IMG/VR virus record: IMGVR_UViG_3300025668_000025
Coordinates: 1 to 35,927 of that record
DNA length: 35,927 nt
From: a virus
Direction: 5' to 3' (one strand)
The position numbers were made by a program, and so were the translations under genes. Below are positions 1 through 35,927 of the stretch, in pieces. Position 1 is the stretch's first letter. Each line of letters starts with the position of its first letter. Below the pieces are notes generated by a model. The model searched no databases, was not told where the DNA came from, and worked only from the letters and a program-made list of their open reading frames with translations.

Positions 1-489
1 AAGAAGATTTTCGACAAGCTGAACGAAGCAATGAATCCTCAGTTTGAAGATGAGACTCCAGTGAATCCTTTTGACTTTTGGGAAGGTGCAAACTTCAATC
101 TCAAGATTCGTAATGTAGAAGGATATCGTAACTACGACCGTTCCGATTTTGCTTCTGCCACTCCTCTTCATACTGATGATGATGAGTTGGAACGTATCTG
201 GAAGTCGCAGCACTCCCTACAAGAACTCGTCGATCCTAAGAACTTCAAGAGCTATGATGACCTGAAGACTAAACTCTATCGGGTACTCGCTCTTGATGGC
301 GGTTCACACGCACCCAAAACGACCGCTCAGGAAGACGAGCCGACGGTGATGGACTTCAAGCCTCAGTTCAAGGAAGCATCTGCTCCTGAACGCAAGACTG
401 AAGATTCATCGCCGTCGTGGGCAATGGATACAGTTGATGATGCGGAGGATGATAGTTTATCGTTCTTCAAGAAGTTGGCTGAAGACTAA
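1..489 (+). CDS. gp32: Single-stranded DNA-binding protein gp32, 3' part (5' end outside window)
   Basis: The reading frame is open from base 1, so this is the C-terminal 162 residues of a longer protein; T4 gp32 has about 301. gp32 coats ssDNA during T4-type replication, recombination and repair. The visible part begins KKIFDKLNEA, matching the T4 stretch KKIWDKINAM, followed by WEGANFNLKI and a G-Y-x-N-Y-D motif, all typical of the end of the gp32 core. The last roughly 45 residues are acidic, with runs such as DDAEDD; in T4 this tail recruits partner proteins. An internal ATG at 31 is not the start, because the homology runs through it. The gene is convergent with the leftward operon and ends at a strong terminator. 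The zinc-binding region lies upstream and cannot be checked. Confidence 0.93.
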   Translation, partial: KKIFDKLNEAMNPQFEDETPVNPFDFWEGANFNLKIRNVEGYRNYDRSDFASATPLHTDDDELERIWKSQHSLQELVDPKNFKSYDDLKTKLYRVLALDGGSHAPKTTAQEDEPTVMDFKPQFKEASAPERKTEDSSPSWAMDTVDDAEDDSLSFFKKLAED

Positions 490-492
490 GAG

Positions 493-521
493 AAAGGGGA
501 GCTTTTTAGCTCCCCTTTTTA
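493..521 (+). terminator. Intrinsic terminator after gp32, possibly bidirectional
   Basis: Perfect stem of 11 bp: AAAGGGGAGCT at 493-503 pairs with AGCTCCCCTTT at 508-518 around a TTTT loop, and T residues run on to 520. It begins four bases after the gp32 stop at 489 and ends six bases before the stop of the convergent leftward gene at 527. On the minus strand the hairpin is followed by a weaker U-rich stretch, so it may also stop leftward transcripts. Confidence 0.9.
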
Positions 522-526
522 TTTGG

Positions 527-2611
527 TTACATATAGCTTGATTGTGTTGGAAGCTGAGAGCTATACCCACCCGGAGCGCTCTGAGTCACTGAAGGGGCAT
601 TTGTTACTGGACCATGATAATGTGTGCCACCAGTTATCTGTTGCCCAACACTACCACCACTAACAACAACAGGAGCAGCCACTTGAGCATCGTATTCTCT
701 TTCAAATTTATCCATCGCAGCTTTTTTTAGCCGGGCTGCTTCCAAATCGGTATCTTTTTTCGCAGTTATTGCATCAGTGTTTAACGCAGCTTTTTTTAGC
801 CGAAGCGCTTCTAAATCAGCAGCTTCTTGTGCGGTTATTGCATCAATATTTGCTTGATCGCCTCCAGCTTTTGCATCAAGCGCTTCTTGTCTCGCTTTAA
901 TACCTTCTTCATCGACAAACCGTCTGCCAAGTCGGGTACTAGCTAATGCTGACTCAGCAGCAAGCAAAACCCTATCTGGAAGGGTGTTTACAAAACCTGC
1001 AAACTTAATGAAACCAATTTTCAAATCTGCCATAGTCTTAATCCAAATTTCTTCAATCGTAAGCATAATCCTATCTGGTAGGGATGACATGAATTTGCCA
1101 GCACTGGTAAACGCATTACCTATTGGATCAACTATATTCTCAGCAACAAGATTCTGAACTTTAGTATAAAACGTTTCTGCTAAATTTGAAACAGAATTAA
1201 AAGCATCTATAACCATTTTGACTACGCTAAAGTAACCATCTTCTGGCTCTGAAGAAAATAGATTTGTAAAAATCTTTACTACTGTGTCTTTACCAGCAAC
1301 TAACGTGGTCTTAGCATTCGTGAATAAATCAGATAATACTTTTCTTATGCTGAAGTAACCTTCCTCTGGCTTCTCAGCGAATAAGTTGGTAAAGAACTTT
1401 GATACCGACTCTTTACCAGCAATTAACGTGGTCTTAGCAGACGTAAATAAATCGTTTAATACTTTTGCTATGCTGAAATAACCTTCGTCTGGTGTCAAAG
1501 AGAATAGACTAGAGAAAAACTTCGACACGGACTCTTTACCAGCAATTAACGTGGTCTTAGCAGACGTAAATAAATCACTCAATACCTTTGCTATACTGAA
1601 GTAACCATCTTCTGGCGTTGAAGAAAACAAGTTAGTGAAGAACTTTGACACGTTTGAAGTAGTAGTTTCGACTGCTTTTTTAGAAGTATCCCACACATCA
1701 GTTAATAGTTTTACGATGCTGAAGTAGCCCTCTTCTGGTTTTGGGTTGAACAAATTCTTGAAAAATTTAGCTACCATTTCGCCTGAAACTTTTGTTCCAA
1801 AAAGAGTTTTTGCTAAGTCATCTAAACCTAAACTCTCAAAAAGATCACCCAGCACATCTGAGAACCATATACCAACTTTTTTCATTGATGCAATAGCTGT
1901 ATCAATCGCTATTCCAGGCTGGTCGATCATTTCCAATACAAAAATTCCAACATCATCCATGAAGTCACTAAGTGGTTTTAGAAGTTCTTCTATTTGTTCC
2001 TTTTTTATAAAACCAAAAGTAAAGAACTCTATCACTTGCCCTATTGAACCAAGAAAACCATCATAAATTCTACCAAATAATGTGTCCGCATCGCTTTCCA
2101 TAAATGAGGAAATAGCGCCGCTTATCGATGCAATAATACCTGCAACAATAGCAATAGGTCCAAATTTAGAGGCAAACTTAGCAAATATTTTAAGTAGTGC
2201 TTTTGGGCTGAATAAGAGTTTAAATGAGCTAAGAAGTCCACCACCTATACTTTTTACAATTCCGCTTAAACTTAAAGCGCCTAGAGAACCGAAAAGACTA
2301 GCAAGAATACCACCTTTCTTTTTAGGAACGTCAACTTCTTTCTCTTTTTCTTCACCTGATTGTTTTCCCAGCGAAGCAAGAAGTTCTGGTCTAGCATTAT
2401 TGGCTAATAATGCTTCACGACGACTACGCTTCATATTTTCTAGAAAAGTCTCGGTAAAGAATTTTAAACTGTTATTAATATTACCTAGTGCGTTGACAGT
2501 CATGTTAAGAGAGTCGATAGCAACTCTAAGAGAGTTAGCGCCCGTATCACGAGTCTGCATACCCTCTTCTCGCATCGTCTTCATTACGTCATTTAATGTT
2601 GCTTCAGCCAT
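527..2611 (-). CDS. Repeat-containing tail protein, candidate tape measure (gp29-equivalent)
   Basis: 694 residues. No direct T4 homologue is recognised, so the role is inferred. Residues 1-95 are polar and helical, with a charged K/E stretch near 86-99. Residues 100-170 are Gly-rich and hydrophobic, with a strongly apolar segment at 151-170, as is common in tape-measure proteins. Residues 281-485 hold five tandem 41-residue units around the motif P-E-[ED]-G-Y-F-S. Near the C-terminus two 23-residue Ala/Lys/Asp-rich units with core RLKKAA suggest a coiled coil. The C-terminus is Gly/Ser/Thr-rich and includes THYHG. The gene ends the leftward operon after gp54 and the gp26-like chaperone genes, and no other gp29-like gene is visible. 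The start is ATG at 2611, with only a weak ribosome site. A baseplate or hub structural protein is the main alternative. Confidence 0.6.
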   Translation of the reverse strand: MAEATLNDVMKTMREEGMQTRDTGANSLRVAIDSLNMTVNALGNINNSLKFFTETFLENMKRSRREALLANNARPELLASLGKQSGEEKEKEVDVPKKKGGILASLFGSLGALSLSGIVKSIGGGLLSSFKLLFSPKALLKIFAKFASKFGPIAIVAGIIASISGAISSFMESDADTLFGRIYDGFLGSIGQVIEFFTFGFIKKEQIEELLKPLSDFMDDVGIFVLEMIDQPGIAIDTAIASMKKVGIWFSDVLGDLFESLGLDDLAKTLFGTKVSGEMVAKFFKNLFNPKPEEGYFSIVKLLTDVWDTSKKAVETTTSNVSKFFTNLFSSTPEDGYFSIAKVLSDLFTSAKTTLIAGKESVSKFFSSLFSLTPDEGYFSIAKVLNDLFTSAKTTLIAGKESVSKFFTNLFAEKPEEGYFSIRKVLSDLFTNAKTTLVAGKDTVVKIFTNLFSSEPEDGYFSVVKMVIDAFNSVSNLAETFYTKVQNLVAENIVDPIGNAFTSAGKFMSSLPDRIMLTIEEIWIKTMADLKIGFIKFAGFVNTLPDRVLLAAESALASTRLGRRFVDEEGIKARQEALDAKAGGDQANIDAITAQEAADLEALRLKKAALNTDAITAKKDTDLEAARLKKAAMDKFEREYDAQVAAPVVVSGGSVGQQITGGTHYHGPVTNAPSVTQSAPGGYSSQLPTQSSYM
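1157..1771 (-). repeat. Five tandem 123-bp (41-aa) units in the tape-measure candidate
   Basis: The GYFS-encoding segment recurs with GAAGTA-type complements at 1721, 1598, 1475, 1352 and 1229, exactly 123 bases apart each time. Units 2-4 are closest: a segment of over 40 bases starting at 1407 recurs at 1530 almost unchanged. The outer units are more diverged. The absence of any indel keeps both frame and unit length. Confidence 0.93.
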
Positions 2612-2628
2612 TTTCTTCTATTTTCCTA

Positions 2629-2656
2629 TTGACTTTTTCTCCAAACATGGTATAAT
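2629..2656 (+). promoter_or_regulatory. Sigma70-type promoter with extended -10, antisense to the leftward operon
   Basis: TTGACT at 2629-2634, a 16-base spacer, then TATAAT at 2651-2656, preceded by TG one base upstream (2648-2649) to give an extended -10. It lies in the 75-base gap between two leftward genes but points rightward, toward the 3' end of the EF-hand gene. A short inverted repeat, TAGCG-TTAT-CGCTA at 2656-2669, would form the 5' end of such a transcript. No plausible rightward gene follows. Confidence 0.5.
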
Positions 2657-2686
2657 AGCGTTATCGCTAATGATGTTTAGAGTAAG

Positions 2687-3073
2687 CTATTTCTTAACAG
2701 GTGTTGATGGTTTACCTGATGGTTTACTACCCTTCTTATCACTGTAAGCATTAGCACCAAAGTAAGCAGCAACAAGTGCAGAGATTGCTACAAAGTATGT
2801 TGGTGCAATGTTACCAATAATCACTGCTGCTTTGTCTACACCAAATAACGAAGTGAAGAAGATACTAAACGGATACAGAAGCATTCCAAACAAAGCAAAC
2901 CAAGTCATTTGCCTCATCGCATCTCTACGAGCATCAGCGTCTTCTAACTCTTTACGCTTGAACTCAAGGTACATATCCATCTCTTCTTGTGAGACATGAC
3001 CATCACCATTTGCATCAGCACCAGGCAAAGCCGCTGCATCAATGGTGACGGTGTTAGTTTCTTCTTCAGACAC
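2687..3073 (-). CDS. Small membrane protein with one EF-hand loop and two transmembrane segments
   Basis: 128 residues from a GTG start at 3073, preceded by AAGGA about nine bases upstream. The segment DANGDGHVSQEE near residues 20-31 is a complete 12-residue EF-hand loop with acidic or amide ligands at positions 1, 3, 5 and 12 and Gly at 6, so it could bind calcium. A charged helix follows, then two hydrophobic segments at about residues 55-78 and 83-108, and a Lys/Pro-rich basic tail. This small size with two membrane spans would suit a holin or a membrane-anchored lysis or entry regulator, but no family was recognised and the operon is a tail-assembly one. The function is therefore open. 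It lies between the gp51-like gene and the tape-measure candidate. Confidence 0.75.
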   Translation of the reverse strand: MSEEETNTVTIDAAALPGADANGDGHVSQEEMDMYLEFKRKELEDADARRDAMRQMTWFALFGMLLYPFSIFFTSLFGVDKAAVIIGNIAPTYFVAISALVAAYFGANAYSDKKGSKPSGKPSTPVKK

Positions 3074-3079
3074 TTGACG

Positions 3080-3250
3080 TTATCCTTGTTGTTTTGCATT
3101 TTGTTCTTCAATATGATCAATAAGCATTTCAACATATAAGTCACGTTCGAATGGTATCAAATTTTCAATTTCGGTTATAGAATATTTATGATGTTGGACT
3201 AAGGAAAAGATGACCTTATAATAATTAGAGATATTATTATGGATCATCAT
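3080..3250 (-). CDS. Small chaperone-like protein overlapping the gp26-like gene (T-like or gp51-like)
   Basis: 56 codons. The ATG at 3250 shares its A with the TAA stop of the gp26-like gene (TAATG), and the stop is at 3080-3082. The protein reads MMIHNNISNY at its start and carries a core IENLIPFERDLYVEML at about residues 29-43, then an acidic helix. A short P-[FW]-E-R-[DE]-[IL]-Y-V core is what I associate with small proteins following gp26-type genes in T4-like phages and with second tail-assembly chaperones; this is recalled pattern, not a search result. There is no separate ribosome site, so translation is probably by reinitiation at TAATG, by a -1 frameshift from upstream, or both. 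It is followed by the EF-hand gene and the tape-measure candidate. Confidence 0.75.
   Translation of the reverse strand: MMIHNNISNYYKVIFSLVQHHKYSITEIENLIPFERDLYVEMLIDHIEEQNAKQQG
3218..3240 (-). other. AT-only hairpin downstream of the slippery site
   Basis: On the minus strand ATAATAAT (3240-3233) pairs with ATTATTAT (3225-3218) around a 7-base loop. It lies 15 bases past the slippery heptamer, further than usual for a frameshift-stimulating structure, and all pairs are A-U, so its contribution is doubtful. Confidence 0.35.
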
Positions 3251-3945
3251 TAAGTAAAAAAACTTTGCATCCCTTCGAGCGTTTTCGTTACTTCTGTTCC
3301 ATCTTCTCTAGTGTAAGATACGTCGTGGGATAATTTAGGCATCAAGTTGAAATATTCTTCAACATTTCTCATGTCTTTAGAACTGAATGAATTGATAAAC
3401 TCATCTTGTTCTTTTTTCGTGTGATCCTTCAAAAGAATAACATCGTCATCTACTAAAATCTGATCAATACATTCAATAAGAATACTATTCATCACCTGAT
3501 CTTCTGACTTTTTCTCAAGTTTTTTCACTGTAGCATAATCTGGGTCTTTCATTATCAGAGAGATACTATCGTTTATTTGAATAATGTTGTTTCTTTCGGG
3601 CATTGTTATTTTAATATCATCTAGATTAATACTAATGTCATATTCGATGTTGTCTTCATCATCAGTAATTTTTAGTTCGATAATATTGTTTACAGACTTT
3701 GCCCTCAAATTTAAAAACAAATATTCAATATCATATGGAGCTAGAGTTTTAACGTTAATATCACTGATAATGCAATTTGTCAAAATTTGCTCTATCGCAT
3801 TTTGAATATCTTTTTCTTCTTTGCCTTGTGATGCCATTAGAAGAATTTTTTCTTCTTTGACGGTAAATGGCCGATACTTGATATTCTCTTTTGTAGATGG
3901 TAATTCAAGCATGAATGTAGGGGTATCAATTTTAGGTAATGCCAT
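3250..3945 (-). CDS. gp26: gp26-like T4 baseplate-family protein (candidate tail-assembly chaperone)
   Basis: 231 residues, close to the roughly 208 of T4 gp26. The N-terminus MALPKIDTPTFMLELPST followed by KYRPFTVKEEKILLMA is the conserved opening I associate with the T4_baseplate family (gp26) in cyanophage-like genomes. gp26 acts in baseplate hub assembly. The middle is rich in Asp, Ile and Asn, with a predicted binding-type alpha/beta make-up and no membrane segment. The start is ATG at 3945, with GGAG about 11 bases upstream. The last codons read AGT TTT TTT ACT TAA, which includes a perfect -1 slippery heptamer, and the stop overlaps the next start. Gene order ahead of the tape-measure candidate suggests a role like lambda gpG. 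Family membership is fairly sure; the chaperone role is inference. Confidence 0.75.
   Translation of the reverse strand: MALPKIDTPTFMLELPSTKENIKYRPFTVKEEKILLMASQGKEEKDIQNAIEQILTNCIISDINVKTLAPYDIEYLFLNLRAKSVNNIIELKITDDEDNIEYDISINLDDIKITMPERNNIIQINDSISLIMKDPDYATVKKLEKKSEDQVMNSILIECIDQILVDDDVILLKDHTKKEQDEFINSFSSKDMRNVEEYFNLMPKLSHDVSYTREDGTEVTKTLEGMQSFFT
3256..3262 (-). other. Candidate programmed -1 frameshift site T TTT TTT
   Basis: Seven A residues at 3256-3262 read on the minus strand as T TTT TTT in the phase X-XXY-YYZ relative to the gp26-like frame: AGT TTT TTT ACT TAA. After a -1 slip the next codons are TAC TTA ATG ATG, which is the frame of the 56-codon gene. The fusion would have 230 residues of the gp26-like protein, two linking residues (Tyr-Leu) and 56 downstream residues, about 288 in all. 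Confidence 0.6.
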
Positions 3946-3961
3946 AGTTTAAATCACTCCG

Positions 3962-4720
3962 TTAAAGTACTCCGAGTCCTCTTCCTAGAGTTCGGATTGT
4001 TGTTCCTTGATTAATCAAATCTTGTATATTTCGAGGTCTGTTAATTGTATTTATTACGCCAGCAATAGATGCTGCTTGTGCAATTCGAGTGAATAATCCT
4101 ACTGGTGTTCTAGGCTTATTAACGTCAGAACTGTTTGCTGATGATCTATCAATCGACATATCATCATATGTAAACTCAATAGGAATCTGAATCAACGTAT
4201 CGTTTTGTTCCCATCCCATCGATACAGCACCAATCTGTGTTGGATATGCTTCATATAACGTATATACAACTTTTTCGGAACTATCGTAATCGTATCCAAT
4301 AATTTCTATCGTACAAGCATAGTCTTCTTTATATCCAATCTCTCTATAACCTCTACCGTCAAAAACTTCACCACCATCTTGTACGATGTAGTTTAACCAT
4401 CGCTGAAAGAAGCCCATTATCAGATAGTTCGAATCACCAAAGAAACTTGTTGTAAATGTATCATTCGACCGTGAGATGGGCATCTTGTTGACTTGCCCGT
4501 AAGCAATAGGCTTGTAATCAAATGTGTTTATGGTCTTTCCTGGAAGACTTGTGGTGTTGCAGAAGAAAGTCAACTGTTCCATTGTAGGAAAGGAATCACC
4601 ATCACCAGCAAATATTTTAGAAGGTGGTGTAATTCGTACAATGAACTTATTTGCAAGCGCAAGACCGCCAAATTTAGAGCTTGATATTTGCGCTCTGAAA
4701 TCTGCTACATTAAATGCCAT
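3962..4720 (-). CDS. gp54: Baseplate tail-tube initiator gp54
   Basis: 252 residues; T4 gp54 has 320 and its relative, the tube protein gp19, has 163. In T4, gp54 joins gp48 on top of the baseplate hub and starts polymerisation of the gp19 tube. The tube-type core includes NKFIVRITPPSK near the N-terminus, a segment FFCNTTSLPGKTIN typical of the tube-protein fold, and FTYDDMSID near residue 190. The C-terminus ends in LGRGLGVL, resembling the RILGVL ending of T4 gp54, which favours gp54 over gp19. The start is ATG at 4720 with a strong AGAGGAAG site. It follows the gp2-like gene with a gap of two bases. A second gp19-like tube protein is the alternative. Confidence 0.8.
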   Translation of the reverse strand: MAFNVADFRAQISSSKFGGLALANKFIVRITPPSKIFAGDGDSFPTMEQLTFFCNTTSLPGKTINTFDYKPIAYGQVNKMPISRSNDTFTTSFFGDSNYLIMGFFQRWLNYIVQDGGEVFDGRGYREIGYKEDYACTIEIIGYDYDSSEKVVYTLYEAYPTQIGAVSMGWEQNDTLIQIPIEFTYDDMSIDRSSANSSDVNKPRTPVGLFTRIAQAASIAGVINTINRPRNIQDLINQGTTIRTLGRGLGVL

Positions 4721-4722
4721 TA

Positions 4723-5331
4723 TTAGCTTCCTCTAATCATTTGTCTGGAGTCTTTGTAGACTTGACCTTTTTTGATACGGCCTTTGTTTTCATAAAATCT
4801 CTCAAGAGGTAGAAACAACGCAATGTCCCATTCAGATGGGTTTATGTAAATCATTCTAGATTCTACACGGCTAATCAAATAACGATGTATTGTAGGCTTG
4901 AATAGTCTAAACTTCGCTGCCCCATTTAACACATCATAGTTTAAACGCAATCTTGTTGTCTCATCGTATTTTTTATTTGACGCTAGATCATATAGATTGT
5001 CCATCAACTTTGCACGAAGCTGTAACGGTAGATAGTGCATGTTGATGCCCAGCCAACCTTTTGGAACTTTCTTAAAAGGAAATACAAGAGGAAATCTGTC
5101 ATAATAAGGTAGTGTTTTCTTGTACTTTGGATCGTAATGATATAGATACATATCGCCCACACGAATCTGTGAGCGTCCACGTTCTGGGTCAGACTTTACA
5201 AGTTTTGCTGGTTGAAGCGCACCTGTGCTTCTAGCGGCATCACGATACCACTCTCGTGCGGTTTGTGTGCGAGCAGGGATTTGACCCTTCTTCACACCTC
5301 TTAATAAGAGTTCGTCAAATACTGTCGCCAA
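4723..5331 (-). CDS. gp2: gp2-like DNA end-protector or head completion protein
   Basis: About 202 residues from the preferred TTG start at 5331, which has AGGAGA eight or so bases upstream and gives an N-terminus (L/M)ATVFDELLLRG. The frame is open back to another TTG at 5373, but there is no ATG in this region. The core GDMYLYHYDPKYKKTLPYYD followed by FPLVFPF and LGINMHYLPLQLRA is the pattern I associate with T4-like gp2, which in T4 is packaged with the DNA, protects its ends from host RecBCD and completes heads. The neighbouring gp4 supports this, since genes 2 and 4 are adjacent in T4. The 5' end overlaps gp4 by 31 bases. The assignment is by recalled pattern and context. Confidence 0.65.
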   Translation of the reverse strand: MATVFDELLLRGVKKGQIPARTQTAREWYRDAARSTGALQPAKLVKSDPERGRSQIRVGDMYLYHYDPKYKKTLPYYDRFPLVFPFKKVPKGWLGINMHYLPLQLRAKLMDNLYDLASNKKYDETTRLRLNYDVLNGAAKFRLFKPTIHRYLISRVESRMIYINPSEWDIALFLPLERFYENKGRIKKGQVYKDSRQMIRGS

Positions 5332-5753
5332 CTTCTTGCCTCTCCTTTTTCGGTTAGAACCATAAACGTCCAACCTCTATCATCACAATATTCTTGGGCA
5401 GCACGCCACTTGGATAAGTTCGTGCCCCATGTCTTCACTTCTTCGAGATATCGCTTTGTCACCTTAGACTTCTTCTGTGGTGGCACAGATTGATTCATTG
5501 GTTTAATCTCAACAAGTACTACATCACTATTTAGCTTTTTTACCCAGAAGTCTGGGAAATATCTATGCTTCTTACCGTCAATTAAACTGCGATAAGGCAC
5601 AATTATTTCTTCTGACGACCACTGAACGATACCAGTGTTCTCATCACATTTTCTCATAAACTTTAGTTCCCACAGACTTCTATAAATAATCTTAGTGTGG
5701 TCACCCTTATATTTATGAGAGTTTGAAGGTCTGAATTTTCCTCGGTATGCCAT
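5301..5753 (-). CDS. gp4: Head completion protein gp4
   Basis: 150 residues, the same length as T4 gp4. The start MAYRGKFRPSN and the segment YKGDHTKIIYRSLWE match the T4 protein (MAYSGKWVPKN, YRGDPKKITYRSNWE). gp4 has a TnsA/endonuclease-like fold and finishes DNA-filled heads before tail joining. The segment YFPDFWV followed by VVLVEIKP carries the D...E-x-K pattern of that nuclease-like fold. The ATG at 5753 was chosen over the longer open frame to 5801 because of this homology. No clear ribosome site precedes it. It is the first gene of the leftward operon, just downstream of a leftward late promoter, and overlaps the gp2-like gene. Confidence 0.92.
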   Translation of the reverse strand: MAYRGKFRPSNSHKYKGDHTKIIYRSLWELKFMRKCDENTGIVQWSSEEIIVPYRSLIDGKKHRYFPDFWVKKLNSDVVLVEIKPMNQSVPPQKKSKVTKRYLEEVKTWGTNLSKWRAAQEYCDDRGWTFMVLTEKGEARSWRQYLTNSY

Positions 5754-5764
5754 ATTGTTTTCGT

Positions 5765-5772
5765 TATAAATA
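5765..5772 (+). promoter_or_regulatory. T4-type late promoter for the rightward baseplate operon
   Basis: Perfect TATAAATA located 31 bases before the gp48 start. The expected start point near 5778 coincides with that of the opposing leftward late box at 5785-5792. Confidence 0.78.
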
Positions 5773-5784
5773 GGTGTAAATAAG

Positions 5785-5792
5785 TATTTATA
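5785..5792 (-). promoter_or_regulatory. T4-type late promoter for the leftward operon
   Basis: The plus strand reads TATTTATA, so the minus strand carries a perfect TATAAATA late box. It lies 32 bases upstream of the gp4 start, as expected for the promoter of the leftward operon. T4-type late boxes are read by RNA polymerase with gp55 and the sliding clamp. Confidence 0.75.
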
Positions 5793-5803
5793 AAGGTTCA
5801 ATC

Positions 5804-6700
5804 ATGTCTAATGTGCCTCGCTCACCAGATGCTATACGAAATATTAAGAAAGCAGAAAATCAAGTGAACCAAGTACAATTTCCTTCTGATTTAGGAAATG
5901 TTGGTATGCTCTTGATGTTCAAGAAATATTCGTATGGTGAAAGAAATTCTGGCACAATAACAAGTGCAAGAGCAAATATTCAAGATTCTGTTTTTCTTTC
6001 TTTGCCTGATGCCTTAATCGATGCTCAAGGTATAAGAGTTTCTGCAACAGAACTTGGTTTAGTGGGTAATGCTGTTGCTATCGGTACGAGTGCATTAGCA
6101 TCGGATGGGATAAGTGCATTGGTAGATGCTGCAAGAGGTGTGGGAATGAAAGAGCTTGCTGGAGCAGCAGCCTCTTACTTTGTTAATGAAGCTGCTAGTG
6201 CAGTGGCACCCGCTGTGATGCAAGGTGTTGAAGCTGGTGCTGGAGCCAAAAGAAATCCTTTCCAAGCATTACTATTTGATGGTGTTGATTTAAGAACGTT
6301 TACTTTCAATTGGACATTTATACCCAAATCTCGTGCTGAAACTAATGCGATTAAAGAAATCATAAGACTTTTTAAATATCACAGTCTTCCTTACTATAAA
6401 GATTTTAAAGCGAGTAATGTGAGTGCCGGTGGTAAAACGTTTTTATCTTATCCTAGTGTTTGTCTACCTTTAATTACAGGAGTTGATGCGCTTGTACTCA
6501 AGCCGTGTATGATTAACAGAGTTGATGTTGATTATGGTGGTGGTGGAGAACTTGCGTTTCTAGAAGGTGGTAATGCAGCAGCATTAAAACTTAGTGTGAC
6601 TATGCAGGAAATGCAGATGTGGACTAGAGAAGATTATGGTGGATCATCTGAAGTAGTACCCGAAAATACACTTGAATCCCAAATAAAGGCTTTGTTCTAA
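5804..6700 (+). CDS. gp48: Baseplate tail-tube cap gp48
   Basis: 298 residues; T4 gp48 has 364. In T4 it sits on the hub beneath gp54 and nucleates the tail tube. The diagnostic segment is RTFTFNWTFIPKSRAE followed by a helix IKEIIRLFKYHSLPYY, matching T4 (KVFTWDLTPRSTEDL, then IINIYQYFNYFSYGE). After it come the closing beta strands, with KLSVTMQEM resembling T4 TLEITMREI. Residues 65-150 are Ala/Gly-rich. The start ATG at 5804 has a weak AAAGG site. The stop TAA shares its last base with the ATG of gp53. The gene opens the rightward operon behind a late promoter. Confidence 0.87.
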   Translation: MSNVPRSPDAIRNIKKAENQVNQVQFPSDLGNVGMLLMFKKYSYGERNSGTITSARANIQDSVFLSLPDALIDAQGIRVSATELGLVGNAVAIGTSALASDGISALVDAARGVGMKELAGAAASYFVNEAASAVAPAVMQGVEAGAGAKRNPFQALLFDGVDLRTFTFNWTFIPKSRAETNAIKEIIRLFKYHSLPYYKDFKASNVSAGGKTFLSYPSVCLPLITGVDALVLKPCMINRVDVDYGGGGELAFLEGGNAAALKLSVTMQEMQMWTREDYGGSSEVVPENTLESQIKALF

Positions 6701-7302
6701 TGTCAAAATATTTCAGATACTATCCACAAACACAATACGCTTTTGCTAATGGTAGTTTTACGATTGAGAAGTCTGTAAAGAACATCTCTCTTAAAACATC
6801 ACTAATAAATAATCTATCACAAAATGACCCATATTCTTTTCTTCGTTATACAATAAGAGAAAATGAGAAAGCAGAAGACATTGCAGACTTTTATTATGAT
6901 GACCCTGCTATGAGTTGGTTAGTGTATTTTGCTAATGATATTGTTGACCCATACACTCAATGGCCAAAGACTTATGAGAACTTCACTGAATATTTTAGAA
7001 AGAAGTATGCGAGTCAAGCACTTCCTACAGGCACTGATGCTATCGTATGGGGACAAGATACAACCAGAACAGATAACATCGTTCATTGGAAAAAGACTGA
7101 TGATGAGACAATACTGATTAGCCCAGACTCATATATAAGAGCGCAGACATTCAATGGTGATTTTGTTGCTGGTGATTGGACTGCTGTACGTCGTTTTGAT
7201 TATGAAATGGAAGAGAATGAGGAACTAAGAAATATCATTCTCGTTAATACTTCGTATGTTCCAACAGTTCTAGAAAATTTAAGAAGTTTGTTAAATGAGT
7301 GA
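6700..7302 (+). CDS. gp53: Baseplate wedge protein gp53
   Basis: 200 residues, against 196 in T4. In T4, gp53 links neighbouring wedges around the hub. The conserved block runs ADFYYDDPAMSWLVYFANDI, then VDPYTQWP, matching T4 (NAIYGNPQLYWVLLMCNDN, then YDPYYGW). The late part has an acidic helix EMEENEELRNI, like T4 ENEKLRQIKI, and ends in a helix ENLRSLLNE. It is joined to gp48 by TAATG and overlaps the next gene by eight bases, so it is probably translationally coupled on both sides. Confidence 0.92.
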   Translation: MSKYFRYYPQTQYAFANGSFTIEKSVKNISLKTSLINNLSQNDPYSFLRYTIRENEKAEDIADFYYDDPAMSWLVYFANDIVDPYTQWPKTYENFTEYFRKKYASQALPTGTDAIVWGQDTTRTDNIVHWKKTDDETILISPDSYIRAQTFNGDFVAGDWTAVRRFDYEMEENEELRNIILVNTSYVPTVLENLRSLLNE

Positions 7303-8617
7303 TGATACATTTGACGTAGGATTTTGTGATATTCAACTGGCAACGCTCAATCGTTATGGTGAACTCAAAAAACCTGCGTTTGACATATCAGATTATATCT
7401 CAGAGATATCGTTTACCGAGTCTATTGATTCGCCTTTACTTTTTGGTGAAATGACACTATTAGATTCTTCAGGTTTAATTGATAACTTTCCTATTCTTGG
7501 CGAAGAAATATTTACACTGAGATATGTAGATTTTTTTGAAAACGAGATTACACAACAGTTTTTAATTTATAGCTTATCAGATGCTGTTCCTGGTGATCAG
7601 CAAAACTATATGTATTATAGGTTAAAGTTTATATCACCACAACATTTTATAAGCACGAGTAAAACCGTACAAAAAAGTTATATTGATTTTACCACTAAAA
7701 AAATGGCTCAACTAATATTTGATGAGTTCATTGTAGATGAAACCAACTTTAAAAACTCTGCCAACGATATTGAAATCCAAGATACGACTGGTACGCAAAC
7801 TCTAGTTATTCCTTCTCTACAACCTATTCAGGCTATCAACTTTCTGTGTCGAAAATCATTCTCTGCTGATGATAAGAGTTCTAATTATTACTTCTTTCAA
7901 AACAGAGAGAAGTTTAAGATGATCACTCATGAAGAAATGATTAGAACATCTAAACCTACTGCAAAAGCATATTCGTATGACCCCTCTATTGCAATAGAGG
8001 GGCCTGCTGATAGAGATAGGGCAATGAATAACATCACTTCATTTTTTATACCAAATCGATTAAACACGATTACAGAAATGAACTCTGGTGCTATGATTTC
8101 TGATGTTGTTGAAATTGACATATTGAACAAACAGTATATTCACAATATTTTTAAATACAAAGATAGCTTTCAAGACTACAAACATTTGAGTGATACAGTT
8201 AGGTTTCCACATACTGAAAAATTTACTGATGCTTTTTTCAGTGACGAAAATGTTATGAAATCATATATGATATTCACTGATTTCGAGAGAGAACAGCAAA
8301 GATACAAAGATATTACTGGTCCTAAAGTTTCAAATAGATACTATCTAAACTCTACCTCTATCGAAATAGAAATATACGGTAGAAATGATTTATTTGCTGG
8401 TGATGTTATTTTACTCGACATACCTCAATTTGAAAATGTTGTTGGGACTAAAGATAGACATAAAAGTCTTTCTGGCTATTGGTTAGTCCAAACTATCAAG
8501 CATTATATAAAGGGTAAACAGTATACAAGCAGACTGACTATAATAAAAGACCTTGTTCCAGGAGATAAATCTGGAGTTTCAACAGTAGCAGATATGACGG
8601 CAGAAGGTGAAGTGTAA
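7295..8617 (+). CDS. Baseplate hub protein, gp27-like
   Basis: 440 residues; T4 gp27 has 391. The position directly before the gp5 spike gene and after gp53, together with the all-beta and alpha/beta composition, fits the gp27/gpD hub that forms the socket for the spike. Visible traits are an N-terminal strand-rich region with FGEMTLLDSSGLIDNFPILG near residue 50, a long middle with SLQPIQAINFLCRKSF (a helix common in gp27/gpD-type proteins), and a late beta segment IEIYGRNDLFAGDVILLDIP near residue 355. The final part reads YWLVQTIKHYI and TSRLTIIKDL, the usual closing strands of such hubs. The call is by context and pattern, since identity to T4 gp27 is not obvious. A perfect 22-base palindrome lies in the gene. 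Confidence 0.7.
   Translation: MSDDTFDVGFCDIQLATLNRYGELKKPAFDISDYISEISFTESIDSPLLFGEMTLLDSSGLIDNFPILGEEIFTLRYVDFFENEITQQFLIYSLSDAVPGDQQNYMYYRLKFISPQHFISTSKTVQKSYIDFTTKKMAQLIFDEFIVDETNFKNSANDIEIQDTTGTQTLVIPSLQPIQAINFLCRKSFSADDKSSNYYFFQNREKFKMITHEEMIRTSKPTAKAYSYDPSIAIEGPADRDRAMNNITSFFIPNRLNTITEMNSGAMISDVVEIDILNKQYIHNIFKYKDSFQDYKHLSDTVRFPHTEKFTDAFFSDENVMKSYMIFTDFEREQQRYKDITGPKVSNRYYLNSTSIEIEIYGRNDLFAGDVILLDIPQFENVVGTKDRHKSLSGYWLVQTIKHYIKGKQYTSRLTIIKDLVPGDKSGVSTVADMTAEGEV
7981..8002. repeat. Perfect 22-bp palindrome inside the hub gene
   Basis: CCCCTCTATTG at 7981-7991 is followed directly by its exact reverse complement at 7992-8002. As RNA it could form a 9-bp stem with a TGCA loop. No T-run follows on the plus strand, so it is not an ordinary terminator. 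It encodes part of DPSIAIEGP. Confidence 0.9.
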
Positions 8618-9927
8618 TGGCTGAAAATGGATTTAGAAATCTACTATGGTTTATGGGTGTCGTAGAAGACCGTAGAGACCCAAGAAAGATGGGTCGTGTT
8701 CGTGTTCGCTGCTTTGATATTCACCCAGACAGTAAAGAAGATGTGCCGACAGAAACTCTACCTTGGGCAATACCTGTTATTGGTTCGTATGATATCAACT
8801 ACAAGCCACCGATTGAAGGTTCGTGGGTATTTGGATTTTTCCTTGATGGTGCTGATGCTCAACACCCAATGCTTCTTGGTGTAATGCCTGGTATGCCTAC
8901 AACTGCTGTAAATACAGCACTTGGTTTCAATGCAGCATCTGATGCTAACCCACATCCAGTGTCATCGTATCAGCCAGATATTTCTCGTCTTGCAAGAGGT
9001 GAGGATATTGGAGAAACTCATGTTGCTGGTAAATTTATCAATCAAGAACATTGCCCTGCGTATTCTTGGTCAGAACCATCGCCACCATATAATGCAGAGT
9101 ACCCATACAATAAAGTTCAAGAAACTGAATCGGGTCATGTCTTTGAAATGGATGACACACCAGGCTCAGAGCGTATCAATATGCATCATGCTTCTGGCAC
9201 ATTTACAGAAATTGGTCCAACTGGTACTCGTGTCAATAAGATTATTGGCGATGAAGTAACAATCATTGAGAAGAACGGTAAAATTATGATTAACGGCACA
9301 GCAGATGTTGTCGTAAAGGGTACTTGTAATGTCACAGTGGAATCTGATTGTAATCTGACTGTTGATGGTAGTTTGAACACGAAGGTGCATGGTGACTACA
9401 ATCTAAATGTTGCAGGTGGAATCTATATGAACTCTGGTGATATCTTCTCACAAAAAAGTTCTGCAATCAGACAAGAAGCCTTTCTTGATAACTATAATGT
9501 ATTTGCTAACAAAAGCGTTTACATTCAAGCGCAGAAAGACAATATTCACATCTATGCTAATACAGGGTTCGTTTCTGCATATGCTAACACAGATGTGAGA
9601 ATTGAGAGTGGCGCTAATACCTACTTCGATGCTGCTGGTAAAACAAACATCAAAGCAACTGGTAACATCGCCGTTGAAGGTGCTAAGATTGATTTGAATA
9701 CTAGTGGAGCAGTTGAAGTTGATCCAGGCTTCACTACCATTCTTAATGGTGTAGATGTGCCACGAGTAAAACCATCTGGCAAGCAACCAGCCTTTAGACC
9801 TCTATTTGGTAATCCACCCGATAGAAAGTTTCCTATCGAAACAAAATTAGAAGATGAGCCATATCCAAGTTTCACCGACCCACCAGAATTGTGGAGAGAT
9901 ACTCACCCACTAGGGGAGGACGAATAA
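8617..9927 (+). CDS. gp5: Baseplate central spike gp5 without lysozyme domain
   Basis: 436 residues; T4 gp5 has 575. Residues 1-95 are the OB-fold domain: NLLWFMGVVEDRRDPRKMG and RVRVRCF match T4 (NLNWFVGVVEDRMDPLKLG, RVRVRVV), followed by LPWAIPV and the GSWVFGFFLDG strand. From about residue 160, after the sequence PYNKVQETESGHVFEMDDTP, comes the gp5/VgrG-type spike region with SGTFTEI and many short V-x-V-x-G-x repeats forming the trimeric beta-helix needle. The T4-type lysozyme domain normally between these parts is absent. A Pro-rich tail of about 45 residues closes the protein. Stop and start overlaps (TAATG) link it to both neighbours. A cell-wall peptidase domain is in the next gene. 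Confidence 0.92.
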   Translation: MAENGFRNLLWFMGVVEDRRDPRKMGRVRVRCFDIHPDSKEDVPTETLPWAIPVIGSYDINYKPPIEGSWVFGFFLDGADAQHPMLLGVMPGMPTTAVNTALGFNAASDANPHPVSSYQPDISRLARGEDIGETHVAGKFINQEHCPAYSWSEPSPPYNAEYPYNKVQETESGHVFEMDDTPGSERINMHHASGTFTEIGPTGTRVNKIIGDEVTIIEKNGKIMINGTADVVVKGTCNVTVESDCNLTVDGSLNTKVHGDYNLNVAGGIYMNSGDIFSQKSSAIRQEAFLDNYNVFANKSVYIQAQKDNIHIYANTGFVSAYANTDVRIESGANTYFDAAGKTNIKATGNIAVEGAKIDLNTSGAVEVDPGFTTILNGVDVPRVKPSGKQPAFRPLFGNPPDRKFPIETKLEDEPYPSFTDPPELWRDTHPLGEDE

Positions 9928-11699
9928 TGTCTCTATTATCTATCGATGTTCCTTTTCTAACAACTAATGATTTGTTAGAAGTATCAGACTCTGTACCTGG
10001 GCCTGGTCCAGACGGAGAGATTTTTTCTGAGTTACAAAAGTTCAATGCTATTGTACCGTCAGAAGCATTTGCTCCACAAGATATGTTTGCTCTCAAAGAG
10101 AGTATTACAACGAAATTAACAGAGTTAAACACTGATGAGTTATCAGCAGTTGGAAATCTATCGTCTAGTATTGCTGCACTAGATACCTCTCAATTGTCAG
10201 CAGTTCTTTTTGATAGTGGAGTAGATGTTAAATCATTTTCATTAGATACTTTTGATTTGTCTGTTGAAGGTCTAACTGATTTAGGTGCTGGTATTGATGA
10301 ATTTAATAACGCCATCGCTGGCGGATGTGAAGTTGTGCTTGCTGCACTAGCTGCTTCTAAAACACCAAAAGAACTAAGTTTAGAGTCGTTCGATTTAGAT
10401 GCGCTTGAGTCTTCTATTTCAGGCGTTGTCACAAGTGTAACTGACGGTTTGCTTGATCTTGTAGGTGATTTAAATCCAGAAACAATTGCTGCACAAGCAG
10501 AAAAAACTGTCACAGATTTGATTGATGAAACTGTGAACACAGTAGAGAATATTACTGATAGTATTATTGATACACTTGATGATCTTGAATCTGTCGATAC
10601 TGTTGGTATACAAGCGAATATAGAAGCGCAAGCAGAAGCAATCGCTGCTGAATTCAAAGCGTCTGTTGACACACTTCTTGGTGGTGTTCAGAGTGCTTTA
10701 GCAGACACTATACAAATCACGGAAGGTTGTGGTATACATACAGCAAAATCTACAGAAGCGTTGGTTAAGAATCTTCAAAAAAACGTTGATGCTCTTGCTG
10801 ATAAAGTAGAAGTAAGTGCTATGAATTTAGCACCAACACAGAAGTTGCTCACTGAAAAACTTGAACGTGTGAAGGGGTTGGTGACAGATACTCAAAATAA
10901 AAAGATTGTAACAATGACTGCTGCGGTAGTTAAGAAAGCACAAGAGAATAACCCTCAAGCAGCGCCAAAAGAGATTGAACAGATCGTTAAAAGTCAGATT
11001 GCAAAAGCCAACAAAACGCATGATGAAAAGATACGGACAGAGCGGGAGTGCATTTCAAAGAGAGTGAATAGCGCTTCTTCTACCTATGCTGATATTCAAC
11101 GAGCAGGCAATCAAAGGTCAGCATCTTCTGCTGCGGGTGGTAGACCAATTGCAAATAAAGGGTCTATAATCAGTGCAGTTATAAAATGGTCTGGTGATAA
11201 TAAATTATATGATGCTTCATACTTTAAAGGTAGATATGCTAAAGATACTGCGGCTAAAGTGAACACTCTTCATCCAAAAATCAGAGAACGATTTGCTAAT
11301 GCTATTCGTGATGTTCAGAATGATCCTGAAATTTTAGCTATGAATGGTACAGCAAGGTATTCGTTTGCTACAAGAACTTTTGCTCAACAAGCTGAGTTAT
11401 ACAGAAAACACAGAAATGGTGGACCATTAGCAGCGCCACCAGGTAAAAGTTGGCATAATTATAAGTGTGCATGTGATATTGTTTTTATTGTCAATGGCAA
11501 AGCAAAATGGAGTGCTAAGTATTACACTGGTATCATTAGAAAACATTTTTTAAAATATGATTTAGAGAATTATATTAAAAATGATTCTGGTCATTTTCAG
11601 CCAGCAGAGTTAAGAAACATATCTGTCAGCAGGGCTTTAAGAGAGTCTATAAAAAACAATGTACTAGATGAGAATGTAATCGCTAGATACCTTAATTAG
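9927..11699 (+). CDS. Coiled-coil tail protein with C-terminal M15/VanY-type peptidase domain
   Basis: 590 residues from ATG 9927, which overlaps the gp5 stop (TAATG) and has GGGGAGGA upstream. The longer open frame to 9891 is unsupported. Residues about 40-400 are helical, rich in Ala, Thr, Asp and Leu, without Pro, and read as long coiled coils. The C-terminal domain, about 410-590, carries the M15 zinc-peptidase signature: SWHNYKCACD, with His510 and Asp517 spaced as in S-x-H-x-x-G-x-A-x-D (the usual Gly is Lys513), and GHFQ with His556 as likely third zinc ligand. Upstream TRTFAQQAELY fits the R-T-x-x-x-Q helix of this family. Such enzymes cut peptide bonds in peptidoglycan. With gp5 lacking lysozyme, this may be the virion wall-cutting enzyme; a free endolysin is less likely because of the coiled coil and context. 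Confidence 0.8.
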   Translation: MSLLSIDVPFLTTNDLLEVSDSVPGPGPDGEIFSELQKFNAIVPSEAFAPQDMFALKESITTKLTELNTDELSAVGNLSSSIAALDTSQLSAVLFDSGVDVKSFSLDTFDLSVEGLTDLGAGIDEFNNAIAGGCEVVLAALAASKTPKELSLESFDLDALESSISGVVTSVTDGLLDLVGDLNPETIAAQAEKTVTDLIDETVNTVENITDSIIDTLDDLESVDTVGIQANIEAQAEAIAAEFKASVDTLLGGVQSALADTIQITEGCGIHTAKSTEALVKNLQKNVDALADKVEVSAMNLAPTQKLLTEKLERVKGLVTDTQNKKIVTMTAAVVKKAQENNPQAAPKEIEQIVKSQIAKANKTHDEKIRTERECISKRVNSASSTYADIQRAGNQRSASSAAGGRPIANKGSIISAVIKWSGDNKLYDASYFKGRYAKDTAAKVNTLHPKIRERFANAIRDVQNDPEILAMNGTARYSFATRTFAQQAELYRKHRNGGPLAAPPGKSWHNYKCACDIVFIVNGKAKWSAKYYTGIIRKHFLKYDLENYIKNDSGHFQPAELRNISVSRALRESIKNNVLDENVIARYLN

Positions 11700-11702
11700 T
11701 CT

Positions 11703-11710
11703 TATAAATA
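11703..11710 (+). promoter_or_regulatory. T4-type late promoter before gp25
   Basis: Perfect TATAAATA immediately after the peptidase gene stop and 25 bases before the gp25 ATG at 11736, in a noncoding gap of only 36 bases. Confidence 0.75.
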
Positions 11711-11735
11711 AAAAGAAAACTGGAGATTGCTTCAT

Positions 11736-12137
11736 ATGGCAACACCATTAACACAAAGAGTTGTATACTCGGACTTCTTTACGGACTTGGATAAGCATCC
11801 AATTCGTAGCACAGTCTTACGCAAAACGAATGTTGATGCTGTAAAACAGTCTCTTCGTAATCTTATGTTGACAGATAGAGGTGAGCGATTGTTCCAACCA
11901 AATCTTGGTGGTAACATTCGTGCTATGCTGTTTGAGAACATTACAGCACAGACATTCTTGACGATGCAAGAGCATATAAAAGACGTTATTGAAGCGCATG
12001 AGCCAAGGGCTGATGTTATTGATGTGTATATCGCTCAGACTTCACAAGAACACGAAGTTCAAATCACAATCGTATTTCGTGTTGTCAACGTACAAGAACC
12101 AGTTACATTAGAGTTACTTTTAGAAAGAGTGAGATAA
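11736..12137 (+). CDS. gp25: Baseplate wedge protein gp25
   Basis: 133 residues, the same size as T4 gp25 (132). The GPW/gp25 family protein joins the sheath to the wedge and is shared by contractile injection systems. Conserved marks are the N-terminal YSDFF, the helix with SLRNLMLTDRGERLFQPNLG leading into NIRAMLFE, and the E-P-R motif in AHEPRADVIDV. The ATG at 11736 has GGAG ten bases upstream; an alternative upstream TTG adds three residues that are not family-like. gp6 begins after one spacer base. Confidence 0.93.
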   Translation: MATPLTQRVVYSDFFTDLDKHPIRSTVLRKTNVDAVKQSLRNLMLTDRGERLFQPNLGGNIRAMLFENITAQTFLTMQEHIKDVIEAHEPRADVIDVYIAQTSQEHEVQITIVFRVVNVQEPVTLELLLERVR

Positions 12138-12138
12138 A

Positions 12139-13917
12139 ATGGCAGGAACTATTATCTCGGAACTTGATTTCAATCAAATCAAGAATCAGTTAAAAACATT
12201 TCTTCAAGGTCAAGCACAATTTGCTGACTATGACTATGACGGATCAAATATGTCCGTCATTCTTGATGTGTTGGCATACAATACATTTCAGAATAGTTTT
12301 TATACGAACATGGCTCTCGGTGAGATGTTTCTTGACTCAGCGCAACTAAGAGATTCTGTTGTATCTCATGCAAAAGAGTTGAACTATCTACCAAGGTCAT
12401 ACAGGTCATCAAACGCAAAAGTTACACTGACGTTTACGCCAAGTGATAATCCAGCATTCATCACAATTCCGAAATACACAAAGTTTACCACAAATGTTGA
12501 TGGTAAGTCATACACGTTTAGCACAGATCAAGTATATACTATCACACCAAATTCTGGCGTATATTCTGTCAGCGATGTTTCTCTTCACGAAGGTAGAATT
12601 GAAAGAGAATATTATGACGTAACAGCAAGCACAAAATATCTTATCTCTAACAAGAGAGTTGACACCGACAGTATTGTAGTAAATGTATATGCTTCCTCTG
12701 CTGCTAGTGCTGAAGTTAATGCATATGCTTCAAAACCAAATCTCTTTGATGTTGGTTCAAGTGATAATGTGTTCTATATACAACCAGCAGAACTGAATCG
12801 TTACGAACTAGAGTTTGGTAATGATGTGTTTGGTAGAGAACCAAAAACAGGCGAAGTCGTAGAGGTTATCTATCGTATCGCAAATGGTTCAACACCAAAC
12901 GGTGCTACTACATTCTCACCATCTGGCACGATACAAGGCTACACAGCGACAGTCACAACAACATCAACATCTTTTGGTGGCGCTGAAGAAGAAACGCTTG
13001 ATTCAATCAAGTTCTATGCTCCAAAATCTATTCAAATACAAGATAGAGCAGTCACAGAATCTGATTATGAAAATCTTTTGAAAAGCAAGTTCTCTGAAAT
13101 ACAAGCAGTATCAGTACAAGGTGGTGAAGAACTAAATCCACCACAGTATGGTAAGGTTATTGTACATGTTGATATTCAAAATAGTGATGGTGTATCTGAC
13201 GGTGCTAAAGAGAAGTATAGAAAGTTTCTAAAAGAACGCACGCCACTCGCAATCGACCCAGTAATTAGGTCTCCTGAATTTCTTTATGTTGCTCTTGACA
13301 CAACAGTACACTACAATACTAAAACTTCAGATGCTACTAATTCTGAAATAGACTCGCTTGTTAGAAATGCGATTGCATCTTACAATCTGACTTACTTGAA
13401 TGATTTTAAAAAGAATGCTAGGCAATCTCGAATTGCTCGTGTCATTGATGATACAAATACGTCTATTATATCGAATGATACAGAACTTAGAATGATTATT
13501 GATTTTATTCCAGTGGTGAGTTCTGCTTCAAGCATCACTGCTGACTTTGAAAACTCTTTAATTTTAGATCATCCTTTGACTGCTGGCGAAGATATCAATC
13601 GTCATACACCCGCAGTCAAAACTTCCAGTTTTTCTTATGGAACTCAGACAGCATATATACAAGACAACGGCGAAGGTGTCTTAGAAGTTCTCACTAATAC
13701 GGTTGATGGATTCAAAGTGCTGAGTGGTAATGTTGGTAATGTAGATTACGCAACAGGACGTGTAGTCATTCGTGATTTGAATGTTAGTTCTTTCTCTGGT
13801 AGTGCCATCAAGATTTATGGTAGACCAGAAACACAAGATATTATTGGTCCTGCAAGCAAGATTATCTCAATCCGTGACGTTGATGTTAGCGTAACAGTAG
13901 AGGCTGCGACTCAGTAA
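12139..13917 (+). CDS. gp6: Baseplate wedge protein gp6
   Basis: 592 residues; T4 gp6 has 660. gp6 forms the continuous inner ring of the baseplate and is related to the gpJ family of contractile systems. The N-terminal part reads SNMSVILDVLAYNTFQNSFY, then NMALGEMFLDSAQLRDSVVSHA and LNYLPRS, the classic gp6/gpJ opening. The middle has FGREPKTGEVVEVIYRIANG and then VTESDYENLL, the conserved block of this family. The C-terminal half holds VHYNTKTSDA and a helix SLVRNAIASYN, followed by beta strands. It is followed by gp7 through TAATG. Confidence 0.92.
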   Translation: MAGTIISELDFNQIKNQLKTFLQGQAQFADYDYDGSNMSVILDVLAYNTFQNSFYTNMALGEMFLDSAQLRDSVVSHAKELNYLPRSYRSSNAKVTLTFTPSDNPAFITIPKYTKFTTNVDGKSYTFSTDQVYTITPNSGVYSVSDVSLHEGRIEREYYDVTASTKYLISNKRVDTDSIVVNVYASSAASAEVNAYASKPNLFDVGSSDNVFYIQPAELNRYELEFGNDVFGREPKTGEVVEVIYRIANGSTPNGATTFSPSGTIQGYTATVTTTSTSFGGAEEETLDSIKFYAPKSIQIQDRAVTESDYENLLKSKFSEIQAVSVQGGEELNPPQYGKVIVHVDIQNSDGVSDGAKEKYRKFLKERTPLAIDPVIRSPEFLYVALDTTVHYNTKTSDATNSEIDSLVRNAIASYNLTYLNDFKKNARQSRIARVIDDTNTSIISNDTELRMIIDFIPVVSSASSITADFENSLILDHPLTAGEDINRHTPAVKTSSFSYGTQTAYIQDNGEGVLEVLTNTVDGFKVLSGNVGNVDYATGRVVIRDLNVSSFSGSAIKIYGRPETQDIIGPASKIISIRDVDVSVTVEAATQ

Positions 13918-16900
13918 TGCATGACCTATCGAAAACTATCTCAGAGTATATCGAACAGCAGTTTCCTGCTGTTTATCGGGAAGACGGTCCAAACCTAGTT
14001 GCTTTCACAAAGGCATACTATGAGTTTATGGAAAACACTTCAACGTCTCCTACCACACTCAGTCGTTCGATGTTTCAGAACAGGGACATTGATGAGACAT
14101 TAGATAGTTTTCTAGTTCATTTCAAAGAGAAGTATCTCTCAGAGTTTCCTTATGCAAAGGCTGTAGACAAGCGATTTGTTATCAAGCATATCATGGACTA
14201 CTATCGTTCAAAGGGCACTCCAAAAGCAACTGAACTTTTAATTCGTATGTTGTTCAATGAAGAAGCATCAGTATACTATCCCGCTGATGATATACTTCGT
14301 GCTTCACATAGTAAGTATAAGATTCCCAAATACATTGAAGTCACACAGTCAGCAAGGTCTGCTGGGTTTGTTGAAAATCAAATCACGGGTTCTAGGTCTG
14401 GTGCTACTGCTTTCGTCGAAGGTCTTGTAAAGAAAAGAGTTCAAGGTCGTATCATTGACATTCTCTATATTAGTAATATAAAGGGGTCGTTTAGAACGGA
14501 TGAGTTAGTCAGTGATGATGGGTTGCTTGCAAACGCACCAAAGATTATTGGTTCGCTTTCATCTATGAATGTTACGAATGGTGGTAGAAATAACGCCGTT
14601 GGCGACTTGTTCAATGTGCTTGATGATACAGGCAAACAAGGTAAAGTTCGTGTCACTGGCGTTGAAGATGCTACTGGTCGAGTTGACTTTGAACTTGTAG
14701 ATGGTGGCACGGGTTACACACTTAATGATTTAGATGATGGTGATACTACAGACGATTATACAGACGTTCGTGTCGCCACAGCGATGATTGCTGTTGATAA
14801 CTCGAACACATTAAATCAGTTTATTCAGTTTGAGACTGTAAAGCAGGAACGTGAGATTGTTACTCTAATCAGCGCTCAAGATTTTGCTGATGAATATTTT
14901 GACAATCTTGCTGCCAACTCAGCATCCGTTGCTGATGATTTTGTTTTGGGTGTCAAAGTATATCCAACAGCATATACAGCAAACTCGACGAACGGTCCTG
15001 CATTTCTTAGGTCTACTGTATCAGACTCAAATGATATTGTTGTTATCACAAATAATACAATCATAGCGAACACTGAGTACTCAACGAACTCTACACATAT
15101 CGTATTTGATTCAGACCCTGATGATGGGGCAGTGATTTCAGTTCTAGAATATGTGGTTGTTGCCAATAGTAAAGTCGCATCGTTGAGCGCTGATGATGCA
15201 AATACAAGTGCAACTCTTGTGATTACAAGTGGCACTTTTGCAAATCAAGTCTCTATTGATACAGCAGATAATACATCATTGTCTGCTAATGAAATCGTAG
15301 ATGAAGAATCGACTATTACCTTAGAGGTTGTTGATGCAAGCATCTTCTCTTCTCATGTTGGTGAAAAACTTGAGATGAAGAAGTTCACAACAGCAGCAAA
15401 TGGTCAATACTTATCAGCATATGCTTATGGGTATCTAACTGTTGCTAATACTACTGGTAATTCAACAATCGGTGAGTTCCTAACACTTGAGCCTGCTTTT
15501 GGTACATTTTTAGCAACAGAAGAAATAGAACTATATTATGCTAACGGTACAGTTCAAGCGACTGAAACCATTGATGCTGTTTCAGTCACAACAGCGGGTG
15601 CGGTTGGAATTGCATCATCAGCATCAGATGCTAATACTTGGAATATCAAAGTAACATCTGGTGAGTTTACTGCTGGTAAAAAGATAAGAGGTCGAGAGAC
15701 AAGAGTTGAAGAAACGATTAGTGCTATAACAGCGACTGGTGCTTCTGATGTTTGGTATAATGGTGTCGCAACTGCAAATGGTGTGATTGATACGGTTGCT
15801 AACAATACAGTAACTGGCGTTGTCGTTGGTCAAAACACAACATATGTTGGGCTATTCAGTAATACTTCTGCGTTCTCGTATGTCGAAGGCGCTGGTATGA
15901 CTATCAAAACGTCTCGTGAAGATTTGAAAGAGATCGACCTTGCAGCACAGCCAAATCTAGAACTTACTATCAACGCAGTTGGCACTGGTAGTGGAGCAAC
16001 GTTCCAACCAGGCGCATTAGAGAACGAAGAAACTGTTACGCTTAATACTGATTTTGTCGGTGTTAAAAATGTTGCAAATGTGGCTTTCTTAGATGTGATA
16101 GTTGGTACAGCAGCAAATAGTGGTATTGGATTTGTCGATAGCATTACGATTACAAATGGTGGCACTGGATACGCAAATGGAACAACAGGCAGTCCCAATG
16201 TTACATTTACTGGCGGTGGTTATGCTGGTGGTGACCCAGTTGTGTCTGCTACAGGCTTCATCACAACAAATGGTAGCGGAGTTATCACCTCTATCACAAT
16301 AAACAATCACGGTGAAGGGTATAATACCACACCAACAATCGTTCTACCTTCTACAAGTGGAACCGCAGCCCAGGTAGTTGTTAATTTTGACGGCGGGTAT
16401 GGATTCGTTAAGAATCCAAATGGTGATTCAACGTCTGAGTTCCAGTCTTTATTCACCTTCGACGATTTTACAATGGGTACTATAACATCACTAACAAGAA
16501 TTAACCCTGGTACTGAATATAATACTGATCCGTTCATTTCAGTGCATAATAAATATATCGCAGCATACGACAGAAAAAACATCTATCTAAACATCACTCT
16601 TGTTACAAGTAACTTCACTCCGGGTGAAATTGTAGAGCAAGATAGTACAGAGAAGGGTGTTATCATTTCTGCCAATAGTAGTGTGCTGCATTTGAAACGA
16701 ACACGCTTCAATACAAGCTGGACAGCATCTAACATTATCGGTAAGAGTTCTGGTGCCATTGCAAACTTCTCTGTTGGTAATGATGCTATCGATTTAGTCT
16801 CTCGTTCGATGGGTGATAATGCTATAATTACTGGTGATGTTATTGTGGCAGATGGTGTAGCAACCGCCGTTGATGTTATAGACTCTGGTTATGGTTATTT

Positions 16901-17231
16901 GGGTGACCAAGCAATGTCACTGACAAGTGCTAACAACTCCTTTGTCATCACCGCTAACTCGGTTGTAGCAACAGAAGGTACTGGCACAGGCTTCTGGGAA
17001 ACAACTACATCACATCTCAGTGATGTTGCTAAAATAAGAGACAACAAATATTATCAAGAATATTCGTATGATATTCAAACTGGCGTCTCAATCAATCGCT
17101 ATCGTGACATAGTAAAAAAAGTGCTTCATGTTGCTGGTACTGAATTATTCGGTACAGTAGTCAAGAATAGTGTTATAAATACTAATGTTACCGCTGCTAC
17201 TTCGACAACTGATACCGTATCCACATCATAA
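13917..17231 (+). CDS. gp7: Baseplate wedge protein gp7, rearranged and repeat-rich
   Basis: 1104 residues; T4 gp7 has 1032. In T4, gp7 clamps the wedge ring and contacts gp6, gp8 and gp10. The N-terminal 190 residues match the C-terminal third of T4 gp7: EYIEQQFPAVYREDGPNL, FTKAYYEFME, then a helix with DYYRSKGTPKATELLIRMLF and NEEASVYYPAD, where T4 has FYSTKGIEASYKFLFKVLYN. After that, T4 similarity ends and a long beta-rich region follows, Asn/Thr/Gly-rich, with recurrent G-x-G-Y turns at 14703, 16159, 16302 and 16881. A final segment YYQEYSYDIQTGVSINRYRD with VLHVAGTELFG resembles the closing domain of large phage structural proteins. Stop at 17229-17231. Confidence 0.82.
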   Translation: MHDLSKTISEYIEQQFPAVYREDGPNLVAFTKAYYEFMENTSTSPTTLSRSMFQNRDIDETLDSFLVHFKEKYLSEFPYAKAVDKRFVIKHIMDYYRSKGTPKATELLIRMLFNEEASVYYPADDILRASHSKYKIPKYIEVTQSARSAGFVENQITGSRSGATAFVEGLVKKRVQGRIIDILYISNIKGSFRTDELVSDDGLLANAPKIIGSLSSMNVTNGGRNNAVGDLFNVLDDTGKQGKVRVTGVEDATGRVDFELVDGGTGYTLNDLDDGDTTDDYTDVRVATAMIAVDNSNTLNQFIQFETVKQEREIVTLISAQDFADEYFDNLAANSASVADDFVLGVKVYPTAYTANSTNGPAFLRSTVSDSNDIVVITNNTIIANTEYSTNSTHIVFDSDPDDGAVISVLEYVVVANSKVASLSADDANTSATLVITSGTFANQVSIDTADNTSLSANEIVDEESTITLEVVDASIFSSHVGEKLEMKKFTTAANGQYLSAYAYGYLTVANTTGNSTIGEFLTLEPAFGTFLATEEIELYYANGTVQATETIDAVSVTTAGAVGIASSASDANTWNIKVTSGEFTAGKKIRGRETRVEETISAITATGASDVWYNGVATANGVIDTVANNTVTGVVVGQNTTYVGLFSNTSAFSYVEGAGMTIKTSREDLKEIDLAAQPNLELTINAVGTGSGATFQPGALENEETVTLNTDFVGVKNVANVAFLDVIVGTAANSGIGFVDSITITNGGTGYANGTTGSPNVTFTGGGYAGGDPVVSATGFITTNGSGVITSITINNHGEGYNTTPTIVLPSTSGTAAQVVVNFDGGYGFVKNPNGDSTSEFQSLFTFDDFTMGTITSLTRINPGTEYNTDPFISVHNKYIAAYDRKNIYLNITLVTSNFTPGEIVEQDSTEKGVIISANSSVLHLKRTRFNTSWTASNIIGKSSGAIANFSVGNDAIDLVSRSMGDNAIITGDVIVADGVATAVDVIDSGYGYLGDQAMSLTSANNSFVITANSVVATEGTGTGFWETTTSHLSDVAKIRDNKYYQEYSYDIQTGVSINRYRDIVKKVLHVAGTELFGTVVKNSVINTNVTAATSTTDTVSTS
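17174..17181 (+). promoter_or_regulatory. T4-type late promoter before gp8
   Basis: Perfect TATAAATA within the last codons of gp7, 63 bases before the gp8 ATG at 17245. Context TGTTATAAATACT resembles the other boxes in this window. Confidence 0.6.
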
Positions 17232-17244
17232 AGCAAAGAAAAAG

Positions 17245-20124
17245 ATGACGAAATTAGTTACAAACAAATTCAAAACACATATGGCTGCTCAATTTATTGA
17301 GTCTGTTTCAGAGTCTTCAAACAGTTTATACTATGTGTTTACTGGTGAGACTTTGCCCTTTGCCGACGATAATGTACCACCTGTTCCTACGAACAGTACA
17401 TTTGGTGTGCATAACGATGTGTATGATAATCTCTTATTCGGTAAGAAGATTGCTTCAGATGATGTAAAGCATATGATTCGCCGTGTCAATTGGCAATCCG
17501 GTAACACATATTCTGCTTACAGTTACACCAGCACATCTCAAGCAACGGATAACTTTTATGCCATCTCAGAAGAGAGCGGTAACTATGCGGTATTCAAATG
17601 CCTAGATAACAATGGTGGTGCTGCTGCAAACGACCAACCATTATTCTCAGAAACGGCAGCAGACGACGAATTCTATCAGACTAATGATAAGTATGTCTGG
17701 AAGTTGATGTATAATATCAGCGCTTCTGATTGGTCTAAGTTTGCGACAAACGATTTTGCTCCTGTCATTCCTGATGCAAACGTATCAGCAAATGCGGTTA
17801 GCGGTTCTATTGAAGCAATCATAATCAATAGCGGTGGTGCTAGATATAACGCACACGCAAACGGTACATTCAAAGAAATCTCTGTTGCTGGTAACACGCT
17901 AATACACGGCCTTCAAAGTTCAAGCGTAACACTTAGTGCAAATACAGACTTCTATAAGAACAGCACAATCTATATTAGATCGGGCACAGGTGCTGGGCAA
18001 GCAAGAAACATCAGTGAATATATCGTTACAGGTTCTGAACGAAGAGTTCTTATTAACTCAGCATTTACTACATTACCCGATACAACTTCCGTTTTTGAGA
18101 TTGCTCCTGGTCTCACAATCAAAGGTGATGGTGACGATGCAGTTGCTATTGCTACAATTGATACGACAGCAAATTCTATCTCAACTGTTGAAATTGTCAA
18201 TAGAGGGTCTGGATACTCTTTTGCTGATGTTATTATTTCAAGCAATGGTGATAGCACTGTAGCTGCAAATCTCACACCAAGTCTCTCGCCTCCTGGTGGG
18301 CATGGTTCTGATGTTATTAATGAACTTTATGCATCTCGTGCAGGCATCTCAGTAACATATGCGAACAACGAATCAAATACAATTCCCACAACGAATGATT
18401 ATCGCTCTGTTGGTATTATCAAAGACCCATTGTTTGCTAACGTTGAGTTGACACTTACGACTTCAACAGCATCGTCATTCTTAGATGGTGAGACTGTCAT
18501 TCATTACGTTCCACAATCATCTAATACACTTCTTCGTTCATACTCATACACACTCTCAAGATATCAGACGCTTACAGTTAATACATCTACAATGACTGGC
18601 TTTACAACTGGTAATAAGATATCTTCTGATGCTAAGGGCGCTGAGATTATTGCTTCCTCTGCAAACACAATTCATATAAGATTGAATGAAGGAAGTGCAG
18701 CTTTTGCTGCTAGTGATATGATTGGCAACAATACAATCACAGAAACGGTGAGCAGCATAAGTGCAGCGCAACCACCCGTAGTTGTTACAGCAAGCGCACA
18801 CGGTCTTGCAAATGGTGCTGCTGTATCATTCCACGACTTGAATGGCACTGCTTTGGACGATGACGATGCAGCAACTGTATACTACGTCAAACCATCAAAC
18901 ACAACTGCATTCTCTGTATACACTGATACGGGACTAGCTGCACCATTTGATAACAGTGGAAACACTACATCCTCTTCTGGTTTTGTTACGAGTGGCCAGG
19001 AAATACTAGACATTCAGGCAGTAGAATTTACTCACACCGGAAATAATGATCCTATCTCTGGTAAAGATGATGCTGGTAATGCTTTTGGATTTAGTTCAAA
19101 CTTACCATTAACTTCAATAGCAAAGAGAAATACCCTTGCGGTTGCTCACACAAAAACCACTACAGCAGCTACTCTTACTGATATCACGCTTGTACCTGCT
19201 AGTGATGTTATCGAAATTGAAATATATACATCCGCAGAGACAGTTACTTTGCCAGATTATATTGGCAGAACAACTGCTGAAGTAAGCAATCGAGCGGGTG
19301 ATGTTCTAAGATTGCGTAACATTCGTGGAGACTTTGCAACAGGTCATAAGATTAAAGGCCTTACCTCTGGTACAATAGCAGAAATTGAAGCGATTGATAG
19401 AAGTTTTACCACGTTCAATCAGTTGACTGAAATGGCAGTTCAGATTGTTGATGCTGGTACGGGCGACCCTGGTGTTGCTAACACGGGCTTTACGATTGAT
19501 CAGTTCGTAACACAAGACCAAGGTACTGCTGGTCCAGTTCAAGCCGCTGATGGAACAACATATGCTCACGGTACAGTCTTTGCTGTGTCGAATACAATCA
19601 CTCGTTTTGTGGATAGTGTTACAGCAGCAAATCCAGCGGTTGTTAAAACAACTGTAGCGCATGGTTACTCTAACGGTATGGTTGCTGCGTTCAGCAGTCT
19701 CAACGGTTCTATTTTTGCTAATACTGTTCCAATATATTATATTGGCACTATAAATACTACTGCATTCTCAGTGTATAGTGATGCAGCATTAAGCACAGCC
19801 TTTGATAACAGCGCAAACTCTGCTGCTAACACAGGAACGATTATTGCTTCTGGCATTGGTACTGTTGGCGCAAGTGCTTATAGAACATTCTTCTTGAGCA
19901 ATGTCAAGGGTATATTTGGAGTGTCTGATGATGCTGCTGGTGTTGTAAATACATTCGTTTCTAATACAGCAAGTGGTGGTACTGGAGCATCTGCGAAGAT
20001 CACAAGTCGTATCGACGGAGACCTTGTTGACAATTCAGGCGAAGTTATATATATAGAAAATATGTCACCAGTCGCTAGGTCTGATGATCAATCTGAAAAA
20101 GTAAGAATCATTTTAGAATTCTAA
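17245..20124 (+). CDS. gp8: Baseplate wedge protein gp8 with very large central insertion
   Basis: 959 residues from ATG 17245; T4 gp8 has 334. gp8 in T4 is a wedge protein bound to gp7 and gp10. The first 200 residues follow T4: TNKFKTHMAAQFIES, GETLPFADDNVPPVPTNS, and NDKYVWKLMYNISASDW (T4 GDGYVWEYLFEIPPDVS). The last 30 residues do as well: NSGEVIYIENMSPVARSDDQ and VRIILEF (T4 HSGEMIYMENRPPIIMAMDQ, INILFTF). Between them lie about 600 extra beta-rich residues, including two related domains near 18750-19010 and 19610-19860 with A-H-G-x-x-N-G and N-T-T-A-F-S-V-Y motifs. The longer frame beginning at 17185 overlaps gp7 and was not used. Confidence 0.88.
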   Translation: MTKLVTNKFKTHMAAQFIESVSESSNSLYYVFTGETLPFADDNVPPVPTNSTFGVHNDVYDNLLFGKKIASDDVKHMIRRVNWQSGNTYSAYSYTSTSQATDNFYAISEESGNYAVFKCLDNNGGAAANDQPLFSETAADDEFYQTNDKYVWKLMYNISASDWSKFATNDFAPVIPDANVSANAVSGSIEAIIINSGGARYNAHANGTFKEISVAGNTLIHGLQSSSVTLSANTDFYKNSTIYIRSGTGAGQARNISEYIVTGSERRVLINSAFTTLPDTTSVFEIAPGLTIKGDGDDAVAIATIDTTANSISTVEIVNRGSGYSFADVIISSNGDSTVAANLTPSLSPPGGHGSDVINELYASRAGISVTYANNESNTIPTTNDYRSVGIIKDPLFANVELTLTTSTASSFLDGETVIHYVPQSSNTLLRSYSYTLSRYQTLTVNTSTMTGFTTGNKISSDAKGAEIIASSANTIHIRLNEGSAAFAASDMIGNNTITETVSSISAAQPPVVVTASAHGLANGAAVSFHDLNGTALDDDDAATVYYVKPSNTTAFSVYTDTGLAAPFDNSGNTTSSSGFVTSGQEILDIQAVEFTHTGNNDPISGKDDAGNAFGFSSNLPLTSIAKRNTLAVAHTKTTTAATLTDITLVPASDVIEIEIYTSAETVTLPDYIGRTTAEVSNRAGDVLRLRNIRGDFATGHKIKGLTSGTIAEIEAIDRSFTTFNQLTEMAVQIVDAGTGDPGVANTGFTIDQFVTQDQGTAGPVQAADGTTYAHGTVFAVSNTITRFVDSVTAANPAVVKTTVAHGYSNGMVAAFSSLNGSIFANTVPIYYIGTINTTAFSVYSDAALSTAFDNSANSAANTGTIIASGIGTVGASAYRTFFLSNVKGIFGVSDDAAGVVNTFVSNTASGGTGASAKITSRIDGDLVDNSGEVIYIENMSPVARSDDQSEKVRIILEF
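18747..19863 (+). repeat. Two related AHG-xxNG domains within gp8
   Basis: The segments around 18747-19005 and 19608-19863 encode the same plan: S-[IV]-[ST]-A-A-x-P-x-V-V, then AHG(L/Y)xNG, then L-N-G, then Y-Y-[IV], then NTTAFSVY and FDNS. They are separated by about 200 residues of other sequence. The plan resembles FCCH-like beta domains often found in large phage structural proteins. Confidence 0.7.
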
Positions 20125-20135
20125 AGGGATAAGAA

Positions 20136-23100
20136 ATGGGATTAGATACCAATTTTAACCAAGACCCGTATTTTGATGACTATGATGCGGACAAAGATTT
20201 CCATCGAGTTCTCTTTAAGCCAGGTGTTGCTGTTCAGGCTCGTGAACTAACGCAGCTACAGACGATTCTACAAACTCAGATTGAGCGTTTTGGTGATAAT
20301 ATTCTCAAAGAGGGTACAATCGTAAAGGGTTGTAGTTTCACATATTTATCTAAACTTGCTTATGTAAAAATTAAGGATTTGCAGGTTGATGGTCAGCCTG
20401 TTGTTATGTCTAACTATGAAGGCCTTCGTGCTGTTGGTCTTTCTACTGGTGTTGAAGCGTTTGTTCTTCTTGTTTCTGCTGGTTTAGAAACTCAATCACC
20501 AAATCTAAACACTCTATTTGTTCGATATGTAAAAAGTAGTGGTGCGAATAAGACTTTTTCTTCGACGGAACAGATTCGTCTTGAAAACTTTACTTCTGCC
20601 GCTACTGTAACAACTGTCGAAGCAGCAGGTACAGTAACAGGTGAAAGCACGACTACTATTGGCAACGGTGTTGGTCTAAAGATATCTGATGGAGTAATTT
20701 ATCAGAAAGGTTCTTTCGTATTAGTCGAAGAACAAACTGTCGTTGTTGAAAAATATAACACAGCACCAGATAACATCTCTGTTGGTTTCGTTACAACAGA
20801 GACTATCATCAATAGCTTTGGCGACACAACTCTTTTAGACAACGCTCAAGGATACAACAACGCTAATGCTCCTGGCGCTGATAGAATTCAGCTAACTCCA
20901 ACATTGACCGCTAAAACTACAGCGCTTGCAATTGCTGATGCAGATTTCTTCACGATAGTTGAATATCAGAATGGGCGACCAGTCAGAATTAAAGATACCA
21001 CACAATATTCTGTTATCGGAGATGAGCTTGCTAGGCGAACTGAAGAAGAATCTGGTGATTATGTCATTCAGAATTTCCCACTATCAATAAAAGCGGGTGC
21101 TAACTCTAGCGTTTTGGATATTGGTGTTGGTCAAGGTCTTGCTTATGTTGGCGGTAAAAGAATTCAAACTTTTGGTACGATTGACGTTCAGATTGATGCT
21201 GGTACTGAATTCGAAAGTGTTGACGAACAAAACGTATCAACCAATATCGGTAACTATGTAATTGTTGATGAGTATATGGGGCATTTTGATTTTAATAAAC
21301 TCATAGATGTTGACCTATACGACGAAGCCCAAAATCGTTTTGCTAATGGATCAATCATCTCATCTCCAAGTGGTAATAAAATTGGTGAAGCAAAAATTCG
21401 TGGCATAGAACATCATAGCGGCGCAGTTGGTACTAATGCGACTCAATATAAAATGTATCTTTTTGATATTCGTATGTCAGATGCTGCGAAGTTATTTACT
21501 GATGCAAAGCACATTTCTTCTAATACTAGTGCTACAGATGGTAATGCTGATATTGTTTTGGTAAACAGTAAAGCGACACTAATTGATGAATCGTTTAAAA
21601 GAGCTTTATGGACAGTAGGTCTCTCATCCATCAAAACAATTCCAACAAGCACAGCAGATTTCGTTTACAGAACAGCAAAGCCTACTGGACTAACTGTATC
21701 TACTGGCGGCGCATTAACTATCACATTGTCAGGCACAGACTATTGGACATATGGCACTTCTGCAACATTAACCACGGCACAAAAAGAAGAAATTATTTTA
21801 ATCTGTAATGAGACTCAATCACCTTATGTTAAAGGCAAACCTATTGATCTTTCTGGTGCGACAGTAACAACCTCTGGTCAAACTTTATCTGTTGCTGGCT
21901 TGTCTGCTCCTGCTGCTGAGATGGATGTTATTGCTTACTACAATGTGAAAAAGATCACTGCTGCTCCTGCTGAAAAGCAGACAAAAACTGCATATGTAAA
22001 AGTACAAGCCAATACCGCTTCTGGTGGTGTCACTGGTACTTATTCACTCGGCTTCCCTGATGTATATGAGCTTCTAGCAGTATATAAATCAGATAACAAC
22101 ACTTTCAGTGAAACAACATCTGCGAATAACGTTGATGTTACTAACAACTTTATTCTGTTTCCAAATCAAAGAGATGCTTATTACGACAATTCGTATGTCA
22201 AGAAGAAGTCTGCTCTAACGATTGGTGCTGATGATGTTTTTCTATTCAAGGTTTCTGTATTCCAAGAAAACAACTCTGGTAGTTTTGGTCATGGATATTT
22301 CAGTGTAGATAGCTATACAGATATTGACCCAGAAGATATTCCAGTATATGTATCTGAATTTGGCATATCGTATGATCTTAAAAATGTTGTTGATTTTAGA
22401 CCATATTGTGTCAATACCTCGGTAATCGCAACAGCAATTGGCGATGCTACTGTTTCTACTACTGCTGTAGGCAGTGCCGTAACATTCCCCGATGCTGAAC
22501 AATATGTTGTTGCTCCAAATCAGAATATGGAAATCGATTACGAATATTATCTACCAAGGATTGATAGACTCTTCCTTGATAGCGAAGGCAATATTAAAGT
22601 AATCAAGGGTGTTGCATCAGATACTCCAACAGCGCCCGCTCCTCCTTCAAGGGGTATGCCTCTTGCTATTGTCAAAGTTCCTCCTTATCCTTCTCTAACT
22701 TCACTTGTTGCAAATAGAGCGAACAAGCCTGAATATGCAGTAAAAATTATTCGTGATAGCGTGAATAAGGGTTACACTATGAGGGACATTTCAAAACTAG
22801 ATCGTAGAATTTCTCAATTGGAATACTATACTGTTTTGAATGCACTTGAAACCGAAACAAAAGACAAAGAAATCTTAGATGAAGCTGGATTAAATCGATT
22901 CAAAAATGGCATCGTCTCAGATAACTTTGAGAATTTACGTTTCTCTGAAGTGACTTCCCCTGAATTTTCTGCTGCTATTGACCCGGCATATAAAGAGATT
23001 ACGCCAAAAATAAGACAGTTCGATGTTGACCTCAAAGTAGCAGCTACAAGTAATGCGACGGACTTTGGTGACACTCTTATGTTATCTAAAACCGACGTTT

Positions 23101-25715
23101 CTTTAATCAACCAAAGCTATGCTACAAATACTAGAAACTGTGTTGGCGATTTCTATTCATTCAAGGGCACCCCATTCATTTCTCCAGAATATGATGCTGG
23201 CTACGATTTAACAACAGCGCCAGATTACAATTTGGATGTTGATTTTACTACACCTTTTATGGACTTTGCTGAAGCAATAAATGAATTTGTACCTCTACAA
23301 CAGGTAAGTCGTTCAGTTGCGACAAATGTTGCAACTAATAACGTAGCCGCTACAGGAAGAGGTCTAGCAGCATTTGGTGGCACATCAACTACAGCCACAA
23401 GAACCACCACACAAACAATTAATGAACTTCAAATTGGGTTGGGTGCTGAGTCAACTAATCAAGTAGGCGACTTCGTAACAAATGTGCAGTTCAAGCCGTT
23501 TATGAGAGAGCGAGAAATAAAAGTTCTCGTGTTCGGATTAAGACCTAGCACTACTTTTCACTTCTTCTTTGATGGTGATAATGTTGACACACACGTTGCA
23601 TCAGCATCAGGCACAACACTGAATGGATTGAGGCGTTCTTCCGTATTCAATACTGCTATTACCTCAGACGCATCTGGCACTGTAAAAGCAATCTTTAGAA
23701 TTCCAGCGAACACATATTTTGTTGGTGATAGAAAATTAGAAATCTATGATGTAAGCGATTACACTGATAGAGCTACCGCAATTTCTTCCTGTTCTATAAC
23801 ATATAGCGCATTTAACTATTCTGTTGACAAACGTGGTATTAACATATCTACTCGTACAGCAGATATTAATGTTGGTACGTCAACTAATAGAAGTGTTTCT
23901 GTAACCAGAACGTTTAGGCCTAATGAACCACCCGATGAAGGCGGTGGCAACGGAGGAAACACCGACGGCGACGGTGATGATCCAATTGCTCAAACATTCC
24001 TAATCAAACCAGCTATGGTAAAGAACGACAACGTTTTATATGCATCTAAAATTGACTTGTATTTCCAAGCTAAGTCATCAACTGCTGGTTTCACATTATA
24101 CATACCAGAAGTAGAAAATGGTGTAATAACATCTAAAGTTCTACCATTCTCCAAGGTTCATGTGAATGCAAGTGATGTTAATGTTTCAACTGATGGGTCT
24201 GTTGCAACTACGGTAACTTTCCCGTCTCCTCTCGTCTTAGAAGTTGGTTCTGAATACGCTTTTGTTGTGAAACCAGATGGCGATGATCCAGACTATAGAA
24301 TTTGGATTGCTAAGACTGGAGGAACAGACGTTATTACGAGCAAACCAATTACTCAAGACGTAAATGATGGTGTGTTATTCACATCAACAAATGCTAGGTC
24401 ATGGACTCCACATCAAGACGAAAACATTAAATATAACCTTTACAGAGCAAATTTCTCATCAGCATCTGGTTATATCGATTTCACAAATAAAGAAAGCGAA
24501 TACTTCAGTGTTGAAAGCACTTCTGGAACGTTTTCAAATGACGAGTATGTGTTCGTAAATAACGACGTCGTATCAGAGCAAACTGTTGGCGTGACTGCTG
24601 GTAGCACAACAATCACTGGCAGCGCTACACAGTTCTCATCTTACTTTAACGTTGGTGGGCATATTGTTGTTGCTGCTAATACCACAGTATTTGATGTGTT
24701 GAAAATCTCAGCTATAGCGTCTGATACAAGTATGACTGTTGAAGATGTTCCGAAATACACTAACCCAGTTGCTCCATTCTTCAAGTCTATTGTCGGTAAT
24801 GTAACATTATTCGATAACAATGATCCAGCCATTCTCTATCTTGATAACTCAACAGCAATAGCATCTAATAAATTTGCTGCTGCTGATGTGTTGGTTGGTG
24901 CAACATCTAATGCTCGTGCAACAATCTCAAGCGTTGATGATAAAAACGTAAGTTTCGTTGCTCCAAATATCTATCGCACAAATACAACACAAACAAAGAC
25001 CGCCTTATCTGCTACGAGATTGCTTAGGTCAGATACGAATGCCAACTATGCGAGAAGTAATATAGAGTTTAACGATTACACGTTCTTCAATTCTGTTCCT
25101 ACTGTAATCAAGAGTCGAAGCAATGAAGCCGATGGAGTAAGATCGTTTACTCTCAGAACAACACTGGAAAATACTTCTGGTGCAACTCCTATTTACAGTT
25201 CGCCTCTGATTGACAGCGCTATCGCTTCCACAAAAGTGTTTGAATATATCATCAACAATGATTCAACGGATGAAGACACTTCTATAGGATCGGCTTCTTC
25301 TAAATATATCACCAAGACGATAACGCTTGCAGATTCGTTAGATGCTGAAGATTTGAAAGTGTTTTTGACTGCATATCGTCCACCTGGAACAACGATTGAA
25401 GTTTATGCTAGGATGTTATCAGAGTCTGATTCTGACACATTAGATCAAAAACCTTGGACAGAACTTACGGGTGCGGCTTCAAATCCTGTTTCTCAGAACA
25501 CAAATCGATTTGACTTTAAGGAACATACTTTCAATCTACCAACAAGTGTGGGCGTAACTGGCTCTGCTTTCCTCAACTCAAATGTGTTTCAGTATACAGA
25601 TGGTGATTTTAAAGCATCAAGTTTCAAATACTTTGCGATTAAAGTAGTGCTTAAAGGTGCTTCGTTCCACAGAGTGCCAAGACTTCGTGACCTTCGTGCG
25701 ATTGCATTAGCGTAA
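20136..25715 (+). CDS. Giant DUF4815-type baseplate or fibre-attachment protein
   Basis: 1859 residues. The N-terminus is diagnostic of the DUF4815-type opening in marine T4-like phages: NQDPYFDDYDADKDFHRVLF, then KPGVAVQARELTQLQTILQ and QIERFGDNILKEGTIV. Residues about 700-900 carry FLFKVSVFQENNSGSFG and DPEDIPVYVSEFGI, then DFRPYCVN and a helix MRDISKLDRRISQLEYYTVL with coiled-coil character. Near residue 1264-1281 is a Gly/Asp/Asn linker, directly followed by DPIAQTFLIKP and a beta domain with LYFQAKS and GSEYAFVVKPD. The C-terminal third is beta-rich, ending in KYFAIKVVLKG and RVPRLRDLRAIALA. The position after gp8 suggests a role near T4 gp9/gp10, as wedge tip or fibre base, but no T4 identity is visible. 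Ribosome site AAAGGG. Confidence 0.75.
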   Translation: MGLDTNFNQDPYFDDYDADKDFHRVLFKPGVAVQARELTQLQTILQTQIERFGDNILKEGTIVKGCSFTYLSKLAYVKIKDLQVDGQPVVMSNYEGLRAVGLSTGVEAFVLLVSAGLETQSPNLNTLFVRYVKSSGANKTFSSTEQIRLENFTSAATVTTVEAAGTVTGESTTTIGNGVGLKISDGVIYQKGSFVLVEEQTVVVEKYNTAPDNISVGFVTTETIINSFGDTTLLDNAQGYNNANAPGADRIQLTPTLTAKTTALAIADADFFTIVEYQNGRPVRIKDTTQYSVIGDELARRTEEESGDYVIQNFPLSIKAGANSSVLDIGVGQGLAYVGGKRIQTFGTIDVQIDAGTEFESVDEQNVSTNIGNYVIVDEYMGHFDFNKLIDVDLYDEAQNRFANGSIISSPSGNKIGEAKIRGIEHHSGAVGTNATQYKMYLFDIRMSDAAKLFTDAKHISSNTSATDGNADIVLVNSKATLIDESFKRALWTVGLSSIKTIPTSTADFVYRTAKPTGLTVSTGGALTITLSGTDYWTYGTSATLTTAQKEEIILICNETQSPYVKGKPIDLSGATVTTSGQTLSVAGLSAPAAEMDVIAYYNVKKITAAPAEKQTKTAYVKVQANTASGGVTGTYSLGFPDVYELLAVYKSDNNTFSETTSANNVDVTNNFILFPNQRDAYYDNSYVKKKSALTIGADDVFLFKVSVFQENNSGSFGHGYFSVDSYTDIDPEDIPVYVSEFGISYDLKNVVDFRPYCVNTSVIATAIGDATVSTTAVGSAVTFPDAEQYVVAPNQNMEIDYEYYLPRIDRLFLDSEGNIKVIKGVASDTPTAPAPPSRGMPLAIVKVPPYPSLTSLVANRANKPEYAVKIIRDSVNKGYTMRDISKLDRRISQLEYYTVLNALETETKDKEILDEAGLNRFKNGIVSDNFENLRFSEVTSPEFSAAIDPAYKEITPKIRQFDVDLKVAATSNATDFGDTLMLSKTDVSLINQSYATNTRNCVGDFYSFKGTPFISPEYDAGYDLTTAPDYNLDVDFTTPFMDFAEAINEFVPLQQVSRSVATNVATNNVAATGRGLAAFGGTSTTATRTTTQTINELQIGLGAESTNQVGDFVTNVQFKPFMREREIKVLVFGLRPSTTFHFFFDGDNVDTHVASASGTTLNGLRRSSVFNTAITSDASGTVKAIFRIPANTYFVGDRKLEIYDVSDYTDRATAISSCSITYSAFNYSVDKRGINISTRTADINVGTSTNRSVSVTRTFRPNEPPDEGGGNGGNTDGDGDDPIAQTFLIKPAMVKNDNVLYASKIDLYFQAKSSTAGFTLYIPEVENGVITSKVLPFSKVHVNASDVNVSTDGSVATTVTFPSPLVLEVGSEYAFVVKPDGDDPDYRIWIAKTGGTDVITSKPITQDVNDGVLFTSTNARSWTPHQDENIKYNLYRANFSSASGYIDFTNKESEYFSVESTSGTFSNDEYVFVNNDVVSEQTVGVTAGSTTITGSATQFSSYFNVGGHIVVAANTTVFDVLKISAIASDTSMTVEDVPKYTNPVAPFFKSIVGNVTLFDNNDPAILYLDNSTAIASNKFAAADVLVGATSNARATISSVDDKNVSFVAPNIYRTNTTQTKTALSATRLLRSDTNANYARSNIEFNDYTFFNSVPTVIKSRSNEADGVRSFTLRTTLENTSGATPIYSSPLIDSAIASTKVFEYIINNDSTDEDTSIGSASSKYITKTITLADSLDAEDLKVFLTAYRPPGTTIEVYARMLSESDSDTLDQKPWTELTGAASNPVSQNTNRFDFKEHTFNLPTSVGVTGSAFLNSNVFQYTDGDFKASSFKYFAIKVVLKGASFHRVPRLRDLRAIALA

Positions 25716-25716
25716 A

Positions 25717-25917
25717 ATGTCAGAGCATAAATTTATTCGAGATGCAACATCTAATGCGATTATAAATACTGATATAGACGGGTTGCGTAAATACAAGGCT
25801 CGTAAAGCAGAATCAAGAAAGATTGTTGATTTGAAGAATGAAGTAGATTCTATCAAAGAGGAAATGAGTGAGATTAAACATTTACTCATCAAACTTGTAG
25901 ACAACCAGAGTAGGTAA
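25717..25917 (+). CDS. Small coiled-coil protein before the long fibre gene
   Basis: 66 residues, starting two bases after the preceding stop, so likely translationally coupled. The N-terminal half is polar with the phrase ATSNAIINTD; the C-terminal half RKIVDLKNEVDSIKEEMSEI followed by KHLLIKLVDNQ has clear heptads of Leu, Ile, Val and Met. It may trimerise or assist fibre folding, but the function is not known to me. A perfect late-promoter box lies within its coding sequence and would serve the fibre gene downstream. Another small coiled-coil gene at 34038 occupies the same kind of position. Confidence 0.75.
   Translation: MSEHKFIRDATSNAIINTDIDGLRKYKARKAESRKIVDLKNEVDSIKEEMSEIKHLLIKLVDNQSR
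25761..25768 (+). promoter_or_regulatory. T4-type late box upstream of the long fibre gene
   Basis: Perfect TATAAATA inside the 66-codon gene, 158 bases before the fibre ATG at 25927. Context GATTATAAATACT matches the box before gp8. Confidence 0.5.
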
Positions 25918-25926
25918 GAGAAAAGA

Positions 25927-28900
25927 ATGGCTAAAGCATATACCAATGTAAACTCTACAACAGGAACTTTTGCTGGTTGGCTGAGTAAGTCTAACGAGTT
26001 GTTCTACGATATGTCAACGATGATTGTCACCGTTGCTGACGTTTCTGCACCAAATAGCAGTAACGAAGCAAGAACGACGGGCAACGCTGACATTCAAGGA
26101 TATTTCTCAGCAAACAATATTGTTGTGTGGGATACTCTTGCTGGTGGTAGAAACGAAGAGTGGACAAATACAGACACTCTCTACATCGTCTCCAACACGC
26201 AGATTGGTAACAGTTCACAGACAGATACACTAACAGTATATGGTGATGCTACATTTGATGCTAACGTACAGATTGGTTCAGCAGCGACAGATGGTCTAAC
26301 GATTGCTGCTAACACCGTTGTAAATGGTCTTTCGTTCTTCACTGCTAACACACGTTTCAATGACAACGCACGAATAAGTTTTGGTACAGACAGTGATACA
26401 AGCCTCTATCATGATGGTTCAGATTTAAAGCTAACCCACAATAATGCAAACACTTCAGACTTTATCATTGAAGATGTTTCTGGTAATGACGTATTCACAT
26501 TTACGACAGACACTTCCGTATTTACAGTGGCAAGATATGATGGCGTCACTACTGGTCCACAAATAACACTTAAAGATGTTGCTCCATCAGCAAACGGTCA
26601 GCATACTGGTAGAATTGCTTTTCAAGCGGCTGATTCTGGCGGTAATAATACAGAATATGCTAGAATAATGGGGGTTATAGAAGATAGTATTGACGGCACA
26701 GAAGACGGTTCGCTATACTTACAAACAATTGTTGCCGGTACAAATAAAAGTTTAATTACTGCTAATGACAATGGCACTGGTGAGATAAGACTCTATCATG
26801 CTAATAGTTCTTCTAGTGCAGTGAAATTAACTACCAAAACTGATGGCGTTTTAATTACTGGTGAACTTCAATCAACTACATTAGATGTTAATGGTGTTGC
26901 TAATATTAGTGGTGTCGTTACGCTGGGTGCTAACGCAAACTTTGGTGATGCTGACCAAGCGAACTTTGGTGCTGCTGCTGACCTTCAGATTTTCCACGAT
27001 GCTACAGACTCACACATCAAAGATAATGGTACTGGCAATCTAAAAATTTCGTCTTCTCAGATTGATTTCTTAGGCGGTGCCGATGGCGCTGAGACAATGG
27101 CAACGATGGTTGATGATGGAGCAGTTACTCTCTATCATAACAATGCTGTTAAAATTGCTACTACTGCTACTGGTGTTGTTGTTACAGGCGACACTGGTAC
27201 AGACACTTTAACTGTTGGTGGTGGTTATGGCTCTACTGGGCTTGCTATTGCAGCGACTGGTAATATTCAAACTAATGGCACCCTCACAGTTGATGGATTA
27301 GCCACTTTGAATGCTGGTATCGCAGTTGATACTAATAAGTTTACCGTAGCAGATACTACTGGTAATGTAAGCACTGCCGGTACGCTTGGTGTTACAGGAA
27401 TTTCGACCCTTGGTATAATCAACGTTAGTGGTCTAGCATCTCTTGATGCTGGTATTGATGTTGATGGAGCATTTACTGTAGCAGACACGAGTGGTAATGT
27501 AGTTACATCAGGCACACTTGGCGTAACAGGAGTATCAACACTTGGTGTGATCAACGCCAGTGGTTTGGCGTCTCTTGATGCTGGTATTGATGTTGATGGA
27601 GCATTTACTGTATCGAATTCTAGTGGTAATATAGCTACGTCAGGTACTCTTGGTGTAACAGGATTATCAACGCTTGGTATAATCAACGCCAGTGGTTTAG
27701 CATCTTTGAATGGTGGCATCGCAGTTGATGCTAACTTCACAGTTAATGGTACATCAGGCGCTACAGTAATCGGTTCTACTCTTAATGTGACAGGAACTTC
27801 AACGCTTGCTGCGATCAACGCCAGTGGTTTAGCATCTCTTGATGGCGGCATTAACGTCAATGATGACTTCACAGTTGATGTGAATGGTAATGTTGTTGGT
27901 GTTGCTAGTACATTCTCTGGCTTAACAAGTGCAGATGGTGGTATCGATGTAAACACTGCTAAGTTCACTGTAGCGGCTGCTGGTGATACAGTAATCGCTG
28001 CTGATACAGCATCCACTTCTTCTACAACTGGCGCATTGAAAGTTGCTGGTGGTACTGGTATTGCTGGCGACCTGTTTGTTGGAGAGGATGTAGATATTAC
28101 TGGCAATTTAGTTGTAGATGGTACTGCTACTTTTGCTGGCAATGGTAACTTTACGGTCAACAATTCTATTGTTACAACATTAAGTGTTACTGGTGACACG
28201 GATATTGGTACCGGTACTTCTGACACACTTACGATTAATGCAAGTGTAAGTGTTGGTAGTGATATTGTACCAAAAACAGACAGTACATACGATTTAGGTA
28301 CTAATAGTCTACGCTATGCTCTTATTTACGGCGACCAGTTCTACTCCTCGGCTAACGTACACATTCAAGGGCAAGGCAGTTTACGATTCGGTGATGCAGA
28401 TTCTTCAAATTATGTTTCGTTCAAATCACCTGCTACAGTCAGTTCTAACATCACATGGACACTTCCAGACGCTGACGCAACAACTTCTGGTTTCGCTCTT
28501 GTAAGTAATGCGGGTGGTGTACTCAGTTGGGCAGCAGCAGGCGCTACAACTACAAGCGATACATCAACAAACGCTAACGAACTGATTTACTTTGGTGATA
28601 CCACTAGTGGTGCTGTCACAGCAGTACATCATGATGCAGGCTTGACATATAACCCAAGCACTGGTACATTGACAAGTGACGCATTTGCTGGTGTTGCATC
28701 CTCTGCTACAACTGCTGTAACTCTTACAGGTCTCACTTCAACAGTTACAGAACTGAACAAAGTTGACGGTGGTACTGCTGCATCTTCAATCACTGCTGCT
28801 GGCGCAGATAGAGTTGTTTACAACGATGCTGGTGTAATGAAGCAAGTTGCTCTAACAACGCTTGACACATACTTTAGCGGTACAACAAAGACATTAACGA

Positions 28901-31116
28901 ATAAGACGCTTACGTCGCCAACACTTAATACTCCATCGATTGGTACAAGTTTTACATTTGATAGTATTACTGTTGCTGGCATTCAAACAAGCGCTGAGTC
29001 TTTCGTTGATAATGATACATCACTGATGACTTCTGGTGCGATTAATGACCGTATAGCAGTAGTAGCACAAGCAACAATCGATGCTGATAATTCTGTTATG
29101 CAACTCAACTCAGCCGCTACGAAATCTGCCGGTGACTTGACATTCAACGATAGCGTTGCTATGAATTTTGGTACTGACACTGACGCTGAAATCTATCACA
29201 CTGGTTCACATCTATACGCTGATATCAACACTGGTTCTTTCTTTATTCGTGATGGCGCTGATAGTAATGCAACAATATTTTCATTTACACCATCAACTTC
29301 TGCTCTTTCAATCACAAACGCAGATGCTGCTGCTGCTGGACCAACTATAACATTAAGACATGATAGTGCATCTCCTGCTGCGTCTGATGAATTGGGCCAA
29401 ATCTTTTTCCAGATGGACAATGCTGCTGGCGTAAATCATAGCTACGCATACATTGATGCTAGAGTTGTGGACCCAACAACTGATGGTGAAGACGGTAGTA
29501 TATCACTTTACACAGTAGCAGCAGGTACTCTTAGAGAGACTATTAAAGCAGATTCCGGTGTTGCAACACTATATCATAATGGTAGTGCTAAACTCGCTAC
29601 TGCTTCTGGTGGTGTGACAATTACAGGCACGGCAACAGCAACAACCTTCTCTGGTTCTGGCGCTTCTTTGACTGCTCTTCCAGCAGCAAGTTTAACGGGC
29701 ACTATTGCTGACGATAGACTACCTGCTTCAATCTCATCTGACATTACTGGAACTGCTGCGAAAGTAACAGTTACAAATAGCGCTACAAACACGAATTTTC
29801 CGGTGGTCTTTCACAATGAATCGAATGGTTTGCTAGATGACACTGGTGCATTAAGATATAATCCAAGCACGGGTACATTACTTGTTCCAAATCTTACTGT
29901 AGCAGGAACAACCACACAAGTTGATACTGTTACAATGAATGCGGCAAATGCCATAGTGTTTGAAGGTGCGACTCCTGATAACTTCGAAACAACATTAACC
30001 ATTACAGACCCAACAGCAGATAGAACAATTACTTTACCAAACGTATCGGGTACTGTTGCTCTAACGTCTAGCGACATTACAGGCAATGCTGCTACTGCTA
30101 CTACACTTGCGACTGCCAGAACAATTGGTGGCGTATCCTTTAACGGTGGTGCTAATATTAATCTACCGGGTGTAAATACTGCTGGTAACCAAAACACCTC
30201 TGGTTCTGCTGCAACTCTAACTACTGCCAGAACTATCGGTGGAACTTCGTTTGATGGTAGCGCTAACATTGCAGTCGCACTTGCTGCTACTGCTACTAAA
30301 CTTGCAACAACAAGAGCAATTCAAGTAAGTGGTGCTGTAACTGGTACTGCAAACTTTGATGGTAGTGGTGCAATTAATATCGTTACTACTGCTACTTCTG
30401 ACCCAACAATCACACTTGGTGGGGATTTGTCAGGCAGTGCAACATTAACAAATCTTGGTAATGCCACATTAACAGCAACAATTGCCGCAACTTCTGTTGA
30501 AACTAGTATGATTGCTGCTGATGCTATTACTGGTGCTAAGATTGCTGATAACGCAATTAACTCAGAACACTATGTAGATGCCAGCATTGATAATGAACAT
30601 ATTGCTGCTGATGCTATTACTGGTGCTAAGATTGCTGATGATGCAATTAACTCTGAACACTATGTAGATGCTTCTATTGATACTGTGCATATAAGTGATG
30701 ATGCGGTGACCAACGCTAAAATTGGTAATTCGGCTGTAGGCGCTGATCAGCTCGCTTCTAATGCGGTAACCAACGCTAAAATTGGTAGTGATGCAGTAAC
30801 TGGTGCTAAGATTGCTGATGATACAATTAACTCAGAACATTATGCTGCTGGTAGTGTTGACGCAGAACATTTAAACGTTACAGGCAACGGTACAACCTCA
30901 CAGTTTTTGAGGTCTGATGGTGACGGTTCGTTTACTTGGGCTGTACCAGCAGGTGTTACAGCCGTAACAATCAATAAGACAGCGACGGGACAAAGCTCAT
31001 ACTCTGTTTATGATGTGTCTTTAACAGGTTCTATTTCTGGTAGTACTATAACCTTGAATCTTACTGTTGATCATTTTGCGGATACTGGTGGCGACGGTGA
31101 TGGTGATGGTCCATAA
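25927..31116 (+). CDS. Long repeat-rich tail fibre protein
   Basis: 1729 residues, a probable host-recognition fibre. The N-terminus MAKAYTNVNSTTGTFAGWLS and WDTLAGGRNEEWTNTDTLYI probably anchors the fibre. Three beta modules with an L-Y-H-D-G or related strand follow (near residues 150-330, 340-430 and 1075-1240). Between about residues 464 and 660 lie four 44-residue repeats around T-L-G-V-T-G-x-S-T-L-G. From residue 1528 an array of 30-residue units has D-A-I-T-G-A-K-I-A-D and N-S-E-H-Y. GTTSQFLRSDGDGSFTWA near the end is a common fibre phrase, and the C-terminus is an acidic Gly/Asp tail (GGDGDGDGP). The sequence lacks Cys, as is usual for fibres. Ribosome site is purine-rich and weak. 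The receptor cannot be inferred. Confidence 0.85.
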   Translation: MAKAYTNVNSTTGTFAGWLSKSNELFYDMSTMIVTVADVSAPNSSNEARTTGNADIQGYFSANNIVVWDTLAGGRNEEWTNTDTLYIVSNTQIGNSSQTDTLTVYGDATFDANVQIGSAATDGLTIAANTVVNGLSFFTANTRFNDNARISFGTDSDTSLYHDGSDLKLTHNNANTSDFIIEDVSGNDVFTFTTDTSVFTVARYDGVTTGPQITLKDVAPSANGQHTGRIAFQAADSGGNNTEYARIMGVIEDSIDGTEDGSLYLQTIVAGTNKSLITANDNGTGEIRLYHANSSSSAVKLTTKTDGVLITGELQSTTLDVNGVANISGVVTLGANANFGDADQANFGAAADLQIFHDATDSHIKDNGTGNLKISSSQIDFLGGADGAETMATMVDDGAVTLYHNNAVKIATTATGVVVTGDTGTDTLTVGGGYGSTGLAIAATGNIQTNGTLTVDGLATLNAGIAVDTNKFTVADTTGNVSTAGTLGVTGISTLGIINVSGLASLDAGIDVDGAFTVADTSGNVVTSGTLGVTGVSTLGVINASGLASLDAGIDVDGAFTVSNSSGNIATSGTLGVTGLSTLGIINASGLASLNGGIAVDANFTVNGTSGATVIGSTLNVTGTSTLAAINASGLASLDGGINVNDDFTVDVNGNVVGVASTFSGLTSADGGIDVNTAKFTVAAAGDTVIAADTASTSSTTGALKVAGGTGIAGDLFVGEDVDITGNLVVDGTATFAGNGNFTVNNSIVTTLSVTGDTDIGTGTSDTLTINASVSVGSDIVPKTDSTYDLGTNSLRYALIYGDQFYSSANVHIQGQGSLRFGDADSSNYVSFKSPATVSSNITWTLPDADATTSGFALVSNAGGVLSWAAAGATTTSDTSTNANELIYFGDTTSGAVTAVHHDAGLTYNPSTGTLTSDAFAGVASSATTAVTLTGLTSTVTELNKVDGGTAASSITAAGADRVVYNDAGVMKQVALTTLDTYFSGTTKTLTNKTLTSPTLNTPSIGTSFTFDSITVAGIQTSAESFVDNDTSLMTSGAINDRIAVVAQATIDADNSVMQLNSAATKSAGDLTFNDSVAMNFGTDTDAEIYHTGSHLYADINTGSFFIRDGADSNATIFSFTPSTSALSITNADAAAAGPTITLRHDSASPAASDELGQIFFQMDNAAGVNHSYAYIDARVVDPTTDGEDGSISLYTVAAGTLRETIKADSGVATLYHNGSAKLATASGGVTITGTATATTFSGSGASLTALPAASLTGTIADDRLPASISSDITGTAAKVTVTNSATNTNFPVVFHNESNGLLDDTGALRYNPSTGTLLVPNLTVAGTTTQVDTVTMNAANAIVFEGATPDNFETTLTITDPTADRTITLPNVSGTVALTSSDITGNAATATTLATARTIGGVSFNGGANINLPGVNTAGNQNTSGSAATLTTARTIGGTSFDGSANIAVALAATATKLATTRAIQVSGAVTGTANFDGSGAINIVTTATSDPTITLGGDLSGSATLTNLGNATLTATIAATSVETSMIAADAITGAKIADNAINSEHYVDASIDNEHIAADAITGAKIADDAINSEHYVDASIDTVHISDDAVTNAKIGNSAVGADQLASNAVTNAKIGSDAVTGAKIADDTINSEHYAAGSVDAEHLNVTGNGTTSQFLRSDGDGSFTWAVPAGVTAVTINKTATGQSSYSVYDVSLTGSISGSTITLNLTVDHFADTGGDGDGDGP
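27316..27960 (+). repeat. 44-residue (132-bp) tandem repeats in the fibre
   Basis: Units begin G-I-[DA]-V-D and contain G-T-L-G-V-T-G-x-S-T-L-G and [IV]-N-[AV]-S-G-L-A-S-L. The first unit is 46 residues long because of a two-residue insertion; the next are 44 residues. Segment ending at 27480 recurs with its end at 27612, exactly 132 bases later. Units drift in the last copies. Confidence 0.85.
30511..30885 (+). repeat. 30-residue (90-bp) repeats near the fibre C-terminus
   Basis: The DNA at 30511-30540 recurs exactly at 30601-30630, and the following bases also match closely. Related shorter units with D-A-V-T-N-A-K-I-G follow, up to the final N-S-E-H-Y unit. Confidence 0.85.
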
Positions 31117-31130
31117 TAAAGGAGTATAAA

Positions 31131-31463
31131 ATGGTAGAAGTAGTTCGTGCAAACATCACAATCAATCAGTTTCGTGCAAAAGAAGAAGGCGCTCTTGGTA
31201 AGGTTGTCAAGTTTGTAGAGTGGACATATGATTGGACACACAGTGATTATCCGGGCGCAACAGTAGAAAGTATGTTTGTTACTGCTCTTCCAGAAGCAAG
31301 TGCTGATGGTTTTGTAGCGTTTGATGATATTACAAGAGATGTTCTTATTGATTGGGCTTTGTCAGTAGAGAGTGCGACTTTAGATAAAATCGAACCTCAC
31401 GCTATGGCACAACTTCCTCAAGAGTATGCTCTGTCTCAAACAACAGTTTATCATATCGGATAA
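31131..31463 (+). CDS. Unrecognised 110-residue protein of the fibre region
   Basis: I do not recognise the family. The ATG at 31131 has an excellent AAAGGAG site eight bases upstream, so expression is likely strong. The protein opens with a strand VRANITINQF, then has an aromatic patch FVEWTYDWTHSD, an Ala/Gly-rich turn, and a helix ITRDVLIDWALSVE. It has no signal or membrane segment. It lies directly behind the long fibre gene and before another fibre-region protein, so a fibre assembly or tip role is possible but unproven. Confidence 0.75.
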   Translation: MVEVVRANITINQFRAKEEGALGKVVKFVEWTYDWTHSDYPGATVESMFVTALPEASADGFVAFDDITRDVLIDWALSVESATLDKIEPHAMAQLPQEYALSQTTVYHIG

Positions 31464-31468
31464 CAACA

Positions 31469-31996
31469 ATGGCAGTCACAACATACGCAGCATCTGGACA
31501 ACTTTCTCTTAGCGCATTTAGAACAACAGTTGTAGGCGCTAGTGATTCTGTTTCTATGAGCAAACTTGTTGATAGAGGCGCATCTACAAGCACCACAACA
31601 ACTGATATATTTTATTTTGGTACAAATGTTCCGTGGAACGAGTCTGGAACAGTCGGTACTAATCTTAGTATTCCAAACAGAACAACGAGCGATCCTACTC
31701 CCGCAGTAGCTATTAGTGACTTTCACGGAGCTATTCCGTGGTTCTGGACATTTAGACATAATCAGTGGGCTTATGGTAAGTATCAATCAGGTTATGAATA
31801 CGATGATGCCTCCAAAGGTTACGTCTCGACTTACGGCACAAAACTAACGTGGGACAATGTGCTTGTGCATACTTTAACCACAAGTTTTCCGGCTTCAATA
31901 ACCACAGGCGGATACACATACTATAGAGGTCAATATACTGGTACTTCTCAAGCAACTTTAGGTAGCTCTGGCATTTATAGAATTGGGAGAGATTGA
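31469..31996 (+). CDS. Probable fibre-tip or virion surface protein
   Basis: 175 residues, family not recognised. The N-terminal region reads ASGQLSLSAFRTTVVGASDS with a Ser/Thr-rich strand pattern that resembles the opening of small fibre-associated proteins in marine phages. The middle has a Trp/Phe-rich block PWFWTFRHNQWAYG followed by many Tyr residues (YQSGYEYDD, YTYYRGQYTG), and the end is GIYRIGRD. The aromatic, Gly-rich make-up would suit a binding surface such as an adhesin tip. The next gene starts three bases after its stop. Confidence 0.65.
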   Translation: MAVTTYAASGQLSLSAFRTTVVGASDSVSMSKLVDRGASTSTTTTDIFYFGTNVPWNESGTVGTNLSIPNRTTSDPTPAVAISDFHGAIPWFWTFRHNQWAYGKYQSGYEYDDASKGYVSTYGTKLTWDNVLVHTLTTSFPASITTGGYTYYRGQYTGTSQATLGSSGIYRIGRD

Positions 31997-31998
31997 TA

Positions 31999-32619
31999 AT
32001 GACTATTGAATATAGAGACCCTATTGATGGCGAAGAGATGGGAAATCTGTCTCAAGCAGAAACAGATGAGATGGGTAAGATTTTATATGATGTGAGAAAA
32101 CACAATTTAGCAGGCAAAATTGTAGCGGGTAATCGAAAACATCATACAGAGGAAGCTGCTAGTGTTGCTTGCAAATCAATTACTAAGTTAGACGATGTTT
32201 TTCTTATTCGTGCCTTTGATGGCGACAAATGTGTAGGCTTTAGATTTATTAAACCCGCTAAGTATTCTTCTCTTGCTACACCTAGAAACTCAGAAGAAGA
32301 AGCCAAGTATGGTCACATTAGAGATTGGTGGTTAAGTCAGGGATTGAAGATTTCAGAAGGTCTTGCTCCGGGTCTTTTTGCTGCTCATAAAGATTATGCT
32401 GGTCAGGGTATTGCCTCTACAGTTAGAAATCTTTGTAATGTAGAATCTAAAAGAAGAGGGTATGTCTGGATTGCTGGGCATGACATTGAAGATAAAAGTC
32501 GGTGGGACTGGACAATGCACTACTATGAAAAGAACGGTATCGTTCCTGTTTTTAGTGACATTGATTGTCCTAATGAACTGGGTGGATATGGAAAAATTTA
32601 TTACTATAAATTAGTGTGA
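31999..32619 (+). CDS. GNAT-family acetyltransferase
   Basis: 206 residues from ATG 31999, preceded by GGAG ten bases upstream. The GNAT acetyl-CoA-binding motif A is visible as a strand GLFAAHKDYAGQGIAS, with the R/Q-x-x-G-x-G/A loop present as Y-A-G-Q-G-I, then a helix TVRNLCNVESKRRG. Motif B follows as YVWIAGHDI and the helix with HYYEKNGIVPV, the usual Y-x-K-x-G-F-like end. The first 70 residues are less typical. GNATs move an acetyl group from acetyl-CoA to amines or proteins; the substrate here is unknown. Its place among fibre genes suggests a virion or host surface target. It ends GKIYYYKLV, a phrase that recurs as a remnant at 33192. Confidence 0.75.
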   Translation: MTIEYRDPIDGEEMGNLSQAETDEMGKILYDVRKHNLAGKIVAGNRKHHTEEAASVACKSITKLDDVFLIRAFDGDKCVGFRFIKPAKYSSLATPRNSEEEAKYGHIRDWWLSQGLKISEGLAPGLFAAHKDYAGQGIASTVRNLCNVESKRRGYVWIAGHDIEDKSRWDWTMHYYEKNGIVPVFSDIDCPNELGGYGKIYYYKLV

Positions 32620-32643
32620 AAACAAACATTTGGAAAATAAAAT

Positions 32644-33192
32644 ATGACACTTGAATTTGAAATTAAACCTATAGTCCTTATTGATTATCTAGTAACGAAG
32701 TTGCCAGATGTTGACAATGAAGCACTTGCACATCAAATAGAACTTTATAAGAGCAAAAAATTCTCTCACGATGAAAATGATGGCAATTACGAAGATAGTG
32801 ATTTACCTAATAGCAAACCAATAAACGACTTTAAGGAAATTCTTTTATCTTCCTTAGCTTTTGTGACAAAGCAAAACGTGAAAATTTCTAGAACTTGGGG
32901 TCATGTAACAGTTCCGCACGATTCCACTGAATATCACAATCATCTGGAATATATAAACGGAATGCCTAGTGGTAGAGATGATCCACTTTCTTGTATTTAC
33001 TATTGCAAGATACCAGAAAATAGTGGAGACGTAACTTTTCGTGTGACGGCAGGGATTAGAGAATACGCAGTAACAGAAAAAGCGGAAGTTGGTAAATTAA
33101 TTGTTTTTCCAAGTGAAGTTTATCATATGACGGGAAAAAATGCGAGTAATGAAAATCGTATTTCCATCAATAGTAATTTTAAAATTATTTAA
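32644..33192 (+). CDS. 2OG-Fe(II) oxygenase-like protein
   Basis: 182 residues. The C-terminal half has the double-stranded beta-helix pattern of the 2OG-Fe(II) oxygenases common in marine T4-like phages. It includes a strand TWGHVTVPHDSTEYHNHLE with His98 and His100, then LSCIYYCKIPENSGDVTF, then LIVFPSEVYHMTG with His161, and NRISINSNFKI with Arg172 that would bind 2-oxoglutarate. The metal triad would be H98 or H100, with an acid or second His, plus H161; the exact set is uncertain since the H-x-D motif is H-x-H here. Residues 1-70 are helical and variable. Such enzymes hydroxylate proteins or small molecules; the substrate is unknown. Stop overlaps a tiny remnant ORF. Confidence 0.7.
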   Translation: MTLEFEIKPIVLIDYLVTKLPDVDNEALAHQIELYKSKKFSHDENDGNYEDSDLPNSKPINDFKEILLSSLAFVTKQNVKISRTWGHVTVPHDSTEYHNHLEYINGMPSGRDDPLSCIYYCKIPENSGDVTFRVTAGIREYAVTEKAEVGKLIVFPSEVYHMTGKNASNENRISINSNFKII

Positions 33193-33224
33193 TGGGAAAA
33201 ATCTATCACTACAAACTTATATAA
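33192..33224 (+). pseudogene. Remnant 3' end of a second acetyltransferase gene
   Basis: Directly behind the oxygenase stop, the sequence encodes MGKIYHYKLI and a stop. The acetyltransferase at 31999-32619 ends GKIYYYKLV. The eight shared positions of nine lie at a gene 3' end in both cases, so this looks like the surviving tail of a related gene replaced by the oxygenase gene. It is too short to be a likely gene itself. Confidence 0.55.
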
Positions 33225-33227
33225 ATA
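33220..33227 (+). promoter_or_regulatory. T4-type late promoter before the 33254 gene
   Basis: Perfect TATAAATA in the 61-base gap after the oxygenase gene, 26 bases before the ATG at 33254. This is the usual late-promoter position. Confidence 0.75.
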
Positions 33228-33253
33228 CAAGAAAAGAAAAAGGTATGTAGAAT

Positions 33254-33583
33254 ATGGCTATCAAGTCTAACATTATCATAGACCAAGGGTCAGATTATAC
33301 GGTGACTGTTGATTTGACAGACGCTAATGGTAATACTATGGTATTGTCTGGTTATAGTGGTCGGGCATCAATGAGAAAGAGTTTTACATCTACTACGAGC
33401 AAAGACTTCACAGTTTCTATAAATGGTTCTGCGGGTGAAGTTACTCTCTCAATGGACTCTGATTATACTGCAAATATAGCAGCAGGCAGATATCTTTATG
33501 ATGTTGAAGTTATATCTTCAGCAAATGTGGTCACAAGAGTTTTACAAGGTATTGCTACGATATCACCAGAAATCACTAGGTAG
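33254..33583 (+). CDS. Small beta-sandwich virion protein
   Basis: 109 residues, probably all-beta. Short strands run IIIDQGSDYTVTVDLTDANG, GYSGRASMRKSF and DFTVSINGSAGEVTLSM, then AGRYLYDVEVIS and VTRVLQGIATISPEI. This plan, with a final A-G-R-Y-x-Y-D-V motif, is like the small Ig-like or BppU-N-like proteins found near fibres in marine phages. No enzymatic motif is visible. A late promoter and AAAGG lie upstream. Confidence 0.65.
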   Translation: MAIKSNIIIDQGSDYTVTVDLTDANGNTMVLSGYSGRASMRKSFTSTTSKDFTVSINGSAGEVTLSMDSDYTANIAAGRYLYDVEVISSANVVTRVLQGIATISPEITR

Positions 33584-33588
33584 AAAAA

Positions 33589-34023
33589 ATGGCGATAACG
33601 GCTGTAGTTCAAACACCATCACAGATAGCTGCTGAAGTAAAGACGACTGGTCGGATTATTCCGTCAAGGGCTGTAATTTCAGCATCAACTCTTGCCAGCT
33701 TATCCGATGTGTCGCTTGTCACTACGACAGCGACTTCTGTAATGATGTACAACTCTGGCACTTCTACGTTTCAGTTGAAAGAGCATCCTTATCTAGATCA
33801 CACACCGGGTGTTTTAACTGCTAACTCCGCTGTTCTAGTGGACGCTAATTCACATATTGATTATGTTAGTACAACAAATTTTAGAATACAAAGTTCAGGT
33901 GGAAGCACGGCATATATCAATGAAATTGTAACAACCGTTGATGATTCTGCTAATACTGATCAATTGGCAACAGCATCTGCTGTGAAAAACTACGTTGACA
34001 ATCTTGACGGTGGCACATATTAA
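33589..34023 (+). CDS. Fibre-region structural protein ending in DGGTY
   Basis: 144 residues. The opening MAITAVVQTPSQIAAEVKT is a helix-and-strand anchor, followed by LASLSDVSLVTTTATSVM with the phrase common at the base of marine phage fibres. The final part reads NTDQLATASAVKNYVDN, a fibre helix motif, and ends LDGGTY. The fibre at 34251 ends IDGGTY. AGG upstream of ATG 33589 is the ribosome site. It starts five bases after the preceding gene, so it is in the same operon. Confidence 0.7.
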   Translation: MAITAVVQTPSQIAAEVKTTGRIIPSRAVISASTLASLSDVSLVTTTATSVMMYNSGTSTFQLKEHPYLDHTPGVLTANSAVLVDANSHIDYVSTTNFRIQSSGGSTAYINEIVTTVDDSANTDQLATASAVKNYVDNLDGGTY

Positions 34024-34037
34024 TTAAGGAATGTTTA

Positions 34038-34241
34038 ATGATGGATGAAAATTATGATACGTTGAAAATATTTTGCGATAAGCAAAAGGTTATGATTGCT
34101 GATTTGCTATCTAAAGTTCTAATGCTTGAGACTAAATTAGAAATTTTACAAGTATCGATGAATAGCGCAGAAACTATAAATACTAATAACAATAAAAAAG
34201 AAAGTGATCCATCAATAAGATCACCGTTCAAGAACCGATAG
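34038..34241 (+). CDS. Second small coiled-coil protein before a fibre gene
   Basis: 67 residues from ATG 34038 (a second ATG follows directly) with AAGGA seven bases upstream. A heptad helix runs DKQKVMIADLLSKVLMLETK and LEILQVSMNSAE, followed by a polar Asn/Lys-rich tail. There is no obvious sequence identity to the 66-residue protein at 25717, but size, helix and place before a fibre gene are alike. A late-promoter box lies in its coding sequence. Function unknown. Confidence 0.7.
   Translation: MMDENYDTLKIFCDKQKVMIADLLSKVLMLETKLEILQVSMNSAETINTNNNKKESDPSIRSPFKNR
34175..34182 (+). promoter_or_regulatory. T4-type late promoter before the 34251 fibre gene
   Basis: Perfect TATAAATA in the 3' part of the small coiled-coil gene, 68 bases before the GTG at 34251. 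Confidence 0.6.
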
Positions 34242-34250
34242 GAGATCAAA

Positions 34251-35687
34251 GTGGCGTCAACTATTCAAATTAAAAAAGGGTCTGGTGCGCCAGGAAGTCT
34301 CGCTTATGGTGAGTTGGCGGTAGACGCAGGCAATAAGATTCTTTATGTGGGCAACTCTACCAGTGGTGTCATTGAGATTTCAAGAAACACTATTGACGGC
34401 GTTGATATTACTGATGGTTCTAACACAGTAGCTATCAATGCTTCTAGTGGCACAGAGAATTACACGCTTACTCTACCAGGCAATGATGGCGATAATACTC
34501 AGGTTCTAACTACAAATGGTAGTGGTGTTCTTTCTTGGACAACTCCTACCACTGGTACAATAACTAAAACTGGCACTCCAGCAGATGGTCAGGTTTCTGT
34601 TTGGACAGGTGCTACAGAGTTAGAAGGCGATGCTGCTCTCACGTTCGCAACCGCCTCTGATACACTGAATATTGGCGCATCAAATGATGGTACACTAACT
34701 ATCGGTGGTGTTACAATCATCAACAATGCTGGCTCTGGTGCTGTTGCTCTTTCTGGTATCGACTCTCTTGATGCTACGACTGAAGCGACGATTGAAGCTG
34801 CTATTGACACACTCTCAAATCTAACTTCGATTGGTACTATTGCTACTGGTGTTTGGGCTGCTACAGACGTTGCTGTAGCCCACGGTGGTACGGGTGCTTC
34901 AAGTGCCGGAGATGCGAGAACAAATCTTGGTTTGGTGATTGGTACTGATGTTCAAGCATATGATGCTGACCTTGCAGCTATTGCAGGCCTCACATCTGCT
35001 GCTAACAAGCTGCCATATTTCACGGGTTCTGGCGCTGCTGCTGTTGCTGATTTTACTGCTTTTGGTCGCTCAATTGTAGATGACGCTGACGCAGCGGCAG
35101 TAAGAACAACGATTGGTGTAGACGCTGCTGGCACTGATAACTCAACCGATGTGACTCTAGCCGGTTCACTAGATTATCTTACAATTTCCGGTCAAGAAAT
35201 TACAAGAGGTGCTATCGTTCTTACAACTGACGTAAGCGGCACTCTTCCTGTAGGTAACGGTGGTACTGGAGCAACAACTTTAGGCGACAACCGAGTACTG
35301 ACGGGTGCTGGCTCTTCTGCTATTTCCGCAGAAGCGAATATGACTTTTGATGGGTCTACATTAGCTGTTGCTGGTGATGTTAATATTACAGGCGACTTGA
35401 GTGTTGCTGGTAACACTACAATCACAGACACGACAACAATCTCTGTTGAAGATTCGATGCTCAAACTTGCGTCGAATAACACAGCTACGGACTCGGTTGA
35501 TCTTGGGTTCTATGGTGTTTATAACGATAGTGGTGTCAAATATGCTGGCATCCTCAGAGATTCTTCTGATGGCACTGGCGTCTTTAAAGTTTGGGGTGGA
35601 TTTACTTCTGAGCCAGGCGTAACAGCTAACTTTGCTCAAGGCGCTCTTGTTCAACTTGATGCTATTATCGACGGTGGAACGTACTAA
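34251..35687 (+). CDS. Tail fibre protein with Mtd-like N-terminus and fibre repeats
   Basis: 478 residues from GTG 34251 with AGGAG nine bases upstream. The N-terminus MASTIQIKKGSGAPGSLAYG, then ELAVDAGNKILYVG, resembles the N-terminal attachment domain of phage receptor-binding proteins such as Mtd. The middle has the phage tail-fibre repeat phrase HGGTGASSAGDARTNLG and QAYDADLAAIAGLTSA, and again GNGGTGATTLGDNRVL. A beta module follows with VEDSMLKLASNN and DLGFYGVYNDSG, then the C-terminal IIDGGTY. A paralogous N-terminus starts the next gene at 35767, so the fibre genes are duplicated in tandem. Receptor unknown. Confidence 0.8.
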   Translation: MASTIQIKKGSGAPGSLAYGELAVDAGNKILYVGNSTSGVIEISRNTIDGVDITDGSNTVAINASSGTENYTLTLPGNDGDNTQVLTTNGSGVLSWTTPTTGTITKTGTPADGQVSVWTGATELEGDAALTFATASDTLNIGASNDGTLTIGGVTIINNAGSGAVALSGIDSLDATTEATIEAAIDTLSNLTSIGTIATGVWAATDVAVAHGGTGASSAGDARTNLGLVIGTDVQAYDADLAAIAGLTSAANKLPYFTGSGAAAVADFTAFGRSIVDDADAAAVRTTIGVDAAGTDNSTDVTLAGSLDYLTISGQEITRGAIVLTTDVSGTLPVGNGGTGATTLGDNRVLTGAGSSAISAEANMTFDGSTLAVAGDVNITGDLSVAGNTTITDTTTISVEDSMLKLASNNTATDSVDLGFYGVYNDSGVKYAGILRDSSDGTGVFKVWGGFTSEPGVTANFAQGALVQLDAIIDGGTY

Positions 35688-35699
35688 TATATATTAGTA
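35682..35699. repeat. 18-bp AT-rich palindrome at the fibre stop codon
   Basis: TACTAATAT at 35682-35690 is followed by its exact reverse complement at 35691-35699. It includes the TAA stop at 35685-35687. No T-run follows, so it is a weak terminator candidate at best. Confidence 0.6.
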
Positions 35700-35766
35700 G
35701 ATGTAAAAAATAGAGTGGGTGGGGATTATTCCTTTCATCTTCCTCTCCTTATATAAGGGATAAGAA

Positions 35767-35927
35767 ATGGCTTCTACGATTAAGGTAAAACGCAGTTCCT
35801 CGTCAGGAGCAGCGCCAAATACGACTCATATTTCGACAGGTGAAATCGCACTGAATACCGCAGATGGTATTCTATATTCATCTGATGGGTCTAGCGTATT
35901 TGAGATTGGAGCCAATCTCTCATCCTT
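35767..35927 (+). CDS. Further tail fibre gene, 5' part only (cut by window end)
   Basis: 53 complete codons are visible before the window ends. The start reads MASTIKVKRSSSSGAAPNTT, then STGEIALNTADGILYSSDG, closely following the plan of the preceding fibre (MASTIQIKKG, GELAVDAGNKILYVG), so it is a paralogous fibre-attachment N-terminus. The AAGGG ribosome site with the following bases up to the start matches that of the giant gene at 20136 over 16 bases. The 79-base gap upstream holds an 18-bp palindrome and the sequence TTATATAAG but no perfect late box. Confidence 0.75.
   Translation, partial: MASTIKVKRSSSSGAAPNTTHISTGEIALNTADGILYSSDGSSVFEIGANLSS

Follow-up and report, generated by a model that had tools for sequence, protein, structure and literature searches.

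A predicted programmed -1 frameshift joining gp26 to a gp51 domain in T4-like phages

In the window, a stretch of 35,927 nucleotides of DNA from a marine phage (IMG/VR record IMGVR_UViG_3300025668_000025) that was analysed at its full length, a gp26-like gene and the short gp51 reading frame behind it are predicted, with a probability of roughly 0.93, to make up a tail assembly chaperone gene that is expressed via programmed -1 ribosomal frameshifting. A frameshift of the lambda G/GT kind had been proposed here in the first-pass annotation, and the proposal now draws support from a slip site kept in 263 of 265 loci, from constraint that acts on nucleotides, and from stimulator-like elements on either side of the slip. 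The -1 product aligns colinearly with the C-terminal part of T4-type gp51, and gp26 and the gp26-51 fusion are very probably the counterparts of lambda G and GT, respectively. Slippage itself, the rate of slippage and the chaperone function in the phage of the window are things that we infer. Most ribosomes would terminate at the TAA and yield gp26 of 231 aa, and a minority, delayed by a Shine-Dalgarno (SD)-like sequence behind them and a stem-loop ahead, would move back one base at T TTT TTT and read on into a gp26-gp51 fusion of 288 residues. If the two products behave like lambda G and GT, the tape measure protein would be bound by the plentiful short form, and tail tube subunits would be recruited by the T domain of the scarce fusion.

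Table 1. Coordinates of the features of the gp26/gp51 locus in the window.
Feature	Position	Strand	Evidence or remark
Tail tube-like protein gene	3962..4720	-	PF23849 1e-10, phrog_45 5.7e-34; upstream of gp26, presumed second client
gp26-like gene, 231 aa, predicted short (G-like) chaperone form	3250..3945	-	PF12322 1.8e-51, phrog_150 1.8e-57, AF2 model
SD-like GAAGGGA, candidate stimulator	3270..3276	-	7 nt ahead of the heptamer
Slippery heptamer T TTT TTT	3256..3262	-	in X XXY YYZ phase; a single sense codon separates it from the stop
Extension in the -1 frame, 58 codons plus stop	3080..3256	-	T-like (gp51) domain within the predicted fusion
56-codon ORF, gp51 'baseplate hub assembly catalyst'	3080..3250	-	phrog_634 1.3e-24; starts from the ATG within TAATG
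Predicted stem-loop, 7 + 8 bp, candidate stimulator	3209..3248	-	begins 7 nt past the heptamer
128-aa ORF	3073-2687	-	between gp51 and the tape measure gene
Tape measure protein gene	527..2611	-	phrog_58 1.8e-13; presumed chaperone client

The gp26/gp51 locus and its slip site

Read along the minus strand, the tail tube-like gene is followed by gp26, the 56-codon ORF, the 128-aa ORF and the tape measure gene, which places the gp26/gp51 pair between the tail tube and tape measure genes, as in lambda G/GT-type loci, and bears out the earlier statement that the pair precedes the tape measure gene with one small gene between. The small downstream protein of the first-pass annotation is indeed present as an open reading frame, and its description can be amended, as its phrog_634 match identifies it as gp51; profile searches gave a weak match to the C-terminal end of the phrog_150 profile as well. 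Both parts that characterise the T4-like gp26/gp51 chaperone family, a PF12322/phrog_150 short form and a phrog_634 T domain, are found in the window, and the T4-type arrangement, a separate gp26 accompanied by a long gp51 with a gp26-like part of its own, is absent from it, gp51 here being the T domain alone. The 128-aa ORF gave a sub-threshold EF-hand-like match and a weak phrog_27150 match and has, on inspection by eye, two hydrophobic stretches. Inspection of the tape measure protein (694 aa) likewise showed several similar stretches of the form KFFxxLFxxxPEDGYFSI.

The minus strand of gp26 ends in AGT (3264-3262), TTT (3261-3259), TTT (3258-3256), ACT (3255-3253) and the stop TAA (3252-3250), with which the ATG of the 56-codon gene (3250-3248) overlaps by one base. 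The position and phase of T TTT TTT were confirmed on this strand, as was the stop-free -1 frame into the 56-codon gene: an in-phase slippery heptamer stands near the end of the short frame, the -1 frame is open into the second domain, and the predicted fusion, join(3945..3256, 3256..3080), comes to 230 + 58 = 288 residues. Seven-T runs as such are nothing unusual, numbering 7 on the two strands of the window, compared with 17.8 expected from shuffles. The two strands together hold 30 ORFs that start with ATG and span 100 codons or more, counted whether or not they are real genes. Three of them, gp26 included, carry an in-phase slippery heptamer near their end; for the remaining two, a stop closes the -1 frame after 4 and 5 codons, compared with 58 open codons here.

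The AF2 model of gp26 from the window (pLDDT 87.3) found as its best VIA row the HK97 tail assembly chaperone 2ob9 (Z 7.7, rmsd 3.3, 82 residues), followed by 3fgx (Z 7.2) and 3klu (YqbN, Z 7.0), both of which we take to be tail assembly chaperones, and then by rows at 4.7 and 3.8; all of these rows lie below a Z of 8, a range in which VIA scores can reflect a common arrangement. Foldseek comparison of the model with the PDB gave no match at E <= 0.001, the HK97 chaperone coming fourth with an E of 2.0, and the gp26 profile gave none among PDB sequences up to E 1. Among predicted viral structures, Foldseek returned 52 matches at E <= 0.001, of which the named ones are mostly baseplate hub proteins; these matches add members to the family and no function.

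Conservation and nucleotide-level constraint

Relatives were compared in a conservation table of 287 rows, comprising the window, 283 loci and 3 reverse strands. The loci were the best 80 of at least 595, the best 80 of at least 511, the best 80 of 99 and all 10 from each of two further searches, together with 23 phage records picked for diversity, not randomly, from pools of matching records (575 to 602 for gp26, 570 for gp51 and 1339 for T4 gp51). Before counting, we removed two rows with no gp26 match in the scanned strand (L010, which holds 17 residues of gp26, and L011, the window again), two in which gp26 runs off the contig (L253, L267), two in which the slip is present and the contig ends ahead of the T domain (L046, L137), one T4-type gp51 with a broken frame (L283) and, as rows with no separate T domain after the first part, 12 of T4-type fused gp51 and 3 of T4-type gp26. 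In L283, an IMG/VR record, the disrupted gp51 frame lies at about 2501-3246 and may reflect mutation or sequence error. Three of the rows (L001, L002, L004) are near copies of the window; cluster counts correct for such redundancy, the 264 loci with the heptamer (263 plus Synechococcus phage S-SCSM1) falling into 100 clusters at 70% identity.

Of the 265 loci in which the gp26 end is complete and the T domain separate, 263 have T TTT TTN in slip phase and a T domain open in the -1 frame, the pattern that the first-pass annotation had named as support should relatives show it. The closest IMG/VR relatives (L001-L009, gp26 identity 54-100%) all have AGT TTT TTT and an open -1 frame, and retain both even where the ATG of gp51 has shifted. 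Of the 23 named phage records, 17, from very different hosts, likewise have T TTT TTN and an open -1 frame: phiM12, AG-345-L05, Cr30, Syn1, DLP_6, P-SSM2, S-ShM2, MED4-213, Melnitz, S-SZBM1, Moby, Grn1, Aeh1, RHph_I1_18 (where the heptamer is T TTT TTA), S-SCSM2R, RHph_N34 and Atu_ph04. The other six consist of four T4-type phages (T4, Aeromonas phage 31, RB43 and KARL-1) and two exceptions, S-SCSM1 (L107), in which the slip is intact, the T domain lies in +1 and the -1 frame is closed, and Campylobacter phage CP21 (L109), which has no slip and a T domain in +1. Loss of the run or its phase with both parts kept, named beforehand as evidence against a frameshift, was seen in these two loci only.

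By eye, 11 extra bases after the gp26 stop put the S-SCSM1 T domain in +1 (1715-1760), and these are either a real change or a sequence error. The gp26-like gene of CP21 ends TAT AGG TGA and is followed by an unannotated T domain in +1 (about 1430-2160), making this phage a candidate for a +1 frameshift.

The constraint on the slip site acts at the nucleotide level. The codon ahead of the slip ends in T in all 100 clusters, across residues that vary (S 41, D 31, N 19, A 4, T 3, G 2); every one of the 100 uses TTT for the first Phe, and the codon after it is TTC in 59, TTT in 36, TTA in 4 and TTG in 1. From the codon usage of the genes themselves, the expected means are 57% for a T-ending codon and 65% for TTT at the first Phe, with joint log10 probabilities of -27.7 and -22.1, respectively, which treat the clusters as independent although strictly they are not. 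Phe-Phe is invariant at the protein level (13 sequences), and this invariance explains neither the preceding T nor the choice of the first Phe codon.

These data also bear on the competitor raised in the first-pass annotation, reinitiation at TAATG. On this view, or with translational coupling at the overlap, gp51 would be produced as a small protein in its own right, and the T run would be incidental. The window has TAATGATG, which fits such a route: there is ATG ATG at the overlap, and a separate gp51 could therefore be made by reinitiation here too. With the boundary of the T core set by a rule of thumb (22 residues ahead of a P-x-E-R-like motif), the 98 classified clusters comprise 34 with an ATG ahead of the core and no SD-like motif, 3 with both, 10 with GTG or TTG alone, and 51 with no ATG, GTG or TTG anywhere from the slip to the core in the -1 frame. 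The ATG-bearing clusters speak for reinitiation, as does S-SCSM1, which has an ATG before its T domain though the -1 route is closed; because 51 of 98 clusters lack a start before the core, however, it is not the mechanism that the relatives share. Furthermore, the stretch from slip to ATG is open in the same 263 of 265 loci, in T4-type gp51 the domain is fused to a gp26-like part, and coupling leaves the third-position constraint unexplained. As the explanation of the locus, we consider the competitor very unlikely.

A further rival to programmed ribosomal frameshifting is a slip by RNA polymerase within the T run, which would produce the fusion from mixed mRNAs. T runs are indeed known to make polymerases slip, but in 64 of 100 clusters the heptamer holds just six T, with C, A or G as its last base, a run shorter than those normally credited with polymerase slippage, and the X XXY YYZ phase, the SD-like motif and the downstream folding suit ribosomes, so that a transcriptional origin seems scarcely credible. 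Chance, that is, a functionless heptamer in a T-rich gene end, might be argued from the invariant Phe-Phe and the six further seven-T runs in the window, but is excluded in effect by the -1 T domain in 263 of 265 loci and the NNT codon, for six different residues, before TTT in 100 of 100 clusters, and it is this conservation in relatives that rules chance out for the slip site of the window.

Candidate stimulators around the heptamer

The SD-like motif, the heptamer and the folding downstream form a textbook frameshift cassette, in which the two flanking elements are candidate stimulators. A cassette of the E. coli dnaX type has an SD-like sequence about 10 nt upstream and a stem-loop 5-9 nt downstream of the heptamer; the window has the three elements in the same order and at similar spacings (7 nt and 7 nt), and differs from E. 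coli dnaX in having T TTT TTT in place of A AAA AAG and a predicted stem that is less stable.

Across the relatives, 69 of 100 clusters have an SD-like tetramer whose end lies 7-14 nt ahead of the heptamer, in most cases 8-11 nt, compared with 5.8% at other in-frame places in the same genes. Conserved Glu-Gly codons account for part of this signal; GAG is over-used at the site (39:27 versus 393:1010, p 2.7e-7).

The stem-loop of the window has a predicted energy of -11.3 kcal/mol (z -3.45), and 1 of 200 shuffles folds equally well. When 60-nt stretches were folded across the clusters, folding peaked directly past the slip, with a mean z of -1.67 at +4 and -1.46 at +8, compared with -0.43, -0.44 and 0.01 at -180, -120 and -60 and with -0.12 and -0.20 at +60 and +120. 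Values of z below -1.5 were reached by 51% of clusters at +4, versus 11-21% at the five control places, and in a set of 103 redundant loci the 70 nt past the slip had a mean z of -2.4, with 80 loci below -1. A long-range stem seen in 17 relatives, 12 of which were chosen by motif from the clusters and 5 added by eye, pairs in 98% of cells, with 3 pairs changed on both sides and a covariation score matched in 0 of 500 shuffles; as motif picking and relatedness both favour covariation, we treat this result as supportive only. In the window's own clade (6 distinct sequences), covariation of the stem was not significant, 119 of 500 shuffles scoring as high.

Comparison with T4 gp51 and with frameshifted chaperones

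Judged from sequence, T4-type gp51 reads as a gp26 paralogue with a T domain attached. The protein from T4 (249 aa) matches PF12322 over residues 1-201 (3.9e-52) and phrog_634 over residues 147-246 (1.2e-23), and the T domain is in frame with the gp26-like part in 12 of 12 T4-type gp51 rows. In profile comparisons, gp26 aligns with residues 6-200 of T4-type gp51 (E 1.8e-9) and the -1 product with residues 199-246 (E 1.7e-8), the Phe-Phe of the latter falling on residues 199-200 with one single-residue gap further in; the predicted fusion is therefore colinear with T4-type gp51 at the junction. The gp26 genes of T4, Aeromonas phage 31 and KARL-1 are without a slip site and lie on the opposite strand to gp51. 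In RB43 (L111, 2501-3794), unlike T4, a fused gp51 is followed on the same strand by what is, by eye, a likely gp26.

A tree of the G domain was built from 41 rows, of which 32 were frameshift rows hand-picked from 264. The four T4-type gp51 N-parts cluster together in it (99/98) and the four T4-type gp26 rows form no single group; the T4-type rows are placed close to Grn1 and Aeh1, both of the frameshift type, on weak support, basal support is weak and the branches are long. Duplication of a frameshift-type gene within the Straboviridae would be compatible with this tree. We lean, with some reserve, towards the view that outside the T4-type branch (in cyanophages, T4-like phages of alpha- and gammaproteobacteria, vibriophage Grn1 and Aeh1) 'gp51' is no gene in its own right and occurs solely as the C-terminal domain of a chaperone made by frameshifting, that the frameshift is the older state, and that T4 is a derived exception, which gained its permanently fused gp51 from a duplicate and so moved the setting of the ratio from ribosomes to two genes. 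The two states would offer a natural comparison of two ways of setting a protein ratio, frameshifting and gene duplication.

Xu, Hendrix and Duda are said to have described, in 2004, the lambda G/GT tail assembly chaperones and their -1 frameshift. The locus resembles lambda G/GT in its short protein, in the -1 shift near the gene end, in the C-terminal T domain and in the tape measure gene nearby; it differs in protein family (gp26/gp51; PF12322, phrog_634), in the slip, which is T TTT TTN here and G GGA AAG in lambda, in its T domain of 53-70 residues and, in the window, in the one extra gene ahead of the tape measure gene. T4 gp26 and gp51 belong to the same families as the proteins of the locus, T4 gp51 being colinear with the predicted fusion, and T4 differs in having the two forms come from two genes and a gp26 that lacks the slip site.

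According to the relevant passage of a review, the G-T frameshift is widely conserved in long-tailed phages, T4 excepted (PMC5009743). The PRFect paper (PMC10885494) cites Vladimirov et al. 2022, in the passage concerned, for T4-like phages with one short and one fused copy, and a passage of PMC12846349 cites the same work for poly-T -1 signals in the TAC-N genes of T4-like phages. Given these citations, both the mechanism and the identification in T4 were already known, the frameshift form in T4-like phages is at least mentioned in the earlier literature, and the first-pass remark that frameshifting had not been described for gp26-type genes was too strong. A detailed account of the gp26 frameshift in cyanophages was not found in the portion of the literature searched. 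Without claiming priority, we add the locus itself, the range of relatives over which the signal is conserved and how strongly this conservation acts on nucleotides, the stimulator-like elements, the lack of start codons before the T core in about half of the clusters, and the alignment, residue by residue, of the -1 product with T4-type gp51. As described in part of PMC12846349, the chaperone genes of Vandenendeviridae and Andersonviridae also use a -1 frameshift, and share with the present locus a conserved poly-T motif (GTTTTT in their case) at the end of the short frame, an open -1 frame and a C-terminal part annotated as a separate gene; these are other phage families, and the likeness to gp26/gp51 is one of described features.

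The comparison indicates that T4-like phages outside the T4-type branch use the G-T frameshift, with a strongly conserved signal. A 2010 review lists gp51 as an essential protein whose function is unknown (PMC3004832); as the long form of the tape measure chaperone, it would gain a role that can be tested. Annotation can be corrected at the same time, the T domain having been called a separate gene or a truncated gene or, in Aeh1, missed; a 2010 comparison reports, in the section concerned, gp51 as missing only in Aeh1 (PMC3037559). In Syn1, MED4-213 and Melnitz (L015, L019, L020), gp51 is annotated from an internal Met, and the first part of the T domain is lost. Aeromonas phage Aeh1 (L024) has no annotated gp51, and in its record an unannotated T domain follows gp26 in the -1 frame at 2705-2887, with no start ahead of the core.
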